Of a stretch of 64,000 nucleotides of DNA, positions 1-64,000 are shown one piece after another. This DNA comes from an uncultured Bacilli bacterium (GTDB lineage: Bacteria; Bacillota_I; Bacilli_A; ML615J-28; CAG-313). The translations under genes and the position numbers were made by a program. Where the stretch lies: contig CATLBQ010000001.1 of the NCBI GenBank assembly GCA_949879765.1, positions 1 to 64,000 of the forward strand, read 5' to 3'. The number at the start of each line of letters is the position of its first letter. Within the stretch, counting starts at the first letter, position 1. The notes under the pieces were generated by a model. It was given only the letters and a program-made list of their open reading frames with translations. It did no database searches and was not told the origin of the DNA.

Positions 1-33
1 AAATAATGAAAATTAGAAAGGAAGAAAAAAGAA

Positions 34-2117
34 ATGAAAAGATGTAATCTAAAATATTTGTCTATTTTTTTCGTAATAGTATTGGTGTGTGTAACCAATA
101 CATCATGTAAAAAATGCAAAAAAGAAAATAACATATTAGATAGACCTTCAAATGTTATATTCGATGATAAAGAGATTCTTTCATGGGAAGCAGTTAAAAA
201 CGCAACAGTATATATTGTCTGTGTTGATGATAAGGAATATGTGACAGAGAATACAGCGTATGATTTGTTTAATATATTAAATCAATATAAAACATATAAA
301 ATAGGGATATATGCCAAGGATAAAAGTGGAAAATATTTGGAATCAGATACATTTGAAATGGAGTATGAGGTCAAATCACCATTTGAAATCGAATACAAAA
401 AAATGTAACAGACTATGAAATAATTAAGCAAAAAGCAAGTGATGCAAAAGGTAAGATAATCATACCAGAAAGATATGATGGAAATGAAGTAACAAGAATA
501 GCTAATGCCGCATTTGAAAATTGTACAGGAATTACTGGAGTCATTTTACCAGAAACGATTGACTTTTTGGGTACTTCAGTGTTTAGTAATTGCCAAAGTC
601 TGACAAGAGTAACTTTACCTAGTATGATGACAACAATACCTAATGCGACTTTCAAAGGTTGTATATCACTCATTGATTTTAAAGTTCCAGAGGGTGTACA
701 TCTAATATCTAATCATGCATTTTCAAACTGTACAAATTTAGAGAGTATTTATCTGCCTGCTACATTTGAATTATCTCAAAGTGGGAATTTAAATGCATTT
801 CAAGATTGTCCCAATCTAAAAACAATAATAGTCGATGAAAAGAATCCAGAATATTATAGTGATATGAATTGTTTGATAAAAAGAGGGGATAATACAGTTA
901 TATTAGGAGGTAATGAAGTAACCATTCCTGATGGTATTGACACGATTGGAGAGTATGCTTTTGCGGGGAGAAATATAGAAATGCTTAACCTAACATCAAT
1001 CAAGGTAATAGGTAAGTATGCATTTAGGGGTTGCTCAAGTTTAACAGACATTCAACTTGAAGGAGTAAAATCAATAGGAAGTTTATGCTTTTTTAATTGT
1101 TCTAATTTAACCGCTATTCAACTCAAACAAGTAGAGACGATTAGAGAAAAAGCATTTTCAGCCTGTTTAAACTTAACAGACATTCAACTTGAAGGAGTAA
1201 AATCAATAGGAAGTGAATGTTTTTCCAATTGTTCAAGCTTAGCGGATATTCATCTTGAGGATGTTGAAGCAATCGGTGATTATGCATTTTCTAAATGTAA
1301 AAATTTAAATAATGTATATTTTTTAGAGAAACTAAAAACTATGGGTAAAAATCCATTTATGCAAAGTATGAATGTAAATATAATTATTGACAATACGAAG
1401 TATGGTATGGAAGGGAATTGTTTAATTGACAAAGAAGAACTATCAGTAATTATCGGATTTAATAATAGTGTTATTCCAGATTACATTCTAGAAATAAAAG
1501 ATTATGCATTTAGTTATTGTTCATTTGAAACCATCACATTACCACCACATCTAGAAGTGATTGGTGAATATGCGTTTTATGGCAATGATAAACTGGATTA
1601 TATCACAATACCGAGTTCAGTACAGCTCATAAAAAAGCATGCATTTACTACGCCTAAGCCTAATATTATGAGCGTTATTTTGAATGAATTTACAGGCATA
1701 CTTGAAAACGATGCATTTTATAATCATACAATATATACAACAAGTAGAAGAGAAGAATCAACATTGGGATATGGACATATTCATAGCATCGGTATGGGGT
1801 TAGGTGCAATCTATAATTGTGAATTAAAGGAAGAAAATGAAGAAAAATATGTTTATGCTATAACATTTGAACCACCAAATCCTGAAAATCCAAATATTTT
1901 TTGCCAACCTGATCAGCTTTATAAGATATGTCATAGAGAAGGATATCGATTAGTTGGTTTGAGTAAAGATAAGGATTCAAATCATATAGATGTAAGCATT
2001 CAAGAACTTCATATTGAGGGTGGATATCGTTTTTATGGTTTTATCGGGAAGGACATAAATGATGCCTTTTCTGAGGGAGGAACGCATACACTATATATAG
2101 TATGGGAAAAAGAATAA
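34..2117 (+). pseudogene. BspA-like leucine-rich-repeat lipoprotein, broken by a frameshift
   Basis: Two reading frames form one protein. The first (34-408) has a signal peptide ending at Cys25 (TSC, a weak lipobox) and a fibronectin-III-like segment (residues about 35-110). The second continues without a stop from about 405 to 2117. It carries many BspA-type LRR_5 repeats (pattern AFxxCxxLxxIxLP..V..IG), then a C-terminal Flg_new/InlB-B-repeat-like end (GYRLVGLS..., TLYIVW). The frames meet at an A7 run (397-403); one more A would give a continuous protein of about 694 residues. The downstream part has no start codon with a Shine-Dalgarno site of its own. A purine-rich AGGAAG lies before the ATG at 34. 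Family knowledge: such proteins are surface adhesins. An internal near-perfect 42-bp repeat occurs at 1041-1082 and 1173-1214. It is either a true pseudogene or phase variant, or a homopolymer sequencing error. Confidence 0.85.
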
Positions 2118-2145
2118 AAAAAGGAGAATAGTAATAAGAAAAGTT

Positions 2146-3357
2146 TTGAAATTATTTGTATCGTTTATAGTATTAGTTTTATGTGTCATATTTGGCAATA
2201 AAGTAAAAGCAAGTAGTGATTATACAAGTATATATTTTTATTCAAATAATCAAGAGAATTATAATGCAAGTCAGGGATATATTAGAAAATTGGCACTAGA
2301 TTCTAATATAGGATCAAATAATATTCATATGATATTTGAGCCGTATGATATTTTTGAGGACTATATTTTTTTCCTGCATGACGTTGGTGCATTTAATTAT
2401 AGCAACGCTTTAGTTATTTTTGATATGTCGGCAGGAATAATGGAAAATCGCGGACTCAATATTGAATCAGAATTACATTTTCTGCGTAGACTTAAAATTA
2501 TATTTATGGGATTGAAAGAAGAAAATTGTAAAATAATGTTTATATGTGGTACTCAAGAAATACGATTTTCAACACCAGGTGAGCCAATAAACTCAGAAGG
2601 TAATCTTAATGAATTTTTAGACTATGTGGATATTCATATCAATGTATCACAATTTGAACCATTTTATATGTCAATGATTGTAAAAATAGAAGAAGAAACA
2701 AATGGAAGAGATGCAACACTAATATTTGATGAAAACTCGAAATTATATGATAAAGTTATCGATTATTACCAAAGAAAATATAGAAATGATTATTTTCCTA
2801 TAAAAGAACAATATGATTCTTTTGAAGAATATTTATGTGATTCATGTAATTTTCAAATAATTAGATACAATAATATAGATGAAAGTTTTATTGATTATGA
2901 TGGATTTATATGGTATGATGTATCAGATTTCATTCAAAATAATGTAGTATATGCAATAGGCATGATGAATAATGAATCTTATTTTTTTAACTGGATTGAG
3001 AAAATAAATGATGCAAATACTCAAATGAATTATGCAAAATGGTCGGTATTTGTTTATAATCGACTCAACGTAAATATATCAAATTATAATATTTTGGGTA
3101 CATTATATTATTCACGTGAATATAAATATGAAAGATATAACGTGGAGATGAATTGTGTAATTTACGATTTTATTTATGGAGAAGATTTGACAATTTATGA
3201 TAATCGACAAGGAAGATGTCAAATTACATATAGACCTTTTTCAGGCAGTGGGGAAGACTGGTTGCATGATTTCGAATATGGTGAAGATGGTGATGAAGAA
3301 GTATATGATTTTGGTTATATTTGTATATATGGGCCAGAAGAAGAAATATTGGATTAA
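2146..3357 (+). CDS. Secreted protein of unknown function, uncertain start
   Basis: I do not recognise a family. The N-terminus is a signal peptide (LFVSFIVLVLCVIF, then GNKVKA-S), so the protein is probably exported; the rest is rich in Asp, Glu, Tyr and Asn and ends in an acidic tail. The listed start is a TTG, but the best Shine-Dalgarno (AAGGAG, 2121-2126) lies 19 bases before it. An in-frame ATA at 2134 is 7 bases after that site and would give a more typical signal peptide (xRKVLKLFVSF). Either ATA is used or an ATG was lost. It follows the broken BspA-like gene by 28 bases and is probably co-transcribed with it. A strong terminator follows the stop. Confidence 0.7.
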   Translation: MKLFVSFIVLVLCVIFGNKVKASSDYTSIYFYSNNQENYNASQGYIRKLALDSNIGSNNIHMIFEPYDIFEDYIFFLHDVGAFNYSNALVIFDMSAGIMENRGLNIESELHFLRRLKIIFMGLKEENCKIMFICGTQEIRFSTPGEPINSEGNLNEFLDYVDIHINVSQFEPFYMSMIVKIEEETNGRDATLIFDENSKLYDKVIDYYQRKYRNDYFPIKEQYDSFEEYLCDSCNFQIIRYNNIDESFIDYDGFIWYDVSDFIQNNVVYAIGMMNNESYFFNWIEKINDANTQMNYAKWSVFVYNRLNVNISNYNILGTLYYSREYKYERYNVEMNCVIYDFIYGEDLTIYDNRQGRCQITYRPFSGSGEDWLHDFEYGEDGDEEVYDFGYICIYGPEEEILD

Positions 3358-3389
3358 AGCCCAAATGACATAAGAAAATATACACTCGA

Positions 3390-3437
3390 AAAAAGTGAAA
3401 GACAATTGCCTTCATAGGCAAAATCTTTCACTTTTTC
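3390..3437 (+). terminator. Rho-independent terminator
   Basis: A long hairpin pairs AAAAAAGTGAAAGA with TCTTTCACTTTTTC, with an inner TTGCC/GGCAA stem, and ends in a T-rich tail. It closes the 34-3357 transcription unit. Confidence 0.85.
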
Positions 3438-4780
3438 AATCAATAATCCACTATAATCAGGAGGATTCAAACTAAGCATTTCTGTATAGGATGAGCTAAC
3501 CTTTTTGAAAAAAGTTAAAATATTAGAATTAATTGTGAAAGATAGAAATTGTTACAAGTGTTTCATTTTAATATAATCTAATATTAGAGTTAAGAAATTA
3601 TTGTACAACAAAATATAGTGGTGAATGGTTATATTTATAATTGTCGTATTTAAAATAGTTCATTCAAATTGATAATAATATATTACATAAAGGGAATTTT
3701 ATTGGTATAGGTAAAAATTATTGATTGTTGTCAATATATGGCGATGCTCATTCATTTGTATTGAAAAAGGAAACAATATTGAGACCAAAGTACATTGTCT
3801 GTTGTAGGTAGAATATTCAGTTGAGTTCAAGCCCATACAACTCTTGGGATAAAAAAAGAAAATGATGCTGATATACTTGAGATTAGTCAGAATACACTAG
3901 ATGCTCTATAGCTGACAAAGCAATAGGTGGCATAGTGGATAATATTATGTCAATACAGAAATTATAAAAAGTATGAAATCTGTTTATAATTTTAAATTAA
4001 GTGAAGAAATGTGTATTTGAAAAAAGAATTCTAAAAAAATAAAAATAGAGTTGATGAAATATTACAGGGAAATAGGATATACAAAGAATAAATTTATTTT
4101 ACATTTTGATTGAATCGACAAAAGGGAAAAATTAGATAAAATTGCCAATAATGATTCTATTTTTGCATTGAGCCCAAATTGAGAGTTTACATTATATAAG
4201 AATTACTTTAAAATTAGTAAAACAGGTCATTTGCTTTTAACAAATGACTTGTTATTTTTTAGAAATACTATTCAGACATAGCAGGATGGCATAGTATTTC
4301 TGTATGGTATCTTCAAAAATTTAAATTATATTCTTCGATTTTACATCATATATAATTAACAATTACAGTAAAAAATGAGTCCAATTTTGTCGAAAAATAA
4401 ATGTTTTTTTTCAAATATATAGGAATAGATAGCTTATATTTCATTTTATTGGAAATAAAATGATAGAAAAAAATTATAAAAATTGCTAAATTAAAGGAAA
4501 CTTTGCACTAAAAATGTTAATATTAAAATAATTTTCTATCTTGACAATAATCGACATAGTTTTCAAGGTCATAATATTATAATGTTTTAGTAATAATTAT
4601 ATATATTTTTTAACTTTATGGCTTTAGCCTATATATATAAACTAAAAAATTTATTTTTAATGAAAAAATATAGTAAAAACTAAAATATTTTTGAAAAAGT
4701 CACTCTTTTTACAATTGATTGTCGATTTTAAATTTTGTGAATATATTAATAATAATAGATGTTAAACATATATGGGGGAG
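3438..4780. other. Long AT-rich non-coding stretch with a possible gene remnant
   Basis: No open frame above about 60 codons has a plausible start. Between about 3830 and 4200 short frames read like protein but change phase: 3840-3911 gives TTLGIKKENDADILEISQ..., then from about 3909 the next frame gives ADKAIGGIVDNIMSIQKL, then stops. This looks like a decayed gene whose family I cannot name. The remainder (about 4270-4770) is very AT-rich; I see only a TATAAT at about 4575 and one TTTGTCGAAAA sequence at 4386-4396, neither assignable with confidence. Confidence 0.5.
4224..4260 (+). terminator. Terminator-like hairpin
   Basis: AGGTCATTTG pairs with CAAATGACTT around a TTTTAA-type loop and is followed by GTTATTTTTT. 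It may mark the 3' end of the decayed gene upstream, since no intact gene precedes it. Confidence 0.6.
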
Positions 4781-4787
4781 GTATGTA

Positions 4788-4838
4788 ATGAGGGGAAATT
4801 TAAGACTAAATAGAATTATCAAAAATTTTACTAGCTAG
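4788..4838 (+). CDS. Possible 16-residue leader peptide or gene remnant
   Basis: An ATG at 4788 follows a strong Shine-Dalgarno (GGGGGAGG, 4775-4782) and opens MRGNLRLNRIIKNFTS before TAG. It precedes the lipoprotein gene at 4890. A similar arrangement (GGGGGGAGG, then a short frame without start) lies before the paralogous lipoprotein at 9937. The peptide may be a leader or the remains of a longer gene; the only support is the ribosome binding site and the parallel locus. Confidence 0.25.
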   Translation: MRGNLRLNRIIKNFTS

Positions 4839-4889
4839 ATATCTAGTTATAGGTCTTTTTATTAAAAAAGAAAGGGGAGGAAAGAGAAA

Positions 4890-5420
4890 ATGAAAAAATT
4901 ATTTAGAATGTTGATATGTTTAATGCTTGGACTATGTTTAATGGGGTGTAATATGGGGAAAAAAGTAAGATATAATATCAAATTTTATGAAGAATCAACT
5001 GAAAACGCATTATATCATATAAACAAAGACTATATCGATACTGGTAAAACTTCATATAATGCTGAAATTGTTAAGTCATATGATCAATTATTAGCATTAT
5101 GTGACAAATATAATAGCCCAGCTTTTGATGAAAAAAGTGAAAAGTATTCAAACGAAGTGAATCAACTAATTCGCAGTTTTACAAGGGAATATTTTGAATC
5201 AAAGACGTTGGTATTTTATTTTGGGAATTCTGCAAAAAAGCCTTTTTATGCGGATATTAAATCTATGGTGATTGAAGATAATACATTAATAATCAATTAT
5301 AAAAAGCCTAAAGGAGATACTTGGACAACGGAAATTCGTTCACAACCATGGACTTTAATAATTGAGTTAAATCAAGATGTGGTGTCTAATGTTAATAATG
5401 TTAAAGCAGTAATAAAATAA
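4890..5420 (+). CDS. Lipoprotein, paralogue of the protein at 9937-10428
   Basis: A 176-residue protein with a clear lipoprotein signal (MKKLFRMLICLMLGLCLMGC, lipobox LMGC, Cys20). The mature part has no family I recognise. Its C-terminal half matches the lipoprotein encoded at 9937-10428: YF(E/K)xK(T/A)LV, a central (K)S(M/L)VI(E/D)(D/N)(N/D) segment, and IE(L/I)NQD(V/L)V near the end. It starts at an ATG after AAGGGGAGGAAAG. It lies 14 bases before the subtilase gene, so the two are probably one operon. Location is inferred to be the outer face of the membrane; function unknown. Confidence 0.85.
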   Translation: MKKLFRMLICLMLGLCLMGCNMGKKVRYNIKFYEESTENALYHINKDYIDTGKTSYNAEIVKSYDQLLALCDKYNSPAFDEKSEKYSNEVNQLIRSFTREYFESKTLVFYFGNSAKKPFYADIKSMVIEDNTLIINYKKPKGDTWTTEIRSQPWTLIIELNQDVVSNVNNVKAVIK

Positions 5421-5434
5421 GAAGAGGTGGTTGT

Positions 5435-8400
5435 ATGAAATTAAAAAAATTAAATTTAGCATTTATTGTTGTTTTATTCATACTAGTATCATTTTTTGGA
5501 GAAAAAACATATGCTTTTGCAAATGAATTTATATCAGAAACAAAAGTATATTGTGATGCAACTATAGAAGATGATTTTGCTGAAGATAAAATAATATTGG
5601 TTTTAAATAATAAAGAATCTTTAAGGTTTAAGAACTATGAACTTAATGATTTTTCTGATGTAAATTGTATTGAAATAGAAGATCTAACAGAAAAAACAGG
5701 GGAAATTATTAAGCAACAATTAAAAGCTGAAAAAACAGGAGATTGGTCAGATTTAGAAAGTCGTATAGAAAATGATACATTGGTTAATATCGATAATTTT
5801 CATAGAATTTTATCTTTAACACTAGATGAATCTAATAAGGAGAATGTACTAAAAAAAATTAAGGTATTAGAGGCTAGGCCAGAAATATTATCAGCAGAGC
5901 CTGATTATATTGAAAAATTAAGCCTAGCGAGTAATGATCCATTATATTTAGAAGGTGGTTACAGAGGTCAATGGGCATTAACTGGAACATATGGAATAAA
6001 TGTGAGCAAGGCTTGGAATTTTACAACAGGAAATCCTAATGTGATAGTTGGGGTTATTGATTCTGGAATTGATGGAAAACATCCTGATTTAGTAAATGTA
6101 ATTAATGATGATTTACATCGTGATTATGTTGATACGCCTCTTTTTAGCAGTGTGAGGGTGGTTGATAAAGAAGATTTAGAGGATCTTGATGGACATGGAA
6201 CACATGTTGCAGGAATAATAGGTGCGCAAGGAAATAATGAAATAGGAATTTCTGGTGTTGCTTGGAATATTAGACTAGTTTCGCTTAGGATTTTTAATTC
6301 AAAAGGTTCTGGATATTTATCTGATCTTAAACGGGCTATAGATTTTGCAACGGAGGAATCTATTCCAATATTAAATTATAGTGGTGGGGGTAGTAACGAT
6401 CATAATGGATGTAAAAAGGCTATTGAAAACTATCCTGGATTGTTTGTGTGTGCAGCTGGAAATGATAACCAGGATAATGATTCCCATGGCTATTTTCCTG
6501 GAAATTATAATTTTGATAACCTTATAAGTGTGGGAGCAATAAATATGAATGGTAATAGACCAACTTCTCTTCAATGGGAAGTCGATGACAAAGGAAATCC
6601 ACAAGGTTCTAATTATGGTGCTACTACAGTTGATATTTTTGCACCTGGGGATACTATTGTTAGTACTGTGCCTACTAGCGTTTATCCAAAAGGTTATGTT
6701 CGCTATGAAGGAACATCAATGGCAACTCCACATGTAACTGGTGTTGCAGCATTAATGTTATCAATTAATCCTAATTTAACTCCACAACAGATTAAATATA
6801 CAATTTTAAACAATGTAACTAAATCTTCGAATCTAGATGGCCTTTGCGTATCTGGCGGAAGGTTAGATGCATTTAAAGCCGTTAGTGCAGTTGCCTTTTC
6901 TACAAGTACTGTGAATGACGGAATTTCTATTGATGGATTTATTGATGGTTATTCAGTGGCAAGTCAGACGGATTTGGAAATACCAAGTAGTTTTGCTCAA
7001 GTGAGTGCTAACTATGGAACACCATTACAAAATGTTTGCATGATTGGTAATACTGCATTCAAGGGGAATGAAAATTTAAAAAGTATAATTATGCCAAACA
7101 CAATTACTAGCATAGGTACAAATGCTTTTGAAAATTGTTCAAATTTACAAAGCATAACCTTATCTAATGGCTTAACAAGTATAGGAAATACAGCATTTAA
7201 AGGCTGTTCAAGTTTGGAAGGTATCACAATACCAAATAGTGTTACGAGTATAGGTACAAATGTTTTTGAAAATTGTTTAGATTTACAAAGTATAACCCTA
7301 TCTAATGGTTTAACAAGCATAGGAAATGCAGCATTTAAGGGTTGTTCAAGTCTGGAAGGTATCACAATACCAAATAGTGTTACGAGTATAGGCACAAATG
7401 CTTTTGAAAATTGTTTAGATTTACAAAGTATAACCCTATCTAATGGCTTAACAAGTATAGGAAATGCGGCATTTAAAGGCTGTTCAAGTTTGGAAGGTAT
7501 CACAATACCAAATAGTGTTACAAGCATAGGAAGTGAATTATTCAAAGATTGTTCTAGTCTTGCTAGCATAACCATACCAAATGGTGTAATAAATATTAAT
7601 TCGAGTGCTTTTGAAAATTGTACATATTTGCAAACAGTAGTCTTACCTACAACTTTATATACTATAGGAGCCTCTGCTTTTAAAGGGTGTTCAACCTTAT
7701 CTAGCATAATACTGCCTAGCAGTGTAGAATATGTAGAGGATGAAGCTTTTAAAAATTGTTCATTATTAACACAAGTAGATGTACAAAGAGCAATATCAGA
7801 TATCACTAGCCTTGGATTAAATGTATTTAATGGATGTAGCAATACATTACAAATTATTGTTCCAACCAATCGAGTAGTAGAATACAAGAATAAACCATAT
7901 TGGTCAAGTTATAAAACGAAGATTATACCATCTGGTGAATATACAACATTGGAAATAGATTGTGAAAGTAGTATAAATGAAAGTCTACAACTCAATAGAG
8001 GATATAATCAACTTTATCAACTAAATGTCAATTGTGGAAAAAGTTATCGTATCCATACAAATGCATCAACAGGCGTCACTTTAAAGGTGTATAATGCGAA
8101 TATGGAATATTTGGCAAGTGGTGATGACTTAGTAGATACCTACTTAGGAGTAGGAACATATTATATATCGATAGAATTTAGTAGTTCTTCAGCAGCAGGT
8201 TTAATCGAAACACATTTAGGGTTAAGATGGCCAAGTAGCGATGTGCAATTGAATGATAGCGTAAATAATAATATTAAAACACATATTCATACAACAACAG
8301 ACAATATGAGTCATGGAAAGTTTTATTATTGGAATGAGCAAGGTGCAGGATTCTTCCTATTTAAATTGAGTGGAGTAACAAATGCAAGTTATCTAAAAGA

Positions 8401-9565
8401 TGCAATTACAATCTATGATGATGAAAATAGAACAATCGTGTTAGATAGATATAGTATTGATAATTCTAATTATCCTGCAATTTCCAATGAAGGAGAAAGT
8501 GAAATGTATGTATATTTACCACAAAGAGGTAACTATTACATAGATATCGTTTTGCCAACTAATGGATATACTACATTGAATTTTAGGGTAGAAGAAGTCG
8601 AAAAAAATGATATCAATTATCTAAATCGACTTGAGGGTGTTTGTTTTGACGAAATATTCTTTAATCAAACTACACAAAGTTATTTTGAGGAAGTGACGAT
8701 TAGTCATTATTCAAAAATAGAATATGATATTCAAACAAGTAGAAATATTAATAAGAATATACCAGTCTACATTTTCCAAAAGCAAGTTGATTCAGAAACT
8801 GTTATTGTACCTAAATTAGTAGAAGAAATTACTAAGGCCGATAGAAGTCCAATATTTACAATTATATTAGAGCCTGGAACATATTATATAGGATATTCAG
8901 ATAACTTTGAAGAAGTTGGTATACATATGGGACTAAGAAGAAAAGTAAATATTGATATGAATGTGAATGGAGTACTAGTAACTGATCCAGCTTATCAGCA
9001 ACAATTTAACTTAGGAACAGAAGTTACACTTAACAATGGTGAATTAAGGGGAAATACAATAACAGAAGGATTTACAAGAAACTTGTATTTAATGGTAGAA
9101 GATAGAGTGCATGATCCAATGTCAAGACTTGAATATGATTGGTATTCAAGTAATGAAAATGTAGCGAAAGTTAGTGAATATGGAACTGTACTTGGACTAA
9201 AAGTCAGTGAAGATACAGAAGTGAACATATATGCAATCAATAAAGCAGATCCAACAATTGTGTATAAAATCAAGTTAAAGGTTGTAAAGGACACATCAGT
9301 AGAAGAACTAGACATAGAATGCAATATGAGTTATTCATATTCACAAAAGAATGGTGAATATCAATTGGCATTAGATTTTACAAATAGTCCATATCCATAT
9401 ATTCAATATTATAACTGGGAAGTTATAGGTAAAGATGGAATAAATGTAAGTATAAGCAATTGGGGGATCATCACATCTAGTGGAGTAGGAGAAGCCACAA
9501 TAATAGGTAGTTATGGATTAAATGCAAGAGTAAGACTGATTATCCATTTAACTATTACAGAATAA
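5435..9565 (+). CDS. Subtilisin-like serine protease (S8) fused to BspA leucine-rich repeats
   Basis: A 1376-residue exported protein. In order: signal peptide (about 1-29), a propeptide-like region (about 30-165), and the S8 catalytic domain (about 170-490) with Asp209 (VIDSGID), His254 (DGHGTHVAG), an oxyanion Asn in AAGND, and Ser428 (GTSMATPHV). A BspA-type LRR_5 block follows (about 530-800) and includes three almost identical 46-residue double repeats. Then come pre-peptidase-like beta regions (about 840-1180) and a Big_2-like domain (about 1200-1290; SSNENVAKVSEYGTV). All catalytic residues are present, so an active extracellular protease with a binding stalk is likely. No LPXTG anchor or C-terminal membrane helix is visible. 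RBS is GAAGAGGTGG. The gene follows a lipoprotein gene and ends at a strong terminator. Confidence 0.9.
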   Translation: MKLKKLNLAFIVVLFILVSFFGEKTYAFANEFISETKVYCDATIEDDFAEDKIILVLNNKESLRFKNYELNDFSDVNCIEIEDLTEKTGEIIKQQLKAEKTGDWSDLESRIENDTLVNIDNFHRILSLTLDESNKENVLKKIKVLEARPEILSAEPDYIEKLSLASNDPLYLEGGYRGQWALTGTYGINVSKAWNFTTGNPNVIVGVIDSGIDGKHPDLVNVINDDLHRDYVDTPLFSSVRVVDKEDLEDLDGHGTHVAGIIGAQGNNEIGISGVAWNIRLVSLRIFNSKGSGYLSDLKRAIDFATEESIPILNYSGGGSNDHNGCKKAIENYPGLFVCAAGNDNQDNDSHGYFPGNYNFDNLISVGAINMNGNRPTSLQWEVDDKGNPQGSNYGATTVDIFAPGDTIVSTVPTSVYPKGYVRYEGTSMATPHVTGVAALMLSINPNLTPQQIKYTILNNVTKSSNLDGLCVSGGRLDAFKAVSAVAFSTSTVNDGISIDGFIDGYSVASQTDLEIPSSFAQVSANYGTPLQNVCMIGNTAFKGNENLKSIIMPNTITSIGTNAFENCSNLQSITLSNGLTSIGNTAFKGCSSLEGITIPNSVTSIGTNVFENCLDLQSITLSNGLTSIGNAAFKGCSSLEGITIPNSVTSIGTNAFENCLDLQSITLSNGLTSIGNAAFKGCSSLEGITIPNSVTSIGSELFKDCSSLASITIPNGVININSSAFENCTYLQTVVLPTTLYTIGASAFKGCSTLSSIILPSSVEYVEDEAFKNCSLLTQVDVQRAISDITSLGLNVFNGCSNTLQIIVPTNRVVEYKNKPYWSSYKTKIIPSGEYTTLEIDCESSINESLQLNRGYNQLYQLNVNCGKSYRIHTNASTGVTLKVYNANMEYLASGDDLVDTYLGVGTYYISIEFSSSSAAGLIETHLGLRWPSSDVQLNDSVNNNIKTHIHTTTDNMSHGKFYYWNEQGAGFFLFKLSGVTNASYLKDAITIYDDENRTIVLDRYSIDNSNYPAISNEGESEMYVYLPQRGNYYIDIVLPTNGYTTLNFRVEEVEKNDINYLNRLEGVCFDEIFFNQTTQSYFEEVTISHYSKIEYDIQTSRNINKNIPVYIFQKQVDSETVIVPKLVEEITKADRSPIFTIILEPGTYYIGYSDNFEEVGIHMGLRRKVNIDMNVNGVLVTDPAYQQQFNLGTEVTLNNGELRGNTITEGFTRNLYLMVEDRVHDPMSRLEYDWYSSNENVAKVSEYGTVLGLKVSEDTEVNIYAINKADPTIVYKIKLKVVKDTSVEELDIECNMSYSYSQKNGEYQLALDFTNSPYPYIQYYNWEVIGKDGINVSISNWGIITSSGVGEATIIGSYGLNARVRLIIHLTITE
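7127..7540 (+). repeat. Three tandem 138-bp near-identical repeats inside the subtilase gene
   Basis: Units begin at 7127, 7265 and 7403. Each encodes two 23-residue BspA repeats (FENC...LSNGLTSIGN, FKGC...IPNSVTSIGT). The copies differ by only a few bases, far less than the flanking repeats, indicating recent duplication or gene conversion. The 138-bp period keeps the frame, so unit loss or gain would change repeat number without breaking the gene. Confidence 0.9.
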
Positions 9566-9572
9566 ATGAAAG

Positions 9573-9620
9573 AAGGGTTAGTAAAGCGTATAAACTACAC
9601 TTATACTAACTCTTTTTTTT
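9573..9620 (+). terminator. Terminator of the lipoprotein-subtilase operon
   Basis: AGGGTTAGTA pairs with TACTAACTCT across a loop of about 20 bases, followed by a run of eight Ts. Confidence 0.8.
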
Positions 9621-9658
9621 AAAAAATATATATGTTTAAAGTCTATAGGATAAAATAT

Positions 9659-9687
9659 TTGCAATATTTAGCAATATATGGTATGAT
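9659..9687 (+). promoter_or_regulatory. Sigma-A type promoter for a candidate small RNA
   Basis: TTGCAA (9659-9664), a 17-base spacer, then TATGAT (9682-9687) preceded by TGG (extended -10). No protein gene starts close downstream; a terminator lies about 90 bases on. Confidence 0.6.
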
Positions 9688-9693
9688 ATTGTA

Positions 9694-9783
9694 AAATAGA
9701 TATATTTCTTAAGCCTGCTTTTTATACATTTTTAACACATTGCAATAAAATCTAAAGCTCTCTTAGGGAAGATGGGCTTTTTT
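9694..9783 (+). ncRNA. Candidate small RNA of about 90 nt, family unknown
   Basis: The interval is bounded by a good promoter and a strong terminator: AAAGCTC/GGGCTTT closed by TCTT/AAGA around AGGG (9754-9780), then a T run to 9783. It contains no ATG apart from one inside the terminator stem and no Shine-Dalgarno site. It does not resemble tRNA, the SRP RNA core, or a T-box. It lies alone between the subtilase operon and a degraded lipoprotein gene. Confidence 0.45.
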
Positions 9784-9936
9784 ATTTATATATACTTTAA
9801 ATCTCATAAATAGAATATGTGGACAATAGACTATACAATAGGGGGGAGGAAGCCATATAAGGATAAGTCATTAAAAATAATAATAGAATTATTTGGTGAT
9901 TATGTATATCTTCTAATAAGAAGATATATTATTTAG

Positions 9937-10428
9937 TTTAAGAAAAAGATTAGAATAGGTTTAGTTATAGGGATATTTTCACTTTTATTAGTTGGATGTC
10001 AATCAAATAAAATTAAGTTTAGCGTTAATGAAGTAGATTCTAGTGCAATTGTTGCACCAAATGAAGAGGATATTCCGAACTTATTAAAAGATAACCAGAA
10101 TTTGATTATCTATAAAAGTGTTAATCAATTGGAAGAGAGTTTTAATAAAAAAGAATTAAGTTTTGGCAATCAAGATATTAAAAATAAATATAATCAAGAT
10201 TATTTTAAAAATAAAGCATTAGTAATATTTTATAATGTTGATTCAAGAAGTGGATTTGAATATAAATTTAAATCATTAGTAATTGATAATGATAAATTGG
10301 TTTTAAATATTACCGTTGATGAGGGTAATGAAGGTGCCACTATATTGAGTCCAAGATTATTTTTTATAGAAATTAATCAAGATTTAGTCAAGGACTATGA
10401 TAAAATTGAGTATAAATTGGTTAGCTAA
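9937..10428 (+). pseudogene. Lipoprotein paralogue without a recognisable start codon
   Basis: The frame from 9937 reads xKKKIRIGLVIGIFSLLLVGC, a textbook lipoprotein signal with lipobox LVGC, and stays open to 10428 (163 residues). The expected start position is TTT, directly after an in-frame TAG. The only internal alternatives before the lipobox are ATT (9949) and ATA (9955 and later); the first ATG-type start (10102) would remove the signal. The C-terminal half is homologous to the lipoprotein at 4890-5420. Upstream, 9850-9933 is an in-frame fragment (KDKSLKIIIELFGDYVYLLI) after a GGGGGGAGG site but without a start. It is probably a recently silenced duplicate, or translated weakly from a non-standard start. 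Confidence 0.65.
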
Positions 10429-10523
10429 GATAGAGTAAGATATTTTTAGTGAGTTATGTTGAAGAAGAAAATTACGAGAAAATTAATTGTTAGTCCATAA
10501 AGTCTTTGACAACAAGCCACCTT

Positions 10524-10555
10524 AAAAGTTTCAAAATTTGTTTTGAAACTTTTTT
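10524..10555 (+). terminator. Rho-independent terminator
   Basis: AAAAGTTTCAAAA pairs perfectly with TTTTGAAACTTTT around a 4-base loop, followed by Ts. It closes the lipoprotein unit. Confidence 0.85.
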
Positions 10556-10819
10556 AATTGTTAGTGGATAAAAATATTCTACCATTGTGATATTATTAAA
10601 TATATTGGTAAGTAAAAATATAAATGAAAAATTTTGCTCTAAGTAATAGCTATAGAATGGGTATAATCAAAATAGAAATATCTATTGTTAAAGATGATAA
10701 AAACATCGTTATAAAGTATATAATACATAGGGATGGGGCATGTTGATTGAATTGGCTAGAAAAATAGACCATAGGTATGTGCTATAGTCGTTAAATATGG
10801 GAGTAGAGGGAGAAAAATT
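10556..10819. other. Non-coding upstream region of the Gp37/Gp68-family gene
   Basis: No ORF or clear RNA structure. Promoter-like pieces occur (TTGTTA at about 10686 with TTATAA about 18 bases later; TATAGT at about 10784), but none is compelling. The start at 10820 is preceded by GAGGGAG. Confidence 0.4.
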
Positions 10820-11707
10820 ATGCACGATATATGGAATCCTTGGCATGGTTGCAAGCGAAAAAGTGAAGGATGTGAGCATTGCTATATGATGTATTTGGAT
10901 CAAGTACATGGAACAGGTGATGGAACTACGATTTATCAGACTAAGTCCTATGCTTATCCTTTGTCAAGAAAAAAAGATGGCACATATAAGATTCATTCAG
11001 GTGAAGTGATACGGGTTTGTATGAATTCTGATTTTTTTATTGAAGAAGCAGATATATGGAGAAGCGATGTATGGAAAATGATTCGGATTCGTAGCGATGT
11101 AATTTTTGTACTCATTACGAAAAGGCCAGAGCGCATCCTTTCTTGCCTTCCAATGGATTGGAAAGATGGATATGAAAATGTGTTATTGTATGTAACTTGT
11201 GAGACGCAAAAACGGATAGATGAAAGACTTCCTATTTTGGAAAAATTGCCATTTCAACATAAAGGAATTATGCTTGCACCACTACTAGAAGAGGTAAATA
11301 TTGCTCAGTATTTAAGGAAAAATTCGATTGATAAAGTAGTGTGTGGTGGTGAAAATTATGGGGGAAATCGAATTTGTCATTATGACTGGGTAGCCAATTT
11401 ATCTGCGCAATGTAAAGAGGCAGATACTGATTTTATTTTTATTGAAACGGGTACCTATTTCATGAAAAATCATCATTTATATCAGATTAAAAGCAAGATT
11501 CAGCAGTCAAAAATGGCCTATCAATCGGGACTGTCATATCAGGGGCATCCGACCCATTATCATTTGTATGATCGATTTGGTCAGCCTATTTTGAGAGAAA
11601 TGATGCATATCCCTCAATACACGAGCATAAATTGTGATGAATGCGGGAGTAGACCCATTTGTAATGGTTGTTCAAAGTGTGGCAAATGTCAGCAAAAAGA
11701 AGAATAA
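10820..11707 (+). CDS. Phage Gp37/Gp68 family protein (DUF5131), radical-SAM-like
   Basis: A 295-residue protein opening with the family signature WNPWHGC followed by a spaced Cys pair (C-x6-C-x2-CY). Family knowledge: Gp37/Gp68 proteins (DUF5131) occur in phages and bacteria and are thought to be radical-SAM-like, binding an iron-sulphur cluster; their reaction is unknown. Other features are TKRPERI, a Gly-rich CGGENYGG segment, and a C-terminal cluster of six Cys (CDECGSRPICNGCSKCGKC, about 272-290) that could bind zinc or a second cluster. No three-Cys-motif partner gene, common beside relatives, is present. It is monocistronic, with a hairpin after the stop. Confidence 0.75.
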   Translation: MHDIWNPWHGCKRKSEGCEHCYMMYLDQVHGTGDGTTIYQTKSYAYPLSRKKDGTYKIHSGEVIRVCMNSDFFIEEADIWRSDVWKMIRIRSDVIFVLITKRPERILSCLPMDWKDGYENVLLYVTCETQKRIDERLPILEKLPFQHKGIMLAPLLEEVNIAQYLRKNSIDKVVCGGENYGGNRICHYDWVANLSAQCKEADTDFIFIETGTYFMKNHHLYQIKSKIQQSKMAYQSGLSYQGHPTHYHLYDRFGQPILREMMHIPQYTSINCDECGSRPICNGCSKCGKCQQKEE

Positions 11708-11708
11708 A

Positions 11709-11731
11709 AGCAAATCTACAACAGATTTGCT
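11709..11731. terminator. Hairpin between the Gp37/Gp68-family gene and marR
   Basis: AGCAAATCT pairs perfectly with AGATTTGCT. On the plus strand it is followed by A residues, on the minus strand by TTTTATT, so it resembles a terminator better on the minus strand, where no gene lies. It may still act as an mRNA 3' stabiliser. Confidence 0.4.
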
Positions 11732-11741
11732 AAAAAAATGG

Positions 11742-11768
11742 TATACTATATATTAGTTTTAAAACTAA
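11742..11768 (+). promoter_or_regulatory. marR-ABC promoter with a palindromic operator
   Basis: A TGGTATACT extended -10 (hexamer 11742-11747) is followed immediately by the perfect 16-bp palindrome TTAGTTTTAAAACTAA (11753-11768), which covers the expected transcription start. MarR proteins bind such palindromes, so autorepression of the marR-ABC-ABC operon is likely. Confidence 0.65.
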
Positions 11769-11785
11769 CTAATTAGGAGAATGAT

Positions 11786-12220
11786 ATGAGCAATAATATA
11801 GAAATGATACCTTATGGTGCACAAATTGCACAACTTGAAAAAATGTTTCGGAATATGATGAAATCAATTTGCGCGAAGCAGGGAATCAATTATACCTATT
11901 TTAAAATTATTAAACCGCTAGCTAGGCATAAAGAAGGAATTATTCAAAAAGAAATTGTAGAAAATGCGAATATTAAACCTTCTACAGTTAGTCTTACTTT
12001 ACGCAATATGGAATTAGAAGGTTACATTCAAAGGGAATTGTGTGAGAGTGATAATCGTAAAGTGATTGTAAAAATTACACCGCTCGGAGAGGCATTGGAT
12101 AGAAAAATCAAATCTTGTTTTGAAACTGCAGAAACAATTATGATTCAAGGTATTGAACAAGCAGATTTAGAAACTTTTTCAGCAATTCTATCTAAAATGA
12201 AATCAAATTTAGAATCATAG
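11786..12220 (+). CDS. MarR family transcriptional regulator
   Basis: 144 residues with the MarR winged helix: recognition region IKPSTVSLTLRNMELEGYIQRE followed by the wing (ESDNRKVIVKITPLG). The ATG follows TTAGGAGAATGAT. It lies 15 bases before the first ABC exporter gene, and a palindrome sits over its promoter. The inference is a repressor that senses a drug or metabolite and controls the adjacent exporter. Confidence 0.9.
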   Translation: MSNNIEMIPYGAQIAQLEKMFRNMMKSICAKQGINYTYFKIIKPLARHKEGIIQKEIVENANIKPSTVSLTLRNMELEGYIQRELCESDNRKVIVKITPLGEALDRKIKSCFETAETIMIQGIEQADLETFSAILSKMKSNLES

Positions 12221-12235
12221 AAGGAGAGAAGCAAT

Positions 12236-14011
12236 ATGTTAAAATTACTACGATACTTAAAAAAATATTGGCATTTTGCCTTGTTGGCGCCCATATTCAT
12301 GATATTTGAAGTGTTGATGGATATGGCTATTACCGATTATATGGGGAAGATGATTGACACCGTCAATTCATTTGAACCTGGGATTGATACAAATATCTTT
12401 ATTCAAACCATTTTGAAATATGGTGGAATGATGTTAGGGCTAGTTATCATTGGGGTCATCAGTGGTATTATGAGTGGTGTTTTTGCCAATTTGGCCAGTC
12501 AAAATTTTGCGAATGATTTGCGAAAAGATTTGTTTGAAAAAATCATGCATTTATCTTTTCAACAAACGGATGAGTTTTCAACGGGTTCGCTAGTTACAAG
12601 GGTAACCAATGACGTCACCGCAGTTCAGATGATGATTGCTCAAGCCATCCGAATGTTTGTGAGGGCCTTTGGTATGTTTGTATTGGGAATTGTATTCACG
12701 CTTTTGATTAGTTATCAATTCATGATTGTTTTGGCTATAGCATTGCCACTTGAATTGGTTCTGATGCTTTTCTTTATGAAAAAAGCATTCCCTATGTTTT
12801 CGGTTGTTCAAGCAAAATTGGATAAAGTGAATTCTGTTGTTCATGAAAATCTAAGTGGTGCAAGGGTTGTCAAGGCTTTTTCAAAGGAGAACTACGAGTA
12901 CAATCGTTTCGAACAAGCGAATTTGGATTTGACGAGTATTACGTTGAAAGTTAACAAAATTATGGCGGTAATTATGCCTTTATTTATGGTCATTGTTTAT
13001 GCGGCAACGATTGCCATTTATGTGCTAGGTGCGAGTAGCCAGGTCGTTGCATGGAATCAACAAATGACACCACACATCACGGTTGGGGATATGCAAAAGG
13101 CAGTTACCTATATCACGATGATTATGGGATCGATGTTGATGCTAGGAATGACGTTTGCCAATATGGCTAGAGCCTTTGCTTCAAGTAAGCGAATCAATGA
13201 AGTATTGTCAGCACCAGATAGGATTATTGATGGAAATATAGACATAACAGATGAAAAAGAAGAAGGGACAATTGAGTTTCAACATGTCAGCTTTACTTAT
13301 CCAGGTGCAAATGCTCCTGTATTAGAAGATATCAATTTAAAAATTAATAAGGGCGAAACTATCGCGATAGTAGGAGCAACAGGTGCAGGAAAATCCTCAC
13401 TAGTCAATTTGATTACACGATTTTATGATGTAACAGAAGGAACGATATTAGTAGATGGAGTAGACATTCGTGATTTCAAAGTCAAGGCATTGCGAGACCG
13501 GATTGCGATTGTCCTACAAAAGGCTGAATTATTTGCGGGGAGCATCAAAGAAAATATCCAGTGGGGAAATCCTAATGCTACTGATATAGAAGTGGAAAGG
13601 GCTGCGCAGATTGCTCAAGCAGATGATTTCATTTTGTCGAAGGCACAAGGATATGATGAATATGTCGAAGAAAAAGGAACCTCACTTTCAGGGGGTCAAA
13701 AACAGCGGATTTCTATCGCAAGAGCAATTGTTAAGCACCCTGAAATCCTCATTTTCGATGATTCAACAAGTGCACTAGACTTGGTAACAGAAGCCAAATT
13801 ATATCAAGCGATGCGTATGCATATTGCGGATACAACCAAAATAGTAGTTGCACAGCGCATTGCTACGGCTAAAAATGCCGATAAGATAGTGGTATTAGAT
13901 GGCGGAACTATTGTCGCATTTGATACCCATGAGCATCTGTTAGCCCATTGCGAAATTTATCAAGACATTTATAATTCTCAACTCAAGAAAGAAGGTGACA
14001 TCAATGGCTAA
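12236..14011 (+). CDS. ABC exporter subunit with degenerate Walker B (heterodimer partner 1)
   Basis: 591 residues: an N-terminal six-helix exporter domain (about 1-310) and a C-terminal ATPase domain. Walker A is GATGAGKSS and the signature is a canonical LSGGQ. Walker B reads ILIFDDSTSALD, so Asp509 replaces the catalytic Glu. That substitution is known from the non-hydrolysing site of heterodimeric exporters such as LmrCD, BmrCD and TM287/288. The next gene overlaps by 8 bases and carries the complementary features, so the two proteins almost certainly form one multidrug-type exporter under the upstream MarR regulator. Confidence 0.93.
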   Translation: MLKLLRYLKKYWHFALLAPIFMIFEVLMDMAITDYMGKMIDTVNSFEPGIDTNIFIQTILKYGGMMLGLVIIGVISGIMSGVFANLASQNFANDLRKDLFEKIMHLSFQQTDEFSTGSLVTRVTNDVTAVQMMIAQAIRMFVRAFGMFVLGIVFTLLISYQFMIVLAIALPLELVLMLFFMKKAFPMFSVVQAKLDKVNSVVHENLSGARVVKAFSKENYEYNRFEQANLDLTSITLKVNKIMAVIMPLFMVIVYAATIAIYVLGASSQVVAWNQQMTPHITVGDMQKAVTYITMIMGSMLMLGMTFANMARAFASSKRINEVLSAPDRIIDGNIDITDEKEEGTIEFQHVSFTYPGANAPVLEDINLKINKGETIAIVGATGAGKSSLVNLITRFYDVTEGTILVDGVDIRDFKVKALRDRIAIVLQKAELFAGSIKENIQWGNPNATDIEVERAAQIAQADDFILSKAQGYDEYVEEKGTSLSGGQKQRISIARAIVKHPEILIFDDSTSALDLVTEAKLYQAMRMHIADTTKIVVAQRIATAKNADKIVVLDGGTIVAFDTHEHLLAHCEIYQDIYNSQLKKEGDING

Positions 14012-15884
14012 TCCACATCCATCACGCAGAATGAATGGAAAACCAGGGGCCGGACCAGGTGGAAGATTTATGCAAACCACTGAAAAACCCCAAAATACCA
14101 AAAAAGTATTGTCGCGTTTGATTCAATATATCAGTAGTTTTAAATCTCTTTTTATTGTTTTATTGGTAGTGATTGTCATTCTAACGCTTTCAACACTGTC
14201 TTCTAATATTGTCGTTAAAAAGATTATAGAAACACTGGGTAAATATAGTTTAGAGACCAAGCAATGGATTTTAGCTCCTGATTTTCATCAGTTTATTTTA
14301 TTTGTAGGCATACTTGCTGGATTATATGTGATTCATTGTCTTTGCCAATACTTTTCAACGCTCATAGGGGCATATTTGGCAATCAAAACAACAAGAAAGT
14401 TAAGAAATGACTTGTTTTCTACTATGGTTCGCTTGCCGATTGGATATACAGATACGCATGCGCATGGGGATCTAATGTCAAGAATGACCAATGATGTGGA
14501 TAATATTTCCAATACCGTATCTAGTACAATTGGCTCTTTGATATCCGGTATTTTAACTATTTTAGGTTGCTTAGGTATGATGATTTATTATTCACCTTTA
14601 TTGACACTTGTTTCTCTTTCCTCTTTGGTTTTGACTTTAATTGTCACCGGGGCAATGAGTAAAATGATGAAACCATTATTTAAAAAACAACAAGAGTTAT
14701 TGGGAAATTTAAATACCCAAACAGAAGAAATGGTTTCTGGAATTAAAACAGTAACAGCATATAATCATCAATCGATAGCCATGCAAGATTTTAATCAATA
14801 TAGTGATACCTATTGCAAAGTCGGGTTAAAAGCCCAAATTATTTCCGGTTCAATGGGACCTATGATGAACTTCATTGGTAATTTTGGCTATTTTCTTGTC
14901 TGCTTTTGTGGTGCATTATTTGCGGTAAAAGGTATTGGAAAAACCTTGTGGGGTGCACCATTAGATGTATCTATTATTGTTTTATTTCTCACAACAAGCA
15001 AACAGTTTACTCGACCTATCAATGAAATTGCTCAGCTGTATTCACAAATATTAACAGCTTTATCAGGCGCAGAGCGTGTGTTTGAAGTCTTAGATGAGGA
15101 CACTGAAGACTTTAGTGGTGAAGTATCGCTAAATATGAATCATATTAAGGGCAATATTGATTTCGAACACGTGGCCTTCGGTTATGTAAAAGAAAAACCT
15201 GTACTAAAAGATTTTACAGTGGATGTATATAGTGGGCATAAAATTGCCCTTGTTGGAGCAACAGGTAGTGGAAAGACGACAATCGTAAATTTGCTAATGC
15301 GATTTTATGATATAGATAAGGGGACGATTCGGATTGATGGTATAGATATTGCCAAAATTTCCAAGAAAGAACTTCGAGATAATATTGCCATTGTTCTTCA
15401 AGATGCAGTACTATTTGAAGATACCATTGAAAATAATGTAAAATACGGAAAAGAGAATGCCACTGCGGAAGAAGTGATGCGAGCAATTGAAATGGCCAAT
15501 TGTGCTAAATTTATTAAACGTTTACCAGAACAAGAAAAAACGATGCTATCAGAGGGTGGAACGAATCTTTCCCAAGGACAGCGTCAATTGTTGACCATTG
15601 CAAGAGCAATTCTTGCTGATCCTAAAATTTTAATTTTAGATGAGGCAACTTCAAGTGTTGATACAAGAACAGAGAAGAAGATTCAAGATGCTATGGTTAA
15701 ATTGATGGAAAATCGAACTTCAATTATTATTGCCCATCGCTTGTCTACCATTCAAGATGCGGATTTAATTGTTGTACTAGATCAAGGCGTTGTAGTGGAG
15801 ATGGGAAATCATCAAGAATTGATTCAACACCAAGGTGTATACCATCGTTTGTATCAAACACAATTTTCGGGTTTAAATACATAA
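14004..15884 (+). CDS. ABC exporter subunit with catalytic Walker B (heterodimer partner 2)
   Basis: Start chosen at ATG 14004, 5-6 bases after GAAGGTG; a GTG at 13995 is inside that site. 626 residues. A Pro/Gly-rich N-terminal tail (PHPSRRMNGKPGAGPGGRF) precedes the six-helix domain. The ATPase domain has Walker A GATGSGKTT, a degenerate signature LSQGQ and a canonical Walker B ILILDEATSSVD with Glu547. Combined with the partner's Asp509 and LSGGQ, this gives one intact and one degenerate ATP site, the hallmark of heterodimeric exporters. A terminator follows. Confidence 0.93.
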   Translation: MANPHPSRRMNGKPGAGPGGRFMQTTEKPQNTKKVLSRLIQYISSFKSLFIVLLVVIVILTLSTLSSNIVVKKIIETLGKYSLETKQWILAPDFHQFILFVGILAGLYVIHCLCQYFSTLIGAYLAIKTTRKLRNDLFSTMVRLPIGYTDTHAHGDLMSRMTNDVDNISNTVSSTIGSLISGILTILGCLGMMIYYSPLLTLVSLSSLVLTLIVTGAMSKMMKPLFKKQQELLGNLNTQTEEMVSGIKTVTAYNHQSIAMQDFNQYSDTYCKVGLKAQIISGSMGPMMNFIGNFGYFLVCFCGALFAVKGIGKTLWGAPLDVSIIVLFLTTSKQFTRPINEIAQLYSQILTALSGAERVFEVLDEDTEDFSGEVSLNMNHIKGNIDFEHVAFGYVKEKPVLKDFTVDVYSGHKIALVGATGSGKTTIVNLLMRFYDIDKGTIRIDGIDIAKISKKELRDNIAIVLQDAVLFEDTIENNVKYGKENATAEEVMRAIEMANCAKFIKRLPEQEKTMLSEGGTNLSQGQRQLLTIARAILADPKILILDEATSSVDTRTEKKIQDAMVKLMENRTSIIIAHRLSTIQDADLIVVLDQGVVVEMGNHQELIQHQGVYHRLYQTQFSGLNT

Positions 15885-15889
15885 GAACA

Positions 15890-15941
15890 TACACACATTA
15901 GATCAAGAGGAACACTCTAGATACTAATGTGTGTTTTATTA
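15890..15941 (+). terminator. Terminator of the marR-ABC operon
   Basis: ACACACATTAG pairs with CTAATGTGTGT, with an inner AGAG/CTCT stem, followed by TTTATTATT. Confidence 0.8.
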
Positions 15942-16064
15942 TTCATTTTATTCATGTACATCCACAAAATGATTGTAATAGCAAAAGAAATGTATGCAAT
16001 GAAATAACAATTGCATTCATAAAAAATGATGAATCGACCATAATAAAAAGAAAAGGCATTTTTT

Positions 16065-17477
16065 ATGAAGGATAAATCATTTTTAATATTAAAAGATAAA
16101 AAGATTATTAAAGGAATTTTGATTTTGGCACTACCCATTATGGTGAGTAATATACTGAAGTCTGTTCACGATATGGTTGATATGTATTTTATTGGACACA
16201 TAAATGAAAGTCAAGAAGTGATTCAAGCACAAGTTTCCGCAATTACGTTAACGGGTCCCATTTTGCAAATTTGTCAAGCATTAGCACTAGGATTAATGAT
16301 CGCAGGAACAGCGATCATAAGTCAATACTTAGGAGCCAAAGAAGTTGAAAAGGCCAAAAATGTGAGTGGACAATTATTCATTCTATCGGTGACTATTGGC
16401 ATTTTTTTTAATGGGATACTATATGTTTTGGCACCATTCATTTTAAAATGGATGGGCGCCAATCCAGATACCGCTTTATATCAATATGCAGTACAATATG
16501 TACAATATCGCTCTTTTGAATTAACGGGTCTATTTCTTTTTTATGCTTATCAGGCAACTCGGCAATCGACAGGTGATACCCTTACACCTGTTTTGCTCAA
16601 TATGATATCTGTTGTTATCAATATTATATTAACAGGAATCTTTCTTCTTCGTTTGCACATGCAAATCAATGGTGCAGCACTGGCCACTGTGATTGGAAAT
16701 GTATTGATTATGCCTTTTTGCATCATATTGATGATTCGCAGAAAGCATAATCCGATTGCCCTTCAAATCAAGGATTTAAGACTAAATGTTGCCCATATGG
16801 GGCAATTGTTTCGGGTGGGGTTGCCAGCTGCGCTATCTCAGGCATTTACTTCCTTAGGATTTCTACTCATCAATAGCTTCATTATCGGTTTTCCTACGCA
16901 TATTGTGTATGCCATAGGAATCGGAAACCGGATTAATGCATTGCTTTTATTTCCAACTATGTCGATTGGTAGTGTGCTAGCGACTTTTATAGGCCAAAAT
17001 ATTGGTGCTTTGCAAGTGGAAAGGGCCAAGCAGAGTCTAAAATATGCAATGCTGATTACTCTAGTCATTTCAATAGGGGGAACAATCCTTCTTTTACTAG
17101 CTAGAAAACCATTGGTACGCTTTTTTATCAATGCATCGACGCATCCTGAGGCCTTCCAGTTTTGTGTGTATTACTTATATTTTCTATTGATGACGTTGCC
17201 ACTGATGGGAATTTTCCAAGTATGGACAGGATGTTTTCAAGGAGCAGGAAAGACTGGATATAGTTTATTACTTGCGACAATGCGTCTTTGGGTATTTCGC
17301 TTGCCTTTAATTTGGTTGATGATGCGTATATTCAAAATGGGGCCACCAAGCGTCTACTATGCCATGATGATTAGTAATTTTGGGGCAGTTATTTTAGGTA
17401 CGTTTTTATATGGATTTATTGATTTTCAACCCAATAATGAAAAGAGGTATTCGCTTTTCAAACAAGTAAAAGTATGA
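16065..17477 (+). CDS. MATE family efflux transporter
   Basis: 470 residues with about 12 membrane helices and the MATE opening (ALPIMVSNILKSVHDMVDMYFIGH). The family exports cationic drugs and metabolites in exchange for Na+ or H+ at the inner membrane. The ATG at 16065 has only a weak AAAAGG upstream. It lies alone between the ABC exporter terminator and trmL; its stop overlaps the trmL promoter. A second, unrelated MATE gene lies on the minus strand at 50295-51725. Confidence 0.9.
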   Translation: MKDKSFLILKDKKIIKGILILALPIMVSNILKSVHDMVDMYFIGHINESQEVIQAQVSAITLTGPILQICQALALGLMIAGTAIISQYLGAKEVEKAKNVSGQLFILSVTIGIFFNGILYVLAPFILKWMGANPDTALYQYAVQYVQYRSFELTGLFLFYAYQATRQSTGDTLTPVLLNMISVVINIILTGIFLLRLHMQINGAALATVIGNVLIMPFCIILMIRRKHNPIALQIKDLRLNVAHMGQLFRVGLPAALSQAFTSLGFLLINSFIIGFPTHIVYAIGIGNRINALLLFPTMSIGSVLATFIGQNIGALQVERAKQSLKYAMLITLVISIGGTILLLLARKPLVRFFINASTHPEAFQFCVYYLYFLLMTLPLMGIFQVWTGCFQGAGKTGYSLLLATMRLWVFRLPLIWLMMRIFKMGPPSVYYAMMISNFGAVILGTFLYGFIDFQPNNEKRYSLFKQVKV

Positions 17478-17483
17478 TATAAT
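17478..17483 (+). promoter_or_regulatory. -10 element before trmL
   Basis: TATAAT immediately after the MATE stop codon, preceded by TGA (extended -10 TGATATAAT). The -35 (TTTTCA, 17 bases upstream) is weak. Confidence 0.45.
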
Positions 17484-17524
17484 AAGGACTGCATAAGAAG
17501 TATTATCAAAGAAAAGAGGAGCGT

Positions 17525-18043
17525 ATGGCCAAAAATAATATTGTTTTATATGAACCAGAAATACCACAAAATACAGGAAATATCATGAGGACATGTGCAG
17601 GAACAGATACGTTACTACATTTGATTCGACCATTGGGATTTCAACTAGATGAGGCAAGTTTAAAGCGTGCTGCAGTCAATTATTTACCCAATGTTGATTT
17701 TTTAGTGTATGACAATTGGGCGGATTTTTTGTCCAAAAATAAAGGGAAAATGTATTTTTTAACCCGATATGGTCAGCATAGTCCACATGAACTAAAACTC
17801 AATGATCCTGATGAAACATATTATTTTATCATCGGTAAAGAGTCGACAGGTATTCCTAAAACTATTCTTCGAGAGCATTTAGATGATTGTATTCGTTTAC
17901 CTATCAACGATAAAATTCGCTCTTTGAATGTGAGTAATGTGGCGGCAATAGTCATTTTTGAGGCACTGCGACAACAAGATTATAATCATTTATCGCGATA
18001 CGAACCTGAAACATTAAAGGGAAAAGATTGGCTATTAAAGTAA
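17525..18043 (+). CDS. trmL: tRNA (cytidine(34)-2'-O)-methyltransferase TrmL
   Basis: 172 residues of SPOUT-class methyltransferase. The opening NIVLYEPEIPQNTGNIMRTC and the SAM-knot motifs (FIIGKESTGIPK; RLPINDKIRSLNVSNVAAI) are characteristic of TrmL/CspR. The enzyme 2'-O-methylates the wobble nucleotide of certain tRNA-Leu. The ATG is preceded by AAGAGGAGCGT. Length matches the family. Confidence 0.93.
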   Translation: MAKNNIVLYEPEIPQNTGNIMRTCAGTDTLLHLIRPLGFQLDEASLKRAAVNYLPNVDFLVYDNWADFLSKNKGKMYFLTRYGQHSPHELKLNDPDETYYFIIGKESTGIPKTILREHLDDCIRLPINDKIRSLNVSNVAAIVIFEALRQQDYNHLSRYEPETLKGKDWLLK

Positions 18044-18092
18044 GGGTATGAGGTTTGAATTTTGAAGCACAATAAATTCAGGAGGAATGAGT

Positions 18093-18224
18093 ATGCAAAA
18101 AAATATGACCAAACCACAACATGCGTCCACAGAAAATGACGAATATTACTATAGACATCCTGAGATGTATCGGGCAGAATTAGAAGACGTCGTGATTGAA
18201 ACAGACGATGAAACTAGGAAATAA
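18093..18224 (+). CDS. Small acidic protein, 43 residues, unknown
   Basis: An ORF opening MQKNMTKPQHAST, continuing through NDEYYYRHPEMYRAELEDVV and ending in an acidic tail. The Shine-Dalgarno GGAGGA (18081-18086) is ideally spaced for ATG 18093; an in-frame ATG at 18087 is too close to it. It follows trmL by 49 bases and is closed by its own terminator, so it is probably the last gene of that unit. No family recognised; it has no membrane segment or signal peptide. Confidence 0.65.
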   Translation: MQKNMTKPQHASTENDEYYYRHPEMYRAELEDVVIETDDETRK

Positions 18225-18251
18225 TTGTTAAAACAAATTCCAAATGGAGAG

Positions 18252-18290
18252 GCAAAAAATGTCTCCCATCTGGGGTTTGCTTTTTTTTTC
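18252..18290 (+). terminator. Rho-independent terminator
   Basis: GCAAA...CTCCC pairs with GGGG...TTTGC around ATCT and is followed by a run of nine Ts. Confidence 0.75.
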
Positions 18291-18313
18291 AAAAGGAAAA
18301 AAGTATAGTTAAG

Positions 18314-18342
18314 TTGATTTTTTCTCTATTCTGTTGTATAAT
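18314..18342 (+). promoter_or_regulatory. Sigma-A type promoter of the lipoprotein-nusB-dxs-recN unit
   Basis: TTGATT (18314-18319), a 17-base spacer, TATAAT (18337-18342). It lies just after a terminator and before the RBS AAAAGGAGTG. Confidence 0.75.
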
Positions 18343-18364
18343 AAGCAAAAAAGGAGTGATAGAA

Positions 18365-19915
18365 ATGAAAAAAATAGTTTTAATCATTGCCCTTTGCTTT
18401 GGGCTTTTTGCTTTTACAGGATGTGTAGAAAAGTACCCCATCCCAATTGGTATAAGACCAAGTCAAAGATTTACTGTAGCAGAATATATTGGTAATGATG
18501 CGGTATACCAAGAAAATACTCCTTTAAAAATTACAGGTAAAGCAGAACCAGGTGTTGTGATGGTAGCTACCTTAACAGATGTAAAGTCGAGTATTGTGGA
18601 TACAGCTTTTGCAACAACAGATAACCAAGGGGTATGGTCGTTGAGTTTAGATGCTCCTGATGGCAGTCTAAAAGCATATCATTTAAAAATAGCCGATTCT
18701 TTAGATACATATCATGAATTTTATACCAATATTCGCTTTGGAGAGGTTTGGTTTGTCGCAGGAGATTCAATTTTGGATAGCACTGAAAAAGAGATAGAGG
18801 CAAAAGAAAATAGCAAAGACAAAGTCGACTATAATAAAATGTTTTTATATCAACATAAATGGGTGCCCGCAACTCAAAAGATATCTTTATTTGCATCCAA
18901 TTTGTTAGATCAAATAGAAAAGGATGCGGCCTATCGATTGAAAAAAGCAATTGCTGTAGTACTCGCAACTACGGATAGTGCTACGCCAATATATAGTTGG
19001 TTTAGTCCTGAAATGATTCAATCTCGTAACTATGTTTTAACTTTTCTAGAAAAAAATGGACTTTCCTATCAACCAGAGTTAGAAACTACACCAACCTGGG
19101 CGTATCAAAATCATGTAGAACTACTGACAGGAATGAATTTTAATGCCATCATATGGAATCAAGGAATATATGATTTCTCAACTCCAGTAGACACTAGTGG
19201 ACAAAGTTTTGAAAAAATATATTCACAAATGTTTTATGATTTAATGTCTGATTTTCAACATCGCTTTCCATTTACCAAAAAGATTATGGTCTTGCAAGAA
19301 GGGTCGAATTTGATTACTGGAAGCGAAAGACTTCGAAAGGTGCAAAGTGATATCAGTAAATATTATAACCGTTGCATCTTGGTTCCTACCTATGATTTGA
19401 ATCATATTGTAACTGAGCCTATTGATTATAATACCTCAACTGATGTGGCAATAACAGCGGAAGATAATATAGAAAAAGTGGATGGATACCATACTGAACA
19501 ATTGATTCAAAGGGTATTTCAATTACTAGGAAATGAAAATGAATTACCTATTTTAAAAAATGTATTACAAATTTATAATAGTGATAAAAAAGTAACTCAC
19601 TTGAAATTGATTTTTAATTTTGAATTTACGAGTCAAGCTCAAGATTCGATTGAGGGGCTTCTATTTTATGACAAAGATTTAAAACCAGTAGATGTAAACT
19701 ATCGATTGGTAAATAATGAAATCATTATAGAACTAGAAACAATAAAATATGTTCCAAGTGGAACTGATGAGGCTGAAAGTGCTACTTATGAAACCATGAC
19801 AGAATATCAACAAATATACAAAATTGCTTATGCCCAGTCAAATTTTATTTATTATAGTAATTTAAAATTAAATGGTATTGCTGTAGCACCATTTGAAGTA
19901 TGGATCGAAAGTTAA
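18365..19915 (+). CDS. Lipoprotein with an SGNH-hydrolase (sialate O-acetylesterase-like) domain
   Basis: Start chosen at ATG 18365 after AAAAGGAGTGATAGAA, giving 516 residues. Lipoprotein signal MKKIVLIIALCFGLFAFTGC (Cys20). An N-terminal Ig-like beta domain (about 40-125) leads into FGEVWFVAGDSI, equivalent to the (G)EVWLCSGQSNM block of sialate O-acetylesterases, with Ser135 in GDS. The second block is divergent (IIWNQGIYDF instead of WYQGESN). A C-terminal DGYH (Asp373, His376) fits the catalytic DxxH. The serine, aspartate and histidine of an SGNH hydrolase therefore seem present. Substrate is unknown; de-acetylation of a cell-surface or host glycan is an inference. It lies 24 bases before nusB. 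Confidence 0.6.
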   Translation: MKKIVLIIALCFGLFAFTGCVEKYPIPIGIRPSQRFTVAEYIGNDAVYQENTPLKITGKAEPGVVMVATLTDVKSSIVDTAFATTDNQGVWSLSLDAPDGSLKAYHLKIADSLDTYHEFYTNIRFGEVWFVAGDSILDSTEKEIEAKENSKDKVDYNKMFLYQHKWVPATQKISLFASNLLDQIEKDAAYRLKKAIAVVLATTDSATPIYSWFSPEMIQSRNYVLTFLEKNGLSYQPELETTPTWAYQNHVELLTGMNFNAIIWNQGIYDFSTPVDTSGQSFEKIYSQMFYDLMSDFQHRFPFTKKIMVLQEGSNLITGSERLRKVQSDISKYYNRCILVPTYDLNHIVTEPIDYNTSTDVAITAEDNIEKVDGYHTEQLIQRVFQLLGNENELPILKNVLQIYNSDKKVTHLKLIFNFEFTSQAQDSIEGLLFYDKDLKPVDVNYRLVNNEIIIELETIKYVPSGTDEAESATYETMTEYQQIYKIAYAQSNFIYYSNLKLNGIAVAPFEVWIES

Positions 19916-19939
19916 TGTATCCATGTAGAAAGGAACAAT

Positions 19940-20371
19940 ATGAAACGACACAATGCACGTATTTTAGCAGTAATGACGTTGTATAATATGGATGTCAATC
20001 AATATTCAAACGAAGCTGCATTAGAATGTTTTGAACAAATCCAAACACTAGAAAAAGAGTATGAATATCCAGTCGAGATTGATTATGAATTTAGTCAGGA
20101 ATTGGTGACAAAAGGTATTGAAAATTTGCAAACCATTGATGAACGAATTGAAAAATCGTTGATTAAATATACCCTTGATCGTCTTTCTTATGTGGACCGT
20201 GCCATTATTCGAGTAGCCACATATGAAATGCTGATGACTAGTACTGCTAAAGAAGTAATTATCGATGAAGCTCTTTGGATTACAAGGGAATATAGCAATT
20301 TAAATGATGATGCGCAAGTAAAATTTACGAATCGTTTACTTGAAAATATTGCAAAGGGTATTTATGAATAA
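19940..20371 (+). CDS. nusB: Transcription antitermination protein NusB
   Basis: 143 residues, all-helical NusB fold: RHNARILAVMTLYNMD at the start, and YVDRAIIRVATYEM...EVIIDEALWITREYSN...FTNRLLENIAKG at the end. NusB binds boxA RNA with NusE (S10) during rRNA transcription. RBS is GAAAGGAAC. Its stop overlaps the xseA start by 8 bases (ATGAATAA). Confidence 0.95.
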   Translation: MKRHNARILAVMTLYNMDVNQYSNEAALECFEQIQTLEKEYEYPVEIDYEFSQELVTKGIENLQTIDERIEKSLIKYTLDRLSYVDRAIIRVATYEMLMTSTAKEVIIDEALWITREYSNLNDDAQVKFTNRLLENIAKGIYE

Positions 20372-21695
20372 TCAAATTACATTTTATAGTGTAACCGATA
20401 TAACCAAATATATTTATTATAAATTTGAAACCGATATGAGTTTGCAAGAAGTATATTTGCAAGGTGAAATTTCCAATTTTAAATATTCGGGAAAGCATTG
20501 CTATTTTTCATTAAAAGATCAAAACGCAGAAATTTCAGCAATGTTTTTTTATCCACACAACATGAGTTTAAATTTTAAACCTATGGATGGAATGAGTGTA
20601 CAAGTAGTTGGGAAAATACAAGTCTATCAAAAAAGAGGTACATATTCCATCGTGGTTCAAAAAATGGCTCAAGCGGGCATTGGATTGTTGTATCAAGAAT
20701 TTTTAGATTTAAAAGAAAAATTGCAAAGAGAAGGATTATTCGATGAAAGAAAGAAATTAAAGATTCCTGAGTATCCAGAAAAGGTGGCAATCATTACTGC
20801 AGCAACAGGAGAGGCAGTAAGGGATATTATTTCGACATTTAATCGTCGATTTCCTCTTGCTCAATTGAAATTGTATCCAGCACTTGTTCAAGGCCGCGAT
20901 GCCCCTCAGGACTTAATGCGTGCTTTGCAATGGGTATATCGCGATAATGAAGCAGATGTCATTATTATTGGACGTGGTGGAGGGAGTTTTGAAGATTTAT
21001 CTTGTTTTAATGATGAAAAATTGGCAAGGATGCTTTTTGCATCACCTATTCCTACCATTAGTGCAGTAGGCCATGAAGGCGATTATACAATTTGTGATTT
21101 TGTAGCTTCATTTCGGGCTCCTACACCAACAGGTGCCGCAATGAAACTGACAAAGGAGAAAAAAGATGTCATTGAAACTTTGGTAAATTATTCAAAACGT
21201 TTAAAAACAAGTATTACCGCAAAGTTGACACATGATTTTCAAGCTTGGAATCATTGCATTCACTCCTATGGTATCGCCCAATTCAAACAAGTCATTGAAG
21301 GAAAATATCAAAATTATCTAGACACATCAAACCGATTGATGCAACTTTCCCCAGAAAAAATTGCCAAACGCTTAGAGGAACAGATTGGACAATATCAATT
21401 GCGATTACAACAATTGATACAAGGCCGCATTGAATCGAACGAATGGCAGTTTACTCACTATGAGGTGCGTCTTTCTTCTCAAGTGATGGAAAAAATCATT
21501 GCCCAACAAGAAACGGTTTTAGAGGGATTAACGGATAAACTGGTTCTTTTAAATCCTTTTCAGTTGATGAAAAAAGGATATAGTATTGTATATAAACAAC
21601 ACATGATGATTACATCTGAGAAGGAGTTGGCCAATCAAGATGATATCATCATTCAGTTTCATGATGGAAAAGTCAAAGCAACAGTTCAAAAATAA
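20364..21695 (+). CDS. xseA: Exodeoxyribonuclease VII large subunit
   Basis: Start chosen at ATG 20364 (RBS AAAGGG) overlapping the nusB stop; upstream TTG 20340 lacks a site. 443 residues: N-terminal OB fold (about 1-100), catalytic region with IIGRGGGSFEDLSCFNDE, PTISAVGHEGDYTICDFVASFRAPTPTGAA, then a long coiled coil. With XseB it degrades single-stranded DNA to oligonucleotides. Confidence 0.95.
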   Translation: MNNQITFYSVTDITKYIYYKFETDMSLQEVYLQGEISNFKYSGKHCYFSLKDQNAEISAMFFYPHNMSLNFKPMDGMSVQVVGKIQVYQKRGTYSIVVQKMAQAGIGLLYQEFLDLKEKLQREGLFDERKKLKIPEYPEKVAIITAATGEAVRDIISTFNRRFPLAQLKLYPALVQGRDAPQDLMRALQWVYRDNEADVIIIGRGGGSFEDLSCFNDEKLARMLFASPIPTISAVGHEGDYTICDFVASFRAPTPTGAAMKLTKEKKDVIETLVNYSKRLKTSITAKLTHDFQAWNHCIHSYGIAQFKQVIEGKYQNYLDTSNRLMQLSPEKIAKRLEEQIGQYQLRLQQLIQGRIESNEWQFTHYEVRLSSQVMEKIIAQQETVLEGLTDKLVLLNPFQLMKKGYSIVYKQHMMITSEKELANQDDIIIQFHDGKVKATVQK

Positions 21696-21716
21696 AGAAA
21701 GGAAGAAACCATCCAA

Positions 21717-21944
21717 TTGGGGATGTATCATAAAATCAATATGGAAAATTTAACATTCGAGCAATTGCTTCAACAACTTCAAGATATCGTCGCTAGTCTT
21801 GAAAGTGGAAAGTTATCACTTGAAGAATCTGTACAAAAATATCAAGAAGGGATGGCGCTGAGTCTAGAATGCAAAAAGCGCTTAGACCAAGCAAAAGAAG
21901 TAGTTGTGAAAAAAGTAGATGAGACAGGAGAAAGCGATTTCTAG
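21717..21944 (+). CDS. xseB: Exodeoxyribonuclease VII small subunit
   Basis: Up to 75 residues. The core NLTFEQLLQQLQDIVASLESG...LEESVQKYQEGM is the XseB signature. Start is uncertain: TTG 21717 lies 10 bases after AAAGGAAG, ATG 21723 is in the same frame, and the conserved protein begins at ATG 21741 (MENLTFEQ), which lacks a good site. It partners XseA. Confidence 0.93.
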   Translation: MGMYHKINMENLTFEQLLQQLQDIVASLESGKLSLEESVQKYQEGMALSLECKKRLDQAKEVVVKKVDETGESDF

Positions 21945-21979
21945 TCATAAAATTAAAAGAATAAAGGAGGACACGGGGT

Positions 21980-23770
21980 ATGCAACAACCCACAATTCAA
22001 CAAATCAAACAAATGAATGATGAAGAGTTACAGACCCTGGCACATCAAATTCGTACAACGATTATTGAAACGGTAAGTCAAAACGGAGGACATCTTGCTT
22101 CTAATTTGGGTGTGGTAGAACTCACGATAGCATTACATAAGGTTTTTGATAGTCCAAAAGATAAACTTATCTTCGATGTTTCACACCAAACTTATGCACA
22201 TAAAATTATAACGGGTAGACTTGATGCCTTTTCTACCTTAAGAAAGCATCAAGGATTGAGTGGCTTTAGTAAATATGCAGAAAGCATTCATGATGCTTTT
22301 GAGGCAGGACATAGTTCTACGGCTATTTCTGCAGGATTAGGTTATGTAGAGGCTAAAAAATCTTACCCAGAAGAAATTGGTGAAGTCATAGCAATTGTAG
22401 GTGATGCATCGATTGCAAATGGGTTGTCGTTTGAGGCGTTAAATTATTTGGGCGATCATAAAGATCAAAAAATGATTATTATCATCAATGATAATGCGAT
22501 GGGGATTTCTAAAAATGTCGGTTCTCTTGCAAGGAGTTATCATCGTATAAGGACGAAAGGAAAATTCACGCTATTACGTCATCATTTGTCTAAGCAGACG
22601 AGATCTTTACTCAAGTCTGCCATTTATGACATAGGATTATTTGTATCACTTGGCTTTGAATATTTTGAAAAGATTGATGGTCATTCTATTCCTGAATTAA
22701 TTCAGTATTTAGAGTATGCGAAATCTACACCACATTCTGTTGTTTTACATGTAGTTACGCAAAAAGGAAAAGGATACGAATTAGCAGAAGAAGATCAACT
22801 AGGGAGTTGGCATGGGGTTGAACCCTTTGACATTGCAACAGGTAAACCTAAAAAACGAGAATCTGGGACAAGTTACGGAAAACTTCTTTCCAATCAACTC
22901 ATTAGTTATGTAGCGAAGAAACCATATGGTTCTTTGATTCGAGTGATTACACCAGCAATGTCACTTGGAAGTGGTTTAGAATCGTTTGCTCAAGCTTATC
23001 CCAATCAATTTATAGATGTAGGTATTGCGGAAGAAAATGCAACACTCATTGCAGGTGCGATGGCACATGCGGGGTTAGTGCCTGTCCTATTTATATATGC
23101 AACTTTTTTACAGCGTGCATATGATGAATTAATGCATGATATTGCTCGTTCCAAAGAACACGTGGTCATTTGTATAGATCATGCAGGAATAGTGAGCGCT
23201 GATGGGGATACCCATCAAGGAATTTTTGATTTGGCTTATTTAGATTCCATTCCCTATCTTCAGATTTTAGCACCAAGAAATGCCCAACAAGCTATTGCAA
23301 TGTTGGAATACGCTATTGAAGAATCATCGGGACCGGTAGTTATTCGTTATCCAAAGCAGATGATTTCTTCCCAATATGTGCCACAACAATATCACTTAGC
23401 ATGGGAAATGATAGTTGATGGTTCTACCCTCATTGTTACTTATGGTAGATTGGTCGATGAAGTCAAGGAATGGATTGATGAACAACAACTCAGCGTAGGG
23501 TTAGTCAATGCCCATAGTATAGCGCCTTTAGATGAAAACTGTATAAATGAACTTGTCAACCAACAAAAGAAGGTCATTGTGTATGAGGAAGTGATACCTA
23601 GTGGTTCACTAGGGAATCGAATCTTACGTTATTTGAATCAAACGCATCAAGTGCTGAATATGCAAATGGTTTGTTTGCCTTTTGGATATTTAGAAGTGGG
23701 AACAAGAAAAGAACTCATGGAACAATATCACATTGCCTTAGAGGATGTAAAGAAAGCGATAGGTGAATAG
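21980..23770 (+). CDS. dxs: 1-deoxy-D-xylulose-5-phosphate synthase
   Basis: 596 residues. Thiamine diphosphate motif GDASIANGLSFEALN...NDN, the N-terminal GHLASNLGVVELTIAL and the transketolase pyrimidine-binding domain (FIDVGIAEENATLIAGAMA; DGDTHQGIFDLAYL). It condenses pyruvate and glyceraldehyde 3-phosphate at the entry to the MEP isoprenoid pathway. RBS is AAAGGAGG. The ispA gene usually found between xseB and dxs is missing. The stop is TAG, showing that UAG terminates in this genome. Confidence 0.95.
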   Translation: MQQPTIQQIKQMNDEELQTLAHQIRTTIIETVSQNGGHLASNLGVVELTIALHKVFDSPKDKLIFDVSHQTYAHKIITGRLDAFSTLRKHQGLSGFSKYAESIHDAFEAGHSSTAISAGLGYVEAKKSYPEEIGEVIAIVGDASIANGLSFEALNYLGDHKDQKMIIIINDNAMGISKNVGSLARSYHRIRTKGKFTLLRHHLSKQTRSLLKSAIYDIGLFVSLGFEYFEKIDGHSIPELIQYLEYAKSTPHSVVLHVVTQKGKGYELAEEDQLGSWHGVEPFDIATGKPKKRESGTSYGKLLSNQLISYVAKKPYGSLIRVITPAMSLGSGLESFAQAYPNQFIDVGIAEENATLIAGAMAHAGLVPVLFIYATFLQRAYDELMHDIARSKEHVVICIDHAGIVSADGDTHQGIFDLAYLDSIPYLQILAPRNAQQAIAMLEYAIEESSGPVVIRYPKQMISSQYVPQQYHLAWEMIVDGSTLIVTYGRLVDEVKEWIDEQQLSVGLVNAHSIAPLDENCINELVNQQKKVIVYEEVIPSGSLGNRILRYLNQTHQVLNMQMVCLPFGYLEVGTRKELMEQYHIALEDVKKAIGE

Positions 23771-23771
23771 G

Positions 23772-25463
23772 ATGTTACAAAGTTTAATGGTTAAAAATTT
23801 TGCTATTATTGATAATATTCATATCGAATTTAAGGATGGCTTTACCGCCATTACGGGTGAAACAGGAGCAGGTAAATCCCTTTTGATTGATGCGATTGGT
23901 TTGCTTCTTGGGGGAAAAGCATCACCTTCGATGATTCGCTTTGGTGAACAACGAGCTATTGTTGAGGGGGTTTTTTCTGATATTGGTGATGAAATCAAAG
24001 AAAAACTAGATGAATATGGTCTTTTGGGGGACGAAGAAGACCTATTGGTGATTAAAAAGGAAATCAATTTGAATGGGAAAAGTATGGTCCGTGTCAATGG
24101 ATTGGTAACAAGTTTGTCACAATTAGAAGTGATTTCTGAAAAACTAGCTGATATTCATACACAAAATGATACGAAAAAATTATTTGAGCCCAAGAATTAT
24201 CTTCATTTTATTGATAATGCAGCTTCAAAATTGTTATTGCGTGATTATCAAAACGCTAGAGAACAGTATCTACAAGCGCTTCATAATTATCAAAACATTT
24301 GTGAAAATATTGAACAAATTCAAAAAGAAACCGATTATTTACAATATCAATATGATGTTTTGTCTGATGCCAAGTTAAAAGAAAATGAGTTAGAAGGTTT
24401 AGAAGAAGAACTTCATACATTGTCCAATTTTGAACAAATTTATCAAAATTTGGCATTTATAATTCAAACTTTTAAAGAAAATAATATTAATGATCAAATT
24501 TATGATATCGCTGAAACACTGGATAAAACATCAAATATGGATATGCAATACCAAAATATGGTACAAATTATCAAAAACGCGTATTATGATTTGAGTGACA
24601 TCGAGTCTACGATTGCCTCTAAGTTAGAACATTTAGATTTTGACGAAGACCGATACAATCAAGTTTCTGAAAGAGTGCACTTTTTAAAAGATTTGATGCA
24701 TAAGTATAAAAAAACAATTCCAGAATTACTGGACTATGAACAACAATTGAAACAAAAACTAGAAACCATTGGGGAACAAGATTTTCTAATTCAAGAGGCA
24801 AAGCAAAAATTAGAACAATCTTATGTGCTTGTGCAAGATCTTGCCAATCAACTGACGCATATTCGAAAAGAAAATGCCAAGCAGTTAACGGATAACATTC
24901 AACTGGCACTAGCTGATTTACTATTAGATAAGGTGAGAATTGAAATCGTTTTTACCACCCCAGAGAAGAAATCTTTCCATCATATGGCCAATTTTCCCAA
25001 AAATGGTCAAGATATGGTAGAAATCATGATTGCTTTTAATCCAGGAGAATCTTTGAAAGAATTATCAAAGGTAGCATCTGGTGGTGAAATGTCTCGGGTG
25101 ATGTTAGCCATCAAAACCCATTTGCTCAGTCATTTACAACTGGCCACGATGATTTTTGATGAAATTGATAGTGGCGTTAGTGGGGAAGTAGCATATGGTG
25201 TGGCCAAAAAATTAAAAGAAATTGCAAGGTTTACCCAAGTATTGGCGATTACGCATTTGCCGATTGTAGCTAGTGCAGCGGATCAGCAATTGTTTATTCA
25301 TAAAAAAATTGAAAATGAGATGACACTGACTCAAGTAGAAGAACTAGATGAAAAAGGACGGATTGAGGTGCTAGCGAGCTTAATTTCGCCTAATGATACA
25401 ACAGGCAAAAGTAAAGAACTTGCACTTTTGATGTTAAATAATGCAAAGAATGTTGAAAATTGA
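23772..25463 (+). CDS. recN: DNA repair protein RecN
   Basis: Start chosen at ATG 23772, 10 bases after AGGTGA; GTG 23763 is inside the dxs end. 563 residues of SMC-like protein: Walker A GETGAGKSLLIDAIG near the N-terminus, central coiled coil, signature ASGGEMSRVMLAI and Walker B TMIFDEIDSGVSGEVA. It acts at DNA double-strand breaks. The argR and tlyA genes often placed between dxs and recN are absent. Confidence 0.95.
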   Translation: MLQSLMVKNFAIIDNIHIEFKDGFTAITGETGAGKSLLIDAIGLLLGGKASPSMIRFGEQRAIVEGVFSDIGDEIKEKLDEYGLLGDEEDLLVIKKEINLNGKSMVRVNGLVTSLSQLEVISEKLADIHTQNDTKKLFEPKNYLHFIDNAASKLLLRDYQNAREQYLQALHNYQNICENIEQIQKETDYLQYQYDVLSDAKLKENELEGLEEELHTLSNFEQIYQNLAFIIQTFKENNINDQIYDIAETLDKTSNMDMQYQNMVQIIKNAYYDLSDIESTIASKLEHLDFDEDRYNQVSERVHFLKDLMHKYKKTIPELLDYEQQLKQKLETIGEQDFLIQEAKQKLEQSYVLVQDLANQLTHIRKENAKQLTDNIQLALADLLLDKVRIEIVFTTPEKKSFHHMANFPKNGQDMVEIMIAFNPGESLKELSKVASGGEMSRVMLAIKTHLLSHLQLATMIFDEIDSGVSGEVAYGVAKKLKEIARFTQVLAITHLPIVASAADQQLFIHKKIENEMTLTQVEELDEKGRIEVLASLISPNDTTGKSKELALLMLNNAKNVEN

Positions 25464-25473
25464 TTAAAATAAC

Positions 25474-25513
25474 AAAAAGTGTTTTTATCCCATATAAAAA
25501 CACTTTTTCTTTT
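25474..25513 (+). terminator. Rho-independent terminator after recN
   Basis: AAAAAGTGTTTTTAT pairs perfectly with ATAAAAACACTTTTT around CCCAT, followed by CTTTT. Confidence 0.85.
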
Positions 25514-25553
25514 ATAAAAATGACAAATAATAAAGTAGAAAGGAGGAATTCAG

Positions 25554-26552
25554 ATGAAAAAAATTTCTAAATTATTCGGCTTTCTACTTGTTTTTTTGAT
25601 GTTGACTTCTATTTTTTATGTCAAAGCCGATTCAAAAACGTATGTTTATCTCGGTGGTGATTCCATTGGTATCAAAATGGAAACAGGCGTTTATGTAGTA
25701 GGAAAATATCAAGTACAAACCAAAGAGGGAAAAGTGTCTCCGTGGAAACATACCAATGTAGAAATTGGGGATAGAATTGAATCCATCAATGGCATTAAAA
25801 TTGAAAATAATCAACAATTACAATCCTTTTTACAAAATCGCAGTCAACAAGAATTAAAATTACAGTTGGTTCGAAAAAATGAAAAAATTCAAACCTCTAT
25901 CTTGCCGATTGAAAATACCAATCACGAACAATCAATAGGATTATATATCAGAGACCAAGTTTTGGGGATTGGTACGCTTACTTTCATAACCAAAGATGCA
26001 AAGTTTGGATCACTTGGACATGGTGTCTACGACAATAAAACATTACTCGAAACGTTATCTGGTAACTTGTATTATTCTACTGTTCAAACCATTAAAAAAT
26101 CTGAAGTGGGAACAGCAGGAGAAAAAAGAGCGAGTATCAATACTCAAAAGATTGGAAAAATTATCAAGAATGATATCACTGGTTTATATGGGAAAATCGA
26201 TACAATTAATCGTTCAAAGCAAGAAATTGAAGTAGCGCATCAAGATGAAATAGAATTAGGTAAAGCACAGTTATATACAGTAGTTGAAAATCAACAGATT
26301 GTCGCCTATGATGTAGAAGTGGTGAGTATACAAGCACAAACCAAAAAGGATGTCAAAGGAATTAAAATCAAAATTACTGATCCGTATTTGATTCAAAAGA
26401 CTGGTGGAATTGTACAAGGCATGAGTGGAAGTCCTATTGTTCAAAACGGAAAGCTCATTGGTGCTGTCTCACACGTAACAGTAGAAAACCCCATTTATGG
26501 CTATGCGATGCATATTGAATGGATGATACAAGAAAGTACAAAACTTGAATAA
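25554..26552 (+). CDS. spoIVB: SpoIVB-type serine peptidase (S55)
   Basis: 332 residues: signal/anchor segment (about 5-25), PDZ domain (about 60-120; GDRIESINGIKIENNQQL) and the S55 peptidase domain with FGSLGHGV (catalytic His) and GMSGSPIVQNGKLIGAVSHV (catalytic Ser). In Bacillus this forespore-secreted protease triggers SpoIVFA cleavage and sigma-K activation. It lies directly before spo0A, as in spore formers. RBS is AGGAGG. Other spore genes cannot be judged from this window. Confidence 0.92.
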   Translation: MKKISKLFGFLLVFLMLTSIFYVKADSKTYVYLGGDSIGIKMETGVYVVGKYQVQTKEGKVSPWKHTNVEIGDRIESINGIKIENNQQLQSFLQNRSQQELKLQLVRKNEKIQTSILPIENTNHEQSIGLYIRDQVLGIGTLTFITKDAKFGSLGHGVYDNKTLLETLSGNLYYSTVQTIKKSEVGTAGEKRASINTQKIGKIIKNDITGLYGKIDTINRSKQEIEVAHQDEIELGKAQLYTVVENQQIVAYDVEVVSIQAQTKKDVKGIKIKITDPYLIQKTGGIVQGMSGSPIVQNGKLIGAVSHVTVENPIYGYAMHIEWMIQESTKLE

Positions 26553-26573
26553 ATAGAAGAAAAAAAGCTGAAA

Positions 26574-26581
26574 TTCGACAA
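26574..26581 (-). promoter_or_regulatory. Perfect Spo0A box (0A box) upstream of spo0A
   Basis: The minus strand reads TTGTCGAA, containing the consensus TGTCGAA recognised by Spo0A. It lies in the spoIVB-spo0A gap, about 100 bases before the spo0A -35. A second near-match (TGTCAAA, 26691-26697) lies in the promoter spacer. Autoregulation is the likely role. Confidence 0.5.
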
Positions 26582-26679
26582 CCTCTCTTAAAAAATGTGT
26601 AAAAATATGAAAAAATTTCGGGCATTTTAGAAATATTGCTAAAAAAGTTGTAAAAAACAATAATAAATTAATCAATCGC

Positions 26680-26708
26680 TTGCGTTTTAGTGTCAAATTT
26701 GATAAAAT
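26680..26708 (+). promoter_or_regulatory. spo0A promoter
   Basis: TTGCGT (26680-26685), a 17-base spacer, TAAAAT (26703-26708), about 34 bases before the start codon. Confidence 0.6.
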
Positions 26709-26741
26709 ATTAATGCATTATAACAAAGAGGGGGGAATAAT

Positions 26742-27527
26742 ATGCAGAAATTAAAAATGGTCGTTTTAGAAAATAGCGACGAAAATCAACAAGGGGTAAG
26801 TAAACATTTGAAAGCGTTCGATGAGATTAATCTTATCGGTACGTATAACAATGAAGCGAATTTGTATAATACATTAAAGGTTGTACAACTCGATGTACTA
26901 TTAGTTGATTTACTACTCACAGGTATTGATGGTATCCATGTCATTGAAACAATTAAAAAAGATAAGGAAAATTATCATCAACCTAAACACATTATTGTAA
27001 TGACTCAGTTTATGAGCAATTACATGAACAACAAATTGAATGATTTAAAGGTAGATTATGTAATGATGAAACCAGTAGATATTCATCAATTGCATCAATT
27101 AATTGTCGGAATGTCAAGAGAACATGAAGCTAGCGGTCCAAATGACTATGATCCAGATTTAGATAGCGAGATTACATCCATATTACATGAAGTAGGTGTT
27201 CCTGCTCATATTAAAGGATATATGTATTTAAGAGAAGCCATTAGTATGGTCTACAATAGTGTAGAAATTTTGGGTTCAATCACCAAGGTCTTATATCCAG
27301 AAATTGCCATTACATATGGAACAACATCATCAAGGGTAGAGCGAGCCATTCGCCATGCCATTGAAATTGCTTGGGTAAGAGGGAATGTAGATGCAATTAG
27401 TGATATTTTTAGTTACACCATTAGTTACAATAAATCTAAGCCGACCAATTCTGAATTCATTGCAATGATTGCAGATAGACTTAGACTAGAGCATAAAAGA
27501 CAAAAGAAGATGCGTTATGTTGCATAA
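26742..27527 (+). CDS. spo0A: Sporulation response regulator Spo0A, altered acidic pocket
   Basis: 261 residues. The receiver domain keeps the phospho-acceptor Asp56 ([13 protein letters not shown]), Thr88 and Lys110 (MKPVD). The Asp-Asp pair that holds Mg2+ (positions 10-11 in Bacillus) is Glu10-Asn11 here. The C-terminal DNA-binding domain (about 145-255) is well conserved: [59 protein letters not shown]. It is the master regulator of entry into sporulation. RBS is GAGGGGGGAA. A strong terminator follows. Confidence 0.95.
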
Positions 27528-27533
27528 AAAAAC

Positions 27534-27562
27534 AAGCTCATGTCAGTGGACATGAGCTTTTT
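27534..27562 (+). terminator. Terminator after spo0A
   Basis: AAGCTCATGTC pairs perfectly with GACATGAGCTT around AGTG, followed by Ts. Confidence 0.88.
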
Positions 27563-27666
27563 AAATAAAAATGAATTCTTTTCAAATTATATCTTTAAAA
27601 GTAATTCCTATCGAAGAAAAATTAATTTATGATATAATGTATAAGAATAAAGAAGTTTAGCGATTT

Positions 27667-27870
27667 TTACGCCAATTGGATTAATGCAACAATCAAAGCA
27701 CCTACACTTCCAAGAGCCATTAGACCAACAAGGAGCCATATCATAATTTTTCCAAATAGTGTCTTTTGAGGGGCCTTTGTAATATAGTATTCTTCTACAC
27801 CGTCAGCTCTAGTATTTTTCTTGATAACGGATTGAGAAGTTTTGTTTGCTTTTTTCACTTTTTTACTCAT
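27667..27870 (-). CDS. Small membrane protein, 67 residues, unknown
   Basis: Start chosen at the ATG ending at 27870, 7 bases after GAGGTG; a GTG at 27879 is inside that site. The N-terminus is Lys-rich (MSKKVKKANKTSQSVIKKN), the C-terminus one membrane helix (IMIWLLVGLMALGSVGALIVALIQL). It resembles the short Lys-rich one-helix membrane proteins common in Bacillota; function unknown. An extended -10 (TGTTATAAT on the minus strand, near 27900) lies upstream. Confidence 0.7.
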   Translation of the reverse strand: MSKKVKKANKTSQSVIKKNTRADGVEEYYITKAPQKTLFGKIMIWLLVGLMALGSVGALIVALIQLA

Positions 27871-27936
27871 TTTGTTCACCTCATTTATTTTATGAACATA
27901 TTATAACATATTTTTTTAAAAAAGGGAAGTGTTAGC

Positions 27937-29202
27937 ATTAAAAAAAATCGAATAATCCTCCATATTGACATGAATTGTTTTTTTGTTAGCTGTGAAATAG
28001 CAGAAAATCCCCAATTGCGTGGAAAAATTGTTGCGGTAGGACCCAATCGATTTGATCATAAAGGCATCATCACTGCAGCAAGTTATGAAGCAAGAGCCTA
28101 TGGGGTCAGTTCTGCGATGAGTGTATCTGAGGCACTGAGGAGATGTCCACAACTGATTATTGTTGAACCAACGATGGGAATATATAGTGAATATTCGCGG
28201 CGTTTTTTTGAATATTTTTTGAAAATTACGCCACTTGTAGAACCAGCTAGTATTGATGAGGGATTTTTGGATATTACTGATGTATGTGCACCTTTAGAGG
28301 CAGTAAAACTCGCCCAGCAAATTCAAAATGATTTGTTACAACAATTTCAATTACCTTGCAGCATTGGTATTGCTCCCAATAAATTTTTAGCAAAAATGGC
28401 ATCTGATATGAAGAAACCACAAGGCATTACGATTTTAAGAAAAAGAGAAGTACCAGAAAAATTGTGGCCACTTCCCGTTTCAAATATGATTGGGGTAGGA
28501 AAAAAAACGCTGGAGATGTTGCATGCATTAGGGATTAAAACCATTGGTCAATTGGCTCAGTATGGTGATTTTGAATTGTTAAAGGAAATGATTGGTGAGG
28601 CCAATGCGATATCTTTGATGCAACATGCCAATGGTCAAGGTAGCAATGAGGTGGATGTTCATCGCTTTAATGATGTTTCATCAATTAGTAACTCACAAAC
28701 CTTTGAACGCGATGAGTACTCCATTGAAAATATGAAGATGATGATCAAAATATTGACTAATACGATGTGCAATCGGATGGAAAAACAAGGTTTGAAGGCA
28801 TTCCATTTCCGTTTGCAACTCAAATACAATACATTTCAAGTCACAAGTAAAGGGATTACCCTCAAGAATCCTACATCAGATAGTAGAAGAGTCTATCAAT
28901 TATTTGAATCCATTTTTGATGACTTTTATGATAGTACGTTTCCACTTCGTCTTGTCGGAGTAGCCGCAGATCGCTTGATTGAATCGAAGGATGAGATAAA
29001 GCAAATGTCTATTTTTGATTCCCTAGATGAAGAACAAAAAGATCATCATATCAATCATTTGATTGCTTTAATCAATCAAGAAGTGGGACACGGGGCGTTG
29101 AAACGTGGCATCAAGGAAGAAAGAGAACAAGATAAAAAGGTCAATACAGAAAAATACGATAAATCATGGCGCGAAGAGATAAAAAGTAAGCGAATGATTT
29201 GA
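27937..29202 (+). CDS. dinB: DNA polymerase IV (DinB), probably initiated at ATT
   Basis: Y-family translesion polymerase: SIDEGFLDITD with the catalytic Asp-Glu, SIGIAPNKFLAKMASDMKKP, helix-hairpin-helix VGKKTLEMLHALGIKTIGQLA, and a little-finger domain. The first in-frame ATG (27970) would remove LHID, whose Asp is a metal ligand essential in this family. Reading upstream in frame gives xKKNRIILHIDMNCFF, and ATT at 27937 follows AAAGGGAAG with acceptable spacing. ATT start (known for infC) is the simplest reading. Alternatively one A is missing from the A8 run (27940-27947) and GTG 27929 is the start. Length from ATT is 421 residues. Confidence 0.85.
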   Translation: MKKNRIILHIDMNCFFVSCEIAENPQLRGKIVAVGPNRFDHKGIITAASYEARAYGVSSAMSVSEALRRCPQLIIVEPTMGIYSEYSRRFFEYFLKITPLVEPASIDEGFLDITDVCAPLEAVKLAQQIQNDLLQQFQLPCSIGIAPNKFLAKMASDMKKPQGITILRKREVPEKLWPLPVSNMIGVGKKTLEMLHALGIKTIGQLAQYGDFELLKEMIGEANAISLMQHANGQGSNEVDVHRFNDVSSISNSQTFERDEYSIENMKMMIKILTNTMCNRMEKQGLKAFHFRLQLKYNTFQVTSKGITLKNPTSDSRRVYQLFESIFDDFYDSTFPLRLVGVAADRLIESKDEIKQMSIFDSLDEEQKDHHINHLIALINQEVGHGALKRGIKEEREQDKKVNTEKYDKSWREEIKSKRMI

Positions 29203-29227
29203 ATTTTGGGTCAAATTGGGGTATGAT
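29199..29227 (+). promoter_or_regulatory. Promoter of aspS
   Basis: TTGAAT (29199-29204), 17 bases, TATGAT (29222-29227); it overlaps the dinB stop and precedes the T-box leader. Confidence 0.55.
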
Positions 29228-29233
29228 ATTATA

Positions 29234-29400
29234 CATAGAGTATATCTTTTTCTGTGAACAATCTGACAAATTGGGAGAAAAACGCTATTTTGCACGTTAA
29301 GCAAAAGATAAAGAGGGTAGCTTGGCTAAACTAAGGTGGTACCGCGGAGAAATACTTCGTCCTTAGATTGACTTTGTTGCCCCATTTTTTTATTGAAGGA
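29234..29400 (+). promoter_or_regulatory. T-box leader of aspS
   Basis: The canonical T-box AAGGTGGTACCGCG (29333-29346) is present, with CTAAGG (29331-29336) able to pair with CCTTAG (29361-29366) to form the antiterminator. A candidate Asp specifier GAC (29264-29266) lies in a short loop bounded by CAAT/ATTG. GGGTAGC (29314-29320) can pair with GTTGCCC (29377-29383) directly before a T7 tract (29385-29391). T-box RNAs sense uncharged tRNA, here tRNA-Asp. Only about 100 nt precede the T-box, shorter than the usual stem I layout. Confidence 0.88.
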
Positions 29401-29407
29401 GAGTCAT

Positions 29408-31168
29408 ATGCGAACAAATTATAATCATGAATTACGAATAGAAAACGTCAATCAAACCGTAACCCTAGTGGGATGGTGTAGCAAAAAAAGAAACTTAGGT
29501 GGTTTGATTTTTATTGATTTGCGGGATCGTTCTGGGATTGTTCAATTGGTTGTAGAACCACAAAATCCCAATTATGAACTAGCTATGTCAGTCAAAAATG
29601 AATATGTATTAAAAACTACAGGACAAGTTGTTGAAAGACAAAGTAAGAATCCTCATTTGGATACAGGAGATATTGAGGTTATCGTATCTACTCTTGAAAT
29701 CTTAAATACAGCTGAAAATCCACCATTATTGATACAAGATGCAACTGACGCATTAGAAGATACACGAATGAAGTATCGCTATTTGGATTTAAGAAGACCT
29801 ATCATGCAAAAAAATTTCATGTTGCGTCATAAAACTACCATAGCTGTTAGAAATTATTTTGATGAGCTAGGCTTTATTGAGGTAGAGACCCCTTATTTGG
29901 GAAAATCAACGCCTGAGGGAGCACGTGACTTTTTGGTTCCATCTCGTGTACATGAAGGGGCATTTTATGCACTTCCTCAATCTCCACAATTGTATAAGCA
30001 ATTATTGATGATTGCGGGATTTGACAAATATTTTCAAATCGCTAAGTGTTTTCGTGATGAAGATTTAAGAGCGGACCGACAACTGGAATTCACACAAATT
30101 GATGTCGAAATGAGTTTTGTTGATGAAGAAGACATTTATCAAATATTAGAAGGTTTATTGAAACGGGTTTGGAAAGAAACTTTGAATCAAGATATTGTCA
30201 CACCATTTGTTCGTATGAAGTATGAGGATGCGATGAATCAATATGGTAGTGATAAACCAGATACTCGTTTCGAAATGCGATTGCAAGATATTTCCGACTG
30301 GGCCAAAGCAGTGGATTTTACTATTTTCCAACAGCAGTTGGCTGCAAATGGTGCGGTTAAGGCTATTGTCGTCAAACAAGGGGCAAATCATTATTCAAGA
30401 AAAGAAATTGATCGCTTAACATTGCTAGCTAAGAAGTATCATGCAAGTGGCCTTGCTTGGTTAAAATATGAACATGAAACGTTTACTGGTTCTATTGCCA
30501 AGTTTTTAAGCCCTGATCATCAACAAAATTTATGCCAACTTCTAGGAATAGAAGAAAATGATTTGATCTTAATGGTGAGTGATAAACGAGAGGTTTGTAA
30601 TTTTGCACTAGGAGCACTTCGATTACAGGTGGCTAAGGAAATGAATCTAATTGATGAAAATGCCTTCAATTTCCTATGGGTAGTTGATTGGCCATTGTTT
30701 GAATATAGTGAAGAAGAAGGACGATTTGTTGCTGCGCACCATCCTTTCACATCGCCTAAAGATGGACACGAGGATTTGATGTTAACTGATCCTGCACATT
30801 GTATGGCTAAGGCTTATGATATTGTCCTAAATGGTTATGAACTCGGTGGAGGTAGTATTCGGATTCACAATCAAGAAACCCAAGCCAAAATGTTTCAAGC
30901 TATTGGACTGAGTGAAGAAGAGGTTCGCAATCAATTTTCATTCTTTGTAGACGCATTAAAATATGGAACTCCACCACATGGCGGTTTTGCGATTGGATTA
31001 GACCGATTGGTGATGCTATTGACTAAAAATAACAATTTAAGGGAAATCATTGCTTTCCCTAAAGCGGCTAGTGCGAAGTGTCCTATGAGTGATGCACCTA
31101 CTCGTGTATCTAAGAAACAACTAGAAGAATTGCACTTACAAATTGAAACAACTGAATCCAATCATTAA
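29408..31168 (+). CDS. aspS: Aspartyl-tRNA synthetase
   Basis: Start chosen at ATG 29408 after AAGGAGAGTCAT; an upstream TTG is inside the leader. 586 residues: anticodon-binding OB fold (about 1-110), class II catalytic core with motif 1 (FIEVETPYLGKSTPEGARDF), motif 2 (FRDEDLRADRQLEFTQIDVEM), the bacterial GAD insertion, and motif 3 (GFAIGLDRLVML). It charges tRNA-Asp with aspartate and is controlled by the T-box upstream. hisS, its neighbour in Bacillus, is absent. Confidence 0.96.
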   Translation: MRTNYNHELRIENVNQTVTLVGWCSKKRNLGGLIFIDLRDRSGIVQLVVEPQNPNYELAMSVKNEYVLKTTGQVVERQSKNPHLDTGDIEVIVSTLEILNTAENPPLLIQDATDALEDTRMKYRYLDLRRPIMQKNFMLRHKTTIAVRNYFDELGFIEVETPYLGKSTPEGARDFLVPSRVHEGAFYALPQSPQLYKQLLMIAGFDKYFQIAKCFRDEDLRADRQLEFTQIDVEMSFVDEEDIYQILEGLLKRVWKETLNQDIVTPFVRMKYEDAMNQYGSDKPDTRFEMRLQDISDWAKAVDFTIFQQQLAANGAVKAIVVKQGANHYSRKEIDRLTLLAKKYHASGLAWLKYEHETFTGSIAKFLSPDHQQNLCQLLGIEENDLILMVSDKREVCNFALGALRLQVAKEMNLIDENAFNFLWVVDWPLFEYSEEEGRFVAAHHPFTSPKDGHEDLMLTDPAHCMAKAYDIVLNGYELGGGSIRIHNQETQAKMFQAIGLSEEEVRNQFSFFVDALKYGTPPHGGFAIGLDRLVMLLTKNNNLREIIAFPKAASAKCPMSDAPTRVSKKQLEELHLQIETTESNH

Positions 31169-31191
31169 AACATAACAAAGGAGGCTTACAT

Positions 31192-31665
31192 ATGAAAAGT
31201 GAAAATTATATATCATGGGATGAATATTTTATGGGGGTTGCTCTTTTATCTGCTATGCGCAGTAAAGACCCAAGTACCAAAGTAGGAGCTTGTATTGTCA
31301 ATCAAAATAAACGAATTGTAGGAATTGGATACAATGGTTTTCCGTATGGATGTGACGATGATGTTTTCCCATGGCAACGAGATGGTGAATTTCTCAATAC
31401 CAAATATCCATATGTTGTACATGCAGAGCCCAATGCCATTTTAAATTCGACAAGTAATTTAGATGGAGCTACCATTTATGTAAGCCTTTTTCCGTGTCAT
31501 GAATGTATGAAATTAATCATTCAAAGTGGTATTCGTGAAATTGTATATGTATCTGATAAATACGCAGATACGCCAAGCAATATTGCTTCTAAAAAGATGG
31601 CTGAAAGTGCTGGCATAGTTTGTAGAAGAATGGAAGATTTTCGTCTGAAGGTGGAAAAAGAATGA
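31192..31665 (+). CDS. comEB: Deoxycytidylate deaminase (ComEB-like)
   Basis: 157 residues of cytidine/deoxycytidylate deaminase fold: SKDPSTKVGACIV, zinc and proton-shuttle motif HAEPNAIL, and PCHECMK. It is expected to convert dCMP to dUMP for thymidylate synthesis. RBS is AAAGGAGG. The stop overlaps the next start by 4 bases (ATGA). Confidence 0.88.
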   Translation: MKSENYISWDEYFMGVALLSAMRSKDPSTKVGACIVNQNKRIVGIGYNGFPYGCDDDVFPWQRDGEFLNTKYPYVVHAEPNAILNSTSNLDGATIYVSLFPCHECMKLIIQSGIREIVYVSDKYADTPSNIASKKMAESAGIVCRRMEDFRLKVEKE

Positions 31666-32744
31666 AGAAATTATTGAAAGAATATCGAATTCTCATCTTC
31701 ATATTGGCCATACCCTATGTATTGATACTCATCAGTGTTTTTGTCAAAGTAGATTATGATGTGACTGTACCTGCAGATATTACCAAAGTATCTGATAGTT
31801 TGGAAATCGGTGTACATGAAAATCAACAGGTGAATACAGTATCAGTGTATTCCTATACCCGAGTGACGCTATTGAATTATTTGTTGGCACAACTAAATCC
31901 ATACGCTACGATAGAAAAAACCTATCCATATACTGTAACAGATACAAATGCTATGTATCAATCTGGAGCGATTCAAAAAAAGATCAGTATTTATAATGCA
32001 ATTATTGCGGGATACGAAGCAGCAGGATACCTTGAAATTGTAGATGAAAATGCTTTTCAAGGCTATATTGTACATACCCTATATACCTATGCTTCTTCGA
32101 AACTGCAATTGGGTGATGTGATTGTATCTTTCAATCATGTGGACTTTACCACACGAAAACGGGAGAATGAATTCACAACGATTTGTCAAACATTGAGCTA
32201 TGAGAAAGATAAAACTTATCCGATTCGTGTATTGCGGCATGGCGAAGTACTCGATTTTGAAATTCAAACGCATTATTATTATACGGATGAGCAGGAAGTA
32301 AAGCACCCTTCATTTGGTATTGGTACTTATAGTTACACATTACCGAAACCAATGGGTTTAGATCAACCCCATCTTCAATATGGTTGGGGATATGGAAATT
32401 CCATTGGTCCAAGTGGGGGATTGATGCAGTCGCTTTATGTATACGAATCGTTAACAGGAAACACGTTGACAAGAGGCCTCAAGATTGTGGGGACAGGAAC
32501 AGTAGATGCTTATGGAAATGCAGGTGCAATCGGGGGCATTTATCAAAAAGTCATTACGGCCCATTTGGCTCATGCAGATATCTTTTTTGTTCCCGTATCC
32601 TCTATGGACCCTGATATTTATCAATATGAGTCCAATTATCAAGATGCGATGGCATCTTATAAACGTTTAAGAAAGACCAATATGAAATTGGTACCTATAG
32701 CCTCACTAGCAGATGCTATAGTTTATTTAGAACAATACAAGTAG
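31662..32744 (+). CDS. Membrane-anchored PDZ/Lon-like protease (YlbL-like)
   Basis: 360 residues: one N-terminal membrane helix (about 10-28), a divergent PDZ region (about 120-200), and a C-terminal Lon-type (S16) domain. The nucleophile motif is GPSGGLM and the lysine is in GAIGGIYQK. Domain order and length match YlbL-type proteins, whose active site faces outward. It sits between the dCMP deaminase (4-base overlap) and lspA. Confidence 0.85.
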   Translation: MKKLLKEYRILIFILAIPYVLILISVFVKVDYDVTVPADITKVSDSLEIGVHENQQVNTVSVYSYTRVTLLNYLLAQLNPYATIEKTYPYTVTDTNAMYQSGAIQKKISIYNAIIAGYEAAGYLEIVDENAFQGYIVHTLYTYASSKLQLGDVIVSFNHVDFTTRKRENEFTTICQTLSYEKDKTYPIRVLRHGEVLDFEIQTHYYYTDEQEVKHPSFGIGTYSYTLPKPMGLDQPHLQYGWGYGNSIGPSGGLMQSLYVYESLTGNTLTRGLKIVGTGTVDAYGNAGAIGGIYQKVITAHLAHADIFFVPVSSMDPDIYQYESNYQDAMASYKRLRKTNMKLVPIASLADAIVYLEQYK

Positions 32745-32752
32745 GTGAAAAT

Positions 32753-33577
32753 ATGAAATCATTTTTTAAAAAGTGTAAAGAATATTTTTCTCGAAATGAG
32801 GTCAAAGCCTCTTTCGGTATGTTTGCCATTATGTTGCTCATCGCTATGCCTTTGTTGGTGATTTGGATTACGCTTCTTTTACAATACGCAGTGATTACTC
32901 CTGTATTTTGGGTGATTATTTTTATAGCCATTTGTCTTTTTGCGCTCTTGATTGCCTTCTCGACGATTTTGTATGAAAAATTATTGGCCAATTACGAAAA
33001 TCGGAAGATAACGAAATGCGAATATCGAAAGAAGTTCTTGTCTGAATTAACAGGACCTTTTGTCACTGGCTTTTTGCTTGTGGCGATAATTATTTTTCTA
33101 GATCAATTTACCAAGATTCAAGCGATTATCCATTTAGAAGGGAAGTCAAGTGTCGTTTTTATAAAAGGCTTTTTAAATTGGAGTCTCGCTTATAATAAAG
33201 GTGCTGCTTGGAGTATGTGTTCCAATCATACCAATATGCTAGCGATTTTGAGTTTAGTGGCAAGTTTTGTTATCTTATATTTTATGAAAGACTTTAATTT
33301 ACGTCAAAAACCTTTATATAGTCTTGCCTTGGCATTTATCCTAGGTGGAACGGTAGGAAATATGATTGATCGCTTTTTTCGATCAAATGGTGTCGTCGAT
33401 TTTATTGAGACAGCCTTTATGGATTTTCCCATTTTTAATGTTGCAGATTCCTTTTTGGTTGTAGGGACTATTTTACTAGCGATTGTGGTTTTATTTGATG
33501 TATTTCAAACTAGTAGTAAAACAAAAAAACAATCAACAGAAGATAGTGATGCTCGTCAAGAGGAGAACGCCCAATGA
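32753..33577 (+). CDS. lspA: Signal peptidase II with an extra N-terminal membrane domain
   Basis: The C-terminal part is a complete LspA: DQFTK, NWSLAYNKGAAWSM, GNMIDRFFRSNGVVDFIE (Asp206) and FPIFNVADS (Asp232) supply the two catalytic aspartates. LspA removes signal peptides from diacylglyceryl prolipoproteins, of which this window encodes several. The protein is 274 residues against the usual 150-170. About 105 residues with two strong membrane helices (about 20-45 and 50-72) and a basic loop precede the first LspA helix. The ATG at 32753 follows AGGTGAAAAT, so the long form seems real. rluD follows with a 4-base overlap. Confidence 0.93.
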   Translation: MKSFFKKCKEYFSRNEVKASFGMFAIMLLIAMPLLVIWITLLLQYAVITPVFWVIIFIAICLFALLIAFSTILYEKLLANYENRKITKCEYRKKFLSELTGPFVTGFLLVAIIIFLDQFTKIQAIIHLEGKSSVVFIKGFLNWSLAYNKGAAWSMCSNHTNMLAILSLVASFVILYFMKDFNLRQKPLYSLALAFILGGTVGNMIDRFFRSNGVVDFIETAFMDFPIFNVADSFLVVGTILLAIVVLFDVFQTSSKTKKQSTEDSDARQEENAQ

Positions 33578-34500
33578 TACAAGAACAATATTATGTAGAT
33601 TTGTCTTTGGTAGAGACAGAGGATACGGAACTTAGAATAGATAAATATTTGGCTGAAGTATGTGAAGACCTATCGAGAAGTGAAATTAGGGATTATTTTG
33701 ATATGGGACTTGTCAGCGTAGGGACAAAAGTAGTAAAACCGAGCTATAAAGTTAAAAATGGTGATTGTATCCATATTCAAATGAAACCTACGGAAGAAAT
33801 TGATATGGTAAAAGAAAATATTCCATTAGATATTGTGTATGAGGATGATGAGGTGATTGTTGTCAATAAGCCAAGCGGAATGGTGGTTCATCCTGCGCCA
33901 GGTCATCCACATCAAACATTAGTGAATGCCTTGTTGTATCATTGTAATGGTCTTTCCAATATAGGTGGAGACATCAGAGCAGGGATAGTACACCGGATTG
34001 ATAAGGATACTTCAGGTTTGCTTGTTGCCTGTAAAACCAATCATGCCCATAAAATATTGAGTGAGCAATTGAAAGATAAGATTACTACCCGTAAATATAT
34101 TGCGATTGTAACTGGTTCAATTGGTCATAATCTTGGAAAAATCAATGCACCGATTGGACGTGATCCAAATAATCGGCAAAAAATGGCTGTAGTAGAAGAT
34201 GGCAAATCAGCAGTTACTCATTTTAAAGTATTAGATCGTTATCCTGGTTTTACATTAGTAGAACTGAGGCTAGAAACGGGCAGAACACATCAAATTCGGG
34301 TACATATGGCTTATATTGGGCATCCAGTATTGAATGATCCTTTATATGGGGTGAAAAAACAAACCACTGCATTTGGTCAGTATTTACATGCCCAAACACT
34401 TGGTTTTTATCATCCTACAACAGGAGCGTATCTCGAATTTACCTCAGAGCTTCCATCTGAGTTTGTAGATATGATGCATCAGCTAGAAAAGAAGAATTAA
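33574..34500 (+). CDS. Ribosomal large subunit pseudouridine synthase RluD family
   Basis: 308 residues: S4 RNA-binding domain (about 15-75), then the RluA-type catalytic domain with GIVHRIDKDTSGLLV (catalytic Asp) and RLETGRTHQIRVHM. It is the partner of lspA in many Bacillota (YlyB position). Members isomerise uridines in 23S rRNA. The start ATGA overlaps the lspA stop. Confidence 0.92.
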   Translation: MIQEQYYVDLSLVETEDTELRIDKYLAEVCEDLSRSEIRDYFDMGLVSVGTKVVKPSYKVKNGDCIHIQMKPTEEIDMVKENIPLDIVYEDDEVIVVNKPSGMVVHPAPGHPHQTLVNALLYHCNGLSNIGGDIRAGIVHRIDKDTSGLLVACKTNHAHKILSEQLKDKITTRKYIAIVTGSIGHNLGKINAPIGRDPNNRQKMAVVEDGKSAVTHFKVLDRYPGFTLVELRLETGRTHQIRVHMAYIGHPVLNDPLYGVKKQTTAFGQYLHAQTLGFYHPTTGAYLEFTSELPSEFVDMMHQLEKKN

Positions 34501-34507
34501 AAATAGA

Positions 34508-34535
34508 AAAAAGCAAATCTATTGATTTGCTTTTT
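34508..34535. terminator. Bidirectional terminator between rluD and rnhC
   Basis: AAAAAGCAAATC pairs perfectly with GATTTGCTTTTT around TATT. It serves the convergent rluD (+) and rnhC (-) genes. Confidence 0.88.
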
Positions 34536-35499
34536 AATTTTCATTATAAAAACTACCTTGTCTAGATTTAGGCATAGGATTGTTTAGAAAGTATTGACGA
34601 ATACGTTCGGTATTGCTAAATTTCATTTTGGCAATTTTTCGTAATTCATCCCACCCATTGGCTTTTACAAAAGAAATGGCATTTTTATCTACTTCAGGGC
34701 CAGCCCCTTTATAAAATTCAAAGTCATAGGTTTTGCTGAGTTTGCTCAATTCTCTTAAAAAAGTCACTCTAGCCAAAATTGATGCTGCAGCAACACTCAT
34801 ATGTGCCTTTTCTCCATTTGGAATTAAGGTCACATTTTGTACGACATCTTTTTCTTGGGACAAGTATTCAAAATATTTTTCTTGTGGTGTAAACTCATCA
34901 ATTAAAATAGCGTCACACTTTACACCTGTAGTCTTTTTTAGTATACTATTGATAGCTTTATTATGTAAATAAGCCTTTACAAAATTTAGATTATTGCGTT
35001 TTTTGGATAGCAAATTGATTCGTTCTGGTTCTAAATAAACAATAGAATAAGGAATCATTTGTGAAAGTTTGAGTGCCATTGGAATCATTTGCTTGTCAGT
35101 TAGAAGTTTTGAATCTTTTACGCCCAAAAGTCGCAATTGTTCAATCATCGAAGAAGAAACATAAGCCGCACATACCACAATAGGACCGAAATAATCTCCA
35201 GTACCTACTTCATCACTACCGATTGCGGATAATGAGGAAAGGTCGGTTTGAATAACTTTTTTGGAGGAGTCAAGGGTTAAACCAAATTGTTTGGCCCACC
35301 TATTGTATTCTGCAATTTCATTAACACCTTGAAAGAGCACAACATTGGTCTTATAAAAGGTAATCGTTGCATGAGGCAATTTGGCTCTTGCAATAATATA
35401 GTCACTTGCATTATAAGTTAAATATCCTTGATAATAAGCAAGCATTGTGTTAATTTGTTCTGATGTAGCTTTGATTTTATGATTTCCGCTTGATTGCAT
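34534..35499 (-). CDS. rnhC: Ribonuclease HIII
   Basis: 321 residues. The N-terminal substrate-binding extension of RNase HIII (about 1-90) is followed by the catalytic domain: SAIGSDEVGTGDYFGPIVV (Asp, Glu), LLGVKDSKLLTD and ILIDEFTP. It removes RNA from RNA-DNA hybrids and primers. It is divergent from mutS2, as in several Bacillota. RBS is GGTGGTGAT. Confidence 0.94.
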   Translation of the reverse strand: MQSSGNHKIKATSEQINTMLAYYQGYLTYNASDYIIARAKLPHATITFYKTNVVLFQGVNEIAEYNRWAKQFGLTLDSSKKVIQTDLSSLSAIGSDEVGTGDYFGPIVVCAAYVSSSMIEQLRLLGVKDSKLLTDKQMIPMALKLSQMIPYSIVYLEPERINLLSKKRNNLNFVKAYLHNKAINSILKKTTGVKCDAILIDEFTPQEKYFEYLSQEKDVVQNVTLIPNGEKAHMSVAAASILARVTFLRELSKLSKTYDFEFYKGAGPEVDKNAISFVKANGWDELRKIAKMKFSNTERIRQYFLNNPMPKSRQGSFYNEN

Positions 35500-35572
35500 A
35501 TGATCACCACCGCTTTTATTTTACCACAAATAAAAAAAAATGGTTAAAATTTGATAACAAAAGGAGTCAAGT

Positions 35573-37921
35573 ATGACTGATTTTCAAAAAATATGTTTCC
35601 AAAAATTAGAATTAGATCTCATTTTAAATCAACTTCAGGGATTTGCAATTTTACCACGGGTACAAAAACAGATTGCATCGTTAGTCCCATCACAAGATAT
35701 TGGCTACTTAGAAGAGGAGTTACGCCATGTAGATGAATGTTTAGCGATTCTTAGAAGAAGTGAAAGGGCACCGATATATTTGTCTTGTGCATATGAAGAG
35801 TTGTTAAGTGTTTTGAAAAAAGATGGTATTCTTTCTGGTGAAGAATTGTATCAAACCATATTGCTATATCAGACGATTCGTGCCAATCAAGCGATGGTCA
35901 TACACTTGCAAAAAAATGCTATTCCTAGTACATTTTATCAGTCATTGGTTTCAACTTGCGTTTATCAAGCGACAATTGAAAAGATATTGATCCAATCGGT
36001 AGATGAAAATGGGTATATTTTAGATGATGCAAGTCCTGATTTGAAAGCGATTCGTAAGAAATTAGCTAGAATGGATATTCAAGTAAAAAATAAATTACAA
36101 GAAATCATAGGCAAAGAAGGGAATAAACTTTCACAGACTTCTGTCGTACTCCGGGATAATTGTTATTGTTTGGCTGTAAAAAGTGAACATAAAAATAGTG
36201 TCAAAGGGATTTTGCATGATATGAGTTCAAGTATGCAAACGTGCTTTATTGAACCGTATGCAGTAAATGAATTGATGCAAGAAAAAGCCAAATGGATAGA
36301 AGAAGAGAAAAAAGAGATCAATCGGATTATCAAGAAATTGTCTCACATGTTAGCAGAGGAAGTCGACAATTTACAAATGAATTTTGATGTCATTTGTCAA
36401 CTTGATTTTGTCTTCGCTAAAGCCATGCTTGCTGCGTCTTATAATGGATTTGCACCAAAGTTAAATCAGCAATGCGAATTGGAATTGCGGAATGCGCGAC
36501 ACCCTCTTCTAAAGGTCAAAAAAGTTATCCCGAATCATGTTTCATTTGGAGACCATTACTTGGGCATTATCATTACAGGGCCCAATACAGGGGGAAAAAC
36601 GGTTCTGTTAAAAACAGTGGGATTACTTTGTGCCATGGTTAAATTTGGCTTATTGATTCCTGCTGACCCTGATAGCCGGGTGATGGTTTTTGATCAAATT
36701 TTTTGTGATATTGGTGATGATCAAAGTATTGCTAGCAATTTATCCACCTTTTCATCTCATATGCATAATATTACACAAATTATCGATCAAATTACACCAC
36801 AGTCTTTGGTCTTATTTGACGAAATTGGTTCTGGAACGGATCCGATCGAAGGATCCAATTTGGCGAAGGCTATTTTAAAATATTTGATTGCCCATAGAAT
36901 TAGTTTTATTACCACTACCCACTATTCACAACTAAAAGCATTTGGATTTGATGCGCCTCAAGTGATCAATGCGTCAATGGAGTTTGATGCCCATACATTG
37001 TCACCCACTTATCGTTTGAAATTGGGGGTGAGTGGGGCAAGTAATGCACTTAACATTGCCAAACGTTTGGGGTTAAAAGAAGAAATTATTCAAGATGCCT
37101 ATCAAATGACGGTTACTTCCGAAGATGATGCAAGAAAATTGATTTTGAAATTAGAACAACAAGTGAAAACTTATGAAAAGAAGATGGAACGTTTGCAAGA
37201 AGAACGTCAAATTCTTCACCAAAAAGAGTTGGAATATGCTGAAAAAATGGCGCATATGGAAAAAGAACGGGGAGCTATTTTAGCCAAGGCCCAACAAGAT
37301 GCGGATGCCTTTGTTGAAAAAGTAAGCAAGGAAGCTTTGCTTGCACTTGATGCGGCCAAATCACTCAGTAAAGGTGATGCAAAACTTCATCAAATCATTG
37401 AAACAAAGCATAAAATAGAACAATTGGGTGGGGAGGTAGAACAAAAGCGTACCACTCCAAAACAAGTGGAACGTGATGCACATGTGGGCGATGATGTGTA
37501 TATCACAGCGTATGATCAATATGGTGTCATCCAAAAGCAGTTGAAAGATGGGGTATTTGAGGTTGCGATTGGCAATATGCACTTGAGATTGAAAAGAGAT
37601 CAATTTGATGTTTTAGACCGGATGCCTGTAGTAAAAGGAAAAACGGGAAGTACTCATATTGAAAAATCGCGAGCAAGTGTATCGCTTACACTCGATTTAC
37701 GGGGAAAACGCTATGAAGAGGCCAAAGAGGCACTCGATAAATATATTGATGATTTATTGTTAACGGGTCTAAAACAAGCAACGATTATTCATGGTTTTGG
37801 AACAGGAGTTATCCGTGAAATGGTTCAATCGTATGTGAAATCCAATCCTCATATTGGTGCATATCGGTATGGAGGAGAAACAGAAGGAGGGTTTGGAGTA
37901 ACTGTGATTACTCTTAAATAA
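35573..37921 (+). CDS. mutS2: MutS2 ATPase/endonuclease
   Basis: 782 residues: a MutS-like core and clamp, Walker A TGPNTGGKT (about 335), Walker B LVLFDEIGSGTDP, a long coiled coil (about 510-620), a KOW-like region, and a C-terminal Smr domain with LDLRGKR and HGFGTGVIR. Family knowledge: MutS2 suppresses recombination and, in Bacillus, splits collided ribosomes. RBS is AAAGGAG. The thioredoxin-like gene begins one base after its stop. Confidence 0.95.
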   Translation: MTDFQKICFQKLELDLILNQLQGFAILPRVQKQIASLVPSQDIGYLEEELRHVDECLAILRRSERAPIYLSCAYEELLSVLKKDGILSGEELYQTILLYQTIRANQAMVIHLQKNAIPSTFYQSLVSTCVYQATIEKILIQSVDENGYILDDASPDLKAIRKKLARMDIQVKNKLQEIIGKEGNKLSQTSVVLRDNCYCLAVKSEHKNSVKGILHDMSSSMQTCFIEPYAVNELMQEKAKWIEEEKKEINRIIKKLSHMLAEEVDNLQMNFDVICQLDFVFAKAMLAASYNGFAPKLNQQCELELRNARHPLLKVKKVIPNHVSFGDHYLGIIITGPNTGGKTVLLKTVGLLCAMVKFGLLIPADPDSRVMVFDQIFCDIGDDQSIASNLSTFSSHMHNITQIIDQITPQSLVLFDEIGSGTDPIEGSNLAKAILKYLIAHRISFITTTHYSQLKAFGFDAPQVINASMEFDAHTLSPTYRLKLGVSGASNALNIAKRLGLKEEIIQDAYQMTVTSEDDARKLILKLEQQVKTYEKKMERLQEERQILHQKELEYAEKMAHMEKERGAILAKAQQDADAFVEKVSKEALLALDAAKSLSKGDAKLHQIIETKHKIEQLGGEVEQKRTTPKQVERDAHVGDDVYITAYDQYGVIQKQLKDGVFEVAIGNMHLRLKRDQFDVLDRMPVVKGKTGSTHIEKSRASVSLTLDLRGKRYEEAKEALDKYIDDLLLTGLKQATIIHGFGTGVIREMVQSYVKSNPHIGAYRYGGETEGGFGVTVITLK

Positions 37922-37922
37922 G

Positions 37923-38246
37923 ATGAATATTCAAGAAATAGAAAATGGAAAAATAGACATATCGACATCTAATGAGCAATGGATTGTTCTTCATTTTTAT
38001 ACGAAATGGTGTCCTACTTGTAAGCGAGTGGGCATTGTTTTAGAAGAAATCGAAGAACTCCATCCTGAAATCTGCATTATTGAGATTGATGTAGATGCGT
38101 ATCAGGATTTATCCAACCTCTACAAAGTAAGGACTGCACCTACACTTTTGTTTTTCAAAAAGGGTGAAATTAAATACATTCATCATGGTTATTTGAATGT
38201 AGAAGAATTCGAAGAGATTACTGGTAGTGATTCAACCACTGATTAA
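37923..38246 (+). CDS. Thioredoxin-like protein with WCPTC active site
   Basis: 107 residues, thioredoxin fold: VLHFYTKWCPTCKRV, a later APTLLFFKKGE with the cis-Pro, and an acidic C-terminus. The active-site pair is CPTC, not the CGPC of classical thioredoxin, implying a different redox potential. It begins one base after the mutS2 stop and has no signal peptide, so it is cytoplasmic and probably translationally coupled. Confidence 0.88.
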   Translation: MNIQEIENGKIDISTSNEQWIVLHFYTKWCPTCKRVGIVLEEIEELHPEICIIEIDVDAYQDLSNLYKVRTAPTLLFFKKGEIKYIHHGYLNVEEFEEITGSDSTTD

Positions 38247-38318
38247 AAAAATAATGAAATCGCTTTCTTTTTTAAAATAAATATGTTATACTATACTCGT
38301 GATAGGAGGATATAACAA

Positions 38319-39053
38319 ATGAATATTCAAGAAAAGAGAAATTACTTTAAGGAAAATGCCCACTACATCCCAACCGAGGAACGCCAGTCGTTTGATTTTA
38401 ATTTGGCTTGTGTGTTGACTAAGAATTCAGTTGGTATGGAAAGTGGAAAGATGGCAACGCTTGAAGAAGTTGTTTCAACTGTTAGAGGTTACAATACCAA
38501 AATAGATGAGAATTTGAAACGAAGTATTTTTAATTTTTATAAAGCCTATAATATGATGTTAGATTACTTGAAAAAAAATGAGAATCCAATATTAACCGAA
38601 GACGTACTAAAGGATTTGCATGCAATGATTGTAGATGGATTAGTAGATGGTGGTGGATTATATCGAAATGTAAATATCAAAATCAAAGGTTCAATGCACA
38701 CCCCATGTGATTATATCAAAGTGTATGATCGGATGAAAAAATATATTTACGATGTCAATCATACGGATAAAACTGATTTTGAGGCTATTGCTTATGCCCA
38801 TTTACAACTAGCGAAGATTCATCCTTTTCTAGATGGCAATGCCAGATTAGCGAGATTGATTCTGAATTTCTTCTTGATTCAATATGGATATATTCCAATC
38901 AGTATTCCAGCTAAACGTCGATTAGAATATTTTGATTTACTAGAAGAATTTAAAGTCAATAAAAATCCAGTGCCATTTGAAAACTTTGTCCAAGAGTTGG
39001 TAGAAAAAGAATATGATCGACTCATTGAAGTGATTGAAAAGTACAAAAAATAA
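38319..39053 (+). CDS. Fic family protein with altered Fic motif
   Basis: 244 residues. The core motif reads HPFLDGNARLAR (His168), where the usual HPFxDGNGRxxR has Gly in place of the Ala. Upstream, NSVGMESG (residues 36-43) matches the position of the (S/T)xxxE(G/N) inhibitory helix, with the key Glu41 but Ser after it. Such proteins transfer AMP or other phosphate-containing groups to target hydroxyls and are self-inhibited by that Glu. The -10 TATACT near 38287 and AGGAGGAT give it its own expression unit. No antitoxin gene is adjacent. Confidence 0.88.
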   Translation: MNIQEKRNYFKENAHYIPTEERQSFDFNLACVLTKNSVGMESGKMATLEEVVSTVRGYNTKIDENLKRSIFNFYKAYNMMLDYLKKNENPILTEDVLKDLHAMIVDGLVDGGGLYRNVNIKIKGSMHTPCDYIKVYDRMKKYIYDVNHTDKTDFEAIAYAHLQLAKIHPFLDGNARLARLILNFFLIQYGYIPISIPAKRRLEYFDLLEEFKVNKNPVPFENFVQELVEKEYDRLIEVIEKYKK

Positions 39054-39076
39054 AAACTCCCCTATAGGGAGTTTTT
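39052..39076 (+). terminator. Terminator after the Fic gene
   Basis: AAAAACTCCC pairs with GGGAGTTTTT around CTATA, directly after the stop codon. Confidence 0.85.
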
Positions 39077-39128
39077 CATCAAAATAGTAAAAAATAAAAA
39101 ATGCCAATAGGCATTCTGATATGTAAGA

Positions 39129-39202
39129 TGGAGGCTCCGACCGGATTTGAACCGGTGATCAGGGTGTTGCAGACCCACGCCTTACCGCTTGGCTACAGAG
39201 CC
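39129..39202 (-). tRNA. tRNA-Cys (GCA)
   Basis: 74 nt including encoded CCA. On the minus strand: acceptor GGCTCTG/CGGAGCC, anticodon loop GTCTGCAAC context with anticodon GCA, T-arm CCGGTTCAAATCCGG, discriminator U then CCA. Confidence 0.95.
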
Positions 39203-39284
39203 ATCTATTAAACGCTCTAATATTATAGCAAATTAAGGGAAGATAGTCAAATAAAAGGCTATTAAACTTTTGGAAAGGATGAAA

Positions 39285-41174
39285 ATGAAATATATCAAAG
39301 GAATAATCGTTTTGTGCATTGGTAGTTGTCTACTGATGAGTTGTAAAGAAAAACATCAGCACCAATGGGTAGAAGACGAGGGCGTGCTACCGAGTTGTGA
39401 GACCCCTGGATTAACAACGGGTTCACATTGTGCAGAATGTGGAGAAGTAATTACGCACCAAATTATCCTTGATGCGCTTGGGCATCAGTGGATGGGCGCT
39501 TCTTGTGATCAAGCCAAGACCTGTTCAGTTTGCCATCAAACCATTGGTGAACCATTAGAACATCAGTATAGTGAATGGCATTTGGTTGAAGAACCCACCT
39601 ATGAAACAGAGGGCATACGCGAAAAGGAGTGCTCACTTTGCCACAAGGTTGTATCAGAAACGATTCCCATGCTTCAGGCTGTAGATCAGATTGATAAAGT
39701 GATTTCGAACCTCGTTTTACCACAAGAAACTAGTCAAAATTTGGTTTTACCGACTGAACAAGAAGGCGTATCTATTACGTGGAAAAGCAATAAGACTTAT
39801 ATTATGACCCATGAGGGGGTTATTTCGAAAACTACGGCCAACCGGAAAGTTGAACTAGAAGCTACATTTGTATTTCGAGGGGTAGAAATAAAACAAACCT
39901 ATACAATTACAGTTTTGGCCTATACAACGGAAGAAAAATTACAACTCGTCATGGATACATTTACGTTTCCACAAAAAGTCTATCAAGACTTGGTATTATA
40001 TGCCAATTTGAGTTATCATGTGCAGGCCATATACACATCAAATCAACCTTCTGTTTGTACAAATGAAGGAAAAATTATCCGTCAAACAGAAGAAGTAGCA
40101 ATAGAACTTCATATTTTATTAACGTTAGAAGGTGAAAGTTTGGATAAAGTATTTTATTTTACAGTAGCAGCCAAGGAAGAAAGTGATAAACGACATCAAC
40201 TCATCATAAGAACGAATGAAATGGATGTTCATGATATTCCTGAGTTAGTAGTTTCCAATCAAAAATTGCGGCTACAAACAGAAAAACGAATGGGTAAATA
40301 CATTTCACCAGTGATAGAAACAGAAGCGTTTACTTCATTGGTTGCCTCTTGGTCGGCGGTGACTAGCCCCTATGCCACAGTAGAGTTACAATTGAAGGCC
40401 CGAATAGATGGCATATGGAGTGAATTTATTACCTATAGTCCTTGGGGATTGGGTCTACAAAATCAATCTCATGATCAAAATAATGGAATGATATGTTTAA
40501 GTACAGATGAGGTAAAGGTGTTAAATGGCAAAAAAGCAACCGCCATTCAGTTCCAATTGATTTTATCTAGAGATGAAAAAACAGGAGAATCTCCTGCACT
40601 TTCCCTTGTTTCGTTTGCATTAGAAATCCCTAATTATCAGTATTCTGTTGATGTAACAGAACTTCCTGAATCGATTCTTTATGATGTTCCTCAATTGAAT
40701 CAAAATGTTGTACCCACTATTGGTGGTAGTATTTGTAGTGCGACTTCTACAACAATGTTATTGAAATATAAAGGATTAGATTTTACGCATCAAGATTCGG
40801 AATTTGAACATCGTTATATAGCAAGTATCGTAAGAGACTATGGCAATCAAATCTATGGTAACTGGGTCTACAATACAGTAGCGATGGGGGGATATGGTTT
40901 TGATGCTTATGTAGCAAGAATGTATTCTGTCAATGAACTGATTGAACATTTGGCTACAGTTGGACCGGTTGCATTAAGTGTAAAAGGAACAATGATTTCT
41001 AGTGAAAAGACGTATACCACAAATGGTCATTAGATTGTTGCGATAGGGTATCGGTATGTTGATGGTGAATTATACATTTTATGCAATGACCCCAATGTGC
41101 CCCGTGTATATTGTGAATATGCATTATCTGTGATTGAAAAAACGTGGCGAAATATTGCTTATGTCATTGAGTAA
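39285..41174 (+). pseudogene. C39-like cysteine peptidase lipoprotein with an in-frame TAG
   Basis: Start chosen at ATG 39285, 6 bases after GGAAAGG. Lipoprotein signal MKYIKGIIVLCIGSCLLMSC, then three His/Cys-rich repeats (GHQW..C..C type, about 25-120), two atrophied-Ig-like domains (about 130-310), a beta region, and a C-terminal C39-like peptidase domain. Cys484 (GGSICSATST) and His582 (NGH) are present. A TAG at 41031-41033 follows that His. The frame then continues with IVAIGYRYVDGELYILCNDP (Asp602) to TAA at 41172, completing the expected Cys-His-Asp set. TAG occupies the place of a hydrophobic residue, one base from TTG (Leu). Either a nonsense mutation, a switched-off allele or an error. 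Confidence 0.85.
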
Positions 41175-41191
41175 TGAAAATCAATGAGAAT

Positions 41192-41224
41192 AAAGGCTGA
41201 TATGATAGCAATATCAGCCTTTTT
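41192..41224 (+). terminator. Rho-independent terminator
   Basis: AAAGGCTGATAT pairs with ATATCAGCCTTT around GATAGCA, then Ts. It lies 18 bases after the TAA at 41174, supporting that TAA as the original gene end. Confidence 0.85.
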
Positions 41225-41303
41225 GTATGATATTTGTGCATAAGTAACAAGCAAAACAGTGAAAGTAACACGAGAAGTCTAGTTCATTTTGTTTCATTTG
41301 TGG

Positions 41304-41309
41304 TATAAT
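41304..41309 (+). promoter_or_regulatory. Extended -10 before the HTH-membrane gene
   Basis: TGGTATAAT (hexamer 41304-41309), about 36 bases before the start; -35 is weak. Confidence 0.5.
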
Positions 41310-41345
41310 ACTATTGAATGATAAAGATAAGGGAAGGGATTAAGT

Positions 41346-43261
41346 ATGCAGTTTCATGAAAAACTCAAAGCGTTACGACATCAAAAAGGAATATCACAAG
41401 CCGAACTTGCAGCCAAAATTTTTGTAAGTCGGAGTGCAATTGCCAAATGGGAAAGTGGATTGGGATTACCGAGTGAAGAATCCCTCGATTTACTCGCCCA
41501 GTATTTCGAAGTGGATGCCCATATGCTTTTATCTGATCCGGTCGTAGTAGATAAAAGGAATAAAAAAAAGAGCATATTGACGAAGAAAAAAGTAAGAATT
41601 TTGTGTGTCGCGAGCTTGCTTGCGGTGGTGACGGGCATATTGTTGACTTGGACACTAGCCAATTGGAAGCATTCAGCCCTCATTCCTCTACCAGATTCCT
41701 CTTTTCCCCTTCATGGCATGAAAAGAGAATTGATTCTTGAAACGGAAGTTGAAAAAGATACGCTGACTATTCCGAATTATTCAAACGAAGCAATAACGAT
41801 TGATCAAATATTTGCACCAAGCAGAATCATGAAAATAGATCAATTGGGACAAGTGACGTTGCCCCAATTACTCATCAAAACAACGATAAAAGATCAAGTG
41901 ACGTATGATCCAGTTGACATTCATACAGTAAGCTTTTTTATTCCTCAGGGATAAAGTCAACTATTGTTTCTGACCCATCTTATATACGCATTGAATTAGA
42001 AGATGCGATGGTAAAGAATTATAAAGGATATTTGAATATTCAAGTTGAAAATTTAATTCTTTCTCTACAAGTACTCAAGACACCAATAGCTATTGCTCAA
42101 ATGCAGATAGCTTTAAGCGATGACTCGGTCGAGCTTGGTTTGATGGAAAGCAAGGCTATGATACTTTCCATTCAACCCTTTGATGCTACATATCTCAATG
42201 AAAATACTCTCCATATTGTGAAAATGGAAAAAGCTGATGGCACTCTTTATGAGGAGGATGAATATTGTTATCTTACAATTGAAAAAGAGAATATCTATCA
42301 GTGGATGATAACAGCAACTCTTCAAATTGAAATTGGCACGAAAGTGTATCTACAAGTAACAAACGAGATAGAAGGTATACAAAGTAATATATTGGTGCTA
42401 GATATCATACGGATTCCGATTCAACGCATCACGTATACACCATATCAAAATTATATGGATTCAGGTTCTACCATCACTATGCAACTCAGAATATATCCAG
42501 AAAATGCTACAGCCAATCTATGCAAAGAGCCGTTTGATGTTACGTTACTTACGCCTAATATAGCCCATATGGAACAAAAAGAAGAAAAATTTTATATAAC
42601 TGCTTCACGAGTATTTGAAGATATTGGTCAAAAGATTCAGCTTCAAGTGAATACGATTGAAGGATATACGCAAACGATAGAATGGAAGATTATAGCTATT
42701 CCAATAGAAGCAATGCGGATTTTGAATAAGGAAACTGGTAAAGAATTAGATGCTACCTTTCAAATGACAAGGGGATCTACATTGGCATTGCAAGCTGTTG
42801 TAGAGCCAAACAATGCATCCTATAGTGATATCCACTATGGAATCGTTGCCAATTTGAGTCATATTGATCGATATGTATCAGTATCAGAAGATGGAGTATT
42901 GAAGATAGCAGAAAATGCACCACTTGATTTAGAAATTTGGTTAAGTATACGTACAGGAATTTTTACTTCCCCTGCTTATCATATTCGACTTGAAAAACGG
43001 AATCTAGAAAATGTAGTATGCGGTTGTGAGCAAACGGATATAGAGAAAAAGAAAGTCTATTCCTTATTTTGTCAATACACACCTATAGATGCAGATATTG
43101 AATCTGGTGTTCGTTATTATCTTTTAGATGAAATCGAAGGAATTTATTTGTCTGGGAATCTAATATTTGTAGATGAAATAGTAGAAGTAGGAACAGTGAT
43201 TCGAGTGATAGCTATTGTAGATGGCATCAAGAGCAATATTTTAACACTTATTGTTGTATAA
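41346..43261 (+). pseudogene. XRE-type regulator with membrane helix and extracellular Ig-like domains, frameshifted
   Basis: The first frame (41346-41954) encodes an XRE helix-turn-helix (about 5-60; ISQAELAAKIFVSRSAIAKWE), a basic linker, a membrane helix (about 83-104) and the start of a beta-rich domain. It stops at 41952. The next frame is open from before the T6 run (41934-41939) to 43261. It continues the beta domain as SSGIKSTIVSDPSYIRIELED, then repeated Big_2-like segments (IPIQRITYTPYQ, IIAIPIEAMRILNK). Adding one T restores a protein of about 638 residues; the ATG at 42008 has no Shine-Dalgarno. If intact it would be a one-component membrane-spanning regulator: DNA-binding inside, Ig-like sensor outside. 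Confidence 0.8.
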
Positions 43262-43287
43262 AAAAGGACTCCTACAGGAGTCCTTTT
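43262..43287 (+). terminator. Rho-independent terminator
   Basis: AAAAGGACTCC pairs perfectly with GGAGTCCTTTT around TACA, directly after the stop at 43261. Confidence 0.85.
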
Positions 43288-43308
43288 GCTAAATTCTAAG
43301 TTATCAAA

Positions 43309-43339
43309 TAAAAAAAGAACTACCTTTTATGGTAGTTCT
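43309..43339 (-). terminator. Terminator of tRNA-Lys (minus strand)
   Basis: AGAACTACC/GGTAGTTCT hairpin; on the minus strand it is followed by a run of Ts. Confidence 0.8.
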
Positions 43340-43352
43340 AATGATTTTATTT

Positions 43353-43428
43353 TGGTACACCCTCAGGGACTCGAACCCTGGACCCACTGATTAAGAGTCA
43401 GTTGCTCTACCAACTGAGCTAAGGGTGC
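43353..43428 (-). tRNA. tRNA-Lys (CTT)
   Basis: 76 nt with encoded CCA. Minus strand: acceptor GCACCCT/AGGGTGT (first pair G-U), anticodon stem ACTGA/TCAGT with loop CTCTTAA, anticodon CTT reading AAG; T-arm CAGGGTTCGAGTCCCTG. Confidence 0.95.
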
Positions 43429-43554
43429 ATCACTTATGCTCATATATTATACTATATTTCATAGCAATTTGCAAACAAAAAGAATTGTCAATTCGCAATT
43501 TTGTTTTAAAGGGGGTAGAAAACGTAAAAAAAGGTCTGATTCAAGGTGATAAGG

Positions 43555-43583
43555 TTGAAATTCAATTGAAAATTTGGTATAAT
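43555..43583 (+). promoter_or_regulatory. Promoter of the 5'-nucleotidase gene
   Basis: TTGAAA (43555-43560), a 17-base spacer, TATAAT (43578-43583), preceded by TGG. Confidence 0.75.
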
Positions 43584-43611
43584 GAAAACGAAATAAAGAA
43601 AGAGGAACTAT

Positions 43612-45093
43612 ATGAAAATAATACAAAAATGTGCTTGTTTAGGGCTAACTATGCTATTGTCTATTGCTTTGATTGGCTGTGGCATAACTACGCCTAAGCC
43701 ACCTCAAGAAAAAGAGGTAGTAGAAGAATTAACAATACTTACAACTAATGATTTCCATGGTGCAATTGCTGAAACAAATGGTCAATATGGTATTGCTCGA
43801 TTGGCTCAAAATTTTAAGACAGTACAAGATGCCGCAAAAGCAACTGTAATTGTATCAGCAGGGGATATGTTTCAAGGGACTGCCCTTTCTAATTATAATC
43901 ATGGTAAAACGATTATAGACATTATGAACATCATGCAATTTGATGCAATGACGTTAGGTAACCATGAGTTTGACTGGGGATATAATCAAATGTATCAATA
44001 TGTAGATGGAAATACGAGTAATGGTGAAGCAACTTTTCCTTTTTTAGGATGTAATATCATTGAAAAAGAAACCGGTACTCTACCTAAAGGATTAAAGGCC
44101 TATCAAATTGTTGAAAGAGGCGGACTCAAAATAGCTATTATTGGTTATATGGGTTATGGCAATGAAAGTGATATTGCAACGCAAATGATAGCACCCTATC
44201 AATTTGTTCAGCCTGTTCCTGTTATTCGTGATTTGACCCAAAAATTGCGCACAGAAGAAAATGTGGATGTAGTTATTGTGGTAGGTCATGAAGGAAAGGA
44301 TTCGAATCAAGAATTGGCAATGCTAGAAGGTGATGCACGAATCGATGCCATCATCAATGGTCATACACATATTCGCTATACAGGGACGCTAAAGCGAAGT
44401 GATGGTGTAAGTATTCCGTATATTCAAACCGGTTCTGCAGGAGAAAATTATGGTGTTATTACCTTAAATATTGATAAGGAAACCAAACAAGTAACAGGGG
44501 GAACTGCTGTTGCGAAAGCAAGCCTTGGTGAAAAACATGAAGGAGTTGCAAAAATTGTTGCTCAATTAGAAGAAGAAACCGCCCCTGTCTTTGGAAGAGT
44601 AATTGGAGTAGCAAGTTCAAGAATAGAGCGGTATGGTGCTGCAGATTGGGCTGCTACAGCGTTATGGGAATATGCAAAGACTGATCTTGCAGTAATCAAT
44701 ATTGGTGGTATTCGTTCACAAGCATTCCCGATTGAGATGGGAGAAAATATTTTGGTTTCAAAAATTTATGAAATAATGCCTTTTGATAATGTGCTAAAAA
44801 CAACAGAATTATATGGTAGTGATATCAGAACATTGGTAAACAATGGAACACTTGTCAAAAGCGCCAATGTGGATGTGCAGTCTAATGTTATTTATATCAA
44901 TGGTCAACCTTTAAATGATCAACAAAAATATTCAGTGGCTACCATAGACTACATTTTTGATCAAAATTCATATCCTTTCTATAAGGGGACTAATTCAATC
45001 AATACAGGTGTTTTATTCCGAGATATTTTGATTGCTAAAGTGGAAGCAACAAACGATATTTTGATTCCAACAAGAGGATGGTTTGATGAATAA
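43612..45093 (+). CDS. 5'-nucleotidase/UshA-like metallophosphatase lipoprotein
   Basis: 493 residues. Lipoprotein signal ending LSIALIGC (Cys22). The N-terminal metallophosphoesterase domain has TTNDFHG, GNHEFDWG and NGHTHIRYTG, the dinuclear metal ligands; the C-terminal 5'-nucleotidase domain (about 320-480) has NIGGIRS. It hydrolyses nucleotides or nucleotide sugars outside the cell. RBS is GAGGAAC. Its stop overlaps the degV start by 8 bases. Confidence 0.92.
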   Translation: MKIIQKCACLGLTMLLSIALIGCGITTPKPPQEKEVVEELTILTTNDFHGAIAETNGQYGIARLAQNFKTVQDAAKATVIVSAGDMFQGTALSNYNHGKTIIDIMNIMQFDAMTLGNHEFDWGYNQMYQYVDGNTSNGEATFPFLGCNIIEKETGTLPKGLKAYQIVERGGLKIAIIGYMGYGNESDIATQMIAPYQFVQPVPVIRDLTQKLRTEENVDVVIVVGHEGKDSNQELAMLEGDARIDAIINGHTHIRYTGTLKRSDGVSIPYIQTGSAGENYGVITLNIDKETKQVTGGTAVAKASLGEKHEGVAKIVAQLEEETAPVFGRVIGVASSRIERYGAADWAATALWEYAKTDLAVINIGGIRSQAFPIEMGENILVSKIYEIMPFDNVLKTTELYGSDIRTLVNNGTLVKSANVDVQSNVIYINGQPLNDQQKYSVATIDYIFDQNSYPFYKGTNSINTGVLFRDILIAKVEATNDILIPTRGWFDE

Positions 45094-45973
45094 GGTAGCA
45101 ATATTATCGGATAGTACATGTGATCTAGGTCCAGCTTTATTGGAGGCGTATCACATTGATACAATTCCTTTACATGTGAATTTTGGCGAAAATAGCTATG
45201 ACGATGGCGTCAATATGACTCTAGAAGAATTGTATCAACGAGTAGAAAAAGACGGGAATTTACCCACAACATCTGCTTGCTCTTATGGAGAAATCAAATC
45301 TTTTTTTCAGCGCTATCTAGATGCTGGATATGATATTGTATACACAGGTATTAGTTCAAAAATGTCTGTAACCTTTCAAGTAGCCGCCCTGGTTCAAGCA
45401 GAACTCGATGCAACTAGAATATTTGTAGTAGACAGTGGAAATTTATCAACGGGTATAGGCTTATTACTATTAAAGGCCGCAAGAATGAGAGACGAAGGTC
45501 TTTGTGCTCAAGAAATTGCTAGGCAATTAGAAGAAATTGTGCCGAGGGTAAAATCACAATTTGTTATTGATACAATGGACTATTTGTATAAAGGTGGTCG
45601 TTGTACTGCTGTGCAATTTGCTTTTTCGAAAGTATTACGGGTAAAGCCGATGATTGTTGTACGCGAAAAAACGATGCAAGTAGGCGCAAAATTTATTGGT
45701 AGCATTACCAAAGCACAAAGGGGAATGACCCATATGTTCCTCAAAGATTTTGATAAAATTGACAAAGAATTTGTTTTTATTACCCATACATTTGCGTATG
45801 AAGGTGCAGCATACATCAAAAGTTTAATCCAGGATGTAGCAGGTGAAATAGAACATATTTATGAAACCGTTGCTGGGTGTGTAATAGGCTCGCACTGTGG
45901 GAAAAATACCATTGGTATTTTATATATTATGAAGGATGAAACGGTGAAAAAGGTAGAAAATATCGTCGATTAG
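45086..45973 (+). CDS. DegV family fatty-acid-binding protein
   Basis: Start chosen at ATG 45086 (overlapping the upstream stop; AGAGG about 9 bases upstream). 295 residues: ILSDSTCDLGPALLEAY, TTSACSYGEIKSFF, VDSGNLSTGIGLL, DTMDYLYKGGRCT. DegV proteins (FakB type) hold a fatty acid for phosphorylation by a kinase FakA, which is not in this window. Translational coupling to a lipoprotein nucleotidase is unusual but may be positional only. Confidence 0.93.
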   Translation: MNKVAILSDSTCDLGPALLEAYHIDTIPLHVNFGENSYDDGVNMTLEELYQRVEKDGNLPTTSACSYGEIKSFFQRYLDAGYDIVYTGISSKMSVTFQVAALVQAELDATRIFVVDSGNLSTGIGLLLLKAARMRDEGLCAQEIARQLEEIVPRVKSQFVIDTMDYLYKGGRCTAVQFAFSKVLRVKPMIVVREKTMQVGAKFIGSITKAQRGMTHMFLKDFDKIDKEFVFITHTFAYEGAAYIKSLIQDVAGEIEHIYETVAGCVIGSHCGKNTIGILYIMKDETVKKVENIVD

Positions 45974-46018
45974 TTTCTAGATATGAGCAAAAAATGCTAA
46001 GATTGTGGAAGGTATAAA

Positions 46019-46468
46019 ATGATTCGACAGGCAACACTAAATGATATAGAAGATATAGTTGAATTGGCGAGTTTATTATGGGAGAAGACAGATAGAGAAG
46101 AACTAAAAGAAGAATTCCATGATATTCTTGCAACAGCTGATGGCCAAGTTTTCTTAAAATATGATGCGCAGATAGCTGTTGGATTTGCACAATGTCAATT
46201 GCGATATGATTATGTAGAAGGAACCAAAACAACTCCAGTCGGTTATTTAGAAGGTATTTTTGTAAAGGAAAATTTCCGAAATAAGGGATATGCTAAAGCA
46301 TTAGTATTGGCATGCGAAAATTGGGCTAAGACAAAAGGCTGTGTGGAATTTGCAAGCGATTGTCCATTGGAAAATCATTGTAGTTTTGCATTTCATCGTG
46401 CGATGGGATTTACAGAAGTGAATAGAATCATTTGTTTTACAAAGAGACTAATCAAAGAAAATCAATAG
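46019..46468 (+). CDS. GNAT acetyltransferase, AAC(6')-I-like
   Basis: 149 residues. The opening MIRQATLNDIEDIVELASLLW, the acetyl-CoA loop GYLEGIFVKENFRNKGYAKALV and the end ASDCPLENHCSFAFHRAMGFTEVNRIICFTK follow aminoglycoside 6'-N-acetyltransferase type I closely. Resistance cannot be inferred from sequence alone; chromosomal relatives often have other substrates. RBS is GGAAGG. It lies alone and is closed by a strong terminator. Confidence 0.85.
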   Translation: MIRQATLNDIEDIVELASLLWEKTDREELKEEFHDILATADGQVFLKYDAQIAVGFAQCQLRYDYVEGTKTTPVGYLEGIFVKENFRNKGYAKALVLACENWAKTKGCVEFASDCPLENHCSFAFHRAMGFTEVNRIICFTKRLIKENQ

Positions 46469-46478
46469 GGGATTTGAA

Positions 46479-46512
46479 ACATACCATTAGCTGACTAATG
46501 GTATGTCTTTTT
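46479..46512 (+). terminator. Rho-independent terminator
   Basis: ACATACCATTAG pairs perfectly with CTAATGGTATGT around CTGA, then CTTTTT. Confidence 0.88.
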
Positions 46513-46523
46513 AAGGAGTGCAT

Positions 46524-48716
46524 ATGAAAAAAATAGAATTACTGGCCCCAGCTGGGGATTTAGAAACACTCAAGGTCGCTATACAAGCAGGTGCTAATGC
46601 GGTGTATCTGGCAGGAAAACAATTTGGCGCAAGATCTTTTTCACCTAATTTTACCGAAGAAGAATTAAAAGAAGCTGTTATCTATGCTCACCTGCGTCGC
46701 GTTAAAATCTATGTAACGGTGAATACCATTGTATATCAAGAAGAATGGTCTATTTTGACTACATATATTTCCGTTTTGTATGAAATGGGAGTAGATGCAT
46801 TGATTGTTCAAGATTTAGGGGTATTGCGTTATATTCGGCGCCATTATCCAGATTTTGAAGTTCATGCTTCAACGCAAATGAATATATTTGATTCAAAAGG
46901 TGCTCAATTTTTAAGAGATGTGGGTGTAAAAAGGGTCGTACTGGCTCGTGAAACGTCACTTGAACAAGTACAAGCTATCGCTCAAACGGGGATTGAAGTT
47001 GAAATATTTGTGCATGGTGCACTTTGTTTTGCATCGTCTGGCAATTGCTTGATGAGTTATACGATTGGCGGAAGAAGTGGTAATCGGGGACAGTGTGCAC
47101 AACCTTGCCGAAAACAATATACATTATTGGAAAATCATCATGCAATTTCAAAAAAAATGTCTCTTCTTTCGATGAAAGATTTAAACACGCTTTCTTATTT
47201 AAAAGAACTAACACAAAGCGGTGCATGCTCTTTTAAAATTGAAGGCAGAATGAAAAGCAAAGTTTATGTCTACTGGGTAGTCAAGCATTATCGACAAGCA
47301 CTAGACGCACTGGAAGCAGGAATGTATGATACCTTCATTCAAAAAGAGCAAACCGATTTATATACGGTATTTAATCGCCAATTTACCAAAGGATATCTCA
47401 TGCATGAAACCAATGCCCAGTTGACCAATCTCATCAGTGTCAATCACCAAGGTTCAGTTTTGGGAAAGGTAATTGCAGTGCGACCGAATGAAATAGAAAT
47501 CTTGCTTTCTGCACCTTTACAGGTAAAAGATGCCATCCGAATAAAAGGAAAAGAAGAGGTAGGATTTGTTGTATCGATATTTTATGTCCAGCAAGAAAAA
47601 CGCGAAGTCGCATATCCAGGTGAAACCATTTGTATTCCTCTAGCTCATCGGCAAAAAGTAGGGGCTGAAGTTGTTAAAACGCAAAGCAGTTTATTGCAAC
47701 AAGCAGTAGATGCGAGTATAAAAGAAGAACCCAATCGCTTAGCGGTGGATGTTCATTTGTGCGTTAGGTTACATCATCCTCTTTCATTGATGGTAACTGA
47801 TGGCCTACATCAGGTTACTATTCAAGGGGATATTTTAGGAGAGCATGCCAAGCAGCCTGTAACAGCATCTGTTTTAGTAGACAAATTGGATAAATGGAAA
47901 GATACTCCTTTTGTTTTGCGAAAAAGAACAGTGGACTATGATCAAATGGCATTTGTATCGGTAAAAGATCTTAATGCCATACGAAGAAAGGCAATTGAGG
48001 AGCTTTGTTGTGCTATTTTAGCTGATCAGCCAAGAAGAACCCAGCCTTATATCGAACCATTTGTTGAAATCATTTCTCATCAATTTCAAATAGAAGCCAT
48101 TGTCCACACCCAAGAACAAGCAAAGATTTGTCAAACTTGGGGGATAAAAACCTTGTATACGGATTATGAGAGTGAACATCAAAATTATAATCGCTTAAAT
48201 ATTGTTCAAGGTAAAGAGGGACTGATTCATAATTTAGCTCAACTAGATTATGGTCAGGTAGCATCACCATATTTAAATGTAGTCAATCCAGAGGCAATTT
48301 CTTTTTTAGCTCATGCGGGTATCCAATGTGTGTATTTGTCCAATGAATTATCTATGGAGCAAGTGTGTCATTTTCCAATAGGTCAAATGCCTATCGATAT
48401 AGGGGTTATGATATATGGAAGGATGGATGTAATGGTTACACAACATTGTATGATATCTAAAGTCAAAGGATATGAGAAAAAACAGTGTGGTGCGTGTCAA
48501 GGCGAATATGCTTTGGCAGATGCGTATGGCAATGAATTTCCTATTTTGACAGATAAAAGATATGGTTGTAGTGTACGTATTTTAGATTACCATATTCGTA
48601 ACTGGCTACATGACCAAAAGAAGTTAAAAAAACATGGCATTCATCGCTTTCTATTGGTATTTACAATAGAAACAGAAGCAGAGGTCAAACAGGTTTTAGA
48701 GCAATTGAATAGATAA
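46524..48716 (+). CDS. Peptidase U32 family protein (RlhA-like)
   Basis: Start chosen at ATG 46524, after AAGGAGTGCAT; the in-frame GTG 46518 is inside the spacer. 730 residues: ELLAPAGDLETLKVAIQAGANAVYL, HGALCFASSGNC and GGRSGNRGQCAQPCRKQY supply the U32 signature and its cysteines; a C-terminal DUF3656-like region has a second Cys set (CMISK...CGAC). In E. coli the long U32 protein RlhA is needed to hydroxylate C2501 of 23S rRNA; whether this one does the same is inferred from length and motifs. Confidence 0.9.
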   Translation: MKKIELLAPAGDLETLKVAIQAGANAVYLAGKQFGARSFSPNFTEEELKEAVIYAHLRRVKIYVTVNTIVYQEEWSILTTYISVLYEMGVDALIVQDLGVLRYIRRHYPDFEVHASTQMNIFDSKGAQFLRDVGVKRVVLARETSLEQVQAIAQTGIEVEIFVHGALCFASSGNCLMSYTIGGRSGNRGQCAQPCRKQYTLLENHHAISKKMSLLSMKDLNTLSYLKELTQSGACSFKIEGRMKSKVYVYWVVKHYRQALDALEAGMYDTFIQKEQTDLYTVFNRQFTKGYLMHETNAQLTNLISVNHQGSVLGKVIAVRPNEIEILLSAPLQVKDAIRIKGKEEVGFVVSIFYVQQEKREVAYPGETICIPLAHRQKVGAEVVKTQSSLLQQAVDASIKEEPNRLAVDVHLCVRLHHPLSLMVTDGLHQVTIQGDILGEHAKQPVTASVLVDKLDKWKDTPFVLRKRTVDYDQMAFVSVKDLNAIRRKAIEELCCAILADQPRRTQPYIEPFVEIISHQFQIEAIVHTQEQAKICQTWGIKTLYTDYESEHQNYNRLNIVQGKEGLIHNLAQLDYGQVASPYLNVVNPEAISFLAHAGIQCVYLSNELSMEQVCHFPIGQMPIDIGVMIYGRMDVMVTQHCMISKVKGYEKKQCGACQGEYALADAYGNEFPILTDKRYGCSVRILDYHIRNWLHDQKKLKKHGIHRFLLVFTIETEAEVKQVLEQLNR

Positions 48717-48753
48717 AAAAGACTATATTTTCATTAGAAAATATAGTCTTTTT
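48715..48753. terminator. Bidirectional terminator
   Basis: AAAAGACTATATTTTC pairs perfectly with GAAAATATAGTCTTTT around ATTA, between convergent genes. Confidence 0.88.
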
Positions 48754-48758
48754 ATTGG

Positions 48759-50186
48759 CTAATCAACGTCTAAGGCATCAAACCCTATCGCTTTCTTTTT
48801 GGCTTTGTTTTTCGGTGCCTTTTTTTCTTGATAAAAAAACATAATGACAAAGGCCAAAACCATAAGAATAGCTGAATAAATATAAAGTAGTTTTAAACTT
48901 GCTTGACTGTTATACATAATGAGCCCAATTAAAATGGGAGTGATGGTTTGTGCAACCATAGATACAGTGTAATAATATCCTGTGAATTTACCAATGGTTT
49001 TGCTAGTTGAAATTTCTACCATCATAGGGTATGAGTTGGCGTTAATCAAAGCCCAACCAGCACCACATACCACAATGAGTAAATAAATCGGAATAACGCT
49101 AAAGAAAAGTTGATTATGGTTCGCAGCAATTTTTTCATGATAGCCATCACTAAATACACCATTTGCAAATAAATAGATTAGAATGCCCAAAAAACCAATA
49201 ACTAGGCCAGCAATACCCAGTAATACAGTATTTTTTCGGCCAATTTTACTTGGAAGATTAATCGAAGTCAAGAACGTAACAATAGAAGATACCGTTAAAA
49301 TAATGACAATGGTAGAGGCAATCCCTTCGTCTAATAAAATATTTTTGCAAAATAGACTATTGAATGTCTCAATGGCATTAAATGACATATACCAAAATAG
49401 GATACCCAATATTAAAACAACTAGATTTTTCTTGTCGGCTTTACTTAATGGTTGATCTTCTGTAATTTCACCCATCGCTTCACTTAATTTTTCACCATAA
49501 GCAATATCGTCTTGGTTTTCTTGAAGTAATTTATTTTCATTGACTTTGAATAATAAAATAATCAAAGCAATGACCATAAATGCACTTGCAATACAAAAGG
49601 CAATGATGGCGTTTTCTGGTTGGGTTGGTTCCCAGTTTTGTACTTTAGAATTATCGGCAATTTTTAAAAACATGGCTAGCCCACCAGCAAGAATGGCGCC
49701 AAGATAACCTACAAAGTTGATAATTCCATTGGCTTTTGAGCGAAGGGGTTTTGGCGTAACATCAGGCATTAAGGCAACAGCGGGGTTACGATACATATTC
49801 ATAATAATCAAAATGAGTGCCATCATTATAATCACTCCAACTAAAGAATGCAAATAAAACATTACCGCAATCATAGGGAAGAGGAGTGCTGATAAAATCA
49901 TACCAATCACAATGTAAGGCATTCGTTTTCCCATTTTGGTATGGGTTTTATCAGATAAGGCACCAAATAATGGAAGCATAAAAATCGCTAAAGCATTATC
50001 GGAGGCCATAATAATACCAATAATAAATTCATTGCTTTTTCCCGTTTGATCACGCAATAAGTAGTCCAAAAATAAAGGACAATAATTGTTATACATTTGC
50101 CAAAGCATCAAGATGGAAAAAAAGGCGCATCCTATATATAATGTGTTTTTTGTATTTAATTTTAATTTTCTTTCTTCTAATTCCAT
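48759..50186 (-). CDS. MFS transporter, GPH/SLC45-like sugar-cation symporter
   Basis: Start chosen at the ATG ending at 50186, after GAGGAGAATTT; the longer frame upstream overlaps the promoter. 475 residues, about 12 helices: LWQMYNNYCPLFLDYLL, FGALSDKTHTKMGKRMPYI (the MFS loop 2-3 motif), AGWALINANSYPMMVE. These features match the MFS_2/SLC45-type sugar transporters; substrate unknown. No sugar enzymes are adjacent. Confidence 0.85.
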   Translation of the reverse strand: MELEERKLKLNTKNTLYIGCAFFSILMLWQMYNNYCPLFLDYLLRDQTGKSNEFIIGIIMASDNALAIFMLPLFGALSDKTHTKMGKRMPYIVIGMILSALLFPMIAVMFYLHSLVGVIIMMALILIIMNMYRNPAVALMPDVTPKPLRSKANGIINFVGYLGAILAGGLAMFLKIADNSKVQNWEPTQPENAIIAFCIASAFMVIALIILLFKVNENKLLQENQDDIAYGEKLSEAMGEITEDQPLSKADKKNLVVLILGILFWYMSFNAIETFNSLFCKNILLDEGIASTIVIILTVSSIVTFLTSINLPSKIGRKNTVLLGIAGLVIGFLGILIYLFANGVFSDGYHEKIAANHNQLFFSVIPIYLLIVVCGAGWALINANSYPMMVEISTSKTIGKFTGYYYTVSMVAQTITPILIGLIMYNSQASLKLLYIYSAILMVLAFVIMFFYQEKKAPKNKAKKKAIGFDALDVD

Positions 50187-50217
50187 AAATTCTCCTCGTT
50201 TACATATTGATAGATAT

Positions 50218-50246
50218 ATTATATCAAAAAATGCATAATTTTGCAA
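50218..50246 (-). promoter_or_regulatory. Promoter of the MFS gene
   Basis: On the minus strand: TTGCAA, a 17-base spacer, TATAAT, about 30 bases before the start codon. Confidence 0.7.
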
Positions 50247-50253
50247 AAGATAT

Positions 50254-50287
50254 AAAAAAGTCAAAAAGTATATCATACCTTTTGACT
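50254..50287 (-). terminator. Terminator of the MATE gene
   Basis: On the minus strand GTCAAAAGGTAT pairs with ATACTTTTTGAC, then TTTTTT. It separates the MATE gene from the MFS promoter just downstream. Confidence 0.82.
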
Positions 50288-50294
50288 CGTTGAT

Positions 50295-51725
50295 TTATAA
50301 TATATCTGTTTCCATTTGATGGGATTTAGAAAAATGGGAGGATATTTTTTGAATTGTAACAAGGGCTACCACGACGAAAATCAAACAGCACAATGTTTCA
50401 GAAATGGGATAAGACCACCAAACTGCTTGATCGGAATGGGTAATTAGTTTAAGCAAGAGGGCACAAGGAATCAAAATGACAGCTTGTCGCAAGAGACTCA
50501 TTAGCATCGATTTATAGCCATGACCGATTGCTTGAAACATGGACGAAATAATGATAGAAATAGCGGCAGGAATAAAGCAAATACTAATGGTTCGAAATGC
50601 TTGCACAGCAAGTGGTGTAGTATCACCCAATTGAAATGCATTCGCAATCGATTTAGAACCAAATTGAAAAAGAAGAAGACCAAAAGTCATCACACTTAAT
50701 GAAACAATTAAGGATAACTGGACGGTTTTTAAGAAACGATGCTTTAACTTGGCGCCAAAATTGTAGCCCATAATAGGCATAGCCCCTTGAGTCAATCCAA
50801 ATATCGGCATAAAAATAAAGGATTGAACTTTAAAATAAGTGCCTAGAATGGTTACACCACTTGATGACAAAATCAAATTCAAGATAATGGTGGTTAAAGC
50901 ATTGATGGAATTCATAATAGCAACGGATATTCCCACATTGAAAATATCTTGTAAGGTTTTGCTTTCGAATCGAAAGTCTTTTAAATTAAAATTGACTTGT
51001 TGTTTTTGAAATAAAATCACAGAAATAACAAATGTTCCAGCAACGCATTGTCCGATGACGGTAGCGATGGCGGCACCCGAAACACCAAGACCTAAACCAA
51101 AAGGAAGACCGAGTCCTTGTCCTGGTTCAAAAATAAAGATAGGGTCAAGAATAATATTGGTGATGGCTCCAATCAGTTGTGAAAGCATAGGAACGATCAT
51201 ATTTCCTGTGCCTTGAAGGATTTTGGTGATGGTGACTTCTAGATAACTACCAATACTAAAGGCCATTACAATAGTCAAATATTGAATCGAGAGCGCTTTT
51301 ACTTCGTTTGAATCAGTATAGATTTTCATGAATAAAGTAGGGACAAAAAAGCTACATGCTAGTGTAATAAAATAGGCAATAATCGATAAGATAATTCCTG
51401 TTTTGGCAGCCAAATCAGCACTCGCTTGATTGCGTTCACCTAGTCTTCTGGAAATGACTGAACTTGCACCAATCCCAATACCTAAAGAAATGGCCAAACA
51501 AATCATTTGAATGGGAAAGGCATAATTTAATGCGTTCAATTCGTCATTACTGTGTTCGCTAATTCTCGATACATAGAGGCTATCAACTACATTATATAAA
51601 GCTTGTACAAGCATTGAAAAAATGGCAGGTAATGCCATTGTGAATAGTAATTTTCCAATTGGAGTGGTGCGCATTTTGTTGTCTTTTTCAAGTTGTTTTG
51701 AATTGTTTTTTTCTATATTTTCCAT
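50295..51725 (-). CDS. MATE family efflux transporter (MepA-like)
   Basis: 476 residues, about 12 helices: PIGKLLFTMALPAIFSMLVQALYNVVDSLYVSRI, GIGIGASSVISRRLGE, and the second half beginning VQSFIFMPIFGLTQGAMPIMGYNFGA. This sequence style matches MepA-type multidrug exporters; ligands unknown. RBS is GGAGGTATT. It is divergent from the two-component system at 51891, which might control it (position only). Confidence 0.9.
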   Translation of the reverse strand: MENIEKNNSKQLEKDNKMRTTPIGKLLFTMALPAIFSMLVQALYNVVDSLYVSRISEHSNDELNALNYAFPIQMICLAISLGIGIGASSVISRRLGERNQASADLAAKTGIILSIIAYFITLACSFFVPTLFMKIYTDSNEVKALSIQYLTIVMAFSIGSYLEVTITKILQGTGNMIVPMLSQLIGAITNIILDPIFIFEPGQGLGLPFGLGLGVSGAAIATVIGQCVAGTFVISVILFQKQQVNFNLKDFRFESKTLQDIFNVGISVAIMNSINALTTIILNLILSSSGVTILGTYFKVQSFIFMPIFGLTQGAMPIMGYNFGAKLKHRFLKTVQLSLIVSLSVMTFGLLLFQFGSKSIANAFQLGDTTPLAVQAFRTISICFIPAAISIIISSMFQAIGHGYKSMLMSLLRQAVILIPCALLLKLITHSDQAVWWSYPISETLCCLIFVVVALVTIQKISSHFSKSHQMETDIL

Positions 51726-51867
51726 AATACCTCCAATATACTTATCAATTAATTATACCAAAAAAAAGTCAATTCGTCAAAACTTACGAAAAAGATATCG
51801 CTTTCATATTTAGTGATAAATAACGAAAAATTCAGTTAAATTTCACGAAGAAATAACAAAATTATGG

Positions 51868-51873
51868 TATAAT
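51868..51873 (+). promoter_or_regulatory. Extended -10 of the two-component operon
   Basis: TGGTATAAT (hexamer 51868-51873), 18 bases before the start codon; no clear -35. Confidence 0.5.
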
Positions 51874-51890
51874 AGGCAAGAGGTGAAAAT

Positions 51891-52583
51891 ATGGCAAAAT
51901 TATTAATCGTAGACGATGAAATGCATATCAGAGAATTGGTCAAAAAATATGCTGCATTTGAAAATTATGAATTTGACACCGCTTCGAATGGAATAGAAGC
52001 CATTCAAAAAGTTCACCAAGGCGAATATGATTTGGTGATTATGGATATCATGATGCCAGAATTAGATGGATTTTCGGCCGTTAAAGAAATCCGTAAGTTT
52101 TCAAGTGTTCCAATCATTATGCTTTCAGCACGTAGTGAAGAATATGACAAACTCTATGGATTTGACCTAGGCATTGATGATTATGTGACGAAACCATTTT
52201 CCCCTAAAGAGTTGATGATGCGTGTGCATGCGGTACTGAGTCGTTCCAAACATAAAATGGACAAACAAGGTGCAGATAAAAATGAAATTTTAGAGTATAA
52301 GACATTAAAGTTTGATTTGAGTGCTCATATTCTTTATATTGATGGAAATCGGATTGAATTGACACCCAAAGAATATGAACTTTTGTTGTATTTGATTCGC
52401 AATGCCAATATTGCTGTAACAAGAGAACAACTTCTTGAAAAAATATGGGGTTACGATTATTATGGTGATGATCGTACATTAGATACACATATGAAGTCAT
52501 TGCGTAAAAAAATAGCGGGCTATGCGGATAATATTGTTACGATAAGAAGGGTAGGTTATCGTTTTGATACTGAGACAAATTAG
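51891..52583 (+). CDS. OmpR/PhoB-type response regulator
   Basis: 230 residues: receiver domain with the acidic pair (VDDE), phospho-acceptor Asp52 (VIMDIMMPELDG), Thr/Ser and Lys (TKPFSP), and a C-terminal winged helix (LTPKEYELLLYLIRNANIAVTREQLLEKIWGYD; RTLDTHMKSLRKKI). RBS is AGAGGTGA. It overlaps the histidine kinase gene by 20 bases, so the pair is one operon. Target genes are unknown. Confidence 0.95.
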   Translation: MAKLLIVDDEMHIRELVKKYAAFENYEFDTASNGIEAIQKVHQGEYDLVIMDIMMPELDGFSAVKEIRKFSSVPIIMLSARSEEYDKLYGFDLGIDDYVTKPFSPKELMMRVHAVLSRSKHKMDKQGADKNEILEYKTLKFDLSAHILYIDGNRIELTPKEYELLLYLIRNANIAVTREQLLEKIWGYDYYGDDRTLDTHMKSLRKKIAGYADNIVTIRRVGYRFDTETN

Positions 52584-54114
52584 TTTAAAATGGAAGTTAT
52601 TTGTCACGATATTTTTGTTTGCCGCATTGATTGCAGCGGTCTTTATTGTCTTTCAAATTACTTTGCTAGAAACCATTTATCGTTCGAATAAAATGAACCG
52701 GATGGAAGGATTGATTACCCAAGTCGATTCGGAGATAAAAGGAAAGGATTTGAGTGTGTTTACAAATACGGAAAATCCATTTTGTTATGAATTAGAAAAT
52801 GTTTCAGTCGAAGAAGAAACGGCCATTTATTTATATGGAAAACCCAAGACGACCATATATGTAACTAGTGGTGAGAGTTTGATTATTGCGGATAAAAATC
52901 TAGTATATAAAACATATTCAGGTAGCTCATTTGAGGGATTGGATTATGAGTTAATCAGTGAGATATGGCGAAAAGCAAGTGATGCTTCTTATAAAAAATT
53001 TTATGCGATATTTTCAAGTTTACCCGATGCTAGATTTGGTAAAGTTCAATTGATCAATATGGATAATTCTAAACGAACGCTTATCAAGGATTTATCAGGT
53101 AGAACAGAATCAATCATGTGTTGTGCTTTCGTCGAACTTTCCGATGGAAATGAATATTTATTGATATTGGATAATAAACTAATACCAGTTGGTTCTGTTG
53201 TCAAAACTTTGAAAATGCAGTTGACTTATATTGGTGCTATTGTGATTGTGCTATCAACAGTTATCGCTATATTTTTATCAAAATATATTTCTAAACCCAT
53301 TGCGAGGTTAAATGCAACAGCCAAGGTGATGGCCAAAGGAAACTACGATGTCGTATTTGAAGGCAATGGCTATTTAGAAATAGATGAATTGAATCAAACG
53401 CTAAATAATACCATTGAGGAGTTGCGAAAAACGGAGGATTTGAGGCGAGAATTGATGGCCAATGTTTCTCATGATTTACGTACACCACTGACAATGATTA
53501 CGGGATATGCGGAAATGATGAAAGATATTCCAGGCGAGAATAATCCTGAAAATTTACAAATTATTATTGATGAGGTCAATCGTTTGAATTTATTGGTTAA
53601 TGACATGCTTGATTTGTCTAAACTTTCTGCGAAGACCGTGAAAATGCAATCGCAAACCTATTGCATGACCGATGATATCATCGATATAGTTGAGCGCATT
53701 CAAAAATTCAATGAAAATACTGGCATTCATATTCAATTTTTGTATGATCAAAAGGTGGATGTAACTGCTGATGAACAAAAAATCGAACAAGTGATTTATA
53801 ATTTTATCCACAATGCTATCAATTATAGCAATGGCTCTACAAATATTGAAGTCATTCAAACGATAGAACAAGGTGAAGTAAAAATTGCGGTTGTCGATCA
53901 CGGAATTGGTATCAAGGATGAAGATTTATCTTGTATATGGGATCGCTATTATCGTATTGATAAAGCACACCATAGGTCAATTCAAGGTTCTGGTTTAGGT
54001 CTTTCCATTGTCAAAGGTATTCTCGAATGTCATCAGTTTGCCTATGGTGTAGAGTCTCAACTAGGAAAAGGTAGCACATTTTGGTTTAAAATGCCAATTT
54101 CTAGTAAAAAATAA
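52564..54114 (+). CDS. Sensor histidine kinase
   Basis: 516 residues from a TTG start inside the regulator gene (AAGGGTAGG upstream). Membrane helices at about 12-32 and 218-240 enclose an extracellular sensor of about 185 residues that I cannot assign. HAMP, then HisKA with His303 (NVSHDLRTPLTMITGYAEM), and HATPase_c with NFIHNAINYS (N box), DHGIGIKDED (G1) and GSGLGLSIVKG (G2). It is a complete kinase, expected to phosphorylate the adjacent regulator. Confidence 0.93.
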   Translation: MILRQISLKWKLFVTIFLFAALIAAVFIVFQITLLETIYRSNKMNRMEGLITQVDSEIKGKDLSVFTNTENPFCYELENVSVEEETAIYLYGKPKTTIYVTSGESLIIADKNLVYKTYSGSSFEGLDYELISEIWRKASDASYKKFYAIFSSLPDARFGKVQLINMDNSKRTLIKDLSGRTESIMCCAFVELSDGNEYLLILDNKLIPVGSVVKTLKMQLTYIGAIVIVLSTVIAIFLSKYISKPIARLNATAKVMAKGNYDVVFEGNGYLEIDELNQTLNNTIEELRKTEDLRRELMANVSHDLRTPLTMITGYAEMMKDIPGENNPENLQIIIDEVNRLNLLVNDMLDLSKLSAKTVKMQSQTYCMTDDIIDIVERIQKFNENTGIHIQFLYDQKVDVTADEQKIEQVIYNFIHNAINYSNGSTNIEVIQTIEQGEVKIAVVDHGIGIKDEDLSCIWDRYYRIDKAHHRSIQGSGLGLSIVKGILECHQFAYGVESQLGKGSTFWFKMPISSKK

Positions 54115-54176
54115 AGTATTAGCAAAAATTTACTATTTTTTTTGGATTTTATCAGTTTAATTACACATTAGCTTGA

Positions 54177-54182
54177 TATAAT
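54177..54182 (+). promoter_or_regulatory. Extended -10 of the htrA leader RNA
   Basis: TTGATATAAT (hexamer 54177-54182). Transcription would start near 54189, giving a leader of about 165 nt. Confidence 0.5.
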
Positions 54183-54188
54183 ATAAGT

Positions 54189-54323
54189 GCTTAATCAGCC
54201 GATGAGAGAGAATCATTCTTCTTTCCTTCAATTTTAAAGTAATTTAAACACACTCTCATCGTATTTATAAATGGGCATATACACGTTCTTTTCTCTCGTT
54301 TTTTCGTGATATGCCTGTTTTTT
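54189..54323 (+). ncRNA. Structured leader or small RNA before the HtrA gene
   Basis: CGATGAGAG (54200-54208) pairs perfectly with CTCTCATCG (54253-54261) around a pyrimidine-rich loop. It is followed by a terminator-like hairpin: GGCATAT(A)CACG (54274-54285) with CGTGATATGCC (54305-54315), then TGTTTTTT. The terminator lies before the gene's RBS at 54341, so the RNA is either an attenuator controlling htrA or an independent small RNA. No known riboswitch motif is recognised. Confidence 0.5.
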
Positions 54324-54355
54324 CTATAATTTAAAAGATATAAGGGGATGTAAAA

Positions 54356-55591
54356 GTGAAAAAACAAAATAGAATATGGATGATGGCAACAGCGATGTTG
54401 CTATCACTTGCTGTGTTGACAGGATGTAGTGTATTACAATCACGTTCCTCTCATACAAAAAATCAGGTTCAAAATGAAATTACCAATAAGGTGGTTCAAT
54501 ATGAAAATATTACAATAGCAGATTTAGAAAGTTGTGTTTTAAACACATCCAAAATGCTAGAAAATAGTGTAATTGGGATTACACTCAAAGCCAATTACAA
54601 GACAATGATCAATGGACATTTGATTACATCAGAAGATACCGAATCGATTGGTAGTGGTGTAATCTATAAAAGAGAAACCAATTATAATGCAGAGGGAAAA
54701 GTCAATTCCTATACGTATTATGTTGTTACCAATCGTCATGTGATTACAGGAGCCAATCAAGGATATACTTACAAAACATATGCCTATTTGGGCAATGAAG
54801 ATATAGAAATCGAAGCAGAAGTTGTGGGCTATGATACAAAAGTAGATATTGCTTTGGTTAAATTCCAACATACGACACTGATTCAACCAGTGGAATTTGC
54901 GGATAGCGATGCCATTCAAAAAGGACAATTTGCAATAGCGATTGGTAATCCAGATGGCTATGAATACTATGGATCGGTTACTTTTGGTATCATCAGTGGC
55001 GAACTTCGTTATATTAGTGAAGATACAGATGGAGACAAGGTTAATGACTTTAATGCTGCGTATATCCAACATGATGTGACCATCAACCCTGGTAATAGTG
55101 GTGGAGGATTGTTTACAATTGATGGTAAATTAATTGGCATCAATACACTCAAAATTGTTGATGATAAAATAGACAATATGGGGTTTGCTATACCTGCTAA
55201 TATTGTAAAGAGTTTGCTTGAGAACTATTTAGAACAAGGAAAGACGATTGTACGACCAAGACTAGGGATTGTAGGGATTGAAGTAAGAAATTTATCCAAT
55301 GCAATCATTGCTCAAAATCAGTTAAAAGAAATCCCTACAACGATATATGGGTCGGTAAAACCTTATGGTATTTATGTTACAGACGTCACTGAAAATGGAA
55401 CAATGAGTCAAACCAGTTTACAAAAAGATGATATTATCTTGGCATTTGAAGATGAGCCTTTGACGCAAATGACTATACTGACTGGAAAACTGAATGCATT
55501 GACAGATTATGTGGTGGGTTCCAAAGTGGAGATTACGTATTATTCAAGACGATTAAATAAAATAGTTACAGAAACAGTAACATTAAGATAA
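54356..55591 (+). CDS. HtrA/DegP-like trypsin-type protease, lipoprotein form
   Basis: 411 residues from a GTG after TAAGGGGATG. Lipoprotein signal ending LAVLTGC (Cys24), where most HtrA proteins have a membrane helix. S1C protease domain: VVTNRHVITGA (His), VDIALVKF (Asp), INPGNSGGGLF (Ser), then one PDZ domain (about 315-405; YVTDVTENGTMSQTSLQKDDIIL). An extracellular quality-control protease is expected. It follows the two-component system and a structured leader, suggesting stress control (inference). Confidence 0.92.
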   Translation: MKKQNRIWMMATAMLLSLAVLTGCSVLQSRSSHTKNQVQNEITNKVVQYENITIADLESCVLNTSKMLENSVIGITLKANYKTMINGHLITSEDTESIGSGVIYKRETNYNAEGKVNSYTYYVVTNRHVITGANQGYTYKTYAYLGNEDIEIEAEVVGYDTKVDIALVKFQHTTLIQPVEFADSDAIQKGQFAIAIGNPDGYEYYGSVTFGIISGELRYISEDTDGDKVNDFNAAYIQHDVTINPGNSGGGLFTIDGKLIGINTLKIVDDKIDNMGFAIPANIVKSLLENYLEQGKTIVRPRLGIVGIEVRNLSNAIIAQNQLKEIPTTIYGSVKPYGIYVTDVTENGTMSQTSLQKDDIILAFEDEPLTQMTILTGKLNALTDYVVGSKVEITYYSRRLNKIVTETVTLR

Positions 55592-55615
55592 ATGTGTCGA
55601 TTCGGCACATTTTTT
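55591..55615 (+). terminator. Terminator after the HtrA gene
   Basis: ATGTGTC pairs with GGCACAT (one G-U) around GATTC, then TTTTTTC. Confidence 0.7.
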
Positions 55616-55650
55616 CTTGTGCTTTGGTTTCCTTTTTCATTCCTTTATGG

Positions 55651-55656
55651 TATAAT
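55651..55656 (+). promoter_or_regulatory. Extended -10 before murI
   Basis: TGGTATAAT (hexamer 55651-55656), 44 bases before the murI start; -35 is weak. Confidence 0.5.
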
Positions 55657-55699
55657 ATCATAAAAAGATACATAAATATCATTACCAGTGAGGTAAGAT

Positions 55700-56455
55700 A
55701 TGAAAGAAAAAATAGGTATATTTGATTCTGGAATTGGTGGACTTTCTGTATATGAAGCAATCAGAAGCCAGTTTCAAGAGCTAGATATGTTGTATTTAGC
55801 AGATGAGGCTCATTTGCCATATGGTGTAAAGCCAAAAGCAGTCGTGCGTGCTCTTACGTTAAAGTATATTGAGACACTGAAACAATTAGGTGCTACTTGG
55901 ATTGTTGTAGCATGCAATACGGCTACAGCTTCTATCATTGATATTTGTGCTGAAGATACTCATGTAATTGGAGTCATTGCCCCTACAGCACAATGGGCTT
56001 TGCGACAGAGTAAAAATCAAAAAATTGCGCTATTTGCTACCCAATTGACAGTGGAAAGTAAACTATATGAAAAATATTTGTCTCCTCATTTAGAAGTAGC
56101 TATCAATTGTAGTCAGCTTGTGCCGTTGATTGAACAAATGAATTTTTCATCGCAAGAAATAGATACTTTGATTCATAGTTATCTACAACAACTTCAAGAA
56201 GCAGATACACTAATTTTGGGGTGTACACATTTTAAGTGGATTCGCCCTATGATTGCGCAAATGGCGCCGTCACTTCAACTCGTTGATAGTGGTGAACCCA
56301 TTGTTGATTTGCTCAAAAAAAGAGGATTCCAAGTGCAACAAGATGGTTCATCACAGGGAAAAAGCGTCTATTATACCACAGGAGATGTCGCAAAAGCAAG
56401 GCATCAATTGGAAAAGATGCATTTTTATTTTGACCAAATTCAAAATATGGAATAA
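55700..56455 (+). CDS. murI: Glutamate racemase
   Basis: 251 residues: GIFDSGIGGLSVYEAI, VACNTATA (first catalytic Cys) and LILGCTHF (second catalytic Cys with His). It makes D-glutamate for peptidoglycan. RBS is GTGAGGTAAG. It is followed at 33 bases by the ABC-F gene. Confidence 0.95.
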   Translation: MKEKIGIFDSGIGGLSVYEAIRSQFQELDMLYLADEAHLPYGVKPKAVVRALTLKYIETLKQLGATWIVVACNTATASIIDICAEDTHVIGVIAPTAQWALRQSKNQKIALFATQLTVESKLYEKYLSPHLEVAINCSQLVPLIEQMNFSSQEIDTLIHSYLQQLQEADTLILGCTHFKWIRPMIAQMAPSLQLVDSGEPIVDLLKKRGFQVQQDGSSQGKSVYYTTGDVAKARHQLEKMHFYFDQIQNME

Positions 56456-56487
56456 ATCTATTCAATCATATAAAAGGAGAATGCGAA

Positions 56488-58044
56488 ATGTTACTGACAG
56501 TAGAAAATTTATCGCTCACATTTGACAAGAAAAAACTTTTTCAAAATGCTTCATTTCGCGTTTTGCCAAATGAAAAAATAGGGGTGGTTGGAAATAATGG
56601 AGTGGGAAAAACGACATTGATTCAAGTACTTTGTGGTAAAGTCATTCCTGATAGTGGGAGTATTACCTTTGATCAATCCATTCGCGTTGGTTATTTAGAT
56701 CAATATATGAAAGTAGACAAGCAAATATCAATAGATGCATATGTAAAGCAGGCATTTTCTCATTTATATGACCAAGAACAACAAATGAATCAATATTTAG
56801 ATGCTTTAAACGAAACATCAGATGAGATACTAATGGATCGATATGTTCGATTAACTACGCAAATTCGCGAAGAATTAGAAAGAAATGATTTTTATGCGGT
56901 GGATTCAAAGATTGGGCGTATTGTTTCTGGTCTAGGAATTGTTCAATTTGGTTTGCAAACACCACTAGGACGCTTATCGGGGGGACAAAAGGTCAAAGTG
57001 ATTTTGGCAAAGTTATTGTTAGAAGAACCCGATTTATTGATTTTAGATGAACCAACCAACTTTTTGGATACGGTTCATGTGGACTGGCTGGTAAAATACT
57101 TAAAAGAATATCAAGGTAATTTTTTAATTGTTTCCCATCATCAAGAATTCTTAAACCATGTGGCTACCCATATTCTTGAAATTGAAGGTGGGAAAATCAC
57201 CAAATATAAGGGCAATTATCAAGAATATCGTTTGAAGAAACTCATGAAAGATGAAGAACAAGAACGGAAATACAATGCTCAACAAAAAGAAATCAAAGAA
57301 CTACAAGCGTATATCGCTAAAAATAAAGTAAAGACATCGACGGCTAAACAGGCCAAAAGTAGAGAAAAACGATTGGAAAAAATAGAAGTCATCGAAAGAC
57401 CTAAAAGTAGTGACATTCATTTGAATTTGCATTTTAATTATGCACCCATTGGATCAGAGCGTTTTTTAGTTGTAAAACAACTCGAGATTGGTTATGACTT
57501 TTCCTTATTACCCGCAATAGATTTTGAAATTCGAAGTGGAACCAAATTGGCTATCACGGGATTTAATGGCATTGGCAAAAGTACATTGTTGAAAACCTTG
57601 GTTGGGCAACTTCGGCCTATACAAGGTGAATTTCATTTTGTAGACCGTGCACAAATTGCTTATTATGAACAAGAAAATTATTTTGAAAATCCCATGCTTA
57701 CGCCTGTTCAAGAAATTCAAAATCAATATCCATTGATGGATCAATATGCGATTAGGAGCGTTTTAGCAAGAGTGGGAATTACTGGAAATTTAGCCCTTCA
57801 ACCCATCAAAACAATGAGTGGTGGTGAACAATCGAAACTCAAATTATGCAAGGTGATGATGCAAAAAGCCAATGTGTTGATTTTGGATGAACCGACCAAT
57901 CATTTGGATAAAGTGGCTAGAGAAGAATTGTTAATTGCACTTCAAAAGTACAATGGGACGGTTATTTTTGTGAGCCATGAAAGAGATTTTGTGGAAAGAC
58001 TCGCCACGCAAATTTATAGTATTGAAGAATTATTGATCCGTTAG
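56488..58044 (+). CDS. ABC-F family ATP-binding protein
   Basis: 518 residues with two ATPase domains and no membrane segment. Domain 1: GNNGVGKTT, LSGGQKVKV, LLILDEPTNFLD. Domain 2: GFNGIGKST, MSGGEQSKL, VLILDEPTNHLD. A basic helical linker (about 240-300; KLMKDEEQERKYNAQQKEI...KSREKRLEK) lies between. ABC-F proteins act on the ribosome; some protect it from antibiotics, others aid translation. The subgroup cannot be told from sequence by eye. RBS is AAGGAG. Confidence 0.93.
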   Translation: MLLTVENLSLTFDKKKLFQNASFRVLPNEKIGVVGNNGVGKTTLIQVLCGKVIPDSGSITFDQSIRVGYLDQYMKVDKQISIDAYVKQAFSHLYDQEQQMNQYLDALNETSDEILMDRYVRLTTQIREELERNDFYAVDSKIGRIVSGLGIVQFGLQTPLGRLSGGQKVKVILAKLLLEEPDLLILDEPTNFLDTVHVDWLVKYLKEYQGNFLIVSHHQEFLNHVATHILEIEGGKITKYKGNYQEYRLKKLMKDEEQERKYNAQQKEIKELQAYIAKNKVKTSTAKQAKSREKRLEKIEVIERPKSSDIHLNLHFNYAPIGSERFLVVKQLEIGYDFSLLPAIDFEIRSGTKLAITGFNGIGKSTLLKTLVGQLRPIQGEFHFVDRAQIAYYEQENYFENPMLTPVQEIQNQYPLMDQYAIRSVLARVGITGNLALQPIKTMSGGEQSKLKLCKVMMQKANVLILDEPTNHLDKVAREELLIALQKYNGTVIFVSHERDFVERLATQIYSIEELLIR

Positions 58045-58053
58045 GAGGAAGTT

Positions 58054-58575
58054 ATGGAAGGTGTTGAACGGTATCGTGTGAGACTCTTACCACACAATAC
58101 AGCATGGAATAAAGAATTTGAACAAGTTCAAGCCATACTCAAGTCATGTTGGAAAGAAAACATCTTAGATATTCAGCATGTGGGAAGTACCGCTATTCCT
58201 AGCATTTGTGCGAAACCCATTTTAGATGTTGCTGTTAAGGTCAAGTCATTCACTGCACTAGATAAAGCAGCACTGGTTCAAAAAGGATATGATGATTGTG
58301 GTCCTCAAGGAGGGAAAAGCACCCATATTTTATTTGTATTACGGGGTCTTGATCAAATATCATTACAACATATTCATTGTTATGATCAAAGGGATGATGA
58401 GTTTGATCAATTGGTTGGATTTCGGGATTATTTGAATACGCATGTAGAAGTGGCTTTGGCCTACCAAGCATTGAAGATATCTCTTGCTGCAGAATATCCT
58501 GATGATAGACAAGCCTATACCCGAAAAAAAGCCCCTTTTATTTTAGAAATTTATCGCCAATTATCGCAGATATAA
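58054..58575 (+). CDS. GrpB family protein (UPF0157)
   Basis: 173 residues, nucleotidyltransferase-like fold: LLPHNTAWNKEFEQVQ, IQHVGSTAIPSICAKPILDVAVKV (GS and DxD-like motifs), then QLVGFRDYLNTH. The biochemical role of the family is poorly known. RBS is AGGAGG, 9 bases after the ABC-F stop, so co-transcribed. Confidence 0.9.
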   Translation: MEGVERYRVRLLPHNTAWNKEFEQVQAILKSCWKENILDIQHVGSTAIPSICAKPILDVAVKVKSFTALDKAALVQKGYDDCGPQGGKSTHILFVLRGLDQISLQHIHCYDQRDDEFDQLVGFRDYLNTHVEVALAYQALKISLAAEYPDDRQAYTRKKAPFILEIYRQLSQI

Positions 58576-58601
58576 TCAAACAATGAGAAGAGGTAAAAAC
58601 T

Positions 58602-59114
58602 ATGTGTACAATTCATTTGATGGTAGGAATTCAAGGCAGTGGAAAAACGACCTTTGCCAAACAACTGGCGATTGAAAAGAAAATTCAACTGATTTCAACT
58701 GATATCATCAGAGAAACCCATCCTGAAACCCCTGAAAAAGGCATATGGCCACTAGCTTATCAACTTTGTGCAGAGGAATTAAATCAGGGTAGAGAGGTTA
58801 TTTTTGACGCAACAAGTATTACACCTGGAGTTCGGTCTAGATTAAAAGAAGAAGTCCAGCACTATTGTAATGCTTTCGATATAGGGTGCTATTTCTTTTT
58901 ACCTGATTTGGCAGTCTGTAAAGAAAGGGTATTGCTGCGCAATCTTCTTCAAACGGAACATCATTTGCCAGTTGAAGTGGTAGAGCAGTACTATAATCGA
59001 TTGATTCCACTGACCATAGAGGAAGGATTTCGATTCATAAAAACGATAGATATGTATGGAAATTGTATTCAAATAGCCCAAAAGGTAGAAAAGAGGGAGG
59101 ATAAAAATGATTGA
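58602..59114 (+). CDS. P-loop kinase, AAA_33/polynucleotide-kinase-like
   Basis: 170 residues: Walker A GIQGSGKTTFA, then STDIIRETH, EVIFDATSITPGVRSRL and a lid region (CKERVLLRN). It is a small kinase of unknown substrate; related domains phosphorylate nucleic acid ends or small metabolites. It overlaps polC by 8 bases (ATGATTGA), so it is translationally coupled. Confidence 0.85.
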   Translation: MCTIHLMVGIQGSGKTTFAKQLAIEKKIQLISTDIIRETHPETPEKGIWPLAYQLCAEELNQGREVIFDATSITPGVRSRLKEEVQHYCNAFDIGCYFFLPDLAVCKERVLLRNLLQTEHHLPVEVVEQYYNRLIPLTIEEGFRFIKTIDMYGNCIQIAQKVEKREDKND

Positions 59115-62100
59115 ACAAGATCAAAAATTGATGGAAATTTTTACCCAGAGTGGTTTGGTGTTAACAGACTCGCTTCAAACGGGAAGACTAGAGAATGTGA
59201 TCATTAATGAGAAAAATAAGTCTTGTCGGCTCTGCCTTTCATTTTCGGAAATTCTAGATCCCCATACGGTATTTGAAATGCAAGAAAAAGTAACTGTATA
59301 TGTCAAACAAAGTGTTTCTGTAGATACGATAAAATATACGATTGGTTATACTGAAGCGTGTAAGCAGCATTATCAAATGAGTCAAAGTGATTTGAAGGCG
59401 TATTTGACTGAGGCTATTCGTATCTGTAAAGAAGCCAAAAAAGGGGTTATGATTTTAGAAAGTTATTTTTCAAAATATGAAAATAATACAATTTGTTTTG
59501 TTGTAGCGACATTGGAAGACAAAAAAAACGTGGAAGAAAATTTATTGTTGATTAAGCAATTTTTCCTCAATTATGGTCTTTCATTTGTTCACTTTGAGAT
59601 AGAAATTAGTGAAGAAGCAAGAAATTTAAAAGAGATTCGTCAAAAAAGGCAACAAGTGCAAGAGAGTCTTGATGAAACCAGAAGTGCAGAAGCATATCGT
59701 CAAAAACGTGAAAGTATGAAAGAAGATCATGTTCAACATGCCTTTCGGTATAAAAATACAGGGCAATTTATATCCATTCAGATCAATGATATTCCAACCA
59801 ATAGTATGGAAGTAGCTGAATTTACGCAAATCAATGGTACTGATAAAGTGATGGTTTTAGGTACGTTAGTGTCAAGCGAAATTCGAAATATCAAATCCAA
59901 GCAAGGCAGAGAGTTTACGCTTGTGGTGGCCACCATTACCAATTACACCGATTCTGTGCTGATCAAACGATTTATCAAAGATACAGAAATTGCTGAATAT
60001 AAAGAAAAACTAAAACCCAATACCCGTTTAGAAATCAAAGGAAAAATGATTTGGGATGACTTTGCCAAAGATGTAGTTATCATGTGTGATCAAATTGTGG
60101 TATTGGGTGGAGACGTTTCAAGAGTACGGTATGATGAAGCTTTAGTCAAGCGGATTGAGCTACATGCCCATACCAAGATGAGTGTATTAGATAGCATGAT
60201 GTCAGTAGAAGAGTATGTAGATCAAGCCAAAAATTATGGACACAAAGCGATTGCGGTAACAGATCATGCCAACTGTCATATATTACCAGAGTTATTTAAA
60301 CTTTGTGCCAAAAAAGGAATCAAACCGATTGCTGGAGTAGAAGGCTATTATATTGATGAAAAAAGTCTAGATATTGCTTTTACTGAACAAAGTATAGAGT
60401 TAAAAGATGCCACATATGTTGTATTTGATATCGAAACGACAGGTTTATACATACCTTTTAATGAGATTATTGAAATTGGTGCGGTTAAAATTAAAAATGG
60501 GTTAGTGATTGATCAATTTTCTAGTTTAATCAAACCAAAGAAACCAGTGCATCAACGTATCACTGATATTACCCATATCACAAATGAAATGCTTTATGAC
60601 CAGTTACCGATTGAAGATGTATTACCAGATTTTTTGACCTTTATAGAAGGAACGATATTGGTTGCGCATAATGCTCATTTTGATACTGATTTTATTTATG
60701 CTGAACTGAAAAAATTGGGTATATTTAAAGGTATTATGCCATGTATTGATACGATGATGCTTGCAAGAGGATTGTATGGTGGAGCATTCAAACAAAATAA
60801 TTTACGGGCTGTAGGCAAATTTTTAAAAGTAGAAGTAGAACCAAATGAACAACATCGTGCTGTTTATGATGCCAAGACAACCGGAAATATTTTTGTCAAA
60901 ATGCTAGGAGATTTATTAGACGCAGGCATAGATAACTACAATCAAATCAATGCCTTAGTTGCAAAAAATGAACTATTCCGCTATAAAATACCGAGTCATA
61001 TCAATTTGCTTGTTCAAAATAAAGCCGGGTTAAAAAACTTTTATAAGATTATTTCCGAATCACATACAACGTATTTTCAAAAGGATGCAAGAATACTGCG
61101 CAGTTTGATTGAACAATATCGTGATCATATTTTAGTAGGTAGTGGTTGTGCCAATGGTGAAATTTTCCGATTAGCTCTTGAAAAAACATACGATCAATTG
61201 GTTGAGGCAATGGATTTTTATGATTATATAGAGGTTCAACCTCCTTGTTGTTATATGCATTTGTTTGATATGTGGTCTGAAGAAGAAGCACTACAAATGA
61301 TTCAAGGATTGATTCAAAATATAATTACCGCAGCCAAGTCCAAAAATAAGTTGGTTGTAGCAACAGGTGATGTTCATGAATTGTTAGAGTCCGATGCACA
61401 GTTTCGAAAAGTGTATTTAAGTGTCGCTCGTCCAAATGGTGGAGGACCTCATGAATTATCGCATTATCAGGGAACATTAGATATGCATTACCGAAGTACT
61501 TCCGAAATGCTAGAGGCGTTTGCTTTCTTACCTAGTGAGTTGGCATATGAAATTGTAATAACCAATACCAATAAAATTGGTGATATGATCGAAAGTTATC
61601 CTCTTTTCCCAGATCAATTGTACGTACCTCGTGATGACTTTATGTTGGATAAAAATGGTGTAGCCTCCATGAAACATGCGGTATATGATATTTCCTATCA
61701 AACCGCTTATAAAATGTATGGTAACCCTCTTCCTAAATATGTACAAGCTAGGTTAGATAAAGAATTAGATGCTGTTATTGGACATGGCTATTTCTCTGTA
61801 TATTATATTTCCCATTTACTCGTTAAAAACTCCAATGATGCAGGATACATTGTAGGAAGTAGAGGTTCGGTTGGAAGTTCATTTGTAGCTACAATGATGG
61901 GAATTACGGAAGTCAATCCACTCAAACCGCATTATTATTGTACCAATCCAGATTGCCATTTTACGGCTTTCAAATTTACGGATGAAGAGAAGAAAGCATA
62001 TGAACAAGAGAGTATAGCTGAAATTGAGGTAGAACTTCAAAAAGTAGGCGTTGGTATGGACTTAATACCAATGCGATGTCCAAAATGTGGTCAAGAATTG

Positions 62101-63648
62101 AGTCGTTCGGGTGTAGATATTGCATTTGAAACGTTCTTAGGATTTACGGGAGAAAAGGTACCGGATATTGATTTGAACTTTTCAGGCGAGTATCAAGCTC
62201 AAGCGCATTTGTTTTGCCAAAAGACTTTTGGAATCGATAATGCCTTCCGAGCAGGTACAGTTAGTACAGTACAATCGAAAACGGCCTTTGCATATGCCAG
62301 AGATTATTATCAAAAAATAGGTGTATTCAAACGTCAAGTCGAGTTAGAACGGTTATCGTTGATGCTTTCAGAATCTAAACGAACAACAGGTCAACATCCT
62401 GGTGGCATCGTTGTTGTGCCAGATGATATCGAATATACGGATATTATTCCTGTCCAATATCCACCTGTTTCAGATGGGGATATTACAGGACAAGTATGGC
62501 GCACATCGCATTATGACTATCATAAATTCGAAGATAATTTATTGAAATTAGATATCCTAGGTCATGATGATCCAACGGTGATGAAAACATTGATGGATTA
62601 TGTTTACGCTAATCCAGAAGATTTTCCGTTTCATGATGTAGATGGTATCCCTTATTATGATAGAAAAGTCATTTCATTATTTAGTTCTAAAGAAGCTTTA
62701 GGCATAGAAAATGATGAGGTGGATAAACTATCTAGTGGGACAATTGGAATTCCTGAATTTGGAACTTCATTTGTTCGAGGCATGTTAGAGACGATTCGGC
62801 CAGATTCCATCAGTCAAATCATCAAAGTTTCAGGGTTATCTCATGGAACTGATGTGTGGATGAAGAATGCAGAGGATTTGGTAAAGGGAGTCAATCCCGA
62901 CTATCCGAAAATTATGTTCAATGATGTCATTGGTTGTCGTGATGATATCATGATTGCTTTGATTGCTCAAGGTGTTCCTGCCGCCATTTCCTTTAAAATC
63001 ATGGAAGGTGTGAGAAAAGGAAGAGGCTTGACGCCTGATCAAGAAGAAATTATGCGCAAAAACAATGTACCTGAGTGGTTTATTGCTTCATGTAAAAAAA
63101 TTAAATATTTATTCCCTAAAGCCCATGCGACAGCCTATGTGATTATGGCGCTTCGTATTGCCTGGTTTAAGGTATATAGACCTATTTATTATTATGCAGC
63201 CTATTTTTCTAAACGGGCTAAAGAGTTTGATCCAGAAGCTTTTGCTATGGGGAGAAATGCTATTCAAAATCGCATCAATGAAATTGAAACCAAAATCAGG
63301 GAACGAAAAGATGTTACCAATAAAGAAATTGATTTATTGGATGAATTAAAGATTGCATTAGAGATGAATCTGCGGGGATTACGTTTTAAACATATTGATG
63401 TCAATATTTCAGAAGCGACGGATTTGGTCTTATCTAAAGATAAAAAAGCCCTGTATTTGCCATTTGTTTCTGTAGATTCTCTAGGAGAAACAGTAGCCAA
63501 ATCGATAGTAGAAGCCAGAAAACAACGGCCATTTAGTTCTAGAAAAGACTTTGAACTCAGAACAAGTGTAAATAAAAAACAATTCGCCAATTTAATCACA
63601 TTGGAGGCTTTTGGCGATTTGGTAGATGATGATACAACATTATTATAA
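59107..63648 (+). CDS. polC: DNA polymerase III PolC-type alpha subunit
   Basis: 1513 residues, somewhat longer than typical PolC (about 1440). In order: N-terminal domains (about 1-230), OB fold (about 235-330), PHP domain (HAHTKMSVLDSMM; AVTDHANCH), an inserted DEDD proofreading exonuclease (VVFDIETTGL, about 440-600), the rest of PHP, a four-Cys zinc site (CTNPDC, about 945; CPKCG, about 992), and the polymerase core with PDIDLNFSGEYQ (about 1018-1029) and RTTGQHPGG. It is the main replicative polymerase of low-GC Bacillota. RBS is GGGAGG. Confidence 0.96.
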   Translation: MIEQDQKLMEIFTQSGLVLTDSLQTGRLENVIINEKNKSCRLCLSFSEILDPHTVFEMQEKVTVYVKQSVSVDTIKYTIGYTEACKQHYQMSQSDLKAYLTEAIRICKEAKKGVMILESYFSKYENNTICFVVATLEDKKNVEENLLLIKQFFLNYGLSFVHFEIEISEEARNLKEIRQKRQQVQESLDETRSAEAYRQKRESMKEDHVQHAFRYKNTGQFISIQINDIPTNSMEVAEFTQINGTDKVMVLGTLVSSEIRNIKSKQGREFTLVVATITNYTDSVLIKRFIKDTEIAEYKEKLKPNTRLEIKGKMIWDDFAKDVVIMCDQIVVLGGDVSRVRYDEALVKRIELHAHTKMSVLDSMMSVEEYVDQAKNYGHKAIAVTDHANCHILPELFKLCAKKGIKPIAGVEGYYIDEKSLDIAFTEQSIELKDATYVVFDIETTGLYIPFNEIIEIGAVKIKNGLVIDQFSSLIKPKKPVHQRITDITHITNEMLYDQLPIEDVLPDFLTFIEGTILVAHNAHFDTDFIYAELKKLGIFKGIMPCIDTMMLARGLYGGAFKQNNLRAVGKFLKVEVEPNEQHRAVYDAKTTGNIFVKMLGDLLDAGIDNYNQINALVAKNELFRYKIPSHINLLVQNKAGLKNFYKIISESHTTYFQKDARILRSLIEQYRDHILVGSGCANGEIFRLALEKTYDQLVEAMDFYDYIEVQPPCCYMHLFDMWSEEEALQMIQGLIQNIITAAKSKNKLVVATGDVHELLESDAQFRKVYLSVARPNGGGPHELSHYQGTLDMHYRSTSEMLEAFAFLPSELAYEIVITNTNKIGDMIESYPLFPDQLYVPRDDFMLDKNGVASMKHAVYDISYQTAYKMYGNPLPKYVQARLDKELDAVIGHGYFSVYYISHLLVKNSNDAGYIVGSRGSVGSSFVATMMGITEVNPLKPHYYCTNPDCHFTAFKFTDEEKKAYEQESIAEIEVELQKVGVGMDLIPMRCPKCGQELSRSGVDIAFETFLGFTGEKVPDIDLNFSGEYQAQAHLFCQKTFGIDNAFRAGTVSTVQSKTAFAYARDYYQKIGVFKRQVELERLSLMLSESKRTTGQHPGGIVVVPDDIEYTDIIPVQYPPVSDGDITGQVWRTSHYDYHKFEDNLLKLDILGHDDPTVMKTLMDYVYANPEDFPFHDVDGIPYYDRKVISLFSSKEALGIENDEVDKLSSGTIGIPEFGTSFVRGMLETIRPDSISQIIKVSGLSHGTDVWMKNAEDLVKGVNPDYPKIMFNDVIGCRDDIMIALIAQGVPAAISFKIMEGVRKGRGLTPDQEEIMRKNNVPEWFIASCKKIKYLFPKAHATAYVIMALRIAWFKVYRPIYYYAAYFSKRAKEFDPEAFAMGRNAIQNRINEIETKIRERKDVTNKEIDLLDELKIALEMNLRGLRFKHIDVNISEATDLVLSKDKKALYLPFVSVDSLGETVAKSIVEARKQRPFSSRKDFELRTSVNKKQFANLITLEAFGDLVDDDTTLL

Positions 63649-63657
63649 GGAGGAAAT

Positions 63658-64000
63658 ATGAAAGTAGGTAAAAATTTTGCATTTCATCGTATACCTAATG
63701 AATATACGATGGATATGACGTATGAAAATGCCACCATTCAAGGTGTCGGGGTAAAGACGCTTATGTTACTTTGTACAGCGCTAATTACAGCTTTATTATT
63801 GATTGGAATCATTGTTCGTGTTGGATATATGCCTTTTTTTATGTATATCATAGCAGGGATTACAACGTTTGTTTTACAAATCATAATGAATATTTCACCT
63901 GTTAAGGCCAAACAGTTGGCCATTCCTTATGCGATTTCTGAAGGACTTGTTGTAGGATGTTTATGTGGATTACTCGAATTGGTGCTTCCTGATATGGGAC
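63658..64000 (+). CDS. Bax inhibitor-1/YccA-like membrane protein, 3' end outside the window
   Basis: An ATG after AAGGAGGAAAT opens a frame that runs off the window. MTYENATIQGVGVKTLMLL is followed by closely spaced membrane helices (about 30-55, 58-78, 88-112). The MTxxN(A)T...G...KT opening fits the Bax-inhibitor-1-like (BaxI_1) family of bacterial membrane proteins. Start and reading frame are certain; family assignment rests on the N-terminal third. Confidence 0.7.
   Translation, partial: MKVGKNFAFHRIPNEYTMDMTYENATIQGVGVKTLMLLCTALITALLLIGIIVRVGYMPFFMYIIAGITTFVLQIIMNISPVKAKQLAIPYAISEGLVVGCLCGLLELVLPDMG

Follow-up and report, generated by a model that had tools for sequence, protein, structure and literature searches.

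The window analysed here, a stretch of 64,000 nucleotides starting at base 1 of a 222-kb contig (C1) of a draft genome (1.48 Mb in 32 contigs, 93% complete), raises the question of why an apparent surface protein gene is split at its left end between two reading frames that meet at a run of seven adenines (A7), and whether this split reflects a mutation, an error or a regulatory device. The host organism is an Anaeroplasma-like gut bacterium, a relative of mollicutes; the PolC protein of the window is 94% identical in the best segment to that of the Anaeroplasma bactoclasticum MAG NALB_7813_16.

The frame split in the assembled sequence is real. The sequence-only reading had placed the break at the A7 run, and this is confirmed by the comparison of the two frames, which are jointly open over a single region with the run inside it (Table 1); the chance of finding an A7 in a random 22-base stretch of the plus strand of contig C1 is about 1.05%. 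Downstream of the run, frame 3 is open over positions 387-2114 and ends with a TAA at 2115-2117. It contains no ATG, GTG or TTG between 387 and the first such codon, TTG 567, which is located well within the region of LRR homology, and therefore the second frame is unlikely to be translated alone. We surveyed contig C1 for same-strand overlaps between ORFs of at least 60 codons, taken from stop to stop, and found a homopolymer of at least 6 bases in the overlap of 7 out of 66 pairs. In five of these seven, a start codon of the second ORF occurs within the overlap itself or no more than 53 bases beyond it, and one has a second ORF of merely 62 codons, with the first start 97 bases on. The seventh is the A7 pair, in which the second ORF comprises 576 codons and the first start lies 158 bases beyond the overlap.

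Table 1. Coordinates of features of the split gene in the window
Feature	Position	Strand	Basis
Shine-Dalgarno-like sequence AAAGGAAG (putative), 9 bases upstream of ATG 34	17..24	+	inference from sequence
First half, 124 aa	34..408	+	ORF from ATG 34 to TAA 406-408, end three bases past A7
Sole region open in both frames	387..408	+	ORF comparison
A7 homopolymer, frame-offset site	397..403	+	read from sequence
Second half, 571 codons, BspA-type LRR block and C-terminal region	402..2117	+	ORF, PF13306
66-base tandem repeat within LRR block, 3.5 copies, 64% matches	1031..1258	+	repeat search

Comparison with related genomes reveals four homologs in which a signal peptide, an N-terminal domain and a BspA-type LRR block share one uninterrupted frame. 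Three of them are present in G016, a genome from the same order and another family (83% complete, 6% contamination), and one in G001, a genome of the window's own genus. A search of the NALB_7813_16 genome yields match coordinates identical to those in G001, and we regard the two as a single genome. The three G016 proteins match the first half with E-values of 3e-12, 2e-10 and 1e-8 and the second half, up to its C-terminal end, with E-values of 1e-28, 3e-20 and 2e-11; the best match to the second half spans 580 aligned positions, nearly end to end. The G001 homolog (929 aa) matches the first half with an E-value of 0.001 and the second half with an E-value of 4e-34, and one segment of its alignment begins at residue 1 of the second half, directly after the A7 run. 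Identity to the window gene is about 24-34%, counted over the aligned segments only. Since each homolog carries the two parts without a frame break, these alignments show the split frames of the window to be one gene. The proposals that both halves form one protein and that the second frame makes a normal entry into the LRR block after the run are thereby borne out, the same passage being seen in the single-frame homologs.

Five further loci were checked: the one in G001 is a fusion according to BLAST and the one in G007 continues into another domain, while BLAST gave no match at L170, L172 or L173. We did not find a second sequence of the window gene: its own genome contains one copy, a scan of genome contigs with the second half yielded no other, scans of viral contigs with the second half and with a DNA pattern of the junction revealed no relative, and tblastn searches of plasmids with the first half returned no match. 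At the syntenic place in G001 there is no DNA match to window positions 1-3400, and positions 4468-10574 are present in rearranged order. The scanned loci contain 25 LRR-like ORFs, five of which are cut by the 5' edge. Among the other 20, one LRR gene, on the reverse strand of L060 (G014:C6, 447-1789), has no early ATG, overlaps an upstream ORF and looks frame-split; no run in that overlap exceeds A5.

The gene that follows the split gene (to 3357, 407 codons) is preceded by AAGGAG at 2121-2126 and has ATA instead of ATG at 2134, its first usual start being TTG 2146. As read from the sequence of this region (2121-3357), it may have lost its start codon or may use a rare one; no homolog was found in 14 other genomes of the family. 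Further downstream, 1.5 kb of the window (3358-4889) without any ORF of at least 60 codons, but with a terminator-like hairpin at 4221-4253, may be the remains of an old element. Positions 5435-9565, which are in rearranged order in G001, encode a subtilase with a BspA-type LRR block, in which a 138-base tandem repeat (3.1 copies, 92% alike) extends over 7104-7530.

Analysis of the domain composition supports the earlier assignment of the second half to BspA-type LRR proteins: the Pfam family LRR_5 (PF13306) matches it in four stretches with an E-value of 9.2e-79 and a score of 262 bits (cut-off 27.7), and its solved BspA-like relatives include e.g. 4fs7 (E 1e-39). The first half comprises a hydrophobic leader, a candidate lipid-attachment Cys at codon 25 and the N-terminal domain. 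As proposed earlier, the N-terminus resembles that of a surface lipoprotein; the column of the candidate Cys is invariant in alignment A2, and the residues that precede it (NTS) are atypical with respect to the lipobox rule. For the FN3 label given to the N-terminal part we found no profile support. Searches of Pfam with the first half yielded nothing above the cut-off (the best match is CBM_4_9, E 0.026) and no FN3 match at E-values up to 1, nor is there an FN3 chain among the three PDB profile matches at E-values up to 1; the AlphaFold model of the N-terminal part alone has a mean pLDDT of 41 and is too poor for judging the fold. This N-terminal module opens many lipoprotein-like proteins of the family, in which it is mostly followed by other domains. 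We translated 16 N-terminal loci in the family set (L017, L020, L021 and L022 were left out) and 14 in a second set; in family and order, most matches run on in one frame into non-LRR domains, and only three of the 14 loci of the second set, all of them in G016, continue into LRRs. With this predicted architecture, the gene appears to be a lineage-specific surface lipoprotein composed of a signal peptide, the N-terminal domain, a BspA-type LRR block and a short C-terminal region.

The explanation of the split that we prefer, tentatively and at somewhat less than an even chance, is a recent slipped-strand indel at the A7 run, by which the gene became a null or OFF allele with the capacity to revert. 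Slipped-strand mispairing at the run during replication would have offset the reading frame, and translation would then end three bases past the run. The product in the cell would be a lipoprotein stub of 124 aa devoid of the LRR domain, and the downstream LRR frame, having no start site of its own, would be silent. Given that intact relatives exist, the copy in the assembly has the look of a gene turned off or broken only lately, a kind of event that is well known. Since the lesion is located in a homopolymer, it could presumably revert by slippage.

The downstream frame provides an indication of age. Among the 5139 possible substitutions in its 571 codons, 263 (5.1%) create a stop, and the first one is expected after some 20 substitutions (1.1% of sites) or, when transitions alone are considered, after 107 (6.3%). 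No stop and no second frame break is found in these codons, which suggests that the lesion, if real, is recent on the evolutionary scale or that the gene is still under selection. The earlier description of the event as recent is in this way supported indirectly, the frame having remained free of stops though a divergence of 1 to 6% should have brought one. As a test for a pseudogene, a search for further inactivating changes in the 571 codons gave none, a result compatible with a very recent pseudogene.

An assembly or sequencing error at the run, with the real gene being intact, is a rather unlikely alternative to the recent indel. Consensus indels arise most often in homopolymers, but on contig C1 the other 166 A/T tracts of at least 7 bases sit inside open frames, and only one of the 66 overlapping ORF pairs combines a homopolymer with a long second half lacking a start, hence homopolymers are not handled badly throughout this assembly. 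Near contig ends both coverage and consensus tend to be weak, and only 396 bases separate the A7 run from the first base of contig C1; the run is nevertheless fully inside the contig, and no other place in the genome resembles the first 160 bases (the next best match has an E-value of 0.009). In favour of an error, the LRR query detects five genes of the window genome at E 1e-10, and three of them are situated less than 600 bases from a contig end, which indicates that the assembly struggles at LRR genes. Their positions (G000, C1:1, the end of C12 and the start of C15) hint at repeats or strain variation.

Unlikely, too, is the possibility that the A7 run acts as a working on/off switch of the surface protein, the assembled majority being OFF and ON cells being present in the population. 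The gene would be of a suitable kind, since it putatively encodes an LRR-containing surface lipoprotein and belongs to a lineage related to mollicutes. The run, moreover, is located towards the 5' end, 17% of the way along the read-through length, which is the usual position for switching tracts. The genomic background provides little indication of such a role. The 174 ORFs of at least 100 codons on contig C1 contain 121 coding A tracts of at least 7 bases, compared with 147 expected from synonymous shuffles (shuffle range 138-164), and 21 A tracts of at least 8 bases, compared with 55 (46-64); for T tracts of at least 8 bases the corresponding numbers are 6 and 20. Tracts of at least 8 A or T are thus strongly depleted in the coding sequence of this contig, as if selected against. 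A/T tracts of at least 7 bases number 167 in these ORFs, with the A7 of the window included, and occur also in housekeeping genes, of which PolC and peptidase U32 carry A8. These counts indicate that A7 is ordinary and that longer A tracts are avoided, a useful background for judging homopolymer frameshifts in similar MAGs.

Surface genes are not enriched in such tracts either. The 18 ORFs of the lipoprotein-like/LRR class, which is rough and pattern-based, contain 20 A/T tracts of at least 7 bases versus 27 expected, and the 156 other ORFs contain 147 versus 183 expected; the A7 of the window is counted among the latter, because the class pattern missed the first half of the gene. The tracts lean towards the 5' part of the ORFs: when the ORFs are divided into fifths, 54 of the 167 tracts fall into the first and 18 to 41 into each of the others (raw counts). 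No A run longer than 4 is present at the junction of the four intact homologs, thus A7 is not a conserved element of the protein family; one of the G016 homologs (L146:2865-4841) has a T8 run in the junction, so a homopolymer near the junction is not unique to the window gene. The tract is neither longer or commoner than expected in its class nor conserved, as would mark a contingency gene, although the numbers are small, and it lacks the appearance of a switch shaped by selection. Taken in full, as a reversible poly-A switch in a BspA-type LRR lipoprotein of an Anaeroplasma-like gut bacterium with most sampled cells OFF, this proposal is more doubtful still. Elsewhere in the genome, a G7 tract in a second subtilase-type gene (L063, G000:C15, reverse strand base 2418) is a better-looking switch candidate than A7; G7 is rare in this genome, with one occurrence on the plus strand of contig C1.

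It is very improbable that some full-length protein is produced from the split gene by recoding, through either slippage of RNA polymerase or -1 ribosomal frameshifting. The A tract lies directly upstream of the stop codon, and in Citrobacter rodentium transcriptional slippage on an A11 run rescues tssM1 at about 20-25% (PMC4256274). The window gene resembles tssM1 in being interrupted at a poly-A run, but the run is A7 instead of A11, and slippage by the RNA polymerase of E. coli could not be detected on runs shorter than 8 A's (PMC6260861), so that A7 is below the length at which that polymerase slipped. Furthermore, the downstream RNA appears unstructured (fold z 0.46, with 128 of 200 shuffles folding as well), and A7 is not conserved at the junctions of the homologs. 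The zero-frame codons are TAC followed by AAA AAA ATG, and the run is not phased according to the rule for tandem -1 slippage; neither feature of a programmed -1 frameshift site, i.e. a phased slippery heptamer and a downstream structure, is present at A7. That the two open frames, one of them short and complete, represent two separate and normally working genes is hardly credible, as the usual start codons are absent from the second frame upstream of TTG 567, which is inside the LRR homology, and the homologs hold both parts in one frame.

Precedents for tract-length variation in surface protein genes include Vaa, the BspA-like genes of Ca. Mycoplasma girerdii, p78 and inlA. Vaa of M. hominis is ON with 8 adenines and OFF with 7 or 9, switching at 10^-3 to 10^-4 (PMC524362). 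In p78 of M. fermentans and in inlA of Listeria, frameshift alleles are found at 5' poly-A tracts of 6-7, and for the A6 tract of inlA the rate of change is about 10^-7 (PMC2831843), which speaks against a switch at A7. For the BspA-like genes of Ca. M. girerdii, phase variation was counted from metagenomic reads, with the majority often OFF, in tracts that are mostly dinucleotide repeats, homopolymers being only two (PMC5476646), which likewise speaks against a switch at A7. We found nothing in the open-access literature searched that links Anaeroplasma with BspA; Anaeroplasma and phase variation are briefly mentioned together there. If the A7 tract varies, phase variation of BspA-like surface proteins would extend to Anaeroplasma-type gut bacteria, outside mycoplasmas; should the tract instead mark a simple null allele or an error of assembly, the case is ordinary.

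The comparison with known systems can be summarized as follows. The G016 and G001 homologs exhibit the same order of parts as the window gene, but in one continuous frame and with no A run longer than 4 at the junction. In inlA, whose product in Listeria monocytogenes is an LRR protein, and in p78, a one-base change in a short 5' poly-A tract truncates a surface protein, as it would in the window gene, although several alleles were compared there and a single allele represents the window gene. The vaa gene of M. hominis does not encode an LRR protein, and its switching was measured, whereas the window gene is known at one tract length; both, however, are surface protein genes with a 5' poly-A tract, and seven A's is an OFF length in vaa. 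The genes of Ca. M. girerdii contain mostly dinucleotide repeats, with variants counted in reads, as opposed to a single A7 observed in an assembly; they share with the window gene a BspA-type LRR surface protein, a mollicute-related host, truncation by a frameshift in a simple repeat, and an assembled majority that can be OFF.

What the first reader, a model, noticed from the sequence alone, without database searches (positions are those of the whole stretch)
41925..42010. T6 homopolymer frameshift in a membrane-spanning HTH/Ig-like protein
HTH plus membrane helix end at 41954, while the next frame, open from before the T run, continues the extracellular beta domain with no RBS. One extra T joins them. 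The intact architecture (cytoplasmic XRE domain, one helix, several external Ig-like domains) would be a transmembrane one-component regulator, rarely described.
Basis: partly seen in the sequence, partly recalled or inferred. Interest (0 to 1): 0.6.

Follow-up and report, generated by a model that had tools for sequence, protein, structure and literature searches.

The report
Broken gene for a membrane-anchored regulator
A gene for a sensor protein, with a DNA-binding head inside the cell, one membrane helix and a large external domain, has been cut in two by a single-base frameshift in this gut-type bacterium while its sister species keeps it whole; the protein belongs to a known and common class of membrane-bound gene regulators, so the finding is real but fairly ordinary.

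Summary
An HTH_3 + membrane-helix frame ends at 41954. A second frame, open from 41918 to 43261 (447 codons), carries the rest of the protein with no signal peptide and no convincing ribosome site. The only full homologue found, in a sister MAG labelled Anaeroplasma (L048, syntenic, 84% DNA identity), is one intact 633-aa ORF with HTH, helix and beta-rich ectodomain in that order. So this is one gene, broken in the window genome. Both species carry six Ts, so a change in run length is not shown. Selection is alike before and after the break (omega 0.21 and 0.20) and no second lesion is seen, so the break is recent, or is a consensus error. The next gene upstream, an order-wide conserved C39-peptidase lipoprotein, also carries one in-frame TAG right after its putative catalytic His. 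The two are the only clear disruptions found among roughly 100 comparable genes. The architecture is not rare: transmembrane one-component regulators are widespread (PMC10269533). The HTH-helix module is closest to BcrR, the Enterococcus membrane-bound bacitracin sensor (39-42% over 94-100 aa), and the same module carries other ectodomains, including LRRs, across the class. RodZ is disfavoured. Target genes and ligand remain unknown.

The parts
41304..41309 (+). -10 element TATAAT with upstream TG, promoter of the regulator gene; block conserved in the sister
   Evidence: sequence; alignment with L048
41330..41339 (+). ribosome binding site of the regulator gene (AGGGAAGGGA)
   Evidence: sequence
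41346..41954 (+). 5' fragment of the regulator: HTH_3 domain, linker, membrane helix, about 100 aa of ectodomain; ends early in TAA
   Evidence: HTH_3 in the sister at 9.5e-14
41346..41531 (+). XRE/HTH_3 DNA-binding domain, BcrR-like (residues 1-62)
   Evidence: sister's HTH modelled at pLDDT 80-86
41598..41660 (+). predicted single membrane helix (about residues 85-105)
   Evidence: helix 76-100 in the sister model; hydropathy of the sister
41930..41941 (+). site of the one-base frameshift relative to the sister, at the T6 run 41934-41939
   Evidence: DNA alignment with L048
41918..43261 (+). rest of the ectodomain in the -1 frame (447 open codons), to the natural stop shared with the sister
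   Evidence: 74% identity to the sister
42704..43003 (+). beta-sandwich domain resembling Big_2 (second half of the modelled 200-aa stretch)
   Evidence: AlphaFold2 model pLDDT about 50-84; Foldseek to Big_2 of 7quz, 96 columns, rmsd 3.0
43266..43288 (+). inverted repeat with T tail after the regulator gene (likely terminator)
   Evidence: sequence
39270..41174 (+). upstream lipoprotein with aBig_2 domains and a C39-like peptidase domain, interrupted by TAG at 41031-41033
41192..41222 (+). inverted repeat followed by a T tract between the peptidase and regulator genes, so the two are likely separate transcripts
   Evidence: and sequence

Best explanation
Window 41346-43261 is one gene, recently broken by a one-base indel at the T6 run. 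Intact, as in the sister species, it encodes a single-pass transmembrane transcription regulator: a BcrR-like XRE domain that binds DNA from the membrane, one helix, and about 530 residues of beta-rich, Big-like ectodomain that senses something outside. Shown: one fused ORF in the sister; the order HTH - helix - beta domain; equal constraint on both halves; no second lesion. Inferred: DNA binding, outside location of the C-terminal part, signalling across the membrane, and real decay in this genome rather than a consensus error. In the window genome the product would be a truncated HTH-helix protein with about 100 residues outside, which may still bind DNA but has lost most of its sensor.
For: The sister has one 633-aa ORF at the same place in conserved gene order. 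Both fragments match it at about 74%. omega is 0.214 before and 0.195 after the shift, with dS about 0.8, and the post-shift frame has no stop in 417 codons. HTH_3 is found in the sister at 9.5e-14, and the HTH plus helix at fair confidence in the model. The N-terminal module matches annotated BcrR at 39-42% over 94-100 aa and aligns without gaps across the HTH. About a dozen other proteins, mostly of the same class and one from a Clostridiales MAG, join this module to one helix and other ectodomains. TAG is a normal stop here (4 of 14 genes). The peptidase next door is also broken, which fits local gene decay better than a random base-calling error.
Against: The genome is a MAG and no reads or second strain could be checked. 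Constraint after both lesions is strong, so they must be very young if real. There is no direct evidence of DNA binding, ligand or target. The ectodomain fold is only modestly supported (mean pLDDT 39 full length, 48 for the 200-aa piece).
Confidence: 0.65

Rival explanations
1. The frameshift, and perhaps the TAG in the neighbour, are consensus errors of the metagenome assembly; the living bacterium has both genes intact.
For: MAG in 32 contigs. Purifying selection on codons after the TAG is very strong (omega 0.02) and equal on both sides of the frameshift. Two lesions within 1 kb could come from a locally thin or strain-mixed stretch.
Against: No other clear disruption in about 100 compared genes, low contamination (0.15%), and one of the two lesions is a substitution at an invariant Leu codon, not an indel.
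Confidence: 0.27
2. The gene works as it stands: ribosomal frameshifting, transcriptional slippage or phase variation at the T6 run makes some full-length protein.
For: Constraint on the second part is undiminished; RNA downstream folds somewhat better than shuffles (z -1.66).
Against: In frame the site reads C TTT TTT A, not an X XXY YYZ heptamer. T6 runs are common (151 A/T runs of six in the window). The sister has T6 too and needs no shift.
Confidence: 0.06
3. RodZ-like protein: an XRE domain on a membrane helix that links the cytoskeleton to the envelope and does not bind DNA.
For: Same gross order of parts (RodZ review PMC6946637).
Against: No HTH_25 match in this or the sister genome; the HTH is HTH_3, nearest to BcrR. 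No MreB: the only hit is a DnaK-like ORF.
Confidence: 0.03
4. Two separate genes: a short HTH-membrane regulator followed by a soluble beta protein.
For: Short HTH-membrane proteins are common in the class.
Against: The sister is fused, the second part has no signal peptide or good RBS, and no stand-alone second part was found in 43 genomes of the order.
Confidence: 0.01

Closest known systems
BcrR (Enterococcus bacitracin one-component transmembrane regulator)
   Same: N-terminal XRE module and start of the first helix align at 39-42% over 94-100 aa; gene forms its own transcription unit
   Different: BcrR-type proteins have four predicted helices (L078-L080) and no obvious extracellular domain (PMC3968067); bcrR sits beside its target transporter genes and senses bacitracin; here one helix, a large ectodomain, no transporter next door
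Transmembrane transcription regulators (TTRs; ToxR, CadC, TcpP, BcrR and others; PMC10269533)
   Same: Cytoplasmic HTH plus membrane helix plus external part in one protein; single-pass is the commonest form (about 56%)
   Different: ToxR, TcpP and CadC have winged OmpR-type domains (general knowledge); here XRE/HTH_3 with a Big-like ectodomain
RodZ
   Same: XRE-type domain, one helix, external beta domain
   Different: No HTH_25, no MreB in the genome, HTH of the BcrR type

Membership tests
Transmembrane transcription regulator (single-pass TTR) | DNA-binding domain recognised by curated model | tested here: met
   HTH_3 51.6 bits against cut-off 23 in the intact sister
Transmembrane transcription regulator (single-pass TTR) | At least one membrane helix in the same chain | tested here: met
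   helix 76-100 in model and hydropathy
Transmembrane transcription regulator (single-pass TTR) | Binds DNA and changes transcription from the membrane | not testable with these tools
   needs experiment
Transmembrane transcription regulator (single-pass TTR) | Whole protein encoded in the window genome | tested here: not met
   reading frame broken at 41930-41941; intact only in the sister
BcrR | BcrR-type XRE module | tested here: met
BcrR | Four membrane helices, no large ectodomain | tested here: not met
   one N-terminal helix and about 530 further residues
BcrR | Neighbouring bcrAB-type transporter | tested here: not met
   neighbours are a C39-peptidase lipoprotein, tRNA-Lys and a 5'-nucleotidase-like lipoprotein
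RodZ | HTH_25 domain | tested here: not met
   no match in own or sister genome
RodZ | MreB partner in the genome | tested here: not met
   only a DnaK-like ORF matches PF06723; the MAG is 93% complete
Bacterial Ig-like (Big_2) ectodomain | Curated profile match | tested here: not met
   no credible Pfam match in any ectodomain piece
Bacterial Ig-like (Big_2) ectodomain | Beta-sandwich fold of the Ig/Big type | tested here: inconclusive
   one domain at moderate confidence matches Big_2 of 7quz, 96 columns, rmsd 3.0; the rest is low confidence

The most novel reading that the evidence does not exclude
BcrR-type HTH-helix modules form a mix-and-match family of one-component sensors in Bacilli and their relatives, in which the DNA-binding head is kept and the external part is exchanged freely (leucine-rich repeats, Big-like repeats, unknown beta domains), giving direct control of genes by surface contact with large external ligands.
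Probability: 0.3. Interest if true: 0.45.

Novelty: new member of a known kind. Interest (0 to 1): 0.2.

Why it matters
If the sensing reading is right, the intact sister protein extends the BcrR type of membrane-bound regulator from small-molecule sensing by membrane helices to large external domains, and the LRR and Big-like versions offer defined sensors to test. The frameshift itself is an ordinary case of a recently broken gene or an assembly error.

Tried and rejected
Recoding of TAG: rejected, TAG ends 4 of 14 neighbouring genes. Programmed -1 frameshifting: wrong register for a slippery heptamer, and the sister needs none. A conserved regulator-peptidase pair: rejected as general, since the peptidase occurs across the order (40 of 43 genomes have a match) without this regulator next to it in the 18 loci examined, and the regulator ectodomain occurs only in the two sister genomes. 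A shared gene neighbourhood for the HTH-helix family: none seen in ten loci. Full-length AlphaFold model: ectodomain not usable. The disruption count is partly by inspection: most flagged cases are antisense or over-extended frames; four frames of about 100 aa (in L106, L111, L113) were not resolved one by one.

Full report
What is there. The window belongs to contig 1 of a 1.48-Mb, 32-contig genome, 93% complete with 0.15% contamination. Its nearest held relative (G001, found by name as JAMPAL010000025, a MAG labelled Anaeroplasma bactoclasticum, locus L048) is syntenic over 31752-53249 at 84% DNA identity. The organism label is that of the record and was not tested.

The observation. The ORF 41346-41954 encodes 202 aa with its own promoter and RBS. 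T6 lies at 41934-41939 and the TAA at 41952-41954. The -1 frame is open from 41918 to 43261, 447 codons; the longest open frame in 500 shuffles was 128. The second part starts at ATG 42008 at best, with no signal peptide and only a weak upstream GAAG.

One gene, broken. The sister encodes the whole as one 633-aa ORF in the same place. The two window fragments match it at 74% each. No other genome among 43 of the order has the ectodomain, so the sister is the only full-length witness. In the DNA alignment the window has one base fewer beside the T run, but both species have six Ts.

Age of the break. Between the two species dS is about 0.8 for this gene. omega is 0.214 before and 0.195 after the break, against 0.02-0.13 for the flanking genes. 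The 417 codons after the break contain no stop. A gene long freed from selection would show more lesions, so the break is recent relative to the species split, or is an error of the assembly.

A second lesion next door. The gene upstream (39270-41174) is a lipoprotein with aBig_2 domains and a C39-like peptidase domain. A TAG at 41031-41033 replaces a Leu that is invariant in 18 relatives, directly after the putative catalytic His of GH-L-I-V. The 45 codons after it have omega 0.02. Related genes occur across the order. TAG is an ordinary stop in this genome. Comparing about 104 sister ORFs with own DNA, these two were the only clear disruptions in own; the sister has one in an acetyltransferase gene. 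Two random hits among about 104 genes would be neighbours in about 2% of cases, which hints at a shared cause, either joint decay or a local assembly fault. An inverted repeat with a T tail between the genes (41192-41222) and the regulator's own promoter suggest separate transcripts. In 18 other peptidase loci no such regulator lies alongside, so a fixed functional pair is not supported.

What the protein is. The intact sister has HTH_3 (51.6 bits, cut-off 23), a helix at 76-100 and a beta-rich remainder. Pfam finds no domain in the ectodomain. A 200-aa piece modelled with two sequences gave one domain at moderate confidence whose fold matches the Big_2 domain of 7quz (96 columns, rmsd 3.0) among other Ig-like folds. 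'Ig-like' is thus reasonable for one domain and unproven for the rest.

Nearest known. The N-terminal 113 aa match annotated BcrR of Enterococcus and Ligilactobacillus plasmids at 39-42% over 94-100 aa, and the alignment is gap-free across the HTH. BcrR is a one-component transmembrane bacitracin regulator that lacks obvious extracellular domains (PMC3968067) and has an XRE domain (PMC3435297, for the C. perfringens protein). Across 395 genomes of the class, 33 carry close relatives of this module. Some have three or four helices like BcrR; others have one helix and a large external part, including LRR_5 repeats in L036 (1.9e-52) and undescribed domains in L022, L024, L047, L062, L064 and L070. 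A survey finds transmembrane transcription regulators widespread, with single-pass forms about 56% of them (PMC10269533) and helix-turn-helix the commonest DNA-binding domain. So the architecture is a known kind.

RodZ. RodZ has the same gross order, but its XRE-type domain does not bind DNA and it works with MreB (PMC6946637). Here HTH_25 is absent from own and sister genomes and the only MreB-profile hit is a DnaK-like ORF. RodZ membership is not met.

Verdict. Real, correctly read in its main point, ordinary in kind: a recently broken (or mis-assembled) gene for a BcrR-type, single-pass membrane-bound regulator with a Big-like ectodomain. Function in sensing is inferred, not shown.

Noticed in passing
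window 41031-41033: In-frame TAG in an order-wide conserved C39-peptidase lipoprotein, replacing an invariant Leu after the putative catalytic His; strong constraint continues after it (omega 0.02).
   Followed up: yes
window 46019-46468; L048 14312-14713: AAC(6')-type aminoglycoside acetyltransferase (NF043067, 191.8 bits against cut-off 140), intact in the window, with a TGA inside the frame in the sister.
   Followed up: partly
L036 1501-3336, L037 118-1953: Same HTH-helix module fused to BspA-type leucine-rich repeats (LRR_5, 1.9e-52 in L036), a likely single-pass regulator with an LRR ectodomain in related genomes.
   Followed up: partly
L057 590-2268: Two tandem paralogous HTH-helix regulators with short ectodomains.
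   Followed up: no
L023 1501-2658: HTH-helix protein with a second C-terminal helix, perhaps an HTH joined to a permease-like external domain.
   Followed up: no
G000 whole genome: No MreB found; the only profile hit is a DnaK-like ORF, in keeping with a genome that may lack a rod-type cytoskeleton.
   Followed up: partly
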